DNA of 64,000 nt from Caenorhabditis elegans (taxonomy: Eukaryota > Nematoda > Chromadorea > Rhabditida > Rhabditidae). The position numbers were made by a program, and so were the translations under genes. Below, one piece after another: positions 1 to 64,000 of the stretch; position 1 is the stretch's first letter; every line of letters starts with the position of its first letter. The DNA lies in assembly GCF_000002985.6 (NCBI RefSeq), contig NC_003284.9, positions 8,804,001 to 8,868,000 of the forward strand, given 5' to 3'. The notes under the pieces were generated by a model, which was not told the origin of the DNA, searched no databases, and worked only from the letters and a program-made list of their open reading frames with translations.

Positions 1-2105
1 TGAAACAACTGCTGCATTTTGATCAATAGAGTCCACAGCCAGTTTCATCAAATCTCCCGAATCTACTTCCATTGGATTAGCTTCATTTTCCTCAGATGCA
101 ACTTGTTCAGGGACCACAGCTTGAGGCTTCACAGGAACAAAATTCATCGAAACCTCTTGTTCTGGGTCCATTGGATACAGTTCCATCTCCTCGAATTGAT
201 TACCATCCATTATTGGTGATCTCTTATCGTCTTCGAGACTCTCATCGGGCATTGGTGGTGTTTTTGGGCCGACTGGAATATGGCCCGGAGAAAACTCCAC
301 AGATTCTTCTCTCTCTGGTGGAGTTTTTGGTCCACGGCGAACATGATTTGGGCTGTACTCACTTGGAGATCCGTCTGGCTGAGCTTGGCCGCCCTGATAG
401 GGCTCATACGTTTCGTCGTCGTCTTTACGATCAAATCCAACCTCCTCATAATGAACCAATGGAGGCTTCGATTCTAATTGTCGAGCTTGGTTTAAGAGAT
501 GCAGCTCGTATCCCCATTCTGTCAAAAGACCGTCGGCTCCGTATATGGCTGGAATCTCTCCTTCTCGCTGTCCAAATGTCCGTCCTTGTGCAGCGAACCC
601 AGCCAAAAGTCTTCGATAGAACGCAGTTTGGTCTTCTCCCGGCTCAAACATTTGTGCAGCTTGGTTCGATGACCCCTCTCCGTAGTCAACATTGACCGAT
701 GGACTTAACGAAGCTTCTGGACGGAAAACTGGCGATGGTGGATTGCTTCGAACTTCATTATCAATGATCCAGTAACGAGGGGCTGGTGGCCGATCCATAT
801 TATGTGGGATGGAGAACTCTGAAATAAATAATTTCATAAAATGATATAAAGATAGAAGTTTTGATACATAGAAGATGAGTCTTTTTTTAAATAAAACTAT
901 TCTGGGTATCATACTTAACAAAATAAACAATTTTGCTGCTCAATTAGTCAGAGAAAATTGCAGCCTAGTCAAAGGAACATCAAGTTATTAACTCACGCTT
1001 TGTGCCGTTTGCATCTTCTCCATTCATGTAGAAACGGTATCCGGATAGCAGATGAGACCGAACTTCAAAATCATCAAATCGGAAGGTTTTTGCTGCATTT
1101 GCAACTACTCGCAAAACTTGCTTGTAATCTTCTCGTTCGAGATGCCTGCAAAATCCATATATCCTTTCTACTCCTTCATTGTAAAACCTACAGCTTTTTC
1201 AGCTCTGTGCTTGCAAGACGCTCGGCATATTTTCCGTACTCGCGACTTCCCCACTGAAAAATTGTAAGTTTGTAACTAGAATTCATAACCGTTTAACTTA
1301 CGTCGTCGTTATTTCTTCCAGGTCCCTGACTTATGGAGCGGCGACCGTAAGGAGCCTGAAAAAATATTTTGTTAAACCAGTAAACTGGAAAAATTGTTTA
1401 TATAATGTTCTCAAATTTCAGTTACGAAAACTCAATGATATCAAAAAGAGAACCTACCGGACGATGAACCATTGGACGACGTGCTCTCAATGCTCTCCGA
1501 TCGTGACTGTTTAGACGTGGTGGTGGTGGTGGAATAGGCGACGGAGGAGTCCTCGGCGGATTCCGTGGCTCCGGAGACGGAGGAGTTCTCGGTGGTCTGC
1601 GTTGCGGTGATGGTGGAGTCATCGGTGGTCTCCGTGGTGGAGGGCTTCTTGGCGGGGGTGTCCGCGGAACTCTTGGTGGCGGTGGGGGTGGCGGCGACGA
1701 TCCCCCAGCTCTTGATTTCCTGGGTGGTGGAGGAGGCGGTGGACTTGCTTCATGATCACCGTGTTGTGGTGCCGGCACTTGGTGGCCTTCCTGACCAGGA
1801 ACAGGGTATCCAGGATATGCATAGGGGTGTGGATGCTGAAGATGATGTGGATGTGCAGGCGGCGGCTGGTGAGGATGTTGATATGGATATGGAGGCGGAT
1901 AACCCCCGTACGTGTGAGCAATGGAAGCCGCATGAGCCATGTAGTTGTGATTATAATGCATGGCCTGGAAGTTTGATGGCGGTACCAAGTTAGCTATGTT
2001 TTCGGGGTAGGGATGATGATGATTCTCTGGATAATGATATTGATTGTTTCTTGGCGGGTTGAAATATCCACCGGACGATGAGCCCGGTCTGTCGTGTCCG
2101 TGCAT
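1..2105 (-). CDS. Proline-rich protein, 5' part; runs off left edge
   Basis: Five exons on the minus strand: 2105-1458, 1355-1302, 1253-1192, 1145-997 and 818-1. All junctions are GT-AG with consistent phase, giving 577 codons without a stop. The start is the ATG at 2105, six bases after a TTTCAG site at 2112-2117 that could be an SL trans-splice acceptor. Residues 1-120 are rich in His, Tyr and Pro. Residues about 120-200 are almost all Pro, Arg and Ser with PPPPPPP runs and repeated TPPSP units, typical of SH3/WW ligands or CTD-like phosphosites. Exons 3-4 encode a more ordered stretch of about 65 residues rich in charged and aromatic residues. The last exon is acidic with several GPKTPP and SPxx sites. 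I recognise no catalytic domain. An RNA-processing or nuclear scaffold role would be a guess. The C-terminus lies beyond base 1. Confidence 0.8.
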
Positions 2106-2651
2106 TTTCACCTGAAATGAACTTTATTTATGATATGTACATATTTTAAAGCATTCAGAGAGTTTGAGAAAATTAAAAAAGGAGTATAAATGGTACACTC
2201 GAAAATTGAGCAAGAAATACATTCAGTATTTGGAACAATGAAGTATACACGTAGGTATCAGTAAGAGATGAGAAGAGTTGACGGGAGAGAAAGACAAATT
2301 TTGCTGTCGATAAAAAAGGCGGAGCAAAGCAATGCGTTGCCATGAGATACCCACTGTGAGCGCACGCATCGTGGCCATTGATCCGTGAAAAGGGAGAAGA
2401 ACGAGAGTTCTGACCGAGTCACGCCGCGTGCAGCGACGACGAGCCCTTCTCATCTCTCTATTCATCTTACACACGGATCACGTTGGCCCCGCCGCACTCA
2501 CCAGCTCACCAAAACCGGCAGTCTGAAAAGGAGCGAACAGAGAGGGGAGGCGCAGACAGGAAAATAAAAGAGTGTGCGTGTGAGCGGCGATCGAGTAGAG
2601 AAAATGAGTAGAAGAAAAACAAGATGGGCGCGAGTCGGTCGCATTAGAGGA

Positions 2652-2804
2652 GGGGGGGGGGGGGGCGACGGCGGCAACATCGACGGCACAGGGCCTCGTG
2701 TTGGCGCAGCACGGCGTCGAAGACGTGGTGTGCATTCAAGGAAATGAGCGTGGGCACAGGGTATATATGCTGTTTTTGTTTGTGTGTGTGTGTGTGTGTG
2801 TGTG
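2652..2804. repeat. Poly-G tract and TG microsatellite
   Basis: A run of 14 G residues at about 2652-2665 and a TG dinucleotide run at about 2780-2804 lie in a GC-rich stretch (2.4-2.85 kb) between the two leftmost genes. This stretch lies upstream of the proline-rich gene and downstream of the basic-protein gene, so it may include the former's promoter. I see no coding potential here. Confidence 0.8.
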
Positions 2805-2907
2805 CAATGAAAAAGACTATGCGTAGAGGGCGGACCAGTCGTGTTTCACGCCTCACATCATCTCGAAGTTACCTGAAAATCGAGGGAACATTCTAAAAAT
2901 AGAAGGC

Positions 2908-5900
2908 TTAAGAAGCAAACCAAACACTGCGTCGTTCGTTTGGAAGGATTTTGTTTTTGGTGAACGACTTTCTTGCGGTATCAGTTGGAGCAAGAACTTT
3001 TTCCTGAGCGAAAAGGATTTGATCAAGAATGTTCGACGGCCTGAAAGGGGATTATTGTTATAATTTAGCATGATAAAAATTTGGCATCTCACGTAGGCTT
3101 TGCAGGCGCAGGAGGTGGAGTGGGAACTTTATCTGCACTTGGGACCTCATCGACCACAATGACATCATCGCTGAAATAATTAAATGTTATGACATGTTTG
3201 GGGTAAGCATGATTTTGGCTTTTAGAATAAAGATTCACAAAAAAATCGGTGCTTCCCTCGACAATTATTTTTCTGTAGCAAGTATTGTAATTGTGCTTTA
3301 ATGATTAAAATTGTGTAGATAAGAGAAGACTGACGATACATAGCTCTCAAAAACGGTAAGACGTAAAAGCCGAAAATTCGTGAATTTCTTTTTCCATCAA
3401 AGAAAGGAACCCGGCCTTCATTCCGAGATGACAAACTTTTTGGTGGCAAAGGTTCTTTGGGGGCAAAGTATCCAAGGAGACAAAGGATCCAGTAGACAAA
3501 CTGGGGTGTATCTTGGGGGGCATATCTTTGGTGACAACCTTTTTTTCAACTAGATTTTTATATGTATTTTTCAACTAATTTTTGTTCAAATTTTTCTGGA
3601 ATAAGTTTTTTAATGCAATTTTCAATCGATTATCGGTTATAATTCCCTCACAATTGAATGTTTGAACGATGGTCTTTTGGGAAAAGCTGTAAAACGTCCA
3701 ACTAACTTGGAATATCGTGAGGCTCTTCCTGATGGTCTGATCCTTCAGCTCCGAAGGATCACATGGGTACCTTCTGATGTTCTGATCCTTCAGATAAGAA
3801 GGATCGTAAGGGTACCTCCTGATGGTCAATTTTTTCAAATTTTTTTTCAAATTTTGTCAAAAATCCATATGATCCGTCGAAGCTGAAGGATCAGAACATC
3901 AGGCAGAGCCTCATGTTCTTTTGGAGCTGAAGGATCAGAACATCAGGAAGAGCCTCATGATCCTTTGGATCTGAAGGATCAGACCATCAGGAGGTACCCT
4001 TACGATCCTTCTTATCTGAAGGATCAGATCATCAGAAGGTACCCATGTGATCCTTCGGATCGGAAGGATCAGAACATCAGGAAGAGCCTCGTGATCCTTT
4101 GGAGCTGAAGTATCAGACCATCAGGAGGTACCCTTACGATCCTTCTTATCTGAAGGATCAGGCCATCAGGAAGAGCCTCACGATATTCCAAGTTAGTTGG
4201 ACGTTTTACAGCTTTTCCCAAAAGACCATCGTTCATACATTCAATTGTGAGGGAATTATAACCGATAATCGATTGAAAATTGCATTAAAAAACTTATTCC
4301 AGAAAAATTTGAACAAAAATTAGTTGAAAAATACATATAAAAATCTAGTTGAAAAAAAGGTTGTCACCAAAGATATGCCCCCCAAGACACACCCCAGTTT
4401 GTCTACTGGATCCTTTGTCTCCTTGGATACTTTGCCCCCAAAGAACCTTTGCCACCAAAAAGTTTGTCATCTCGGAATGAAGGCCAAGGAACCCCGTATT
4501 CCCTGTTTTCTGATGCACTTTGTGAATACGATCTGATCATAACATTTTTTTGAAAAAAGTTGTTTAGTTAATTGAATTGGAACTTTATCAATCAGATTGA
4601 GCTTGACATTCAGACCAGGGAAGGACAGCTAATGTTTTGGCTTATTCCAAACATTGCATTTATCAGCAAGGTTTTCTGTTATTCTAATAAATTCTATATG
4701 AGAATTAAAGAAGAATTCTTGTGCAACATTCATCAAGTAACAACTTTTAAAAATTTACGTTTTTTTTTTCAAAATTCAGGATCTGATATTCAGACCTCGA
4801 ATTTTCCTAAACCCGGAAGTGATGTAATATATAATTTCAGAGCGCTTGCCACGTCACATTGAATTATAGGCTCACGAAAAGAAAAACGTCACGAAATATC
4901 GGTGTTTGAGATTGATGGATACCATTCATCATTTGCGTGCTCCCAATTTTCTGTGCGCTAAAGCTCACGTCATTTCATTTCAGGCGATTGCCTACGAATG
5001 TTAAATAAATGGTTGTGTTCCAACTCTACTATCTTCATGAATTTGTAATGAGACAGGGACTGGAGTTGTGCTGCGAAAAACAATCGCCCGCTATAAACTG
5101 AAACTGCGTATAGGTGTAAACAATTTTTTATCATCGTTTGGCTATTAACAGTCCGCAAATATTAACAATTAATTTAAATAAGCTCAAAAAGAGAGAGAAT
5201 AAAAGAGAGAGAAAATTTCTGGGTTTTTTCTCAACAAGCTCAAAGTAATACTACAAACTAAAATATTGAAACAGATATCTTGAACCGTTATTCCTTCTTT
5301 GAGCTTTTTTTTCTCAATAAACCTCAAAGAAGTTTTCTATTCGTCAGTTAAATATATTTTTCCAGGCCACCTTTTAATGTTGAAAAGGATGTATCTGCAG
5401 AAAACCTATAAGTTCGAGAGTTATGAAAAATGCAACATTGTTCACAGAAAGTCATCATACTCCGAATCACAGAAATAGAAAAATTAGTAGGCGATCAGAA
5501 TATGTGAACGCTAAGCTATGATTTTATTAGTCATATTCAAAATTAAAAAATACTGCGTAATTTTAAGCTATATTTAAACTCTTGTGGCGCTTCTTCTGAC
5601 AGCAGAATTTTAAATGCTTACAGATTAACATGATTATGTAGACATAAAAATTTCTGTAGTAATTTTATTTTCTGTATTTTGAGTGATTGTAAAAATTTGA
5701 AAACAAAAAATACATGTGACAGCAATCGAAAATAGATTCGTGCTGCTTTCCTTTTTCTCGTGAAATCAGCCGTCACGATGTAGTAATTTTTGAGTGAAAC
5801 TTCGATGAAGAATATAATTGAAGTCAATTGCAGAATATATGTATGTTTCGTAGGATTTCAGTTTTCTTTTTGACAAAAAGTTAAATTGTGCAGGAAGTTG

Positions 5901-6993
5901 TATCTTTGCTGCATTGCTAAGCTAAACGTTTTTCTTTTGAATTGGAATTAACTTTCGATAAACAGTACGAGCCCCTCCACATATAATTTTTCGGAAAACT
6001 GTTTTCTTCGATACATTTCCAGTAGTTATGGAAAGGTTTCTGCTTCTCGTTTACCAGAAGATAAAATTAACTTCTGTTAAACAAGCATAGTTTTTTAGAA
6101 GCAGGACATTGGGTGATAGTAGAATGACGACCGATTCAGAAGTCGAAGTGTCGGTAAATTCAAGTTTCAACTAGATTGCGTCACTGTTCAAATAGTGCAA
6201 TGCCTTGCACGGTATGAGCATCGCCAGAAAAATGCGACTGACTACCAGAACCACAGTGCAGCAAGCTTGAACATAATGTCTTTATGTATTAGCCCTCAAC
6301 AATTTTTCGAGTAGGAAATGACCGAACTACAAGCGTGTTACTGCCCTTCGAAAAGCTGATATCTGATCACCGTACCCTAACGTTGGACGACACTGCTCAT
6401 ATGCGATTGGAAGAAAACCAGTGAAAAATTGATTCCGATATGATTTCGGGAGCATGCGACGCATTTGGCTTTGGAGTTCAATAATTCAAGTTTTTAATGT
6501 CACATTTCTATTATCTCTAGCATTACTGATTTTTTTTTTGAGAAACTACTTTATAAATTCTCAAAAACTTACTTTTGGCGAATATGAAGCTTTTGTTCCT
6601 TTTCTCGCCCGTATCGCTTGACTCTTCCAATACTTTCCCCTTTGTCTAACGATTTTGATGTGGTTTTCCGTCGTCGTTTAGTTCCTTTCCTTCGCTTTGT
6701 TGCTCCTGTCTTTGACTTTCGAGTCTTCCTTTTCGTTTTCCTGCCTTGTTTTCTCACGATCTTTGATTTTCTCTGCCGAGCAGCAATTCTGAATAAAAAA
6801 AAGTAAAAAAAGAGCTAACTTTCCTGGTGTTCTTACTTTGGAAGTTCTGGCAGATCTCCATCTGGTTCATCGTCGCCCAGCACATGCGCATCTTCCTCCT
6901 CGAAAATCGGTTCTTCTTTTTTGATGAACTCTCTGAAAGAAATAAGAAATGTTAATTTGAAAATTTAAACATTAGAGGAAAAACCTACTTCAT
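2908..6993 (-). CDS. Small Lys/Arg-rich protein, probably nuclear (175 aa)
   Basis: Exons 6993-6989, 6932-6837, 6788-6573, 3170-3093 and 3040-2908 join in phase through GT-AG introns to 528 nt, which is 175 residues and a TAA. The order is an acidic N-terminus (KKEEPIFEEEDAH), a strongly basic block of about 65 residues with many KRK/RRK clusters (nuclear localisation-like), a short acidic segment, a PTPPPAPAKPTP linker and a C-terminal tail ending in SVWFAS. The start is uncertain: the ATG at 6993 sits five bases before a donor, and the frame stays open upstream without a nearer ATG. Intron 4 is 3.4 kb and holds the palindrome at 3413-4485. No family is recognised. The composition suggests a chromatin or nucleolar protein, by inference only. 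Confidence 0.7.
3413..4485. repeat. 1.1-kb palindrome with internal 45-bp tandem repeats
   Basis: The outer arms, about 3413-3730 and 4165-4485, are near-perfect inverted copies: the left begins GGCCTTCATTCCGAGATGAC and the right ends with its complement. The centre (about 3720-4170) has degenerate 45-bp units built on CTGAAGGATCAGA and CATCAGGA, in both orientations. Because 45 is a multiple of three, the units give open frames encoding 15-residue repeats (KDQxIRR, DPSYL) on both strands; I take these as a by-product of the repeat. It lies wholly inside an intron. A diverged copy of the outer arm occurs near 37.6-37.8 and 38.27-38.39 kb. Confidence 0.9.
4486..6572. other. Intron remainder, no feature seen
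   Basis: This is the rest of the long intron of the basic-protein gene: AT-rich, with stop codons in all frames and no tRNA or clear repeat structure. Nothing here could be supported as a gene. Confidence 0.6.
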
Positions 6994-8189
6994 ACTCTCG
7001 GCGTCTCCACTACTCGAGCCAAAAATCGATGCAGGGTACGCACATACACACACGCACCGCAGGAACACAGAAAATAGTTGGAAGCGACCGCGTTGCGTCC
7101 CTCTCCCTGCGCGTCGCGTGTTCAGACACAACGAAGACACACTCTCTTTTTCACACACTCTCTCGCCAATGCCCTATAAACCCTCGCTTTCTGCCACACA
7201 CTCACATTTACAAAAAAACAGAGAGGACGACGGGACGCGCGCGCACGTGAGATAAGGCGGACAGAAAAAGGAAAAATTGAGAATGGCGAGCTGGCGATGA
7301 AAGCAAGATGTTGACGTGAGGGTTGATGAATTTTTGATACGAAAACAATAATGATCGGGATGAAGTAGGGGACTGGCATTTTTTGTCCCGAGAAGATGTA
7401 TTCTGGGCACTTTTCATTAAATTTTTCTTCCTTAAACGAACATGACAAACGAATATTGATGAGAAAACTTCTAGAGCATTATTTAAATTACTTTTTCAGC
7501 GTAAAAGAAAAAAATTGCAATTCCCGCGTTCATAGGACAACAAACCTTCAGCGTAGACACGTCTACTGCCCAAAAATGTCATCAAGAAAATAAGGGATAT
7601 CAAAAATGATGATAGAACTGGAAGATCGAAATAGTCTAAAAAATGAAAGTTATTCGCTGTTCGTCATGCCAAATGAACATGAAATGTTGTGACAAAATTA
7701 CAAAAAAATATAAGGCTGTATTTTTTTTAATATCCCGAAATTTTATTTCAGTGGAAGTTATTGGATTTGCTTTGAATAAGTAGTCACATCATTAATGAAC
7801 GTTCAACTAAAATAAAAAAACACCAATACTCATAGATTATGCTTTAAAAAAAAGGAGAAACCAAAAAGTTACTTTCCTATCCCAAAACAAAAGATATCTC
7901 CTATGAACCGGCAAAAAGCATTACTGGAGAAAAAACGAATCATATTTTAAACAAAAATTTCTGACTGGATGCAAAATTGATAAAACACTTCGAAACCTGT
8001 CTTTAGCCTGTCACATGCAAATTTTGATTCTAGACACCCATAAACTGAAAGAGCCCCAAAACAAGCATTCATGTCACATAGACATGAACCACCTAGATTG
8101 TTATCAGTGCCCCCTACTGATACGCACTTTCTTCATTTTCACCACTCGTTTATTCATTATCGCCACCACACTATACCACGTCTAATTTG
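6994..8189. promoter_or_regulatory. Divergent upstream region between basic-protein and CNNM genes
   Basis: About 1.2 kb separates two divergently transcribed genes. The part at 7020-7260 is GC-rich with CT-rich and CA-rich tracts (CTCTCTTTTTCACACACTCT, for example), typical of worm promoters. The rest is AT-rich. No specific binding site can be named. Confidence 0.45.
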
Positions 8190-11100
8190 ATGATCATTAA
8201 AGTTTTTCTACGTTTACTTTTGCTCTGTGCACACATTGTATGCATAGACGGAAAACTGGTGAGAAATTTCGTAAAGGAAAACAAAAAAACATTGATGGAA
8301 ATTCAGGAAATACGGCCAGTGGTATCAGGAGTTCGGATTGAAAGCGATGTAGACGCGTCAGGATTTTTAGGATATGGGTAAGAAATGAGGAACCTTCTAA
8401 TACACAGTACAACTTGCACTAAAGTAATTACAAGTATTTCATACGGAATGCCATCTTTTTTATTGATTGAAAGGACTACATTGTTCAATTAAATTCAATT
8501 GCATGTTTTGACATAAACGTGAAGCTTGTATATTGTCATAATGGCATTTCATCTGGGTGTTTACATTACTTTAGAATAAAGCTTCATTAGAGAAAATTAG
8601 ATAATGCACTAAATACAATGGGATAAAAAATACCAGACGAGGGTGTACGACAAAATGTAACAAAATTTCAGCGATGCTGGAGAGTTATTGGTGGAGGCAA
8701 ACACTGAAGTGGATCTTGTGATTTTTGGTCATGGACTAGAAAATGTATTTATCAGCCTATACCAACTTTTCCACATTCTGATTTCAGGTTGAAATGGTGA
8801 CATTTACTGATTCTGTCTGCGTGACATCCGAGTTTAATGTATCAGAAAGCACCTTCTACATTCATAAAGATATGAAAATAGTCTTTAAATATGCTTTCGT
8901 AGCGTAAGGCAATTATTTTGAACTCGTTAATGCTAGTTGTAAATTACAGGTGGCCCCAGCCATGGAGAATTTGTCTAAAATCAGAGTGTCATGGACTAAT
9001 ACAAATCGATGACGATAGAACCTGGATTCAAGCTGTCCAGAGTACTCATGAAACTTTCATGCCTGTTTGGGCTCAGGTAAACAACCATGAGATGGTTATT
9101 AGCATTTTTCCTTAAAATGCCAAATTTCAATTATAGATCAGTGTTGCAAATGTTTTAACGTCTACAATGTTGGTATATAAATATATTGAACACAATTTAA
9201 ATAAAAAACAAAGCAAATTATTTTTTTCCCGACGACTGGTACTTGTGTATTATACCCCCGCCATTAAAAAAATAATTTTTTAACTTATAAATTAAAAACC
9301 TGTGAAATTCTTTTGTATTTTTATGCTTAGGAAAACACCATTCCTAAGGTTTACGAAGAAAATGGGCATCACGTTTAATTTTTACGGATAAATTAATTGG
9401 AAATTTGATTAATTTTTAAAATGGCGGGGGTATAATACACAAGTACCCGACGACTTCTAAAAAATTGATAAAAACAGAGCTTTCAGTGCTTTTTGATTAG
9501 AAATCACTTTTACCAATATTTTTGAAAATGTTTTGGCCACCCCATAAGCCGTAGTCCACCTTCAAATGCTTTCGAATTAAAAAATTGTAAAACTCTTACC
9601 TTCGTTAAACTAAAATATTTCAGTGCGCAATTTTATGCCTACTGTTCTCCATATCAGCACTGTGTTCCGGATTGACATTGGGACTAATGGCTTTGACACC
9701 GCAAGAACTTAGTATCTTGATGAAATCAGGTACTGTTTTATTATTTATCAAAGACCAAATTTTATGTGAATTTGCAGGATCACAAAGAGAGAAAAAGCAT
9801 GCGGCAGCAATTTACCCAATTAGATGTCATGGTAATCGGTTACTGTGCACTGTTATTATTATGAATGTTGTGAGTTTTGTTAGATTTAACGTCAACTTAT
9901 TTTTTTTATTCAAAATTTAAGATTGTCAACACTGGAATTACACTTCTTTTCGATGATTTGGCAGAAGGTCTGATAGCTTTTGTAGCTTCCACAGTTGGCA
10001 TTGTTGTTTTTGGAGAAATTCTACCGCAGAGCATATGTGTGAAGTTAGATTAATCCAACATCTTTTTAAACATGATTCCACTGATTTTAATAGTATAATT
10101 TATAAAAAAACATTTAAAGTTGTTCAATGTACCGGGAAAAGGTTTTCAAACTTATCCCTATATCGATTTTAATCAACTTACCTGCGGGAAACTAATTTTC
10201 ATTCTATTCTGCAGATTTTGGTCGCCTCGCAAAGATTTGTTAAGTTTTGTACATTCCCAGCAGATAGAAAATTACTAGTTTTCCTAATTCAGTTACCTAC
10301 CAATTTGAAAATTGTGCTAAAAAAATCTCAAATCTAAAATCCAAGAACCCTTACTGTCCCGTTTGATGGAAAATTTGCAAAATTTTAGGTATGGATTGGC
10401 AGTGGGTGCTAACACAATTTTCATCACCAAGTTCTTCATGTTTCTCTTATTCCCAATAACGTGGCCACTTGGAAAAGTAAAAATTCCAGAAACAAGAAAC
10501 CAGAAACAATAAACCAAGTTTTTCGCAGATTCTCGACAAATATGCTGGTGTTGACATTGATGTAGTGAATAGATCGAGGATGGTAGAAATGCTCAAAATG
10601 AACATGGAAAATGATGCCTGTGATATTGTACGTTTTAAGATAACGGGATAATGCTTTAATTATTTTTTTAAGGATTTATCTACTCTGAAAATAGCGATTG
10701 GAGCAATGGAACTAACGAAAAAGTCTGTACGCGACGTTATGACTGATATTGATGTTAGTTTGAATAATTCTCAAAAATTCTAGAAAAGTTTTCAGGACGT
10801 TTTTATGCTGTCTGAAGATCAAGTTCTTAACGCTGAAACGATGACAAAAATTTCTGATTCCGGGTACACCAGAATTCCAGTTTTTGAGGGAAACAACAGG
10901 AATAAGGTTGCAGTTACTCAAATGTAGTTAACTAAAATTTTTAATGCTTCTAGGTGAAAAACTTATTGTACGTTAGTGATTTGGCATTGATTGGGAAGGA
11001 CAACAATATCACAGTGAAAGCAGTAGCCAGATTCAACAAGAGACGGCTGAGAATTGTAGATGAAAGTATGCCATTGACAGCTTTGATGGATGAGTTCAAA

Positions 11101-12770
11101 TTGGGAGATTATCATCTTGCAATGGTGGCTAAGGCTACGGAAGTTAAGAAGCATCACCATGGAAAGTTTGCGGATGGTACAGTAGACAGCTTCATCTTGG
11201 TATGTTTTGGTACTAGATGAAAGTTCGGGGTAAAATATGGATTATGTTTTAAAAAGTGATTATGAACACTTTCTGAAACATATGTATTTTGTTTATTGCA
11301 GAAAGAAAAACAAACCACATTCGAGTAGTAGATAATGGACAGTAACTCAAACCCATTCAGATAATAAATTATAGTTTCTGTTTATTGCCCGAATTTTTTA
11401 AAATTTCAACTGTTAAAGGCAAACGTCATTAATGATTTTTCCATTTTCCTATCATGTAAACCTTATTCAAATTCAGAAATCGATGAAATTGGTGGAAGCA
11501 ACCATGATGCCACAGGTAGAAAATCCAGAAGACCATCCAGTTACACTTGTTGGATTAATCACATTAGAAGACATAACAGAAGAACTTCTTCAAGCAGAGA
11601 TTACCGATGAAACTGACTGTTACGTGACAGATGATGCTCAAAAGAAAAGAAGGACAAATACTTCAAAGAAAAGTGCTGCTGAACTATTTTGTAGTGAGAA
11701 GAAGAGTGAGCGTTTGTCACTTCATATGCTGGAGGCACGATAGTTCCAAATTTTAATTGAAATAAAACAAAAACATTTCAGATGACCGAAAAATGGTTGC
11801 TAGAAAAGACACCATTATTTGGAAATATGAACCCAAAGGCTTTTGAAAACCTGATTCAAAGAAATATCAGAGAGGTTTGTTAAAAAAAACAGTTCTATAC
11901 GCTAAAATAACTATTGTTCAGGTTCTAATTGTGCCTCCAAAAAATAGCACGTCCCCGGGAACATTAAACCTTTTTGAAGCTGGTGTTATGAGTAAGCGAT
12001 TTTTATTGATTTTGGAAGGAAAAGCAACAATCCGCTTTAATGAGGTGAGATAACAGTAGCAGTTTAGTTTTCAATACGAAGAATTTTATGTTAAGACAGA
12101 CGAGCTATTTGAGTTATATGCTCTGCCATCTGGCTAAGATAGTCAGCGTTTCGTGATATTTTTAAAATTTGTAATTCTCAGAAAGACCTCATCTTTGAAT
12201 GCGGACCTTGGACTTGTTTTGGTGAAGCTATATTGGAAAAAATGGAAATGTGTATTTCGGACAGAAAAGGTAGTTGACTTTATAAGTGTTTTGTTAATAT
12301 AATCCAATCCAGAGCCATCAACTGGCTTCTTCTTCCTTCCTGATTACAATTTGACTGTCAGTGGACCATGCAGGTTTTTGCAGGTGAGCTTCCATTTGTT
12401 AATAAATTTGTGTATATAATTTACACAACAGATTTCTACAAGCTCCCTTCTTCATTCGTTGAGAATCACACAATTCGTCAAAGAAATTAGGTACTTCCCA
12501 TCGTATAAGGTTCATGAAAAATACACTCTTATTACAGAACTCCGAAAATTTCAATAACTAGTGACGATGACTTTGGATCACCAACCAGAAAAGTTTACTT
12601 TAAAATGAATTTTAATATCAATTTGTTAGTTACAGGCATCTATACTGGACAGCAGTCCGAATAGTAGAAAACGGTCGTCAACGAGTGTCATGAACAGTTT
12701 GGCACTACCTACTGCAAGATTGGCCGCGAAAATAGCGTCTGTGGAAGAATTGAAACCACTTATGGAATAA
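8190..12770 (+). CDS. cnnm-2: CNNM (ancient conserved domain) metal transporter
   Basis: Twenty exons: 8190-8377, 8672-8744, 8788-8903, 8950-9076, 9624-9729, 9778-9869, 9922-10043, 10389-10476, 10529-10627, 10673-10753, 10796-10906, 10954-11199, 11477-11734, 11782-11874, 11922-12044, 12182-12269, 12313-12383, 12432-12490, 12538-12592, 12636-12770. They join to 2331 nt (776 aa). Order: signal peptide (1-21), extracellular N-terminal domain to about 168, DUF21 membrane domain from 169 ([35 protein letters not shown]), a CBS pair (about 325-545, ending [20 protein letters not shown]), a cyclic-nucleotide-binding-like domain (about 555-710) and a Ser-rich tail. The family works in Mg2+ homeostasis at the plasma membrane. 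The symbol comes from memory of the neighbour of ifd-1 and is less certain than the family. The intron after 11734 appears to use a GC donor. Confidence 0.9.
9238..9445. mobile_element. 208-bp MITE-like element with 10-bp target duplication
   Basis: It lies in intron 4 of the CNNM gene. The left end reads GGTACTTGTGTATTATACCC and the right end is its complement (about 26-bp terminal inverted repeats running inward to CCGCCATT/AATGGCGG). The same 10 bp, CCCGACGACT, stand directly on both sides (9228-9237 and 9446-9455). It is too short to encode a transposase, so non-autonomous. A 9-10 bp duplication is the kind made by Mutator-like (MULE) transposases; the class assignment is inference. Confidence 0.8.
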
Positions 12771-14099
12771 ATGAACTTTTTAACGTGTTTCCATATATAA
12801 ACTCCATTAATTGAAATGAAAATTAATTGCATATGTTTTATATAGGCTTGTTTTATGACAGTCATCAAAAGAAACAACATTTTTAAAAAGTTACCGTATA
12901 TTCTCTATCGCTCTATAATCAAAATATTAAAAGATAAACTTTTTTGTAATATATTATGTTTAAAAAATATTTTTCAAGAGTTTTATTTAACAAAATGCTA
13001 TGTACATGTAATTTTCAAATACATTTTTTTTGAATTTTTGAATTTTTTAGTCGAACTTTAGTAAGTTTACCATTGTTGGGGCATTTGCCAAAATTTTGGC
13101 ACATTGCCAATTTTTCCAAAGTTCTTCTTGAATAATTTGAGTTTTGGCAAATGCCCCAACAATGGTAAACTTACTAAGGTTTGACTAAAAAATAAAACAT
13201 CCAAAAAATTTAAAAGTGTTAATATATTAAATATTATTCAGTAGCTTTAAACAAGTTTAGGAAAAAATTCAAAATTTTCATTTTTTTTCACATTTCTTTT
13301 CAAAATATAATTTTTTTAAACACTTAAACGTTAAGGAATTGTAATAGATTGTTATTTACTGTTTAATTTGATAATTTACACAGTTCACATCACTTACAAA
13401 ATTGTTTTATGTTTACTAGGAATGAGAAGTCAAATTGACTGACAGGTGAGTAGTAGCTGCAAGTGAGTAAAAGTGTTTAAGTTAATAAATGAAATTTCAA
13501 AGTAAATGAGCCATTCATTAGTAAACAAGCAAAAGCGAAAACATTAGTAAATGAGCGTCAAAGGAATTGAGCCATCGTTAGGGATTGAGCGTTCAAGTAA
13601 ATGATGGTTTGCCATTTTTTCATCTCTCGATTCGCGCGAATTTTCGGCATGCGAAATCGAGAAGGAGTTTTTCGCGGGATTGGCTGGATTCAAATTTGAT
13701 GTGACACTTTTAATATTTTGATAATAATTTCCAGGCTCTTAGCTACTTGCGCACTAATTTTCTATAACTAATTAATTAAGCCTCAAAATTCCTTTATAAT
13801 ACCTTACATGCCATGTGACAATTCATGAAAATTGTGTATTTTTGCTTAACAAAGTTACAAAAGTGTAATGTTAATTTGAAAACTTGTGAGAAATCAAAGA
13901 AGAGTGAACAAGCATACCATTGAAGTAATCAAATATTTTAGGAGGTTTTTGCAGCCAAAAAGAAGAGTTACACTACTAGAGACTGCCACACTAGTTTTCG
14001 AAAGGCCAGGTAGGGTGTGCACTAATAGATACGGCGCATTACTGGAGAATACACGGTGATTCCAAAACTTTTTATAGTCAACTCGTACAAAAAGTATTT
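12771..14099. other. Intergenic, repeats only
   Basis: Contains the CNNM 3' region, a hairpin element at 13043-13192, a stretch at 13440-13620 with loosely repeated AATGAGC-like words, and an AT-rich remainder. There is no coding potential on either strand. Confidence 0.6.
13043..13192. mobile_element. 150-bp hairpin element (MITE-like)
   Basis: Two arms of about 50 bp in inverted orientation contain AGTAAGTTTACCATTGTTGG then GGCATTTGCCAAAA and their complements, around a loop of about 40 bp. The outer ends read TTTAGTC(G/A)AAC(T/C)TTAGTAAG with two mismatches. It looks like a fold-back or MITE insertion. I could not define a target duplication because the flanks are A/T-rich. Confidence 0.7.
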
Positions 14100-14171
14100 A
14101 GGGGGCACCCGGAGTTGAACCAGGGACCTCTCGATCTGCAGTCGAATGCTCTGCCACTGAGCTATACCCCC
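14100..14171 (-). tRNA. tRNA-Cys (GCA)
   Basis: A 72-nt cloverleaf reads on the minus strand from GGGGGTATAGCTCAGTGGCA to GGTGCCCCCT. The acceptor stem is GGGGGUA/UGCCCCC, the D-arm AGCUCAGUGGCAGAGC, the anticodon loop contains CUGCAGA with anticodon GCA (Cys), and the T-loop is GGTTCAACTCC, the usual internal B box. No intron. All stems pair, so it looks functional. Confidence 0.95.
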
Positions 14172-14577
14172 ACATGGTCTTGTCCAAAAGGAGTACAAAC
14201 AAATGACTATCAACAATATGTCGGGTAGTGGTCGTTCCGTTTAATAAATGGAGTTCCTCTGTACAAACAAATATTTCCCATGTCAATACAATGGAAACGA
14301 TAAGAATCTAGACCAATAAATTTTACGTTCCTCATGAGAAAAGCAAGTTTAATAACTCCTCTTAAAACTACTGTAGCTCAAGGACAAGGTGTATTCATGA
14401 ATATTTTGGTCTTGAAATCGTTCTCAAATCACTTTTTGTTTAAAGTTTTGTTTTTTTTTGCATCATAAAATTATATACTATTTTTCTGTTGACTTTGCAC
14501 ATGGCGATCCATTTTTCATACAATAAGCAATTGTGCGAATATTCCTCTGATAGTTCAAAAATTAATATAAAATGTAA

Positions 14578-14649
14578 TGCGTTCGGGGGGAATCGAACCC
14601 CCGTCGAATGCTTGGAAGGCATCCATGCTGACCATTACACCACGAACGC
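14578..14649 (-). tRNA. tRNA-Gly (UCC), copy 1
   Basis: 72 nt including the discriminator. 5' half GCGTTCGTGGTGTAATGGTC, anticodon loop CTTCCAA with anticodon UCC, T-arm GGGGGTTCGATTCCCCC, acceptor stem GCGUUCG/CGAACGC fully paired. It is the left member of a divergent pair whose spacer carries the 880-bp element at 14711-15590. Confidence 0.97.
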
Positions 14650-14710
14650 ATATTTGAAACATAAAATCTTCTTTTGAAATTTGTTTTTCAAATCGGAAGC
14701 AATCATGAGA

Positions 14711-15590
14711 CACGGCGTGTAAATTGGGACATCTGGCCTAGCGAAAAGTGAAAAGTGAGAATCCTAGGCCATGGCCGCTGCAAAGCGCGCGAAATTTGAA
14801 TTTAAATTTTTAATATCATTGAAATTCGATGAATGAGACATTATAATGGATAAAACTACAAAAATATATACAAAATTGTTTTTAAAATGAATAAATCACA
14901 TATAACAACGATTATTTTCCTAAATAAAAGTGGAAATTCGATTTATTAGGCAATTATTAGGAAAATGCGTCAAAAGTGGCACATTTTTGAACTTTTTTCA
15001 AAAACTAGGCCCACAAAGTTTTTGAAACTTCACCAGTTTACTCGGTAGAGTATTTCAAACAAATTATGTGCATAAAAACCATACCCACCGTCACAAGTTC
15101 ACATTGAATTTTTCAATTTTAGCTCGGAAATTCACAAAAAATCAGTGAAATTGGCACCAATTTGAAATTTTTTCAAAAACTAGATTCACAAAGGTTTTGA
15201 AACTTCACCAATTGACTAAATGAAGGTTTTTGAACAATTTAAGTACATAAAATGTATACCCACCATCACAAGTTTACACTTAAAATTGCTGTTCATTAAT
15301 GCAGCTTCAAACTGCCTTGTTTCGTTTTCTGCGTAGTTCACTTTTTTTTGTATTTGAATTTAATGTAATTTTAGTGTTTCTTTTATTCTTTTCCAAAAAG
15401 ATAATGCATTTTTTGCTTGAATTCAAGGATATTTTCATATAACACGAAACCGAAACCGGGAAGTATTAATTGCTAAAATTTATGTGGACTACGGTAGTCA
15501 AGTCCGCAAACACCACGCGCATTTTCATAATTGCGTACATTTGTTTTTCAAGCTTTTTTCTAGGCCAGAGGTACCAATTTACACGCCGTG
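14711..15590. mobile_element. 880-bp element with terminal inverted repeats and 5-bp target duplication
   Basis: The left end CACGGCGTGTAAATTGG and the right end CCAATTTACACGCCGTG are exact complements. The match continues inward with two mismatches through CTGGCCTAG, giving inverted repeats of about 30 bp. TGAGA flanks it on both sides (14706-14710 and 15591-15595), a 5-bp target duplication. Inside are a GC-rich start, two copies of a segment of about 120-130 bp (near 14994-15120 and 15165-15290) and no reading frame of note, so it is non-autonomous. It lies between two divergent tRNA-Gly genes. Confidence 0.85.
14994..15290. repeat. Diverged direct duplication of about 120-130 bp
   Basis: Two direct copies share TTTTTTCAAAAACTAG, CACAAAG, GAAACTTCACCA and CATACCCACC(G/A)TCACAAG in the same order, spaced about 170 bp apart. 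Both lie inside the 880-bp element and look like an internal tandem duplication. Confidence 0.7.
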
Positions 15591-15680
15591 TGAGAGATAT
15601 CAAAAATGGATCTGCTATGCTTCAAATTCACGTTTTTTGCATGATTCAGGATCAATTGCCGTTTCGGCAGATGAAACTGT

Positions 15681-15752
15681 GAGTTCGTGGTGTAATGGTC
15701 AGCATGGATGCCTTCCAAGCATTCGACGGGGGTTCGATTCCCCCCGAACGCA
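15681..15752 (+). tRNA. tRNA-Gly (UCC), copy 2, acceptor-stem variant
   Basis: Same 72-nt gene, but it begins GAGTTCG instead of GCGTTCG while the 3' side stays CGAACGC, leaving an A2:G71 mismatch in the acceptor stem. Anticodon loop, D-arm, T-arm and internal promoter boxes are unchanged. It may still be transcribed; whether it is charged is uncertain, so it could be a decaying copy. Confidence 0.85.
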
Positions 15753-15923
15753 TTATATTTTACATTGTCTTTGAAATATAATTTGTGATCTACTGCTGAT
15801 CGAACATTTTGAATAATTTTGCCTTCCTGTAAAGCATAGAAGCCGGAAGTAAAACACGCGTCAAATTAGATATATTGTAGGAAGATCTAAGAATTAAAAA
15901 AAAGTTGAATCAAAAACATTTTT

Positions 15924-15995
15924 TGCGTTCGGGGGGAATCGAACCCCCGTCGAATGCTTGGAAGGCATCCATGCTGACCATTACACCACGAACGC
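15924..15995 (-). tRNA. tRNA-Gly (UCC), copy 3
   Basis: An intact 72-nt copy identical to copy 1 through all stems and the CTTCCAA anticodon loop. It sits 171 bp from copy 2 (tail to tail) and 189 bp from copy 4 (head to head). Confidence 0.97.
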
Positions 15996-16184
15996 TCGTT
16001 TCGTTTTGATGAAGTTGCAATTGATTTATCATGCTTTATTTCTCATCAATCCTAGACAGTGTAAAACAGGTTCATAGGAATAATTCAACAACCAGGTATC
16101 CTTGTGGATATCTTTCTTGTTATAATGACTGTTTCTGAAGATGAAATGAAATCTTTCCATCTGAAGATTTGATGCCTCAACTAT

Positions 16185-16256
16185 GCGTTCGTGGTGTAAT
16201 GGTCAGCATGGATGCCTTCCAAGCATTCGACGGGGGTTCGATTCCCCCCGAACGCA
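16185..16256 (+). tRNA. tRNA-Gly (UCC), copy 4
   Basis: An intact 72-nt copy identical in sequence to copies 1 and 3, divergent from copy 3. Its 3' flank (GTATATTTTAC) resembles that of copy 2 (TTATATTTTAC), so the duplicated unit included flanking DNA. Confidence 0.97.
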
Positions 16257-16891
16257 GTATATTTTACGTTTCTCAAACTTTTTTGTCATGCTCATGATCA
16301 TGCCGGAAAGGTTAGAAAGGCCATGTTTGACTTGTCATGCCAAGCTTCTAAAATGAATTGATTTCTGTTGAAACAACAGTCTCAAAACTTCAATCTCAAA
16401 AAAAAACTTCCCACTCAAGGTTGTCAGAATGAGAACTGACGTTAAAACTTCTAAGATGCCGTAAATCAGAGTAACACGATTTTTCATAATTATGCATCAC
16501 TTCACCTCACCAATTCTGAAAACAGATTTTCTTCTACAATGTTTTTTCCATAAAAAAAATCCTCAGTTTAATATGTATAAGTTCCAAAAGTTGCTATTTT
16601 TGACCACAACATTTTCATTTCGAAATGCGTGCCATTAATCCACGAGTTCTTAATGTCTTCTCAGTTCCCTTTTTTGTACTTCGAGAGACTCGCCATCGTC
16701 TTATTTGTAAAGTTCATTGCACTCATAGAGAATTTAAATCGAGCATCGCGTAACAAAGCGTACAATAAATAGATAAGAAATGCCATGTTAATTTTTGAAT
16801 GTTAAATGATGTGTTTCCCATAGAAAAGTGCTCAAACATTGTACGTTGGATGCTCCAGGAAACGTTAAAATGAAAGAATTATCGGTTTCCA

Positions 16892-19800
16892 TCAATGACT
16901 GTACGATACGTGTGCATACCATCCAACTTCCTGTAAACAATGCATTTTTGATTAGCAATAGGGAAGTTTACAAGCAAAACTCAATGAAATTGGCTTACGT
17001 CATCAACATCATCAAGAAGAACTGTCTTTGTGTTTTTGGAGAAATCGAAGCTGTAGATTTGAGTAGCAACAATATCATCCATTAAATTCGGAGATTTCAA
17101 TGAATGAATCTGTAATTGTTTTTAATATATATTTCAAAAATGAAATCAAAATTAATTATCATACCGAAATCTTCTCATGTGGGTGAATGTGAGTTGCAAC
17201 TGGTAAGATGAACGTTCCAGTTAGCGCTCCATTCACATAATGATTGATTTTCCAGTTAGAAAGATCTTTGGACTTATAGCTGTTTGAGTTTTCAATGACG
17301 ATTGATTCATCTTTGTGCTCCTAAATATTTTTTTTCAGTTTGAATTGCCCAAAATAATATTCACTAACAATAATCTTAACATCTCCTTTTCCATAGCTTC
17401 GGAACTGTTGGGTGTTAATGGTCGATGCGGAGCTAATGTCGTAGTTATCATGGTGTACTGTTTTGTTATCTGAAATTATTTTTAACTACTTTGTTTCGAT
17501 TACGGTCACGACGATAGAATGCTTGAAAGCCGAGAATGTGCCACTTTTACAGGTGAATAAATTATTTTGGCTTTACTGGTCTAAAAATGCCAAACTTTAC
17601 CTTTCGACCGAAAATGTACCAACAAGGAGGGATTTTGTCTAAATACACATATAATGATCCTAAACGATCAAATATCATGGTATAGCACTTTAAAAACTTT
17701 TGGATTTTTAAAATTTACCGTCAATGTTTTAACAAATTGTAAAATTAAAAAAAGAAAAGCTTTCAAGGAAATACAGACCAATGTTGACTGTTAGAATGTT
17801 TTTCCCCTTAGAATGTTTTAACACAAATAATTAAAACAGAATTAAATTACAAAATTAGTAGAAAAATGATTTTTGGTCGACATCCAAAATTATGAGTGCA
17901 AAAACTGAGTAATAGTCACTTTTCCAAATTCTTTTCGAAAAGTTTTATTATGATATTTGGTCATTTTGGCACCATATGATTACGATAAAACACTTTCCCC
18001 GCAAGCGCTACGTCACCTTTAAGAAAATTTATAGCTAATTAAAAAAAAAAACTAATGCAATCGCGCATTGGTCAAAACGCCATCTGTAAAGCACAAATTA
18101 ACAGGAACCAAATTGTAAACTGACTAACGTGTATCTCTAACATTCAGTGAATATGATGATCCATAATGATGAGAAGATGTGCGCATCAAAGGCGATGGAG
18201 TATCGATTACGAAATCGCTTTGGTAGCTTGTCCGCAGATTTTCAGCTTGTTCCATCAACTTGCGGTAGTGAGCAATTTCACTGCGGAGGTTCTGTAAATC
18301 ATGGTTCTTTTTATTTATATAGAAAATTGAACTTACGATCTGGTTTTCAACTAGTGTCTCAAGTTCAACAGATAGTTTTGCGCATTCATCTCTCATTCTC
18401 GTCACTGCTAGTTCCTTTTCAGTGAGGGATTGTTCAAACATTCTCAATTCTTCATCTTCACGGAATTTCATATCTTCAATTCTCTTGCTAAGAGCTTGGG
18501 TCTGAAATTGTTTTTAAATTAGTTTTTCCAAAATCAAAACCAACCATCGAGTCTGCGTCGGAAATTTTAGTGCGCAACTCATTAAGCAATGATCTGATAC
18601 GTAGAACTTCTTCCTGGAAATAACAAATTAATTCACAACCTCAAAGTGCATGTCACTTACTCTTGCTTGATTCTGGGTAAGACTGAATTTCTCAGAACGT
18701 TTCTTGATTTCGGTAATCTTCTTCTTGTACCACTCCTCCCATGTTTTACGAGCTTTCTTCGAGTCTGACTCGAATTGATCACGGATTTCTTTCATTGACA
18801 TGTGAAGCTCTCTGTGGAAGAACTCGCGGTTCTTGTCTGTAGAATCACGTCTGGCCTTGTTAATTTCTTCACGAATCGCAATTTCGTGAGTACTAATCGT
18901 TGCATTCAACTTCTTCAAAAGATCCTGAGCAGCTGTTTGGGAACGAGAAAATCCATTGCGTTCTTTGTCACGAAGTGCCAAAATTCGCTTGATTTCTCCA
19001 CGAATGCGAGAAATTTCGGTTTTCAGGTGAGATTTTTCATCGTCACAATCATTGATAAGTCTTTTGATGTATGCTGTCTCAGACTCCAAATCAGATAAAT
19101 GCTTCAATTGTTCCTTTTTATCAGAACGAACTCTTTGGCGATGTTCGAGTGAACTCGCTAGGCTGAAACAAAATGTAATTGAAGTTTATGTTTTTTATCT
19201 CTTTATCTCACGTTCTAATGGCCGTTGTGATTTCTGGCTCCAGCTTTCGAATATTCTGCTTAGCAGATGACACTTTGGCTTCCTGCTCGCGAACCAGAGT
19301 TGCCAATGACTGTAAATTTGAGTAATGAAATAAAACCTAAATACTAGAAACTGACGGTTTTCTCTGCATCGTAGTAGTCTCTGACTTTGCCAGTATGAAT
19401 ATGAGCAGCTTGGCGGAAAAGACCAATGTCATTCTCGAGAACCCGGTTTTGAGCTTCAAGGAATCGGACCTGAAATATTATTTTTACTTATCAATTAACT
19501 AAATCTTATCATTGAAAAAGCACATGCATGCTTATGGAAACTTGATCAAAACTTCTCACTTCAATTTTAAAAAAAGCAAATTAAAAACTAATGCGCGCTT
19601 GACCATTTGGAAGAAAACCCACAAAAGTTCTTTTAAATGTATTACTGATTTAGATTCACAGCTTGTTAATTTACACACCAGAGTATTAAACGTTGATTTT
19701 TTTAAACTAAACCTTTCCTCATAAAACCGTGTTGCTTTTAAACTTCAGGCGTTTCAAAACAGACACCTGAAACGTTATTGTTCTATTTTTGATATTTTTT

Positions 19801-20438
19801 TAAATGAATGTTTTTTAAAATTAGAACACGTGAACAAAATTATGGGCAGTTCATTGAGAAAAACTTGAAAAAACACTACAACTCTTTTTTTGAATAGAAT
19901 TATGGTAGGCACAATTTTTTTAATAACGATAGGTTATATTTGATAGTTATTCGGTCTATAAAATTGTGTGCCTTACATTAAAAACCAATAACAAAAAATT
20001 GACTTTTCATTCTCTGATCTGAAATTTTTTTTATTTGCAATTATGATAGCCGTGTTTAGGGTTTGGTCATATTGCTTTCAATTATGCTAGTTTTAAAACA
20101 GATGAGGCTTGAAAACATTGAAGACATGGATTTTCTTTATCTTTTTTTTTATTTAATGCACGTTTTTTTTTTTTTTTTTCTTAACTTCTTCAAAACGTTT
20201 CTTGATCTCCAGTGCTCTCAAAACTAACCTTTTCAACATATCTAGCCAATCTGTTGTTCAAATCTGCAATCTCTCGTTTTTCTCGATCTCTATTGTCACG
20301 AATCGTAACAGCTGCCGCTTGGGCATATGCGGACAGTGAGCCAGCAGAAGTAATTCCAGATGGCAAGTTTGTTCGCCCACTCTCAATTATTCGAGATAGC
20401 ACCGGATTATGGGCTACACGAGGGTTGAGTTTGCTCAT
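16892..20438 (-). CDS. ifd-1: Cytoplasmic intermediate filament protein
   Basis: Eleven exons: 20438-20229, 19469-19356, 19309-19212, 19162-18661, 18613-18545, 18501-18337, 18291-18129, 17469-17369, 17320-17165, 17109-16999, 16930-16892. They sum to 1728 nt (575 aa). A short head is followed by the rod start (LNNRLARYVEKVRFLEAQN), a long nematode-type coil 1b, the rod end (EIAHYRKLMEQAENL, about 390-404) and a C-terminal lamin-tail (Ig-fold) domain from about 450 ending HVSYSH. Such proteins form cytoplasmic filaments in worm epithelia; IFD proteins are known from the intestine. The start is an ATG after TTCCAGGCTTTAAAAA, a likely SL acceptor. The symbol rests on remembered protein sequence. 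The intron after exon 7 holds transposon remnants. Confidence 0.93.
17945..18021. repeat. Diverged arm of the palindromic family seen at 58.5-59.2 kb
   Basis: The stretch from ATGATATTTGGTCATTTTGG to CGCAAGCGCTACGTCACCTT matches, with substitutions, the right arm of the 642-bp palindrome (ATGATATTCGGTCATTGTGG ... CTAGCGCTACTCCACCTTTA). It lies in an intron of the intermediate filament gene and appears to be an old, decayed copy. Confidence 0.65.
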
Positions 20439-21410
20439 TTTTTAAAGCCTGGAATCAAAATGATGTGAACGATATTGTTTTTCAAACAAAAAAAAACTGA
20501 AATATGCTGTAAAGCTTAAAACAAAGCGGTGATGTGAATGAAAATGAAAAGACGGGAATAATCTGACAAACAGTGTGCATATTTCTGTTATCAGCCTTCG
20601 TATTCTCTTATCAACATTTTTTCACCACTTTCAGTGCCACAAGAATGCTGCCATTGTATCATAGTGCGGAAAAGTTGTACAGATGGCACGAATTATCGTG
20701 TTTAAAATTTAAGTGTGAGAAATTGGTAGTGGCTCGGGATCAGAGTTTACCGCAAATTTTTATTCAAAGGAAGAAAGTCACATGCCCTTCCGTAGTTGTG
20801 CGCTTATGTACATATTGAAAATCACGTCCAACGTTTCCGAAAATGTTATCATTAGAAAATTCCTCAGTGGACCCGGAATATTTCAAACTTCATCAGTCCT
20901 GTCAGTTGAAATTTACAATGGCTAGGAAGAAAGCGCAAAAATAAGTGTTAACCAAAGTATCTTTTAGATTTGCCTTCCTAATTTTTCAATTTGTGTTTTA
21001 ATAGAAAATATTTATATCACATTAGCAAAGACAAGGGTGTTATTTCAAAAATAATTTTCAATGTGCGAAATTAATTTTTTTTTCACTTTCTAGTTTTTTT
21101 TTTAATTTTGCGATCAACATACATATGTCAACATTCATCACGTAGTATTCCGTTTTCATTCTCTGTAACAAAAATAGTGATAGAACGTGAAAAAATGAGA
21201 ATGCCATTTGCCATCTCAACAGAACAGAAGAGATCCCCCACAAATTTCAAAAAAAGGAGTAACGGTTCAGGGTATTTTAAACTCATATACTCAACATTTA
21301 ATTTAATGAACGGCATTCGTAAAAAACCTTTAAAAAATTTTCAAACTTTTTTTATGGTGATTCATAACTTCGAAAAAATGCTAATTTTAGACACAGCTAG
21401 GCCTGTGGAG

Positions 21411-21491
21411 TGGGTCGCCCTTTTTTTGGGTCGGCCGGTTCGGGGTCGGGGTCGCATCTCCGACCCACTTTTGGGTCGGGGTCGCGGCCAC
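21411..21491. repeat. GGGTCG-rich degenerate repeat
   Basis: Multiple GGGTCGG/GGGTCGC words and their complement CGACCC form an 80-bp island of very high GC in AT-rich DNA. It includes a local inversion (TCCGACCC opposite GGGTCGGG), so it can fold back. Confidence 0.75.
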
Positions 21492-21559
21492 GTATTTTCA
21501 TATTTTCAATTATCGTATTTTCATCAATTATAAAAATATACCTTATTTTCGATACAAAC

Positions 21560-21749
21560 GTTGTTGCATATGTGCTAAATAACAAATTGCTAGTTGCAAC
21601 TTTCTTGCTATCTTGGAAGACTGTCGAGATATGATCGTGAAAACATGAGCAAAATGAGTAGCTTCTTTGATCGGCTGTGTCCCCGTTCTGTATCAAGATA
21701 GCAAGAAAGTTGCAACTAGCAATTTGTTATTTAGCATATATGCAACAAC
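21560..21749. mobile_element. 190-bp hairpin element
   Basis: Inverted arms of about 57 bp (GTTGTTGCATATGTGCTAAA ... CTTTCTTGCTATCTTG and complement) with only one or two mismatches flank a loop of about 70 bp. It is probably a fold-back MITE. The arms are close to identical, which suggests a young insertion or ongoing gene conversion. Confidence 0.75.
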
Positions 21750-22795
21750 TTTTCAGTTGACAACTTTTTTGCATTTCACTTGCCAACAGAGATGAATGTC
21801 TTCAAAGATAGGGTGTTTTCTAGCATAGATCTAGTGAGTTTTTGCCGATTTTTCGCCGGAAAAGTGCAATGAGACATCAAAAACGGTAGAATGCGACTAA
21901 CAAATGTTTTTCTACAATGTGAACCTTTTTTTAAAACTTTTTTGAAAAAAAAAACAATTTGTGAAAAAAAATCCGCATGCTCCAGGTTTGCGAATCTTCA
22001 AGTTTGAAAATCTTCAAACTGTAAAAACTTTCCAAAAATTAGAATTTGGCTGGTTTGCTATTCCAGAAGCTTAAAATCGATACGAGACTTTCTAAAAATT
22101 CATGTAACACTGTTTTTGAGCATATTTCAGGTTTTGGGAAAAATTGCAAAATTAAATTTACCCGTGTGGGAAAAGAACCACCGAAATGTGATTATTGACG
22201 TAAACGTTAACCAATCGGCCATTCAAACGGTGCTTTCAGTGCAAAACTTTTATGTAGCCTTTTCTACACGTTAAAAACAAGCTTTTCAACAGAAATAGTA
22301 CTAAATTTTCAGACGGAAATTTTCAGCCCTGTGTGACTCGCCAGCAGAAACGAAAAATAAATTATGTTAGCCAATGATCTTAGCTTCCGTTTGACCTAAA
22401 AAACTTTCAGATTGAGGCGTGCTGGTGGAAGATATTCCCTAGTAAGCTACTTTTTGAGCGGATAATCATGATTGTCATTTCTGGTTTCCTATAGCTGTGA
22501 CACGGGACATTTGACAATTTTTGAGAATTATTATAGGATTCTCATTACAAAATTTTCGGTAGGTTCCAACTCGTTTTCAATAGTTAGTTGTCCTTTAAAT
22601 CACATACAAGTGTCTCATTCATGTTGTCAAGACTTTATTTGGATGAAAATCATAAACTGGCTGTCAAATGAATAACTTATAAGAATTTAAAACAATGTTC
22701 ATTTAGTAAAAAAAAAACAGTAAAGTTGGAAAATATCATTAATTAATTTTAGATGAATGGTTATTGAATCATATAAGTAGAATATCCGTTATATT

Positions 22796-24487
22796 TTATT
22801 TTCCAAAATTGAAAGACGCAAGGTTGATTGTTATGTCATCCATTTTGGTTGGTTGAGCTGAAAATCCTAAATTGTTATGGTTTCAGAAATTTGATGAGGT
22901 ACCCGGTAGAAGTTTCCTATTTAGCTATTTGACACATTGCGCAATACCGTATTTTCTCTATTAATGCTGCACCCCAATAGTCCTTTCGAAAATTAGTGCT
23001 GCAGTTTCTATTAATGCGGCACCCATTTTCCATTAAATGAGTCACCTCAATAGCTTCGACATTTGGGGGAGTGTTTTTGTTCATTTTTGATTATTTTTGA
23101 TGGTTATTGTTAATTTACAAACATCATGAAATCATTATGTCTTTATGTTACAAAAATATTCACTCCTTATGAATTTCTGCTTAAAAGATGAGCTTTTGTG
23201 ACTAAAAGCTAGTTCGAAAATTTGCACTGCCGTCTCTAATAGTGCTGCGTTCAAAAAGGGACTGAAAATAAGTGCTGTAGCACTAATAGAACACTAATAG
23301 AAAATATATGGCAAGAAAATATAAACTCACGTGCGTTAACAACATTTGATTGCGTTGCAATTTTTGCCATTTCCACAAGTTCCATGATTTGAGATTCTTT
23401 GCTGAGCAGCCCGGCTTGGTTGATATTGTGAAATTCTTTCATATCAGTGAGCTTTTGTTTGAAACGTTGATGTCCTACGGATAGAATTTCCATTTTCTTT
23501 TTGTTGTCGTCAAGGCAGCAATCTGCTGCATCTTTCAATTCCACAAGAGTTTCCTTCTCCCGCTGTGCTACCATTTCTTTAATTTTCTTGAAGTGTTCTT
23601 CAATCTGAAAATTTGAAAATAGAAAACATAGTTTGTCAAATTGAAATACCGATTTAACTTTTGCCTTGTACGTAGCTCCACTAGATTCAAAAGAACGTTG
23701 AGCACTGAAAAAACTTTATAAAGATTATAAATTCTAAATTGCAACAAACTTTTTGTACTGTTCAATGCAAGATTGAATTGAGTCACAGAAGTTTTCAAGT
23801 TTAGTTTCTGAATTGTTCAGGACCGTTCTCATTTTAGCTGCTTCCTCTTGCAACAAGCCTCTGGTATGCCCCTTGTGGTTTCCGAATTCTTCACAGGTGC
23901 GGCACATTAGTTTACATTGAGATTTGCAGCCGCTCGTCTGAAAATGTGAATTTCTACTAGATAATGACGGCGTCGATTTTTGATTAAAAAATATTATGTT
24001 TCTAATTTGCCAAACTGTGCCCATTTTTCATAAAACTCATTCGGAAAAGCCAATAAAATACTTACGACGCAAACGAACTCGGCCAGGTTGTGTGGATGGT
24101 TTTTGCACATCGGAGGGGAGTTCGAATTGACAACCTAACCAAAACTACTATTTAGCAAACCTTCTGTTATGCAGCTTACCACAACGTCCTTCTTATTCAA
24201 ACTATACCTGGCATCCTCAATAACCTCAATCAGGGCAAAGTTTTTGAGCAGCTTTGTAATGTCGTTATTTACAATGTTTGTTACTGTTCGACAAAATGGA
24301 CATTCTACAGTACTGTTATTCACCATCGCTGTGATACATTTGTGACACAGAGCATGTCCACAAGCTAAAATATTGAATTACAATTTGCGTATAATTATTT
24401 ACACGACTTACTCAGATTTCTTGGAATATGTTCGCTGTCGGTATCGGAAAAGCGGTCGAAGCAAATCTTACATTTTGGGAACGACAT
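22796..24487 (-). CDS. RING finger/B-box protein 1 (302 aa)
   Basis: Seven exons: 24487-24412, 24364-24180, 24134-24066, 23937-23750, 23704-23650, 23604-23331, 22857-22796; 909 nt. An N-terminal C3HC4 RING (KCKICFDRF, CGHALCHKC, CPFC, about 5-50) is followed by a B-box-like Cys/His cluster (PPMCKNHP, CKLMCRTCEEFGNHKGH) and a helical, coiled-coil-prone C-terminal half. This is the TRIM-like order, so an E3 ubiquitin ligase is likely; substrate unknown. The last exon is short (GKMDDITINLASFNFGK-like tail, ending SFNFGK) and is reached by a 473-bp intron carrying a MITE. It was chosen because it restores phase and has a TTTTCAG acceptor. A 5' acceptor (CTTTCAG, 24511-24517) precedes the start. 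Confidence 0.88.
22944..23311. mobile_element. Copy of the TACCGTATTTCC-type MITE in a RING-gene intron
   Basis: Begins TACCGTATTTTCTCTATTAA and ends CACTAATAGAAAATATATGG, inside the last intron of RING gene 1. Internal words such as TTAGTGCTGCA and CTAATAG recur in inverted orientation. It is related to the copies at 34.2, 37.8 and 39.0 kb, from its shared ends. Confidence 0.7.
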
Positions 24488-25995
24488 TATATTCAAATTG
24501 AGCGATTATAACCTGAAAGGAAAAATTGAGTCAACCATTTGCAGAAGTTTTAAGACGCTTTTTCTGACTCTTAGATAAGATAGCACAGTTGACTATTGAA
24601 TAAAACGAATCATCAAAAAACTAAAAAAGGCTTACGAAATTTTATTTCAAAACGATGTTTGTTTGTTGAAGGAAATGCACAGGAAGGAAAAAAACACAAT
24701 AAGGATCACTAGTTTCCAATCGAAAGGTAAAAAGCGCTAGGAAAATTTTAACACTTTTTTAATTTCAGATTTAAAATGTAAAAAGCTTAAGTTTTTGACA
24801 AATTCTAATTTGAATTATTACGTTTTTGTCAAAGCTTTTTACTACCAGTGCGCAGTTCTTTCCATTTCTGCACCTTTTTTTTAACATGTTTTCTCTTGTT
24901 GCGAAAATGAAAAACTTACGATGTTCAAGTTGACACAAAAAATTTTTTAATGTTGCATTTTGGAATTCGGTCAAAACACCAAATGCGTATTTTCAGGAAA
25001 TTTTCCTATTTAAAATAAAGCTAAAACTAATAGTGAGTATCAAGCAAGAGATGATTCATTCATTTTAGAAAAAGCTAAATTTGCTTTGTTTTCAACTTTT
25101 TTCAAATTTTCTTGTCGAATAACTTTGTAAAATGGAAAAAAATATGTTGAAAATCGATTTGCGTTGATATGAATACTACCAATAAAAAAAGACAACAAAC
25201 AGAGAAAAGAGAAGAATAGATACTGCGTGAAAAACTACACATGTTAGAACAAGTGTGTGAAAAAAGGTAAGCCAAAATGAGAGTAAAAATATCAGAGTAT
25301 GTGTTTGAATTCAGTACTGAATTATATCATAGTGTCGAGTGGTAAACTTGCTGTGCAAACACTTATTGATAAAACATTAAAAAGTGACTAACGGGCAAAA
25401 ATTTGTTCAATATCATTTTCACAATACAGTATACATCAAAACGTGGTACAGATTTTATTTCAGAAAATAAACAAGTTACGGAAAGACCATTTATTCTAGT
25501 GTTCAAATATATCTGAAAGTGGTACATTGAAACGTTCTGCATTTTACTCAATTCACATTATAAAAATCAGAAAAGTGTGTCACAGTCGTTATTTGTAACT
25601 ATTCAGGAATTGCTGATTCCACTGGAGATCATATCCAAAATAGTAATAAAAAACCAAATACATTTAACAAAAGTTTTAACAAACAAAAAATATTTGAAGA
25701 AAATGAACAATACTTTTTGTATGAATGAAAGCCAATAGTAAGACCAAAAATAGATAAGAAATGCGAGACGCAGATAACTTTTTTTTTCGCAACACTCTGC
25801 CCCATATTTTAAACTTAGCAAGGATTGTAACTTTTCAAAGATCACGTATTTTAAGAGTAGCAGGTTTACAACTTTTGCTCAGACAAATGTTATCATGATC
25901 TCAATCCTAAGATAACGAGGAATTTCAGGAAAGAAAACAACAAGTGTTTATTGAATATTGAATGTACATCGAGAACCAAAACTTATTGCAGCAGG
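24488..25995. other. Intergenic between the two RING genes
   Basis: 1.5 kb of AT-rich sequence between tandem genes, presumably promoter of RING gene 1 and 3' region of RING gene 2. I see no RNA gene, repeat or reading frame to report. Confidence 0.55.
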
Positions 25996-27194
25996 CTAGC
26001 AAAATTGAAATTTCGGCAATTCGACTTTCACATTGTGAATTGATAAAGGAATTGCTGAAAAATCTTGAAATGTGTCGAATGTGTAAGAAATGAAATGTAT
26101 TACGTGTATTTGCAGACGGATTCTGAACCAATGATTCTGTTGCATCTGCCATTGATTTAATATTTCCAGCTTCATTAATCAAAATTGATTCATCCAAGAG
26201 ACTTAGTCGTTTGATTTCAGCAAGCTTATCTTCAAAGTAACGATGCCCTGATTTCAGTGCTCCAACCTTATTCCTATTTTCCATAAGTTGCCGCTCTGCT
26301 AATATGCCCAGCTCTTCAATTGACTTTTGCTCTCGAACATCAATATTCTTACGCATGCTGTCATAATGGCCTTTTATCTGCAATGAATGTGTTCAACCTC
26401 AAAAGATTCAAAGCTTTTTTTAATACTTCGTTTATGGTATCCATGAATGCGTTGCTGTCAGAAGAAAGTGAGTTTTCAGCTCTAAAAATCGATGCAATAT
26501 TAATTGTACATTATAAAGGTTTTTGATATACTTTTCAAAATCACGCAAACTGTTCTCAATGGTATCAATGAACTTGCTGAGTCTTCCTTCAGATTTTTTC
26601 AGAATAGCTTTAAGCATGTTAACTTCATCTCTCAACAGTCCTCGTTTGTGATCTTTGTGATCGCCAAATTCCTCACAGGTTCGACACATCAACTTGCATT
26701 TCACATCACAATCGGTATTCTATAAATAATTAGTTTAGTTCTTTGAAAGCATCTTCCAAGATGTTGTCATGTTAAAAAATGATTACTCACCACACAAATA
26801 AATTTAGCAACTTCTTGATGAGCATTACACCACGTTGGCCCAGCTGTATCAATTTTCTAAAACATCAGCTTGTTGTTACATCATAGTGATTGCATTGCTC
26901 ACCTTATTTTTCCCACTTTCTTCAATTTCTCGAATAATTTTCAGCATTCCAAAATTTGTGACCAAATTATTAACATCTCGGTCCTTCACCTCAATTGGCT
27001 GACGACAAGTTGGACATTTCACTTCGGGGTTTTCGAATAGTTTTGATGCACAAACCGGACAAATCACGTGCCCACAATCTAAAAAAATGTTTAGGTTTTA
27101 TGTTTGTAGAGTTGACGAACTTACTCAAGTTTTTAGGAATACGTGATTCACTACGGTATGATTCTTCACATATTTCACAAGTTGGCAAGATCAT
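25996..27194 (-). CDS. RING finger/B-box protein 2 (295 aa)
   Basis: Seven exons: 27194-27125, 27078-26903, 26856-26791, 26719-26532, 26481-26427, 26377-26104, 26054-25996; 888 nt. RING (PTCEICEESY, NCGHVICPVC, CPTC), B-box-like cluster (WCNAHQEVAKFICV, CKLMCRTCEEFGDHKDH) and coiled-coil-prone C-terminal half, ending VELPKFQFC. Exon boundaries match RING gene 1 one for one, and exons 4, 5 and 6 have identical lengths (188, 55, 274 nt), so the two are tandem duplicates. A TRIM-like E3 ligase role is inferred from domain order. The start is the first ATG in frame before the RING. Confidence 0.88.
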
Positions 27195-27859
27195 CGTATT
27201 ATTCAAATTTTTTAAAGACAAGAGTGAGAAAAAAAGGTAACCTTGCGAAAAAGAAAAATAATACTTTTCGTTCTTCGATAAGACTACACTACAAAATTTC
27301 AGTTATGAATGACGGACAGTTAGAGAAGAATCAATACTTATTCAACTCAGTAGCTGAAAACCTCAAGTCAATATTATATACATACATATATATTTTACTA
27401 GTAATAATAATAATCCCAGATTTCATGCAACATCCGAAAAATTTCTTATTAGGACTGGGTCCAAATATTCTGTTTAATCGAAATAAAAAAAAAATCAAAT
27501 AAGTTTACCAGTAACTCTTTTTTTCAATATTTTGTTCGTTTTTTGATTTAGGGGGCTGCACAACATTTAATTGACTTTTATAGTGGCTCGTGTTAAAGGA
27601 TAGGGTTTTAAAATTTTCAAAAGTTTAAATTTTCCTGTTTCTTTTCTTGAAACAATCCCATTCAGAGCTAATATTATAGTCGCAATCATTGGCAACATAA
27701 AACCGAGAACCAAAAACATTTTCGCGAAGAGATGAAAAGAATTCAAAACTTTTCATACAATAAATAAATTATGCAACGTTGACAATAAAATAATTCCGCA
27801 TCTATTGATAATCATACCACAGTAAAAGGCAACATAAGTAACATTAATTTAAAAAATCA
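27195..27859. other. Intergenic between RING gene 2 and sec-15
   Basis: AT-rich 665 bp holding the upstream region of RING gene 2 and the 3' untranslated region of sec-15. No other feature seen. Confidence 0.55.
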
Positions 27860-30800
27860 CTAAATTTCCAGGAGTTTCAACTGACGGACAATTGTGTCGA
27901 GAAGCTTCTTGCGATCTCCTTTGGCGATTCCAAAGAATCCAGTGCTTTTTCGCTCGAATTCAATCATTCTGAAAGACTTAAGCCATGTAAAATGCTTTTG
28001 TTATTGATGTTCTAATCTAATATATAAAACTGTGTTTTGTTTAATATATATAAAACTGCGTTTTGTTTGAAATATGCCCATTATACAGAGTTACCAATTG
28101 AACAAGACGGTCAGGTAAACCAATTTTTCTAACACATTGAAATACAATAGTTTATGGAGCTTGCCAGTGATACATAAACTATCAACTGAACGGTTTTGTA
28201 CTGAATCGTGCGAATCTTTATTTTATTTTAATTTAGCTGTAGAGTTATCAAGAATAAACAAATCTTTCATTCATTACATTTTTTCAAACACTTACTTTTC
28301 TAGAACAACAATGGCAGTCGATGCCTTCACTCTCAGGTATTTGGCATGATCCTTTCCGTATTCGGCATTGAACGTTGTCCAATCCGATGACATCACGAGG
28401 TCGAGCAGTTGTCTGAAACGTGTTAATGTTTTTCCATTATTGCTTCCCGTTATAACTAGCCTCAAATCTGCAAACGTCATTGACAGCGTTTGTGGATCCA
28501 CTCCAGCTACCGGGCACCTCGTGGTGAACATCTCGCATTGCATCACATCTAGAGAAAACTGATCCAGAGCTCCTGTTGAAATGCACTTGGTTTCAGGAGA
28601 CAACAAGAAATCTGACATTGATTGCGAAATGTGTTTACAAGTTTGAGTGCAAACATGCTTTGCAAGTCCTGATGGCAAATTGGTGAATGAAGTAAATGTG
28701 GTTTGAAGGAAATTTATAAGATCCGAGATGAACTCGGATGCCTGTCCGGCAGCGGCAGGCAATTCCCAGTCGTAATTTGCAAGATCAATGATTTCATCAA
28801 CTTTGCTTCGCATACACTCATCAATCTGCTGCTCGACTTCACTTCTCACGTCGCGGAACACCTTTTCAGACAGCACAACTTGATGGGAAGTAGTTCCTAT
28901 TGCCTCCTCTCCGCTAGTTTTACTGGTGATAAATGCTCCAAGTGACTCGCAGGATTTTTCCAAATATCCCAGGTTAATTGTAATTTGAACGAGTTGAATC
29001 ATAGAGAGCCGTTTGTGAACAAATGACTTCAAAACTCCAGCCCATCGTCCAAGAAGCACGTTGGCGCAACTGAAAGGAGAGAGTTGTAATAAAAACTGAG
29101 GAGAAATGAGCTTACCGGCGAACAGTGTCATCAACAGCAGAAGTATTGAGTTGAAGATTGTCCATAAACTTGAGACATCCAATCAAATAGTTTTTGGCTT
29201 GTGTATAGGCATCAGTGACAAACGGAGAGAACGGGAACCTCCGTGGGAACGGTTCCTGGAAATATTGTTTTTGATGTTTGAGAGTTTAAAATAGTTCCAA
29301 TCAATTAGATAATTTTTTGTCAGAAAAGTAGTTCAAAGACGCTTGTAAAAAAAAAGTAAAAAAAGTAAAACCTCAGGTGCTAACATTCTTCTTGTCAGCT
29401 CAAAACCCCCACTCCATAGTTTCTTTACCTACCTGCTCCATGCTTCTTTTATAAAATGGAAACTTTCTGATGATAGTTCGAAACTCTTCTTCCGAGTTGA
29501 CCGTGATCGGTGTATAATTATCCTTTTCCAAATCCCTCTCAAACTGAGCACAATATTCTTTTACCAGAATCTCATTGTACTGATCCCTGAAATGAAATTG
29601 CCATCAGGAAGTTTCATGGATCTTTTTACCAACCTGAAGTTTTGCAGAAGTTCATAGAGTGGTGCAACAGCGTAGCCGTATGATTTCATAGTAAGAATGA
29701 AGAGAAGAATTACCTTCTTCATCTTCAACATCATCAGCACATCTGGAGATCCTCCCTGAAGCTTTCAAAACATTGAAAGTTAGAAGGAGTCTTCAACTTA
29801 CGAATCTTGCATCCAAATGCTGACGAATCTTCATGAGCGCATTATCCCACAACTTATCCTTATCCACAGTTGTCGACAAATTGGATTGTGTCATCAAAAT
29901 CTGATCTTCCACGACAAAGAATCCGACGATCTCATCGAGATACTCCACATAATGCTTGAAGTTGTTCATTTTGTGAGTTGGCTCAATCACCAAGTCACAC
30001 TGCTCTTTTCTCTGTTGACGGTAATACTGCTCAAACTCCTCTTTTGCACCGAGAACATTGAAAATCTGACAGCAACGGTGAACTGGAGTGAAATCGATCA
30101 AGTCTTGAGCCGATACTTGTTCATCATCCTGAAACATGAAAAAGGTTTTGTGGGAATTATAAGGATCTCTTATTTTAGACACATTTCTAGCATAAACTAT
30201 CTCACCTCAACTTGCATTTTCATGTTTCGTTTGGGCGACATATTTTTCTTCACAATACTACCGTCAGCGGACACTTCAATCTCGACATTGCTCGCATTTC
30301 TGAAACAAAATTTTGTAAACGTTTAGTTGATAATGGAATATTCCTAGGAAATGTACATTATGGAAAAAGATGTAGTCTCTCACAATAACAATCTCTTTGC
30401 TCATTTCTTAGTATTTAGTACATTTAACTCCTTCAAACAAATCAATTTTGAAGCTTGAATCAAACAAAAATACTCACTTCCTTGCTTCTTCTTGAATTTT
30501 CTTGGCTCTTTCGGCGTCGGTGACTCCAAAGGAATGTTGCTCAGCTGTCTGAAATAACAATTTACATTAGATTCACACTCGGCAAACACCGCCAATTTTC
30601 TGCTAAATGCATTTTGGAAGATGGTTCTGCGCTAGAAATGAATTGGAAACTGCAAAACACTAAACTTGTATTAATACTTACATCCTTGCTCGCATGTTTT
30701 CCAATACGTCCAGCAACTTTCTTGATGTTCTCTAAAAAGTCTTTGAACTCGGAGTAAGCTTTTTCCTTAATCTCCAAACGAACTGGCGCCATACTTTTTG

Positions 30801-31712
30801 CAAGCACTTGTGTGAAGCGGTACTTTTCCACTAGGGCAAGATGAGTGTGTTCCAACTCTTCCAGAGTTTTCAGAGCTTGGTAGTACTTGCGATTACTCAT
30901 TTGCTCTTGAAGCTTCGCATAGTTTTCAAGTACCGGGAGGCAAACGGCGATTTGATCCATAGCTGTCTTCGCGTTTTTCATGAGCTTCCTGAAAATGTAT
31001 GTTACTTTAATAATTCTTTAGCTATGCTGGCTGTTCCTGAAATATAATAATTGTCAGAAAATGTAAAAGTCTCACCGATATCTCACGATTTCTTGCTTCT
31101 TCTGACACAAACGTTGACTAATCTGCTGAATCTCGGCGTCAATTGCCACGGTCTCTTCCTTGATATCTTGACACTGCTCTTTAAGCTTCATAAGCTCCTG
31201 CATGGCATCCACGAAGCTTTGGTAGTGGAAGGAGCACACTTTTTGAATATTCTTGTCGTAATGGCTGATTCTTTGTTGTAAAGCCCGTGCGAATGATTGC
31301 ACATCTCCGGTGTCGTAGATAGCACGTAGAACAAGGCCCATACTTCCACTGTCCGTTGTCTCCAATTCGTACAGGAAGTACTCCTGTTCAGCACTCATTT
31401 CGACGTCTGAAAATTTAAAAAATAGAGCGTAAGAAATTTATTATCGATGTTTTGAAATGAAACTCCTATCTCTTGTATTTCTTGCATGTTAAGTTTTGTA
31501 TCTACATGTGTGCATAAAATCAATACATTCACTTGTTGAATTATTCTTACTCTTCTCGCCGTAAAACGAGAAACCCCGAAAACGGATGATAATAACGGAG
31601 TACGCTGATAAGCGTCCGAAAATTCAGTTCTCAACTCACAGTTGACATAGGAAGTCGATGCTGTTTCACTTCCCGTAGTTGCCGGTTGAGAGGTACTGGA
31701 TGAGTTTGGCAT
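27860..31712 (-). CDS. sec-15: Exocyst complex subunit Sec15 (EXOC6)
   Basis: Twelve exons: 31712-31640, 31406-31076, 30988-30682, 30548-30478, 30299-30206, 30128-29802, 29755-29634, 29586-29433, 29255-29116, 29069-28461, 28412-28296, 27968-27860; 2454 nt, 817 aa, close to human EXOC6 (about 804). An N-terminal helical region (YDTGDVQSFARALQQRI) leads into the alpha-helical Sec15 C-terminal domain with the conserved stretch FADLRQLLDLVMSSDW and KYLRVKASTAIVVLEKM. Sec15 binds Rab GTPases on secretory vesicles and links them to the exocyst tether at the plasma membrane. The start follows TTTTTTCAGAAA, a likely SL acceptor. The 48-bp intron at 28460-28413 has a GC donor and no stop in frame. The symbol follows from recognised family and genome memory. 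Confidence 0.95.
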
Positions 31713-32112
31713 TTTCTGAAAAAATCGACTATATTACATAAAAACATGATAAAATCAAAAATATAGCAAAAAAGTTAATAAATCTAATCAAAAATTGATA
31801 ATAAATTAGTTTTCGAAAAGTTTTGTCCAGAAAAGCTTTTAAAATCCGGAAAGTATTCAGATTTCGCCTTTTAAATGCAATTCTAAACAAAAAATTGTTG
31901 ACGCGGTTCGCAATAGTACTGCTGACGCATTTGTCTTGTTGTGCGCATTTCCTGACATACACGATGCCCCTCCACTGCAGAATGGCACCCAGCAGAGGTC
32001 ACTGCTCTACTCGTCTATGTCTTGCTTATCGATGCTCTCCGCTCATCTCTCCTTCTTCTCTCGCCTTAACTTCTGCAGTATGTCTACTCAAACTAGAGAT
32101 GTATGTTCATAG
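31713..32112. other. Upstream region of sec-15 and 5' flank of tRNA-Glu
   Basis: 400 bp; the part at 31970-32080 is CT-rich and comparatively GC-rich, consistent with a promoter for sec-15 on the minus strand. No gene seen. Confidence 0.5.
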
Positions 32113-32184
32113 TCCCATGTGGTCTAGTGGTTAGGATTCGTGGTTTTCACCCACGCGGCCCGGGTTCGATTCCCGGCATGGGAA
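32113..32184 (+). tRNA. tRNA-Glu (UUC)
   Basis: 72 nt: TCCCATGTGGTCTAGTGGTT start, anticodon arm TCGTGGTTTTCACCCACG with anticodon UUC (Glu), T-arm CCGGGTTCGATTCCCGG, acceptor stem UCCCAUG/CAUGGGA paired. No intron. Looks functional. Confidence 0.97.
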
Positions 32185-32643
32185 GTTTCTTTTTGCATAG
32201 TTTTTACTCAAATAATTTTATATTTGTTTGTCGAAGCTGATAAATATTTATCCGACATTGCCTTATTGAATGTTGTTTTTCTTGCTCTAGGCGGAAATTA
32301 CAATTCCGAAAAGAGAGCACATATTTATAAAAAATTGTAAACAGCTAAGTTTCTTGCAGCCACTTCTAACTGTGAAAATGTCCGTCGAATTCAATATTTA
32401 ATACTCAACAGAGTTTATTTTGCACTAAATGATTTTTTGATTTCCAAAGTTTTATTTTATCTTCATGTTTCCTGTCTATGATCTCTGACTCATGACTAAT
32501 AGAGATCACATTTTTCTGTTTCTCTTGATCTCAACAATTCACCGAGATGATAAATTGCTCAAAATGTTGTAACATTTGTTGTTTTCAATTAAGTTCAAAA
32601 AAATAGAGGGATAAATGTTTAGTTGTGTTCTGAACTGGTACAC

Positions 32644-33661
32644 ATGAGTGCTCAAAGTCTTTCTGGTATTGAAACCACTTTTGGATTAAACTTACTAAAT
32701 TCAGTAGGGTGTCAGGAGTCATACGTGTTCTCTCCTATTTCCTGGCTATTTGTTTTTGCTCTTTTGGGCAATGAAAAATTTAATTCAACAGTTTTTGATA
32801 AGTATTCCGACTTGGGGTTTCTGGACTCTGAGGTTAGAAGCTACTTGAAAAATGATTTAACTGACATTTCTGTCAGAGCTGATAGCGGCATAAACGATGT
32901 TAGAAGAAATTCTCCAAATCAGGTATTATTGTCAACATATTGAACGCAAACAAAAAATGATTTCAGACTAGAATTTTATTTAATGCTGGATGGGAAGAGA
33001 AGCTGCATGAAAAGCGCTCATGGCTTTTTTATCCTTCAAAGTACAACAGCAAAGTGATTACATACTTGATAAAAGAGAAACATGTTCTGCTCAATGTTGA
33101 CGACGCTTTTCAAGTTTGTTTTATGAATTTTGAAGCTTTATCATGACTAGTTTTGAAGCTTTAAGATAAATCATTACTAGTCACAACTTTGAATTATTTC
33201 AGATGATATCAATCATGTATGAAAACAAAAGTTTGCAATTTGTGGTCCTAGTTCCTTCAAAACCATGCGGGTTGAAAAAAGCCTTAAAGGTAAGTGAATT
33301 ATTTTCACTCATCAAATTATAAAACAACTTCCAGAAGCTCACGAAACAACGTTTTGAAAAACTTTTCCAAGAGTCAACGGTTCAATTAGTGCAGATCATG
33401 ATACCTAAACTTGATGTTCTCCAACTTCTCATCAACTCCAAAGTTCTCGGATTGCAGCCGCCGATTAAAACAAGTTTAAAATACAAGGTAGCCTAAAAAT
33501 CTTCGATTTTTTTAATCTATACCTTACAGGAGTCACCGAGAATTTCAAAAATGTTGTATCGTCCTGAAAACCGTTTACCTTACCATTTTCGTGCAGATCA
33601 TCCTTTTGTATTTGCCGTACTGAGAAATGGTCATCCAGTTTATTTTGGTGTATTCTCATGA
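32644..33661 (+). CDS. Reduced serpin-like protein (265 aa)
   Basis: Five exons: 32644-32922, 32967-33113, 33203-33289, 33335-33487, 33530-33661; 798 nt with all phases zero. The serpin signature is visible at both ends: helix A/B region (GLNLLNS, YVFSPISWLFVFALLG), a strand segment (MISIMYENKSLQFVVLVP), helix-like KLTKQRFEKLFQES, and the C-terminal FRADHPFVFAVLRNGHPVYFGVFS, matching the serpin ADHPF.F motif. Inhibitory serpins have about 370-400 residues. This one lacks about 100, and I find no hinge of the EEGTEAAAAT type before the C-terminal strand. It is therefore probably non-inhibitory or decaying, although every exon is open and every splice site canonical. Confidence 0.82.
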
Positions 33662-34187
33662 ATTTGACTTTCAAATCATTGTCTTCCATTGTACATTGAA
33701 TACCGTTCCTTGTTTCAGAACAGTTTTATTTTTGCTACGAACCAAATTTTTTAGAAGGCCCCACTCTTTTTGAACAAAAAACAACAATGGAAAAACTATT
33801 TCTGAAAAGCTCATAGTCCCTCGATATTCTTTTAGCCTTTCAAATAAAATTATGTGAAAATTTATTACACGCACAATAATTGATTTTTTTTTTGGATAAT
33901 TGAATTTTTTCCTCAAAATAAAAGTTTTCCAGAGTGTTCTTATCAAATCTGGAAACAAAAACGCCAACTTATTCAATCAACCAACGTTTGAAGAAGATAA
34001 TTTTTCATTTGTTTTGATATTTTCATTATTACAATTACTGTTTGTTTTGAAGTTCTAATGGCTTTGTAACAATGATATAATACTTTTCTAACAGTTCTTA
34101 TTGTTATAAAGAAAAAAAAAGAAAAGTATATGTGATTATACTGGATACGCCATCTTTGTGAGAATGTGTGAGAAGTTGAAACGAATA
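33662..34187. other. Intergenic, 3' of the serpin-like gene
   Basis: AT-rich; no gene, RNA or clear repeat seen before the MITE at 34188. Confidence 0.5.
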
Positions 34188-34303
34188 TACTGTATTTCCT
34201 ATATTAGTGAGGCATGCAATACTTATTTTCAAGCACCTATTTAGAAGCAATACTAATAGAGGTGCACTAATAGAGACGCCTTACTTATAGTGGAAATACT
34301 GTA
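34188..34303. mobile_element. 116-bp TACTGTATTTCC MITE
   Basis: Starts TACTGTATTTCCTATATTAG and ends ACTTATAGTGGAAATACTGTA, so the ends are inverted repeats of about 20 bp with TA at both borders (a TA target duplication is possible). A compact member of the family also seen at 22.9, 37.8 and 39.0 kb. It lies 34 bp from tRNA-Gly copy 5. Confidence 0.85.
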
Positions 34304-34337
34304 TTAACTTCCAATTTGGAACATCAAAAAAGTTTCT

Positions 34338-34409
34338 TGCGTTCGGGGGGAATCGAACCCCCGTCGAATGCTTGGAAGGCATCCATGCTGACCATTACAC
34401 CACGAACGC
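34338..34409 (-). tRNA. tRNA-Gly (UCC), copy 5
   Basis: An intact 72-nt copy with fully paired acceptor, anticodon and T stems and anticodon UCC. It is the left member of a divergent pair; the right member (from 34602) is split by a 4.3-kb insertion. Confidence 0.97.
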
Positions 34410-34929
34410 ACGATGAAGCTTCTTTAAACTTGCAATGAAAACTCAAAATGATCGGAATCCCTCGACAGGAGGTTTTAATCCGGTTTCCATTTGCGCGCAT
34501 TCTCGAAATTAATATATTTCCCAATCGATGTACACACACACTTACTTGATAATTAATTGGTCCTTAACATTTTCATAGTTTATCTTCTTGATGAATCATG
34601 TGCGTTCGTGGTGTAATGGTCAGCATGGATGCCTTCCAAGCATTCGACCACAGGTGATTCGCAGTGTAAGCAAAATGCTTCGACGCACACAATGCTCGTG
34701 TTTGCGAAAATGTGCGCCACAGTGGCAAGCATAAAGGGCACAATGCGAACGCTCGCAATGTGCGCATTTTGTTTGGCCGTTATTCCCATCATTAAAGTGC
34801 TCATTTCAGTTAGTTTAAAGCCATTTTTGTTTGAGTTCTCTGTTTATTGACTGTTTTTTTGCTGATACTAAAGTTTCTGAAAAACAAAACTCTCGATTTA
34901 GAAGGAACTTGTCAGATTTCGAAAATCAT

Positions 34930-36924
34930 AAGGGTCCCCCCTTATGATATAAAATTTTTGATGAAATTTTTTTGTTTTGAAAATTTTTTCGAAAACATGT
35001 TGAACGTGTAGAAAATGATCAGTTTGATATTTTATACAAGTGTGAGAGTTCACAATGAATGTTCAGCCAAGAAATCATGGAAAGTCTAGAGTTGGGTCAT
35101 TGAAACATAGTATGTTTGAGAGCTCCTAACTTCCTTGAGACGTAAAATACAAAACTTTCTTCAACTGAAAAGTTGTCAGAAATGAACTGAACAACGAGTT
35201 ATTAGTTGGCAATATTTTTCTATCTTGCATGTTCAAGAAGTGGGCACAGTTGAGTAAGAGCAAAACAGCACTGACTTCAACAAGCCATATTTTGGCACAT
35301 TACACATATAGGAAACATTTTTTATTTTTAAGACATTTTCCATAACAAGCTAAACAAATTTGTAGTTGATCGTTTTTTGATATCTTGTATGTCCAAGGAT
35401 GCTCACAGCTTCAAAAACCTATACTATTTTTTGAGCCCTTCAAGAAATAGTCATTTTCTCAGCTAAAAACTTTCTTTCTAACGTTTAAATTGACACAAAT
35501 AGAGTAAATATCATTTACTACTGTATCTGATGATCCGCTTTGAAAATCATAAGGGTCCCCCCTTATGAAATTTTTTTTTCGTGGAAACTTTTTTCCAAAA
35601 AAATTTTGATTATGTTTAATTTTGTGCAAAAACATTATTTCAGCATGTTTCACAGTTTTAACGTCTCAATAACGTTTTTGTGGCAAAAAATATTGAAATC
35701 TTCCTGGATTTTTCAAATAAACACCTTACTTGTAATACAGTTTTTCTCCGTTGGCAGCAGGAATACAAAAAAGTTGCCAACTTGAAAATTGTTTACAATG
35801 AAATGAATAACAAATTTTTAATTGACACTTTTCTCCTATCTCGCATTGCTTCAAAGTTATAGTCCTCTCGTTTTGAGCCCAATATTACTGATTTTCAGTA
35901 ATCATATCTAAATAATGAACAAAGATAAAACGTTTATGTTTTATAATTGTGATAGATCATTTCAAGTTTAATAATTAAATAATTGATCGCTTTTTGATAT
36001 CTTTCTATCCTGAAAAGATGTACATCTTAGACGAAATGATGTATATGGTTGAAGAGTTCAAGAAATTGAGGCTTTTCTCGTTGGAAACGCCTAGTTTGAC
36101 GTTGAAATTTTTATAAATAATCACTTTTGTACTTTTCTCAATATTTCAAAGTTGTTACAACTTTTTCAAAAAAAAATTTTTCGAGAATTTTTGATTTTTT
36201 TTTGTTGCAAAAATTGAAAAAAAAACCAAAGGGTCCCCCCTTATGAAAATTTTCAAAAATTTTTACGAAAATTTTTTTTGAAAACTTTTCAAAATACGAT
36301 CAGATCTTTCAGAAAAATGCGATGTTGGTTGTTTTTTTCAGTTTGAATATTCAGAACACGATTTCAGACGAACACGTGAGGCTTAGTAGAACCTCTAAGT
36401 TCAAAAAAGGCATTCACTTCGAATGCTTATATCTCCGTGGAAAAAATTATTATGACAAAGTGATCAACTACAAAGTTGTTTATCTTAAATCAAAGTACAA
36501 CTTTGTAGTTGATCGTTTTTTATCAAAAAATTTGGTGGTGGAGATATAAAGAGAGAAAGAGAAAGAAAATACAAGCATGAAGTTACGGCACTTCTCACAA
36601 CTTTATCTCAACCACCAATTTTTTTGATAAAAAATGATCAACTTCAAAGTTGTACTTTTAATTAAGATAAACAACTTTGTAGTTGATCATTTTGCCATAA
36701 AAATTTTTTCCACGACGATATAAGCATCCAAAGTGAATGCGATTTTTGAACATAAGAGTTCTACTATACCTCCGGTTTTTGTCTCAGCTTGTGTGCTGAA
36801 CATCCAAACTAAAAAAAAACAACAAACATTGCAATTTTCTATAACATCTAATAAAAATTTGAGAAGTTTTCAAAAAAAAAATTTCGAAAAAATTTTTGAA
36901 AATTTTCATAAGGGGGGACCCTTT
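34930..36924. repeat. Dispersed motif AAGGGTCCCCCCTTATGA, four copies
   Basis: Copies at about 34930-34947, 35551-35568 and 36230-36245 (start truncated) in direct orientation, and about 36901-36920 inverted. The core is itself near-palindromic (TCATAAGGG opposite CCCTTATGA) and stands out as GC-rich in AT-rich element DNA. Copies sit next to long A/T tracts (AAATTTTTT). Confidence 0.8.
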
Positions 36925-36930
36925 GGATTT
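36180..36930. repeat. 0.75-kb palindrome within the 4.3-kb element
   Basis: Arms from about 36180 to 36540 and 36600 to 36930 are inverted copies. Matching parts include GGGTCCCCCCTTATGAAAAT, GATATAAGC/GCTTATATC, GATAAACAACTTTGTAGTTG and ACCACCAATTTTTTTGAT with complements. The arms are diverged at scattered positions. The centre lies near 36.57 kb. Probably an older fold-back element inside the larger insertion. Confidence 0.8.
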
Positions 36931-37809
36931 TTTTTTCGAAAAAAGCTAAAAAAAAATTTTCCAAAAATTATCAAATATGTATGAGATATTGTAGAAATAT
37001 GTTTACTTTGTTGTTTCTAAGCATTTTCTTGCAAAATTCGGTGCTTTTCCATGAGTCAAAACGGAATTCTTTGGGACACTGAACAATAAAACCTCCTGTC
37101 TTAAAAAGGATGTATCTCATTTTAGAGGCGAGGTATCAAAAAGTCATAGTTGTAAGCATTTTCTCACCTTTATCGAGAACTGAGATATAGTTGAGAACAG
37201 ATCTATAATTTTTTGGTCGTCTTTCGGAGCTCACATCTCCGCAGTCACTGAAGATAACTAAAACGTACCAAGTAACAAAATGTTTTCCATATTATTGTCA
37301 ACAACTTTTTAGTTGACCACATTTTATCAATTTAAACGCCAACAGAGTTATAAGTCTTTGAAAGTAAGATGTCTATTTGCTCATTCAATTCTAATTTAAG
37401 TCATTGTTTAACTCAAAATGGAACATAAGAGTCCAAACTTGTAAGAACTACCAAAATTGTGTTTTTTTTATAAAGTTGAACAGTTTTTGAAAAAAAAATT
37501 CCAAAAAAAATTGTTTTCAACCATAATTTTTTTCAACCCTTATGATCAAAATCGGAAGATCGGAGAAATCAGATTATAAGAGGGCCCTTATCCCTTACGA
37601 GCCTTCTGAGCTGAATATTGAGATCGTAAGTCAGAATAATCAGATCATAAGGATGAGCCTTATAGTATTCCAATATAGTAGGACATTTCACAGCCTTTTC
37701 CCAAAAAAACATTGGTAATACATTCAATTGTGAGTGAATTCGAAATTCCGTTAAAAATTGCATTTAAAAAGTTGTGGAATATGAACACAAATTAGTTGAA
37801 AAATACATG

Positions 37810-38264
37810 CCGTATTACCTCTATTAGTAAGGCGTGCAAAACTAATTTTCGGACACCTAATTTGATGCAAAACTAATAGAGGGTGCAAAACTAACTTTCG
37901 AACAGGTTTTTTCTCATGTTTGCCAATAAGTTATGACATAATATCATCAATTTCAATGACAACTTATGAACCAAAATGGACGAATTTTACGACTGATACG
38001 CAAACATTGTCCGAATTGTACTCATATTTTGCCAATTTTGACTTGTTATACCAAGTCTGTAAGAGTTTTCCTAATTTTTAGAACGACTTTATAATGCAAA
38101 TTTTGAATTCCTAAAATTAAGGAACAAATAAAGGGGTGCAAAACTATTAGAGGTGCAAAACTAATAGAGGGTGCAAAACTAACTTTCGATTAGTGATTTT
38201 AGATGCAAAATTAATGGAGGTTCAAAACTAATAGAGGTGCCTAACTAATAGTGGAAATACGGTA
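37810..38264. mobile_element. MITE nested in the 4.3-kb element
   Basis: Left end CCGTATTACCTCTATTAGTA and right end TAGTGGAAATACGG are family ends, and GGTGCAAAACTAATAGAGG-like words repeat inside. It interrupts a segment homologous to the right arm of the 3.4-4.5 kb palindrome: homology to that arm stops at ATACAT (about 37807) and resumes at CTAGTTG (about 38266). Confidence 0.8.
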
Positions 38265-38968
38265 TCTAGTTGAACTAGTTGAAAAAAAGTTGTCACCATT
38301 GATCCTAGCCCCACCAAGGTACACCCCACTTTGTCACTTTGGATACTTTGTCTCCAAAGATCTTTGCAAAGATCCTTTGTCACAGGCGGTTTTTGCAAAG
38401 TGGGAGAAGACTCGGCCACTAGCATAGCATGAAAACGGATCATTTTCTTGAAAACCTGGTACGGTGGATCGCCTTGAGAACAATTTTAGATAATTTTGGG
38501 TCAGTTATCAGAATGATGGAACTAGATGCGCGAGATAACTAGCAGTGAGATGCCCTAGATCACTACTTAAATCGATTTGCAACTAACGAACGTGCGCGCG
38601 GGATTGGTCAACAGTAAACTTTCAGAACTCGAAGAAACAGGTAAGTGGTTCGACTCCGGATGGTAACAGAAAATCCTTTCCAAGTCTTGAGGTGGCTTAA
38701 TCATGTCTTCGGGTAGTGGGGGTGGCTTATACAAGAACTGAAGTTATATTTTGAACTTTTTCAGCTGATATAAGTGAAAAAAGGAAGCATAAATTGTTTT
38801 CGCAATGCCTCCTTTATGCTCGCGTTCGTTCGCAAAGACGAGCATTTTTCTCCATTTTTGCTCATGTTTTCAAGTACCCATTCGAAGCACGCGCGAACTT
38901 CGGATGAAGCATAAAACTCGTACTCGCGAATCACCTGTGCGACGGGGGTTCGATTCCCCCCGAACGCA

Positions 38969-40293
38969 GTAAATCTTTTGAGTTTAATAAATTTATATAC
39001 ACCGTATTTCCTCTGTTAGTATTGCACGTAAAATTAGTTTTTATTCGGACCATTGGCTGCGAGACTATTTTTTGAATGTTCAATAACGAGAAAAAACTCC
39101 ATTATTAAAATTTATAATAAGACAAGAAACTTAATTGGCTTTTCATAACGAACTGTTCATTTTTTAATCTTAGAAATTCTAGTTCGTTAGAATGTTTTTT
39201 TTTCAAGCATTTTGTTTTCATTGATTTTTTGATTGAATTCCTACTCCTTTCAAAAAATTATGAAATAAGCTGCATATTTAATTTTTGTTCTATCAAACTT
39301 ATTTTTTTAAATGAGAAATCAATACTAACAATTATTCGTTGTGAAATATGTTCCTTACGTCGCGTCACAAAAAGCAGTGGAGAATGAGAGAAACAGAGTA
39401 CAATGTTCAGTTTCAAAACTCAGCTAGTCAAATTTGAAAGGTTTCTTTTTTTTGCTTTTTGTACGTGTTTTTCATTCATCTTTTAAAACCTAGGAATTAA
39501 TTTTTTTTGAAGAATAAAAAAGTAAACAACCAGTCAACATTTGTTTTGAAACAAATCGTTTTTGCGATAATTATTGCGAAATAACTAACTATACTTGCAA
39601 TAAGATTTGGCCTAACCACTCATTTTTCCAAATAATTTAAGTAATTATTTTATTTTTAGGATGAAAAACTTGAAGCCAATAAAACGTCGGATATTTATGT
39701 ATTGTTGTGAATTTAGTTCCAGATAGAACCTAGATTTTTTCAGAGATTAAAAATTTCGCCATAATAACGGGGTTTCAAACATATATTCTTGAACTACCAA
39801 CTGATAGCCTCTAATAGTCTTGCTGTATTTCATATCAGTTCAAAATAGTCGTGCATTCCGAATTTGAGTTGTTTATGTACTTTTATTGATGCTACAGTAT
39901 ATCTAATCTTATTTTTCTACAACTTCACAGGAGGGCGCAATTATGCAATATGGTCTTGCCACTCGTTGATTTTAAAACATTTTATTTTATTCCATGGGTG
40001 GCGCGTGGCGATACCATTTCGCATAAATGCACCCTCCTTTGAAGTCGTAGAGGAAAAAATACACTGTGTATAACCAAACAATATTTGCAGTTTATTTGCT
40101 TTTAGACACTGATAACAAACCCTTGAGAGTCTTTTCGGTTTACCAATAAAGAACATTTCTTGCTAATTGTAAATATTTTATCGATATAACCCATCATCAA
40201 CAATTATCCTAGTTACATTATTTTTCAATATTTCAACACATTTGTTCATCAGGCTCTTTTGCCCATTCTCTAAATTTGATTTTTCAGCTAAAA
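38969..40293. other. Intergenic with a MITE end at about 39000
   Basis: Starts with CACCGTATTTCCTCTGTTAGTA, the left end of the TACCGTATTTCC family; no convincing matching right end was found. The rest is AT-rich. No gene is supported before the UBA-UAS gene. Confidence 0.55.
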
Positions 40294-42325
40294 ATGTCTG
40301 TTGTTAATTTTCTCACTCACGGTGAACGGGAAAAATTGGATCAGTTTATGGTAATCTTTTTTTTCTTTTTTTATTATGTGATTCAGCAATGTTTCATATA
40401 GGAAATCGTAAACATTCATGATGAGGAAGTTGCAATGGTATCAATGACAAACGCCGATTGGAATCTGGAACGCGCAATTGGAACTCATTTAGCGTTAGGA
40501 TCAGAAGGAGATATTTATGCAGGAGGCTCACCATTGGATCCAGTTGACAATCAACGAGGTAGCAGGGATGATTTCGGTAATGACGAGTACGACAACAATG
40601 GGATTGGTGGAACAGCCAACATATTGAATGATGAAGTTGGAGAGTCGAGTACGCTCTATCAAGTTGCAGTAAGTATTTTATTGTTTCAACATATTTGTGT
40701 GCATTATAGTGAAATTATCAGACGTATGGATGAATTTGAATTCTAGATAATTCTGAAGACACAACAACTTCCAGTTTTCACATATACACTATGTAGTTAG
40801 TTAGAATTCTTCCAGCTGTCTTTTGAAATGCATGAGGGTATTTGCCAATCTTTCAAAAATATTGGTTTTTTATATGACATTTTGTCAAAACTGTGACTTT
40901 TGTTTTGGAAAATATAAAACTTTCCAGAGTTTTCATTTAAAATACTTTTTTTTTTTTTAGTTTTTTTAAAAATTATTTAGAAAATGTATGACAAAATCCC
41001 CACTGACGCTATCCCATCTCTGAGAAAGAACATGACATACCAAAATGTTAAATATGGAGATGTTAACTTATGTTTTTTTTAATAAGCAAAGTCATAAACA
41101 TTTTATATATACTTTTTTTCCATCCAAATTTCTTTTCTAGCCGCCACTCATGATGCCACACCATTCTCAGCCGATTCCAGATGCATTGAAATGTTATACT
41201 GATAATTTTAACACAAGGTATCAAATTGGAAGCACTGTGATGCCAAAATTCTATACGGATACTTTGCGGAATGCTGTGAAAGAAGCATTTGACCAAGAAA
41301 ACCCGATTCTATGCCGTCCCTTGGCTTTCTTTATCAACAATGAAAATAGTTCAAATACAAGAAATTTTGTAACCAATGTTTTGTGCAACGAGCTTGTCAC
41401 CAGTTATCTTGCAACTAAGTATATTTTGTACCCCTGGGATGTGACCGAACCGTAAGTGTTATTAACGGACCCTAAAACTGATTTTTTTTTTGTGAATCTG
41501 TCTTCAATTTAATAAATTAGTATCATTTTTCAATTGCCAACAAAACATTAAAAACGATGTGAAGTCGGTAACATTTTGTCAGTTGAAAATATTCTGCTAA
41601 TTATACATAGTTTTTTTTTGGTTTGATCAGATCAAGCAAATGATCAAAAACAAGTAGAATTTTAACCGACTCCAGAACTAACTGAAATGTGTGGTTTTTT
41701 TTTAACCTGAAACAACTTTCAGAAGAAACTTGGATCGATTTCTGCGAATTTTGACTGATTCAAACATGTCGTCAATGCATTACAATCTCAAGAGTTTCAA
41801 TGAATCTGAGTCTCATCGTTTTCCATACATCGCAATTGTTTTAAGAAAAGGAAACTGGTTTGAAGTTATACGAGAAGTTAACGGTACCAGTGACTTGAAT
41901 GAAGTTGTGAATGCTCTGTATGAAGGGTTCGAAGAACTTCAAGAAGAAAAACTGCGTGTTTTGAGTAAACAGGTGGAGCGAAAAACAAAACAAGCAAAAG
42001 TGGAAGAAGAAAGGAAACTTATAGATCAGCAGAACGAGGTTTATTATAAGAACTTGAAAATTGATACTGATAATTTGAATAAGAAACGGATAGCAGCGAA
42101 ATCAGAAATCGAAACAACAAGACCGGAAACTAAACCGAAAATTACCCCAATGAAAGTCATAAGCGTTACACCTCAGAACCTACCAGAAGAACCAAATGTT
42201 TCCGAAACAAATATTGTCACAGTGAAGTTCCGGTTGCCAAAAGGGATCCAGGTGATTGGCAAAATTTTTAAATAACCTATTTCAAAATCTTTTATGTGTA
42301 GCAAGGGTTTCCATTTGATACCTAG
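40294..42325 (+). CDS. FAF1-like UBA-UAS protein with truncated UBX
   Basis: Exons 40294-40350, 40402-40668, 41141-41451 and 41723-42251, then either a 50-bp intron and a 24-nt terminal exon (42302-42325, ending FPFDT) or read-through to a stop at 42275; both give 395 residues. An N-terminal UBA-like domain (REKLDQFMEIVNIHDEEVAM..ADWNLERAI), a thioredoxin-fold UAS domain (about 115-290; FYTDTLRNAVKEAF, RPLAFFINNENSSN, LYPWDVTE, FPYIAIVLRKG) and a charged coiled-coil are in FAF1 order. FAF1 relatives bring ubiquitinated clients to CDC48/p97. Here the UBX domain stops after its first strand (VTVKFRLPKG), so p97 binding through UBX is unlikely. The start follows TTTTTCAGCTAAAA, a likely SL acceptor. 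Confidence 0.85.
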
Positions 42326-42504
42326 AAATGTGATAGCGCGTGCTCTGACGAACTGATGTGTAGAAGAATTTTACTTTTCTAACAAGGATTTAAATTTGTA
42401 AGGATTTAAAAGGAGGCACACTTACAAAAAAAGTGCAGCAACATGTTCCGCATTGTTCCGCAGTAGATCACAAATTATTTTTTCAAGGAAAATGTAAAAT
42501 GTAA

Positions 42505-42577
42505 TGCGTTCGGGGGGGAATCGAACCCCCGTCGAATGCTTGGAAGGCATCCATGCTGACCATTACACCACGAACGC
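42505..42577 (-). tRNA. tRNA-Gly (UCC), copy 7, one-base insertion
   Basis: Matches the other copies except for an extra C between the T-stem and the acceptor stem (seven G in the plus-strand run instead of six), giving 73 nt. This disturbs the T-arm/acceptor stacking, so it may be a pseudogene. Anticodon UCC and both internal promoter boxes are intact. Confidence 0.85.
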
Positions 42578-42720
42578 GCATGATTGACTTTTCAGTGGAT
42601 AAATGAAAATCTTCCAAAACCGTTAAATTTGAAGAAACTTGATTTTGGGTGATTAGCATCGTCTCCATATGTAGGCCAGCTTTTCGGAAGATGATTAACA
42701 GAAGCCTAGTCAGATGATGT

Positions 42721-42792
42721 GCGTTCGTGGTGTAATGGTCAGCATGGATGCCTTCCAAGCATTCGACGGGGGTTCGATTCCCCTCGAACGCA
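42721..42792 (+). tRNA. tRNA-Gly (UCC), copy 8
   Basis: 72 nt with one change from the consensus: the last T-stem base is T instead of C (CCCCT), leaving a G49-U65 wobble. All other stems pair. It diverges from copy 7 with a 143-bp spacer. Probably functional. Confidence 0.93.
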
Positions 42793-43276
42793 GAACTTTT
42801 TGATGAGTTATTCTGCAAAAATACATGTGATATTTTGTCCGAGAGAAAGTAGTCTGTGACAAATCTAAATTAGGCCTAAAATTTCCTGTCCGTATTTGAT
42901 GCTAACGGAATTTTAACTAATGCTCTGTATTTTACTTCGTAGTTTTTTTTCTTTATCAGATACATTCCCCGTTTTTGCTTCCTAAATCTGAAACTCGTGA
43001 CATAAGTTTCTAGCATAAATGATAAGAACAGGTGTGCACGACCTGTATCAAACAAAGACATTGAAATAAACTATGATTGACTTGATTTTTGCGTTTCTTT
43101 GTCCCTTGTTTCGATGCAATCACAACTATGTAGAATTGCGCCCTTTTTTCAAAGGTGAGATTGCGATGAGAGGCAATCATTTTTTCTAATCAATTATTAC
43201 CAGTCGGTCACTTTACACTTATCCTGTTTGAGAAACCTTTTTTCGTTACTACCATCTTTCAAGCTTATTGTAGAAC
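42793..43276. promoter_or_regulatory. Upstream region of the E2 gene
   Basis: 484 bp between tRNA-Gly copy 8 and the E2 start; AT-rich, no recognisable motif beyond a pyrimidine stretch before the start codon. Confidence 0.4.
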
Positions 43277-44384
43277 ATGAGTACCGCTTCCAAAAGAGTT
43301 ACAAACGAACTCCGTAATTATTATTCATGTGTCTCCTCTGTCGACACTGGAATAAGAATTAAAGTCATTGAAGGAAACATTATGCATTTAAAGGTTGGTT
43401 AAACTTTTTTTTTCTAGGATGTTGCTTTAAATTTCTCAACTGACATTAACGAATATATTACAAATAAATGAAATAAAGTTCCTAGAAAAAGATTCGAAAA
43501 CTATTTGTTCCCGTGGACTCAATTTTCCCAATAACTAGTATTTTTCATGTTTTCTTTACTGTATGATTAGATCATGTGGATGTTTTGATATAAAATCACT
43601 CGGTTTTGTTGAAAAAACAATATCGCTTCAGGGAATCATAAAAGGAGTGGAAGAAACGCCGTACGAAGGTGGTATTTTTGAGCTTGACATCAAAATCGGA
43701 GAATCTTACCCATTCAAAGCTCCCACTGTAACTGTAAACCTCTGTGGTATCATGTAAAAATATTTAATGTTTCAGGTAAAATTTATAACCAAGATATGGC
43801 ATCCATCAGTGAGCCCATTCGACGGGACCATATGCCTTCATGATGTGGACAATGGAGTTTGGCCAGTATCTATGACAATTTACAAAGTGTTAATAGTTAT
43901 TCAATCCTGGATGTCAAACTTTAATGAAAAGGAACCCATTGACGTGGAGATATTGGAGCAAGCCACAAATAATCGAGAAGTGTTCGAGGTGCCTTTAAAA
44001 TATTTTGAGATAAGAAAATTATAGTTTAAAAAATATAGATAACTTAAACACTTTTCAAATATTTTCATAATTTCAATTCTGATTAAAGAAAAACAGTTCC
44101 CGTTAGTACTTCAGAGCTACAATTATAATGATTAATAGAAAAATTGACAACAAGTCTGATAACCAATTGTTAACCGTTAAAAAACCATTATATTGTAGAA
44201 AACAGCCGAGTTTTGGACTAAACGGTTTGCCGGCTCGCGAAGGAAACCGTACAACCAAGAGTGCCAGCAGAAAGTTCAGCTCATGTCGAGGGTCATACGA
44301 AATGAAGAACTCTCAATAATCGCACTGAGCTATCACAACTGGACTCTTCCTTATGATGTTCTCGAACAAGAAAACAGTTTATGA
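43277..44384 (+). CDS. ubc-23: Ubiquitin-conjugating E2 of the UBE2K type with UBA-like tail
   Basis: Exons 43277-43393, 43632-43733, 43776-43988 and 44199-44384 join in phase zero to 618 nt (205 aa; human UBE2K has 200). Family landmarks: TPYEGGIFELDIKIGESYPF, KAPTV, FITKIWHP, catalytic Cys93 in DGTICLHD, then REVFEKTAEFWTKRFAG matching the last E2 helix. Residues about 165-205 (QKVQLMSRVI..IIALSYHNWTLPYDVLEQ) align with the UBE2K UBA domain. The exon 3 frame runs on to a false stop at 44024; the GAG|GTGCCT donor and TTGTAG acceptor give the family-like C-terminus. The HPN motif reads HPS (His82-Ser84), so activity may be altered. E2s of this family build Lys48 chains. The symbol is from memory of the sec-15 neighbourhood. 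Confidence 0.9.
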
Positions 44385-45230
44385 ACTATTTATATTTTTA
44401 TTGTATGTTAAGTTATTGTACATATTATAGTTTGAGTGTTATTTTTGAAATAAGTTTGTAGTGAACACTTTAAAACTGTTATATTTTTGCTATTTATTAT
44501 TTCTAAATATAGCCAGGAAAAGTCTTCAAAATACAGTATGAAAAAAAGAAAAATTGTTGGAAGACTTAAAATTATGATACAGTCCGTGCAATATTTTGAT
44601 TTCAAACGCTATTTTTTTGGTTTCAACAAATTTTGGCATTTATTTCGTATTTGAGAAATAATTCCTCATATAGTCAAAATTTCCCTGTCAAATGTTTTTC
44701 ATAAAAACAATCTCTGTTTTCTTGATATATTTTAAATCCAAATTGTTGGTAAATTTTAATTTTGAATTTTTTTTATCGAGAATTATGAGAAAAATAAGGT
44801 ACGGCCAGTAAAAGCTTGGTCAAATCTAAAACATCAATTTTTAAGTCATTGTTTAGGATTAGCTGATTTTGATTTTTGGTACATAATATTATTTAAAATT
44901 TTGTTTTCTGAAATAATTATAATAATTAGCGCAACATCTGTTGTCATCGCCATCTCGTAACTAACACGTGCTCATTGTTTTTCAAGCTTTAAAAAGTTTG
45001 AGGCCAATGCAGTTAGATTAAAAAACTCTATGAAAGACTGTTTTTTGATTTTTGATGGCATATTAGACACATTCATTTGAAGCATAAATCGTGAAATCTA
45101 ACAAAAATTAACAAAAATGAAAATAGGACAATTCAACATTCAATCGGCAAAAAGGGTATGACAGCAAAATTAAAAACAAAAGTTGGCAACAACAGAGAAT
45201 ATAAAACTTTCGAGACTGTTCTAAACCGTT
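44385..45230. other. Intergenic, converging 3' ends
   Basis: AT-rich interval between the 3' end of the E2 gene (+) and of the zinc finger gene (-). No feature seen. Confidence 0.55.
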
Positions 45231-48200
45231 TCAATATGTAGTACTGACAGAAATAATTGTAGAATTTTTTGGCATAATACCCATGTAGAGATCAGAAATT
45301 ACTTCTTTGGCTCCGGTCTCCTTTCGGTGGTTATTTTGCATGTGAAGCCCCATTTCGCTTGCAACATGTGTGTGATATTCGCAAAATGAGCATTTTATCA
45401 GAGCCCCTCCGGATCGTTGAGCAATTTTGTATGAAGTTGGCGTTTGATTTCCATTCTGGAATATAGATTTCAATTGACGAAATAATTTGGTTCTTATGTA
45501 TTATGTGCACACACGCATTTAAAGCTTTTCCCAATATTTTAATATTCATTTTAGTTTTAAATTAGTGAATTTTGTTTAGAATAAAGTTGGGAGAAAAAAG
45601 TATTGATTTTGTTATCAGAAAGTATGCCTGTTAAGTAGTACTAGGGAAGATCCACTTTTTAGAAATGCTAAAATTCAAGAAAAATAATTTTTGTGAAACG
45701 TGTTCAAACGTTAATTCTCATGATTATGATGTATCAAAAACAGTTTTTTTGCAGATTGTGCGATGTTATAATTTTTAGCTTTTAAATAGTTTCTTGAAAA
45801 AAATGTGTTTTTTAAATATTTTTTTTCTTAAATAAAACAAACAATTGGGCTGACTCAAATTTTGGGCCTATGAAAAAGGATAAGATTTATCTATCGAGTT
45901 GAGTCACACTATATTTATTTTTTCTTGAATCAATTGCGACAACCTTTTGGTTGTGATATTAAAAATAAACGTATGATTTCAAGATCTTCCAAAGAAGGTT
46001 GTTAATTGAAAAAAACCAATCAGTTAAATAATATTTCAAAATTTTTATACGATACACTTTTATCAATTCCAAATACTTACCAAAGATGGCTGAATGAATC
46101 CGTTTCGCATATTGCAAGATATATTCCTAACAACGTTTGCCAGAGTCAAATGATCAATGTTGTGATGTTTGGTTTCGTGGAATCCCACCACTTCTTTTGT
46201 ATCGTCAGAATAATCGCACAATTTGCATCTGTACAACTTATTCCATCCATGCCTGTCACTGTGCTCAAAAGAGTTGTTCACTGAAGCGCATTTGAAGTCA
46301 CATTTGTCGCACCGAAACTCAACTGTTGAGCTGAACTGCTTGCTACGATGTGCAGCTTTGGCTTTTGAGCTCATTGGGAGTTTATTTTTTTCACGGACGG
46401 GCTCTTTAATCGGTCTTTTTATTGCCGCATTCAATCGATTGAGCAGCGCCATTCGCGCTCTTCCTTCTTCAATTTTCTGCTGTCGAACATGCTTTGCATA
46501 TGCTTTTACGACATTATCATCTGTCACATCAATATTATGGATCCTCAGATGTTGAGTCATGCAACTGGCAGAATTTACATTGAATGTGCATTCACTGCAT
46601 TGAAAGTTTCGGTCTTCTAATTTTGAACTTTTATGGTAATATGTGTGCAATTGCATGGCATCGCAATCAGAAGTTTTAAAGCTGCATTCCAAACACCTGT
46701 AATTTCTTTCAGGAAATCCTCTTCCAAGCACTTTTCTCATTTGGAAATAGAGTACGTCGATATTGGAAGCGAATTTTTCAGTGTTTTCATTGTCCTGAGA
46801 ACTGTTACTTGACGGTATAGAAGACGAACCTGGTGGTTGATTCGAGACAATCTTTTCCTGGAAATAGGAAGGTTTTTGATTTAGCTTCTGAATCCGACTC
46901 GAATGACGCAGCGGAACACATTCTTGTCCCTTCTTTTCTTCAGTAACTTCTTGAGGTGGGACTGCTGATGATATTGGAGCAGCTGGTGTAGATTCCTTTA
47001 AAATTAAACTATGTATTAAACAGCAGTAAAAAATATATTGCTAACCTTCTGAGTTGTACTCATTTTGTCGTTTGTGCCTGTTGAGCACTGCGAATTTTCA
47101 TTCTTAGTTTTTTTAACCTGCTCGTCTTTGACAGCAGAGTCTTCGCCGTTTTCCGAGTTGCCAAAAGAACTTTCTTTTCTCGACTCTTCCAATGTTTTCT
47201 CAATGGAAATTTCATGTCGGTCAGCAACATTGTCCTTCGGACTTGGTGATTCTTCTTTTATATCTACATCCTCTTTGAGCGACAAATGGAAATCTTCCAT
47301 TGCCTGCATAGGAAGTTCAGCTTCAGCTGTGCTAGTTGAAATCTGACATGGCGGCTTGTTATCCGGACCGTTTAATTCAGATTTAATCATATCATAGTTA
47401 GTCATTTCGATATCGTTAACATAATCTTCTTGTTCCATTGAAAACACATCGTCAGTTACTTCCATCGTTACTTCTGGCTCTAATACAGTTTTGATGCTCA
47501 TTTCTTCAACAATTCGTGGTACTGCTTCGTCGGGAAGAATGATCTGAAAATGTTATTCAGCTTTAAAAAACTAACACTTTGGGATACGAACCTTAGCAGA
47601 ATCTTTTTCCCCAATAATGAAAGTCTCTCGTTCAAGTACTGGACACTGCTCGTCATTATCAATAGTTTCAAAAGTCTCTTCGGTTTCCATATCCGCAGTT
47701 TCAGAAATCCCAGACGATATCAATGATTGAACATTTAGATTGTCGGTTTCTTTTGTATTTTCGTATTTCGACAACAAAACAGATAGCTGGATTTTTCCTG
47801 CCAAAACAACGCTATCAGCATTTGATGCTCCAAGTTTTGATGATGAAGCCGACTGATCATTTTCTGCATTCACATCCTTGACTTCGAAAATGTTGTTATC
47901 TTCCGATAGTACAACTGGAGATGGCAATTCTGCCGGAACCATTTTATCAATCGTTGGTGCTCCGCATGTGGACGATGTATTGAAAATAGATGAGACTCCA
48001 CGATTTTTCAGAAATGTTCCAACGGGCATCTGAAATTATACCTTTCAATTAATATAATCAGTATGGATGTGACTCCGGTCCAAAAATCACTAATAATGGT
48101 AGTGAAACTTCGTTTTTGTTTGGATGTTTTTATTTATAGTAAAACATAGCCATTACTCAATTTCGAACTATCATTATTTTGGAAGCCAACAACAAAACTT

Positions 48201-49621
48201 TACATCTACAATTTTTATTTTTTTAATTACATAGTAATTATTTGTATTCAAAAGTTGAAAGCTTCAGACCTATAGCAATCCTAGAGATTTTAAGTACGCA
48301 TGTGTGAAAAATTTGACAAATAATCAATGCTTTGACTGAGAGTTTTGAAACATCAAACAACTTATAGAAATTTTTATTGTGATCGACTGTCATTTGAGAC
48401 TATTATGAGGGTACTTTTATAAAACCCCTATTGCCGATACAGAATACTCACTTTTTCAAACTGTTGCAGATTTCTGGGTAACTTGTATGACGACGTTGAC
48501 GGTTGCTCCGACGATGGAGAAGTACATTGTGCTTTTTTTGGGATGAGAAACTTTGCAAATCTTTCATCAAAATTTTGATCCATCATTAAAGTCATCCTTC
48601 TTTTCATGGCCTCAATCGTATCATCAACTGAATCCACTGAACTTCTCGAAATGCTATGGCAAGGCTTCGTGACATAACTATGCAACGATGATGTCGGGAG
48701 ACTACTCGATCCCGATGGAGTTGGAATTTCCAGTAAGAGTGGTTCCATCTCAATTTGGAACTGGGAACTCTCAAGCTTCTTTAGTGATGGTTTGACTGTT
48801 CTATTTGACCGACGTGTACCAGTTTCTGTCTGATCGGATGAGGTAGAAGCCAGTGATCTAGATGAGCACGGTCTAGAATGGCCAAAGTCCATGTCATCGT
48901 CAATGGTTTTGTTGTATTTCCTTTTCAAAGCCGGCCCCTTAACTACACTACAGGTTTCCGATGACGTTGGTTGTTGAACTTCCAGCATTGGCGGAGGCGA
49001 AGGTGATGGCGAATTTTTATACACCATAAATGGGACAACTTCTTGTGCAGTTTCCGCCAGTTTTGCTGTCGGTTTCCTTTGCCGATTTGACTGCCGAATC
49101 CCAAAGTCCTTTGTGTGTTCTTCCGAGCGTTTCGTTCCAGAAATGGATTGTTGCATCAAATATGCCTCTTGTTGCAAAAGCAGAGGTGGCGCATCTAAAC
49201 TTAATTCCGCATCAGATTCAGTAATAATATCTATACGTTTTTGTTGCTCTTTTGGAGATGTCACTTGCGGCTGCACAAAAACTGCGGAACTATTAGGTTT
49301 GTTCTTCTTTTTGTAAGGACCTCGGACATATACTCTTTCCGGAACTGGTTTTGGTTCCTTAATGTTGGTCTTCACATATTTTCTCTTTGGCTTAACTTCT
49401 TCTGTAACTTCTTCCTGAACTTTAGTCGAAATTCTTTGAGCACTGGTGAGACTTCTTTCAAAGTCATCGTCTTCTTCATCATCCTCTTCTTCTTCTTCAT
49501 CACTCAGATCATCTTCACCTTGATTCTTGCCACTGGCTGCTGCAACATAATCAAATGTGAATTTTTTTCGTGCGGAGCGACGAATGTTGTCACATTCCAA
49601 TGATACAGTGTTTGGCTGCAT
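45231..49621 (-). CDS. Large C2H2 zinc finger protein (1081 aa)
   Basis: Five exons: 49621-48452, 48029-47592, 47543-47046, 46995-46081, 45455-45231; 3246 nt, all phase zero. The N-terminal 390 residues are low-complexity: an acidic run (DDLSDEEEEEDDEEDDDFE), basic clusters (KPKRKYVKTN, RGPYKKKNK) and repeated (I)RxSxRxxKP words that look like AT-hook or DNA-backbone contacts. The middle is acidic and Ser-rich. Five C2H2-type fingers follow (about 803-823, 835-855, 931-951, 959-980 and 1029-1050), e.g. CLECSF..H..H, CDKCDF..H..H, CSFCEY..H..H. It is probably a nuclear DNA- or chromatin-binding regulator; target unknown. The start ATG comes right after a T-rich TTTTTTTTTCAG, either an SL acceptor or the end of a 5' UTR intron. 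Confidence 0.88.
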
Positions 49622-52600
49622 TCTGAAAAAAAAAACGTTAAATTTGCATTCATTTCCCGAAAGACATATGAAAACAAAAAGACAAACTACAACGAAATTA
49701 ATATCAGAATAGTAAGGAGAAGCAAGAAATTAGAAAATTACATGAAAACTTATTTGTGAATAGTTCAACATCTCAAAAGGGATAGTATTTTTTATTGTAA
49801 CGTATTGTTCCCTTATTTTTTTGGATAAACTCATTCTGTGGAAGGTAAAATATTAAACGGTTTTCAGAATCTATTATAGCAAAAACCGTTTTGTCACTAC
49901 GTGTTGTGAGATGCATTCTCACATCTCTTACGGACCACAAACAACACCTGGGCTGCGACACAACAGTCTTCTCCAACAAATGAAATTGGTTGCGCACTCG
50001 GCTGGTCCGCACGCTCTACAATCTACAAGAGAGAACAATTTCAGCTAAAGAGACGTAGTTGGTGAGAGCAGATTCAACCCCACTAAAAAGATTAGAAAGA
50101 TATAAAGATTTCCGTAGAAATTGAAAAGAAGGTTTGAGACTTTGAAAATATTTCGTTGATTTCTGATAGGATTATGATGTATTATTGTTCCTTTTGGGAG
50201 AGTGTACTTAATTTAGTTGAATGTGTCTCAAAATTTTTTTGATTTCGAAAGTCAAAATCTCAGGTTTCTAAAAGAAAAAAAGAAACCTTAGTCTACCTAT
50301 CAGTTGCATCTAGAACTTCTCACATTTTACTCTGAAGCACGTCAAAATGAAACCAGCTATTAAGAAATAATAGAAAACAATTAAAACGGGTACAGCTCGT
50401 ATATTGAGTTAAACTGGTGCAAATCACAGTAAGACAGTAAGAGTAAAGTGGTGCGACAACGCAAGAAGACGTACTGTCGCGCACAAAATAGCATAATAGG
50501 AATGGAGTATAAGACAAGCAGAGGAAAAAATAAGAACGGCAGTGTGGTGAGCCAAATCTTTGCAGCTACTACAGACAGGAACCACCCAACAATCACCGTA
50601 TCCAGAAAGAACGATGGCTCACCAAAAAACCTCCGTAAAGGACAAACAAGTATGGGATTAATTTCAAAAAAATATAATACTCAGTCTGACGATTCAAAAA
50701 GTTTTGTCAAATACAATTGTCATTTTCGATTATTTTTCTTGTTGTTATTATCTGCGTGTAAAATGGTTGGGGGTTCATCTGAGATTGATATGTAATGAAT
50801 AATGTATTTTGAATTAGGTGATAAGGCAAACAAACACTGCACTTTTGGGAAGAAAAGGAAATATACATATGTAAATAAATAGAAACCCAATTTCTATAAT
50901 TGTGGTAAGATTTTGCTATGTAACACTCATAAATGGAACTTGTAGTTATTCAGTTATTTGGTAACTCTCAAAATGCTCAGAAATTGTTTGACTACGTTCA
51001 AATATTGTTTTGAACACATATTGGTGTGAACGTAAAGAAGCGCGTTTTCTCTTTTAGAACTGTTCCAGTTATAGGTAACAATTTGAAGTGTTAGTGTTTT
51101 AGATTTTTTCAAAAAGATTTCTGTGATTTTTTGTTTTCTGTGACTATTGGAAATTTAAAAAAAAAACGGCGTTTTGCTTTTGGAAATTGTTTGCATCAAG
51201 ATGCCGCAACTTCTCAATCAACTGTGGCAAGTTTAAAATTTTCAATTGCAAAAGTCACAAAAATCTAGGTAAAAGTGATGATGGTCTTTTGTGAAACAAA
51301 TAATTTGCATAAATACCGAAAACTGTCTAAACGTAGTTGAAAAGCTTGTAAAAATGAGTTTTAAATTACTAAAGTTTGTTAGAAAGTGGTTAAAATTGGT
51401 TTAAAAGTTGCAGGAAGCCGAGATATGAAGCAAACTAAAAATCAAAATGTATCTAGGTGTGCTTTTTTTGGTTTGAATGCAAATTGCAAAATATAGGAAG
51501 AAAATGTGTCTCTTCAGAATATAAATATTTCTAAAGGGGTTTACAGCATTATCGATCTTTTAAGAACGAGCAGGTGTAGGATACCTAACATATGGCCTGT
51601 AAATCTACAGGGGAGATTTTCTCATGGTCCTCTTTTCTAATTTAGATTATGGTGATAAACGCGTAAAAAAGAAAACATCTTAGAAATTGAAAAATTTACA
51701 GAAATTTAGAAACAATACAAATTTTAGCATCAAAATTATATCCACGCAATTTCGACTAAAACTTTCCTGTTATTTGCTAGACTTCAAATGTGAAGTGTAA
51801 CTAAACTTTTCTTTTCTTTAAATTTTTTTATGGCTGTTCAACATTTTAAATAAATTGGTTATTCTTTACTAAATTCTCCAATTTGGCAAACCTTGTTGTG
51901 TTGCATCGGTTGGAATTTATAATTTGATATGTAGGTTATTGATAAGTAACCAAATTTTACATATCGGCTGAAAAGGTACCTCTTGTTTTGAAGCGCATTG
52001 TTATTAGAAATAGGATTAAAAGTTTGGAAAAGTTCTTAAAATGCTTTAAATATCTAAAATTTCAGATATTTAAGTGTCATATGAAAAACATGAAGAGAGC
52101 ACAATTCAAACAAAGACGAAAACACTGCAACAAATTAAAAAATAAAAAGCTAGGATGATGCTTTAGACGCAGTCCCCAGATTGTAGTGGTTCGAAATATT
52201 TTGATCCAAGTGGATTTATTTATTTTTGAAAAGAGCTAATTAACATTTGATACTTGTAAAATAAATAAATACCTATATAAATATTGGCTGTCACTCTGAA
52301 GTCATGATTGTGATTTGTCTCCAAATCCTGAACATGGTCAATTTAGCTAACAGTCTAAAACTAGTATCGTAGCGGTTGAATTTAATTTTTCGCCGCTGCC
52401 AAAATGACTCGATGAAAAATTGCTCTGTTACTCTCACTATAAAAACATCGTTGGTTCAATTTAAACACTCTGGATTGTTTCTTATTTATCTAATACATGA
52501 AGCCGTTTTGTAATAAAGAATTAAAAGCCATCGTTATGTCAAATTGCAAAAATTGATTGAAAAAGAATTACGAGATTTTTATTGTTTTTTGGAGTAGCGC

Positions 52601-53337
52601 CAGTGGGATACTTGTATCAAAACGCGCCAATAATAACACAATGATCAAATATCATATTAAAAAATTCAAAACTTTTTCAAAACTTTATATGATTTTTGAA
52701 AAATGGAAAATGTTTTGTTTGCATCGAATTAAATTTGAATCATCCGCCAAGATTTTTATATTTGTATTTAATGTTGTTTTTAAAATTTTTGTTTATATTT
52801 CATGTTTAATTAAATTTTTGAGGCAAATTTTGAGAAAATGTGAAGACAAATGCAATTTTTAATTAAATAGCAACTGTGAAAGCTTAAAACAGTGAAAGTA
52901 ATTATTTTACGCTCGACGTCGATTTAAAACGTAACTTCTTCGTTTTTAAGTCGTACCACTACCTTATTTTTAGTAAAAAATATGGACTTTCCAAGAATAC
53001 TAAATAGCATCATTTGAGGAACATCTGAACTGACAATTTTGTAAAGCACATCATTGCGCAAAAGAATTTCATTTGTGTATTTACAAAGTTATTTAGACAT
53101 TAAAAATGAAACCATGAGGTGTTTAACAAAAGAATGGAAGCAAATATTCACGAACTAGCGTTTTCTAGCAAGGAAACAGATTTTATGACGAATTAATTGA
53201 CGAGAATTTGTGACAAGATTTTGACAAGAACCCGATGCAGTTGATGTTGTCGAAAGTCTGAAAAAACAAAACAGTTTGCTTCATGTGAATACTTGAATTA
53301 GGATATTTAAATACCTTTCTGTCATTTCGACCTTGAT
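49622..53337. other. Long intergenic region
   Basis: 3.7 kb with no supported gene. 49.6-50.1 kb is presumably the promoter of the zinc finger gene. Short reading frames near 50.3-50.8 kb have no splice sites or family features. A diverged arm of the 58.5-kb palindromic family lies at 52585-52706. Confidence 0.55.
52585..52706. repeat. Diverged arm of the 58.5-59.2 kb palindromic family
   Basis: From TTTTTTGGAGTAGCGCCAGT through ACACAATGATCAAATATCAT to TTTATATGATTTTTGAAAAA it follows the left arm of the element at 58524-59165 (GGAGTAGTGCTAGTGGGGAA, CACAATGACCGAATATCATG) with many substitutions. No matching right arm was found close by, so it is a solo or decayed copy. Confidence 0.65.
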
Positions 53338-53954
53338 TTATACTGTTGCAGTCGATTGACGATTTCTGCTCATATGGGATCGCTTCAAGATGTTCGGGAT
53401 TTTGAATGTTCTGCGAGGAACTGAAAATTAATGATTTAAAAATTGGAAAACTATTGTAAGATTTGAATAAGTCACATTTCAATTCAAAAAAATTATCCTA
53501 CCTTCAGTTGTATTCTCTTTATTTGGTTCCGGTGTGTCCGTTCTGGCCCGTTTTGCGGCTGGCTCCTCTGTGGCTCCGACTGCATTGCTAGGCTGCTGCA
53601 CAATCTGGAAATAAAAAATATTGTTTTATTTCTAAACCAAAGTTTGACACAAAGTTAATAATTAAAACACAATTTCAGTTCTAAGTCCACTTTCAAGTGA
53701 AAGTGAATTCAAGTGAAAATCCATACCTCGCTTGGCCCAGCTTCTGCCTGTTCTCTCATCTCATGAACTCTCATCCTCCGGATAAACTCGTTTCTTCTTC
53801 TGATATAGCTTTGGAGTGTGATGGCAAACTTGGTGTTAGTGGTCCGGAAGCGCAGATCTTGGCATCGGTCTTCAACAGCTTTTGCTCGCTTTTCAAGAGC
53901 AAGACGAAGCAAAGAGTTGATTGGAACTCCCATAAGTTCATCAAACGGGTTCAT
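53338..53954 (-). CDS. Small basic protein of unknown function (137 aa)
   Basis: Exons 53954-53727, 53604-53502 and 53420-53338 join in phase to 414 nt. The start ATG directly follows TTTTTTCAG, so either SL trans-splicing places it first or an upstream exon exists. The N-terminal 75 residues are predicted helical and charged (LRLALEKRAKAVEDRCQDLR, SYIRRRNEFIRRMRVHEMRE); the rest is disordered with a nuclear-localisation-like AAKRARTDTPEPNKEN and a basic tail (PRRTFKIPNILKRSHMSRNR). Composition suggests a nuclear protein. I do not recognise the family. A second frame through exon 3 continues to a possible donor at 53312, so an alternative C-terminus cannot be excluded. Confidence 0.7.
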
Positions 53955-56900
53955 CTGAAAAAATCATAATAAAATTTTCAAAAAACATAATGCAATGTAC
54001 TTAAGTGTGAGGATTAAAACAATGATCCAATTTTTATTTTAAAAAAATACTATACTAATTGTAAAATGCAAAATGGGGGTACGATTTGGCGCCGAAATTG
54101 AGGTAGATTAGGTAGGACACTAATGAAGATCACATTGTCAAGCAGTAATGAAAACGAACTTTAGATTTCTATCAGAGACAAGAGTGATGAATTGTGGTTG
54201 GTCAAAATTAGAAACACGCCCTTTTCAATCAATCGTCTGGAGGATTGATGAATGAGACTGTTGATAGAATTTCTCAATTTTTTTCAAACCAAAATACTTT
54301 CCAAATGAGCTAATTATACTTGAGAAAACTAGAACAATCACCTTTTGCCAGAATAACTCCGTCGTATAGATCTTCAAAAAGATGCAAAGATAAGATATGA
54401 CGAAAGAGACACTGACTGCGAGAAAGATGTGGAGAATCGATAAGTAATAACTCGAAATCTCAAAAGCTATGTGTATACAATTTTATTAAAAAAAGGAAAA
54501 TAAATCCAAAATTGCATTACATTTTTTGCCCTCAACGAAAAAACTTCTTGATTTTTTCCCCAAATGCGAACAGTTATTTACGAGTATTTTTATTTGTATC
54601 AATCGTAAAATAGTAATATCATTTCTGTGCCTCAGAAAGTCAATAAATAACTCATAATATGTATTGCAAAAAACAGAGTAATCAACCGAGAACAGCGAAA
54701 TCAAATGTATTATGTATAATATGAAAATTTGAATACTTTCCACTTCCCGCTCGCAACACCCGATGGTTGATGATTAGATAAAGTTCAATTCGGAGGATTC
54801 AGACAATGAAGATGCAGATAATGATTAATGGGATGGAAGAAGATGTAGGATGACAGAAAAAAACAGATAAGATTTACAAGAACTCAGGTATGGTGATTCG
54901 CGGATGGTTGTAAACAAAAGTTTGTTGAGAAGTTGAACAATACTTTTTCTTATATCTCAACTTTTTATTCAAAAATATACGGTGCTTGCTAAATGAGGCA
55001 TCGTCAGAATGAAAAAAGAGATTTGCATAGTCTCTTTGGAAGCTGGCAGTTCATAGAATGCACCATTGCAACAGACATCCTCATTTTTGGTCAAACACAA
55101 CTCTTTGTTCATATTTGACCTTCTGTGCCAAGTACTAATTAAACAAACAAATCCTAGACCGACTCGTGTACAAAATTCTCTTTTGCATAATGATGACAAA
55201 ACCATTTGCAAAAAATATAAAAGTTTGAACATGACATTTTGGGAGATGGTGTTACACCAATCAAGTGAACTACTTTGATAAAAATAGAAAGACAAAGAGT
55301 TGAACCAAAAGATAAGGCAAACGGAATGCTAGATAGAACATCAATTTTTGAATTTGAACACTATTTCAACAGACATTCAATTTTATTTTTTAAATAATGT
55401 TAAAATCTGCATGGAAAAGTGCAAATCAAACAGCAAAATTAAATGCTAAAAAAGAGATGAATGAGTCAAACGCTTACAGCAAATGTTGTGGAGGTTCTAA
55501 ATGATAAATCATAATTATTTCAAATTTGTTCCTAAAATTTTGCAAAAATGAGTATTATCCCTCAACAAACTATCAACTTCTGAATTCTATAAATCCTGAA
55601 GTGAAAACTATTCTCATGTGAACATTCAAAGCGTAAAATATCACCGAAAAAGTATACTAAATTGGATAGAAATGCCTAAAGGTGAATCGAGAGAGCCATC
55701 ATTATTTGAATGAGACTGCGTTGCCGCGCAAACGAGAGATGGCGGGAATCAAGAGACGCGGAGAGAAAGAGGAATTAGAGGTAGGAGGTAGAAGAGAAGA
55801 GAACTGTACGTGTGAATGGAGCCTATTTACAGCTAGGAGGATTGCAGCCTTTTTTGAACAATTTTACACGTACACAAAACAAAAAACAGTACATTTTTCG
55901 GAAAGTGATTCTGTGTATAATATTTCTCACTTCTTTGAGGATATACTGAGATGCATTGATGAAAACATAGAAAAATATTTTTGTTGACAAGAAATGTTTT
56001 AAAAAAAACCAATTTGATTGTTTCGAAGAAAATCATCTTTTAAAACTGTATCCTTTATAAAAAGCTTAGTTAGCCTAAAACCGTTATAAAAATTCATAAG
56101 AAATATAGAAGGTAATGAAAATAAACGTGATTGGAAACGTTCGGGTCAAGAGCAGTTGTTCTATACAGCAACTGTTTTATTACAGTGGCTTGATTCCTTT
56201 TTGTTCCATTACACACTGTTCTAAAACACAGGAACACAGAGCTGTTATAGGAAACGATTTTAAATGACTTAAATAAATCTCTTGGCTCTTCTTCCATTTA
56301 TCTTGAAATAAGAGAACAATTAAACCAAGTAAACCACAGCAAAACAAAACAATAACAAAATACTCAGTTAAAAACTACAAATAGGTTTTTCTCGATTTCT
56401 TGCTGTCTTAACAATTCATGTTTACATGCTTTGTATAGAGAACAACATTGGAAATAAATCTAATCGGCAAGCCACCATTTTTTAAAGTTTATTTTCAAAT
56501 AGCATGCTATAGCAACCTTTTCGAAAACATTGTAAAAAAATAATTTCACTTAAAACACTACGCGTATTGAAATAGACATAAAAATATAGTACAGCTAATT
56601 TATGAAATAAAAGAAAACAACACCGATAAAGGAGATTATTTTGTAGTCACAGTCACTGCAACATTTAACGGAAAAATGTTCGTGTAGGTCGACAAAAATT
56701 TTGTTTAGAAAATCCCATGATAAATACTTCTTGCCTCCAGCAAAAATTTATATAAGATTTCAAGTTAATAATTAGAATTATTTGATTTTCTATTGGAAAA
56801 AGGAAATTCATCAAGTTTTTTATGAGTGCTGGCAAACAGTGTTTTGTTTTTATATATAAAAAGAAAAAAATGTGCAACACATTTGATATGAAGTTTTCAA

Positions 56901-57299
56901 CTTTACACTGAAGTGTTTTGAAAACTTATTTAATTAAAAAAAAGTTATGATCAAAATCCTTCTTCTCATAAATAAATCTTGATTCCTTTGAAAAGTATTT
57001 CAAAGTTACTGGCTCAATAATTAGAATGTGAACTTGTATCTTTTTTCAGCACCAAATATGTGTCGGTTTCAATGGAACGTACATTATGCAACGTGGTAAA
57101 CTAATGTTTTCTAACTTGAAATGTGCTCTTCTCTGCACATTTTTCAGATTTTCCAATGATTCACCATACATTCTTGGCCAGAAAATCATGTAATAAAATT
57201 TCGTATTCCCAGATTCTGTATAATATTATCGCTTTTTGGTGCTATAAAAAAGAACCTATGGGCCAAGGAAGGCAGAAGATCATCTTTGACAATTCCAAA
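53955..57299. other. Long intergenic region
   Basis: 3.3 kb, AT-rich. A purine-rich tract at about 55720-55805 (GAGAGAAAGAGG, GGAGGTAGAAGAGAAGAGAA) is the only compositional feature. The reading frame crossing it has no start context or splice signals, and I do not call it. Confidence 0.55.
57242..57249 (+). promoter_or_regulatory. TATA box of peptide gene 1
   Basis: CTATAAAA lies 51-58 bases before the start codon in the context GGTGCTATAAAA, and the same context is kept at the same distance in the inverted paralogue. Conservation makes a functional TATA element likely. Confidence 0.7.
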
Positions 57300-57650
57300 A
57301 TGCGTTTTATCACTGTTCTCATCTTTGTCTTTGCCCTTCTCTCCAAGGCTGTGAGCCAAGATTTCATCGATGACTCCGCTGATATGCACCGTTTCCGCCG
57401 GCACGTTGAACATCAAAAACATAGTCTCAACGATGTGAGTTGCAGAAATCAAGTATTCCATTTATTTGATATATTTTCAGGGCCATCTCCACTCTCGTAA
57501 TTCTAAAAACGTTTCCCGACACTTTGTAAACGACGTAAGTTGAAATTCACATAAAAGATGTACCGGTTAACAGTCAATTCTATATAAAATTTTCAGGGAC
57601 ATGCTCAACATCACAAGAACAATGGTGGACAATTCAAATTGAGACATTAA
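57300..57650 (+). CDS. Secreted His-rich small peptide 1 (80 aa)
   Basis: Exons 57300-57434, 57481-57534 and 57597-57650, all phase zero, 243 nt. A clear signal peptide (MRFITVLIFVFALLSKAVSQ) leads to a mature part rich in His, Asn and Arg: DFIDDSADMHRFRRHVEH, then two exon-encoded modules that each start GH after an ND (LND|GHLHSRN, VND|GHAQHHK), ending GGQFKLRH. There are no cysteines. RFRR could be a furin-type cleavage site but is RFHR in the paralogue. The role is unknown; metal binding or an antimicrobial/neuropeptide-like role are only possibilities. The ATG was chosen for the signal peptide; an upstream in-frame ATG at 57258 is less likely because it falls nine bases after the TATA box. 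Confidence 0.85.
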
Positions 57651-58523
57651 ATCATTGTTTTGTCTGATTGATTAAATAAATTTTGGCGTGGAGCTTAGTT
57701 CAAAACATCGAGCAATTATGTGGGAGCTTTTAAAATTAAAACGAAATCAAGGATGTTGATATTGCATTATATCACTCACTAATATCAATTGAGAATACCA
57801 TAAAAAGCTGTGTAAAATAATGTTTAGAACATATTTGTCCATAACATTTTTATAGCTGACGAAAACCTTTAATATAATGGAAATATATAATGCATTTTCT
57901 GGTACAAGCGTATTATAGTCTCTCATTAATTTTTTTTTTTTGAAATGTTAAGAAAAAACAACGTATGAAATATTTTTTAGTTTTGTTTTACTTTGGAAAC
58001 ACCAATTCTGAGCACAAAGATGAATAGATTTGAGAATTAAAATGCGTCTATATAATTCACAATAGCTATTTCAACCAGTTACTTATAGTAACAATGATAA
58101 TGTAAACTTTCAATAACATTCAATAGTTGTTGAGCAACTGCAACACACGCATTTTAGCAGTTATTATACAAGCACCTTCAAAGAGGCAGAACGCTCTCGT
58201 TTGTCAATTACGTCATCTTACAAAAGAGGTCTCCCGCCGGTGTACTCTTAAAGACTTCCGCTCGTTACCGCTCCAGGTAGCGGCTTCTGTCACATCTATT
58301 TATAATTGATCCGATAAAGACATTGAATGGTTTCCAGGAAAAAAAAATAGCGAGACAAAAATAATGCAAATAAAGGCGTAGTTCACCTTTTTAAGTTTGG
58401 GAGAATATTCCGGATGTGACTAGTAAAACAATTTGAGTTTTAAATTAATCGTCTTGTGTTTTCTCTTGTAGCCACTGCAAATTTTTTAGAGACTATTGTG
58501 AGTTCTTTATGAAAAACTTTATA
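57651..58523. other. Spacer between peptide genes, left part
   Basis: AT-rich, no gene seen. It includes the 3' region of peptide gene 1. Confidence 0.5.
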
Positions 58524-59165
58524 TTAAAGGTGGAGTAGTGCTAGTGGGGAAATTGCTTTAAAACATGCCTATGGTACCACAATGACCGAATATCATGATA
58601 AAAAAATTCAAAAAAATTTTCTAAATTTTATATGATTTTTTGAAAATGGAACAATCTCAGTTTTTGCCTAATTCCTATTTGAATTACCGCCAATTGGATT
58701 TGTTCGATGGAGCGCGCTTGCACGTTTTTTAAATTTATTTATTTTATTTTTTGTTATTTTCAACCAATTTTAAATGTTTTCGGTGTATTTCAGGTTCGAA
58801 ATCGTTTAAAATCGTCACTTTGTCATTTTTACGCCTGTAAGCGTGCTTTCTAATCGAAAATTTGTATTTATCTTGACTTTTTCTCTAAAATTCAAGCAAA
58901 AATACACCGAAAACATTAAAAATCGGTGGAAAATAACAAAAAATAAAAAAATACATTTAAAAACGTGCAAGCGCGCTCCATCGAACAAATCCAATTGGCG
59001 GTAATTCAAATAGTAATTAGGCAAAAACTGAGATTTTTTCAATTTTCAAAAAATTACATAAAATTTAGAAAAATGTTTTGAATTTTTTTATCATGATATT
59101 CGGTCATTGTGGTACCATAGGCATGTTTTAAAGCAATTTCCCCACTAGCGCTACTCCACCTTTAA
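58524..59165. mobile_element. 642-bp palindromic element
   Basis: Begins TTAAAGGTGGAGTAGTGCTA and ends with the complement (TAGCGCTACTCCACCTTTAA). The inverted match runs through almost the whole length with few mismatches (TGCCTATGGTACCACAATGA, GCGCGCTTGCACGTTTTTAA, CGGTGTATTT and complements) to a centre near 58845. No coding capacity. This is a repetitive worm palindrome family; two decayed relatives lie at 17.9 and 52.6 kb. It sits between the two inverted peptide genes. Confidence 0.9.
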
Positions 59166-59528
59166 AAAGATGTGTGCCCATTTCAATTTGTGATAGTTTG
59201 TATGTTCTGCATGATTAATGCCTATAGTGAGTGTTCACCATAATTACCACTTTCAGAATTATTCAGAACTGAAAATATTTCTGTTAGCCTGTTCACATTT
59301 GCTTAAACTATGCCATCGGTTTACAACTTTTTACTACCGTCCTTGTACTCGATCAAGGAACAAAAACCGAAAAAATGTGCGAACTGTGTGCCAACGCCGT
59401 GCCGTGCCGACGTGTGTGTGCCGACGGAAAACAACGCAAAGCAAATGCCCCAAAGACCGTGCAGCCTGTTGGTTAGAAATAAGGCCAAACTGTGAATGAA
59501 ACATTTTATTCAATATTTCAAAAATGTA

Positions 59529-59881
59529 TTAATGTCTTAGTTTGAATCCTCCGACATGGTTGTCATGATAATGGCTTTTTTCACCGCTATGAAAATTGTG
59601 TCTTTGAGCACGTCCCTGGAAATTTTCTCATTTACATACTTTCATTTTCCCGGAGTTTAGATGTTTTGAACAATGTCATTAGCAACCTTTCAGTAACATT
59701 CTACATAACTATTTTCCCTATCAAATTCTTGATTCTGCAAACTCACATCGTTGAGATCATGTGTTACATGTTCAACATGTCGGTGGAAACGGTGCATATC
59801 AGCGGAGTCATCGATGAAATCTAGGCTCACTGCCATGGAGAAAAGAGTGAAGACAAAGATGAGAACAGTAATGCAATGCAT
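59529..59881 (-). CDS. Secreted His-rich small peptide 2 (73 aa)
   Basis: Exons 59881-59747 and 59615-59529, 222 nt. Signal peptide MHCITVLIFVFTLFSMAVS is followed by DFIDDSADMHRFHRHVEH, nearly identical to peptide 1, then GRAQRHNFHSGEKSHYHDNH and the shared ending GGFKLRH. The first exon has the same length (135 nt) and the same ND|G junction as peptide 1, but the middle 54-nt exon is absent. It faces peptide gene 1 tail to tail. Function unknown. The conserved signal peptide and conserved core in both copies argue that they are real secreted products. Confidence 0.85.
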
Positions 59882-59933
59882 GGGGGAAAGAGGTCGAAGA
59901 TGGTATTATGTCTTCCTTGACTCGCCGATTCTC

Positions 59934-59941
59934 TTTTATAG
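59934..59941 (-). promoter_or_regulatory. TATA box of peptide gene 2
   Basis: CTATAAAA on the minus strand in the context TTTTTTGGTGCTATAAAA, 53-60 bases before the start codon at 59881, matching the position in peptide gene 1. Confidence 0.7.
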
Positions 59942-60060
59942 CACCAAAAAACAATAATATTATACAGAATCTGAAAATACAAAATTTTATTTTATGGTTT
60001 TTATAGCGAGGAGTGTATAGTGAATCATTGGCTCATCGGAGAATTTGGCCCTCTTCGCAG

Positions 60061-62237
60061 AAATGAGCCGGCCGAAAAATCTGTAAGTGAAAATAAATTT
60101 AAAAAAAAAACTTGAAAAAATTGTGAAGGGTAACATGAAATATTGTATTCTCTCTCAGAGTTTCATTCAAATATCAGATTATTTCGTAGTAATGGAAAAC
60201 TGAAAGAGGTTCTAAGACTGATTTTCAAATGTTTCATAGCTTTGTGAAATTAATAAATCTCTGACAAAAATCAATTAAGCTCGTTCAAATCTTGAATTAC
60301 GTTTGTTAGGCTGTAAATGTATCAAAGGCTATTCAGTAAGTTTTTACAAAAATTCAGTAAGTTTTTACAAAACTAGACGTCACATTTTTTCAGCAATATT
60401 AAACAATCCCCCAATATTGGATCAAAGCGTTCAAGTGTGTAAGTCTGTGCTTTGATTTTGTTCTGCTCTTTCCTCGTTTCGTCACATTGCCCTTTTTACT
60501 CAAATAATAATACCCAATGATAAATGTCAGAAGCTTAATGTAACTTAACTGCACTTTTAAAATTGTGCAGTTTTTATTCTGTTTTCAAAACAAAACACGT
60601 CGTGTAATCTTCTTATAAGAACAAAAGTTCAAGAAGAGTCTAGAGACAAATTTTGTGTGAATTCCATTCACTTTTACGAATTTAAAACGAAACGGATTAT
60701 ATAAATATCATTCGAATATACCCTATATATATTTATTATTAGAAACAATTTCCCAGCTGAATGTCAAACCAAAAATACATATAATAACAAACGGTATTAA
60801 AAGAATTGAAAATAAAACAAATGATCAAAAACCGTGATCCACACAATTGAAATAATCAAACAAAACCCAGTTCCCAAATTAAATTCAATAAAATTTTGTA
60901 AAAATTTCGTAAACCAATATCAGAATTACGTTTCGAATTTTTTTCTGGATTTTGAACTATGATTGCTGCACAGCACTTCATGTGTTCTTTTAGAACGGTT
61001 TTTTAATTGCAAGCATATAGTGAATAATCCAAAAACACCTATAAAAATTAGCTCTCGACAATTTGAATTACTTCTTGGGTATCAAAACAACAATTTGTCG
61101 AAAATGTTGCACTTACAGTATCTATTCTTGTCAAGTTTTGATTAGAATAGAAAATGAGATCAAGCAAAACAATTTAAAAGTGTAACTTTAAAAAAAACAA
61201 TAGAGAATAACTTTATTTAAACAACCTACTCTACGTACTAATAGGAAATCTACGGTAAATAAAAAAAAATCGTTGTGGTTTTTCTACAACTCTCTTAAAT
61301 TACTAGTATGCACTTCTAGTTTTAAAGCTGAAAAAATCTTCTAGTTTGTGATCTTACGTCTCAATAGATTTTCTTCGCGATCTTGGAAAAAGTACATTCA
61401 TTCATATAATGTGTGGTTTTGTCTAACTTTAGAAAAAAGTATTTTCTTACCGATGTTTCATTTTATAGAAACTATGTTCGTAAGCTCCAAAAAAGGATAG
61501 ATGGACTTTTAGCGAGTGGGTATAAGATTATTGAATATTTACGTTTTTTGACCATGTGAATTACATACTCAGTATCAAAACAACAATTATTCGAAAATGT
61601 TGCGCATACGGTACCTATTCGTTTCAAGTTTTGATCAGAACAAAAATGAGTTGTATTTGGAGAGTTTAAAAGGGCATCTTCAAAAAGTACATGAGAAGAA
61701 ATCAACCAGAATGACTGTATTAAAAAAACAAACCCTACAGTTACTGGGGTCATGAAATCTGAAAAGAGCCTGTTTGTGCAGAATTCTCTATTTTCATAGT
61801 GAGCAAATAACGCTAAAAAAATAACAGTACTATTTGGGTAAGTTTGACCATTAAGCCACTTAATCAAACACTAATAGTTTGAAAATGATTGGCTATGCAT
61901 CAAAATTAGTATTAGGTAGTAGGCTGTCAACTGTCAGATGGCTCGTAGGGACAAGTTGTTCCAAAAACATGATCCCAGGTTTTTCGAACATACTAAAACG
62001 TTATTTTTTCATTAGTTACAGTAGACTTACGTTAAAAATTTTTCAGTATTTTTAATCAGAAAGCATATCAATAAAATATCAGTATAAATTATTTAACCTG
62101 AACCGAAAATGTTTATTTTAAAAATAAGTTTGCGTATGTTTTATGATTTGAAAAAATAAATATAAAGAAAATGGTGAATAAGAAAGAAAGACATATTTAT
62201 AGAAGATCCAATTGAGAAGACGATTGTTGGTTCCTGG
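60061..62237. other. Intergenic with one diverged direct repeat
   Basis: AT-rich 2.2 kb. Apart from a short tandem copy near 60333-60373 (TTCAGTAAGTTTTTACAAAA twice) and the direct repeat at 61055/61551, no gene or RNA is seen. Confidence 0.55.
61055..61677. repeat. Diverged direct repeat pair of about 120 bp
   Basis: Segments at about 61055-61180 and 61551-61677 share GTATCAAAACAACAATT, CGAAAATGTTGC, ACAGTA/ACGGTA, CTATTC, TCAAGTTTTGATNAGAA and TTTAAAAG in order. Both lie downstream of the insulin-like gene on its strand. Origin unknown. Confidence 0.7.
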
Positions 62238-62640
62238 TTACAATTTGTCGGCACAGCATGCTTTCCTGATTTCAACGAAAGTACATTGGTTTCCACAGCA
62301 CAGCTTAGAGAGATCCTGTTCCGTACCTAAAAATATTTATCGATTTTGATTTTAGGAACAAACGATACTTACCCGGTTCACATGGCCCGTTGCACGCTGA
62401 TAGCACATCAGTGTAGAGTTTTCTTCCACAGCGGTAGATTTTTTCGGTTTCCAAGGTTCTTCTCGCCCGATTTCCATGGTGATGGTGGTGGTGATGATGA
62501 TACTGACGGTGGAGGATTTCTTCGCTCCATTGAGACAAATCAAATGGATTTAAGAATCCATTTTCGTTGTTTCCAGATACTTGAGAAAGGTGTGCCATTT
62601 GAAGTCCAATGACAAGAAAGACAATCAAAGTGACGATCAT
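62238..62640 (-). CDS. Insulin-like peptide, beta type, with His8 propeptide
   Basis: Exons 62640-62373 and 62326-62238, 357 nt, 118 aa. Signal peptide about 1-23, propeptide with eight consecutive His, a basic site RARR, then a B-chain-like part (YRCGRKLYTDVLSACNGPC) and an A-chain-like part (LCCGNQCTFVEIRKACC) joined by a short EPGTEQDLSK without C-peptide cleavage sites. The extra Cys in each chain and the CGRKL and CCGNQC motifs match the C. elegans beta-type insulins (INS-6/DAF-28 group), ligands of the DAF-2 receptor. The phase-1 intron between B and A parts is typical of the family. I could not settle which ins gene this is. Confidence 0.93.
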
Positions 62641-63817
62641 CGTTTCACTCCTCGAATTATTTGAGCCAGGATATTGTAACTATCAGAATTCACACTTTTA
62701 TAGTAACAACATTTGGGGCGGGACATTTTTTTGAAATTTCAAATGTTTTCTGTATTCGTTAAAAATAGCAATTTTTCTCATCGAGAGACTACAAGTCAGA
62801 AAGATTCAATGTATAATGTAATCGTGGGGTTTAAGAGATTTTGACTAAATAATTGTAACTTTTTTTCAAAAAATGAACTTTTTAACTTTGCACTTTAAAA
62901 AACAACATGTTACGTGTGAGTGTTACATCAGAGAAGTAACAAAGTGGATAAAAGTGCATAGAAAAAAAAGACTTTTCAAAACAAAATCACCAACTTAATG
63001 ATGAGGCGTTTAAATGCAAAGGGCTTTATCAGTTAAAAGAAAGTTATTGGTAATAAGGGTAGTGAATCTGGGAATTTTAATGTCAAATAGTAAGCACGGG
63101 AATCAGTGACCACGTTTAACTCCTGAAGATCAGAGCTGTGCGGTAAATGAATTTTTGGCACTCGACAATTACCAGAGTTGGCAAGTGCAAAAGTTTGGTC
63201 AGCTTCAGCTGTCGCCAAAAATGAAAGTTCGAAAACTGTTCGGCAAACTGCAATCCGGAACTTTAGGATGCTTATATTATATTAGAGTGTTTTTTTTTTG
63301 GGAAAACATAGTTATTTTTGCATACAGTGCATCTAGCAAGCGGTAATATCTTATTTAATAGCCCTATTCTGGCACTTTTCGAATCTGTCGAGATTGTTAA
63401 TTTAAAGTCTCATACTGTATCTAGACTCTAAAACTGATAAATCAGCAAAAACTTCAATTATGATTTCAAAATTCACTTCACTTAAAAAATGTATTCAGCG
63501 ATTAGTATTTTTCGATATATAGATTTTTATTCAGCAATTGTTTTACCTGATTTAATTAATGAGAAAACGTCTTCGCGTAAGTTGTTTTACTTCATTAGTA
63601 AGATTAGAATTCATCGACGTAATTTATCACTCAGAATTCAGAACAAGCACATAAGCAAATAAAGTACTACGACAAAACTCAACATAATTACCAGCACACA
63701 TTTGGCCTTTGAGCTACAACTGTTTGAATGGAGTATTTAAAAAATTATTGACAATATACAATAAACATCAATAAAATATTGAATATGGTATAAAAAAGAC
63801 AAATTGGTACAAAACGT
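62641..63817. other. Upstream region of the insulin-like gene
   Basis: Contains a TATA-like TATAAAAG on the minus strand at about 62695-62702, 55 bases before the insulin start. The rest is AT-rich with no supported gene. Confidence 0.5.
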
Positions 63818-63910
63818 TTATTCTTGTGCCTGCTCGTCGCCTTCCAAAAGTTGTTCAGCTGCATCTGCTAGATTCCAGTCACTACCACCCAGAGCAAGAA
63901 TTGATTCCAG
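63818..63910 (-). CDS. Last exon of a gene entering from the right (31 codons)
   Basis: A 93-nt exon begins after a CTGTTTTTAG acceptor and ends in TAA. It encodes LESILALGGSDWNLADAAEQ then LLEGDEQAQE. The pattern I/L-x-x-L-G-G-x-x-W-x-L-A-x-A-x-x-x-L-L is that of the last helix of a UBA/CUE-type ubiquitin-binding domain. The rest of the gene is outside the window, so the product cannot be named. Confidence 0.65.
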   Translation of the reverse strand: MESILALGGSDWNLADAAEQLLEGDEQAQE

Positions 63911-64000
63911 CTAAAAACAGTATTTAAATAATGTGTTGGTCATTCCATGCATGAGCTCAAATTACTTATAAAAATTAAAAAAAATTAAACATTGTTTGAT

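Follow-up and report, generated by a model that had tools for sequence, protein, structure and literature searches.

A tRNA-Gly(UCC) gene of Caenorhabditis elegans is broken at 34648/34649 and continues from 38940, and what separates its two parts is, beyond reasonable doubt, a transposon-like element that inserted into the gene. The insert is 4,291 bp long (34649-38939); all positions refer to the window, i.e. the whole stretch of 64,000 nucleotides that was analysed. We consider it probable that this is a non-autonomous cut-and-paste DNA transposon, best placed in the Chapaev branch of the CMC superfamily, which landed in one of the several copies of a tRNA-Gly(UCC) gene. The least secure part of this explanation is the superfamily, which would be assigned from three terminal bases and the length of the target-site duplication.

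The split gene and its junctions

The 5' part of the gene (34602-34648, plus strand) is 47 nt long, contains the anticodon and runs through the variable loop. It equals the corresponding part of six of the seven intact paralogues in the window, the seventh differing by C2A, and presumably keeps the A box (within 34602-34648), going by the motif as we know it. The last four bases of this part, CGAC (34645-34648, plus strand), make up the entire 4-nt variable loop, which in our own tRNA numbering connects the anticodon stem with the T stem and closely precedes the Pol III B box. The same four bases recur on the other side of the insert (38940-38943, plus strand), where they are followed by the 3' part of the gene (38944-38968, plus strand), comprising the T arm and the B box GGTTCGATTCC (38947-38957), with three bases between the right-hand CGAC and the box. 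The intact paralogues, which have a single CGAC at this site, serve as empty sites and set the length of the duplication at 4 bp. It cannot be extended in either direction: outward, a T on the left is opposed to the insert's G on the right, and inward, the insert's C on the left to a G on the right.

Once the insert and one copy of CGAC are taken out, the joined sequence is 72 nt long and identical, by sequence comparison, to four of the seven intact tRNA-Gly(UCC) genes (14578-14649, 15924-15995 and 34338-34409 on the minus strand, 16185-16256 on the plus strand). The remaining three are variants of the common sequence, with C2A (15681-15752), C64T (42721-42792) or a 1-nt insertion (42505-42577). 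This bears out what a sequence-only reading had claimed, namely that the gene was cut by a 4.3-kb insert, its parts being 34602-34648 and 38940-38968, and that it is exactly restored by removal of the insert and one CGAC. Once joined, the two halves are recognised by ARAGORN as tRNA-Gly(tcc); alone, neither gives a tRNA. Rfam, run at a lax threshold (E up to 5), returned 12 matches; among these, the left half scored 23.9 bits as a tRNA (cut-off 29), and the T arm in the right half scored 18.5 bits as a tmRNA (cut-off 47).

The A box and B box of the split gene are now 4.3 kb apart, and this copy is therefore almost certainly dead. One may also consider that it is a functional split tRNA gene, or one with a long intron, in keeping with the lack of mutations in both halves. 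The insert, however, has transposon-type ends and a target duplication, it separates the promoter boxes, and it occupies the variable loop, whereas tRNA introns usually lie beside the anticodon; we therefore give this alternative hardly any credence. Repeats and multicopy tRNA genes are easily misjoined in an assembly, but a misjoin is unlikely to leave both breakpoints precisely marked by paired 14-bp inverted repeats and a duplication of 4 bp, which makes an assembly artefact just as hard to believe in.

Ends, coding capacity and superfamily

The insert is bounded by terminal inverted repeats of 14 bp, CACAGGTGATTCGC at 34649-34662 (plus strand) and the same sequence inverted at 38926-38939 (minus strand). 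The two agree at 14 of 14 positions, as had been claimed together with the 4-bp duplication; base 15 is mismatched (A vs G), and the repeats cannot grow outward, the flanking base being C at both ends. From base composition, two given points would have a chance of about 2e-8 of showing 14 complementary bases in a row. When up to three mismatches are allowed the 14-mer is found at three places in the window, namely both ends and a site with three mismatches, against 2.7 expected by chance, so that only the two exact copies count. Past base 14 the ends have motifs in common without forming a continuous repeat: the left subterminal region (34663-34828, plus strand), which is GC-richer than the rest, shares motifs such as ATGCTCGTNTTTGCGAA and AGCATAAAGG with the right one (38760-38925, minus strand). 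Their local alignment score of 53 compares with 26.8 +/- 5.2 for shuffled sequences, none of 1000 shuffles reaching 53, and the contrast is weaker against random pairs of 200-bp segments of the window (a score of 56 vs 31.6 +/- 9.4, largest 104). No second copy of either end was found within the window, only stray short matches of 13-18 bases. In scans of collections that are not of nematode genomes, and so carry little weight, the 14-mer plus four loose bases matched seven viral contigs once each, which we take as chance, and the left junction (tRNA plus CAC) matched no contig.

The longest stop-to-stop frame in the insert is 100 aa. There are 35 such frames of at least 50 aa overlapping 34600-39000, and Pfam was run on 10 of the 11 longest (a 68-aa one was omitted). 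In these 10 of 35 frames no transposase or other coding sequence was recognised: none gave a match above the curated cut-off, seven had no match at E 0.1, and the sub-cut-off matches of the other three (DUF7863, ZUO1-like and zf-C2HC5) were taken as chance. Of 10 frames searched elsewhere in the window, two scored above cut-off, both of them parts of Sec15 (minus strand, 28295-31017), which has a relative of solved structure. The earlier statement that no transposase frame is visible thus agrees with what the searched frames contain. Its corollary was that the element must have been mobilised in trans; this is likely, but "must" is too strong, since an interior with coding sequence may have disappeared or been exchanged for other DNA.

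Which superfamily could have supplied the transposase? Published descriptions give 5'-CAC...GTG-3' ends and a 3- to 4-bp target-site duplication as the hallmarks of Chapaev (CMC), and mostly CA..TG ends with 2-5-bp duplications for the wider CMCT clade (PMC12730594). The insert has CACAGGTGATTCGC, inverted, at its two ends, i.e. CAC...GTG, and CGAC on each side where the intact paralogues have one, a duplication within the 3-4 bp of Chapaev. An autonomous family, Chapaev-2, is described in C. elegans itself, where it is reported to be de-repressed in rpb-9, prg-1 and hrde-1 mutants and not in prde-1 (PMC7917558); a source of the transposase within the genus is therefore plausible. The insert resembles Chapaev in the published hallmarks of that group, the CAC...GTG ends and the 4-bp duplication, and differs from it in that no transposase was recognised in the 10 of 35 frames. 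For non-autonomous elements the Repbase rule asks for an equal duplication length and for terminal positions 1-11 that align with at most one mismatch.

Some points weigh against this placement. Neither a transposase nor a second copy or relative turned up in the frames and the window that were searched. Members of Chapaev3 use TWA sites, whereas the site here is CGAC, and plant CACTA elements end in CACTA or CACTG, whereas the insert ends in CACAG. Ginger was considered and rejected, having 5'-TG...CA-3' ends and repeats of 40-270 bp, as opposed to the CA...TG ends and 14-bp repeats seen here. It is also conceivable, if rather unlikely, that the same insertion event was the work of another superfamily with 4-bp duplications, such as Sola. 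Sola elements are described as having 4-bp duplications, widely varying ends and repeats from 11 bp up (PMC10741241), and the insert would fit the duplication length of this group, which combines 4-bp duplications with a DDD transposase. The CAC...GTG ends nevertheless fit CMC without strain, and C. elegans is known from the paper cited above to have a Chapaev family; this last comparison is uneven, as the nematode literature was consulted on the Chapaev side only.

The interior and its age

The interior of the element is a patchwork in which diverged units of about 620 bp surround an 800-bp hairpin and are followed by a split fragment of another repeat. The units occupy 34918-37550; they measure about 620-680 bp, the central ones being shorter, are mostly about 60% alike, and point one way on the left of a centre near 36577 and the other way on its right. 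Two of them, of about 620 and 680 bp (34918-36216, plus strand), are 61% identical to each other, and a further, inverted unit (36936-37550, minus strand) is 58-62% identical to those on the left side. Between them is a long palindrome (36180-36975; BLAST identity 81% over 804 columns), whose arms (36217-36577 and 36578-36935) are 84% alike. The central 796 nt can fold as a single hairpin of -375 kcal/mol, compared with -144 +/- 8 for 20 shuffles (z -28). If transcribed, this hairpin of about 800 nt (36180-36975) could give small RNAs. Several microRNA families in Rfam match the palindrome, the best being MIR821 (95.6 bits, cut-off 249, E 2e-17); all these matches are below the cut-offs, and we ascribe them to an effect of long hairpins. 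The long palindromic repeats of C. elegans that Repbase names LONGPAL1 and LONGPAL3 are comparable as far as name and shape go. Within the window, a palindromic repeat at 21556-21818 is related to the palindrome of the insert, and other inverted repeats, self-complementary at 73-94%, are found at 3413-4485, 21556-21753, 13026-13208 and 58524-59165.

To the right of the units lies a fragment (37631-38383, plus strand) of the repeat that is also found at 3413-4485, which it matches at 76-79% overall (37631-37808 against 4149-4336 at 76%, and 38275-38383 against 4345-4455 at 78%). It is split by a smaller nested element with CCGTATT-type inverted ends (37810-38262), which is flanked by TG on the left and TA on the right; judging from these bases we read the flanks as a degenerate TA duplication. 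From the outside inwards, the order of nesting is the tRNA gene, the element with CACAGG ends, the older repeat and the smaller element. Relatives of the nested element also occur at 34174-34304 and 38996-39027, one on each side of the split tRNA gene and at most about 430 bp from it.

How does the age of this interior compare with that of the insertion? In the 76 tRNA-derived bases (47 + 29) there are no changes, as had been noted before, which limits divergence since insertion to at most 3.9% (95%), while the palindrome arms differ by about 16%. If the arms had been identical at the time of insertion, each would have changed by about 8%, and about six changes would be expected in the 76 bases; by our arithmetic the probability of seeing none is about 0.002, assuming equal rates and no gene conversion from sister genes. 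The interior is thus most likely older than the landing of the element, to judge from the unchanged 76 bases set against the divergence of the arms. Gene conversion with the sister genes could be an alternative reason for the clean tRNA halves. The claim of a recent insertion with an old interior therefore holds in the relative sense (no changes in 76 bases, about 16% between the arms) and not in the absolute one: 3.9% is a loose bound, and "recent" can be taken to mean younger than the interior.

Returning to the CMC-type element that we favour, one can suggest the following course of events. A transposase made elsewhere in the genome would have bound the 14-bp ends and the subterminal motifs, and the target would have been cut with a 4-bp stagger across the CGAC of the variable loop, so that gap repair would leave two copies of CGAC. 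The old, repeat-filled interior was most likely already aboard at arrival. One tRNA copy would have been lost in this way, leaving seven intact tRNA-Gly(UCC) copies in the window. The split, the repeats, the duplication and the empty sites in the paralogues are observed, as is the lack of recognised coding sequence in the frames searched; what we infer, besides the superfamily, is that the transposase came in trans, that the interior is the older part and that the tRNA copy is lost.

The tRNA gene as insertion site

The window contains nine intact tRNA genes, found by ARAGORN and also by Rfam (seven tRNA-Gly(UCC), one Cys and one Glu), and thus, with the split one included, eight tRNA-Gly(UCC) loci. 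Six of these form close head-to-head pairs (15924-16256, 34338-34648 and 42505-42792, with gaps of 189, 192 and 143 bp), the split gene being one partner of the pair at 34338-34648, and the spacers of the three pairs have little or no mutual similarity. The genes at 14578 and 15681 are also divergent, as a fourth pair, and have 1,031 bp between them.

Insertion into a multicopy RNA gene, here a single insertion in one of eight tRNA-Gly(UCC) loci of the window, brings to mind the Dada superfamily, whose elements are described as entering multicopy small-RNA genes, in some species including tRNA-Gly. However, the Dada literature consulted gives duplications of 6-7 bp and reports that terminal inverted repeats were not found in Dada-U6 and Dada-U1 (PMC3706591), as opposed to the 4 bp and the perfect 14-bp repeats of the insert, and for these two reasons we do not file it under Dada; membership of that superfamily proper is very improbable. 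The position within the gene differs as well: several Dada lineages share a common site at tRNA nucleotides 8-13 and others target the anticodon stem (PMC8869645), whereas the insert lies in the variable loop.

A different proposition is that the element belongs to a family outside Dada, of CMC type, that has evolved a Dada-like preference for tRNA genes, with TFIIIC or the conserved B-box sequence perhaps directing its cut to the variable loop next to the B box. The exact coincidence of the duplication with the variable loop next to the B box would agree with such a habit, as would the precedent of the Dada sites, and so would a B-box match with weak similarity to tRNA-Gly inside the element near its right end. 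Against this, one insertion cannot reveal a preference for tRNA genes, the ends of the element are absent from all nine intact tRNA genes in the window, although nine is a small number, and Rfam, even at E values up to 5, finds nothing in the tRNA-like stretch inside the element. We therefore regard a tRNA-directed family as improbable.

The internal stretch itself (38585-38660, on the same strand as the host tRNA) may be a tRNA fossil. Its B-box match GGTTCGACTCC (38647-38657) is one of 10 in the window, the others being eight in intact tRNAs and one in the right half of the split gene, with 0.18 expected by chance. Local alignment scores of 38585-38660 to tRNA-Gly, -Cys and -Glu exceed those of mononucleotide shuffles, and when the B box is left out the similarity to tRNA-Gly is in the top 1.1% of window segments, with none for Cys or Glu. 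ARAGORN makes a call here only at lowered stringency, as a tRNA-Asn on the opposite strand.

As target-specific eukaryotic DNA transposons, the literature consulted names Dada and, with looser specificity, Pokey in rDNA, and none of the matches listed from the Caenorhabditis and nematode literature (titles and abstract openings) concerned a CMC-type element in a nematode tRNA gene. The event itself, a non-autonomous cut-and-paste element entering one copy of a multicopy gene, is ordinary. The case is of modest interest for its clean signature, its nested passenger and a possible tRNA-directed family: a multicopy tRNA gene has had one of its copies cleanly disrupted by a natural event, with every junction readable, and the passenger is large and repeat-filled, has a second element nested inside, and was probably moved by a transposase not its own. 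It would matter more if the family favoured tRNA genes, since target specificity would then have arisen apart from Dada, in a lineage that uses another part of the tRNA gene.
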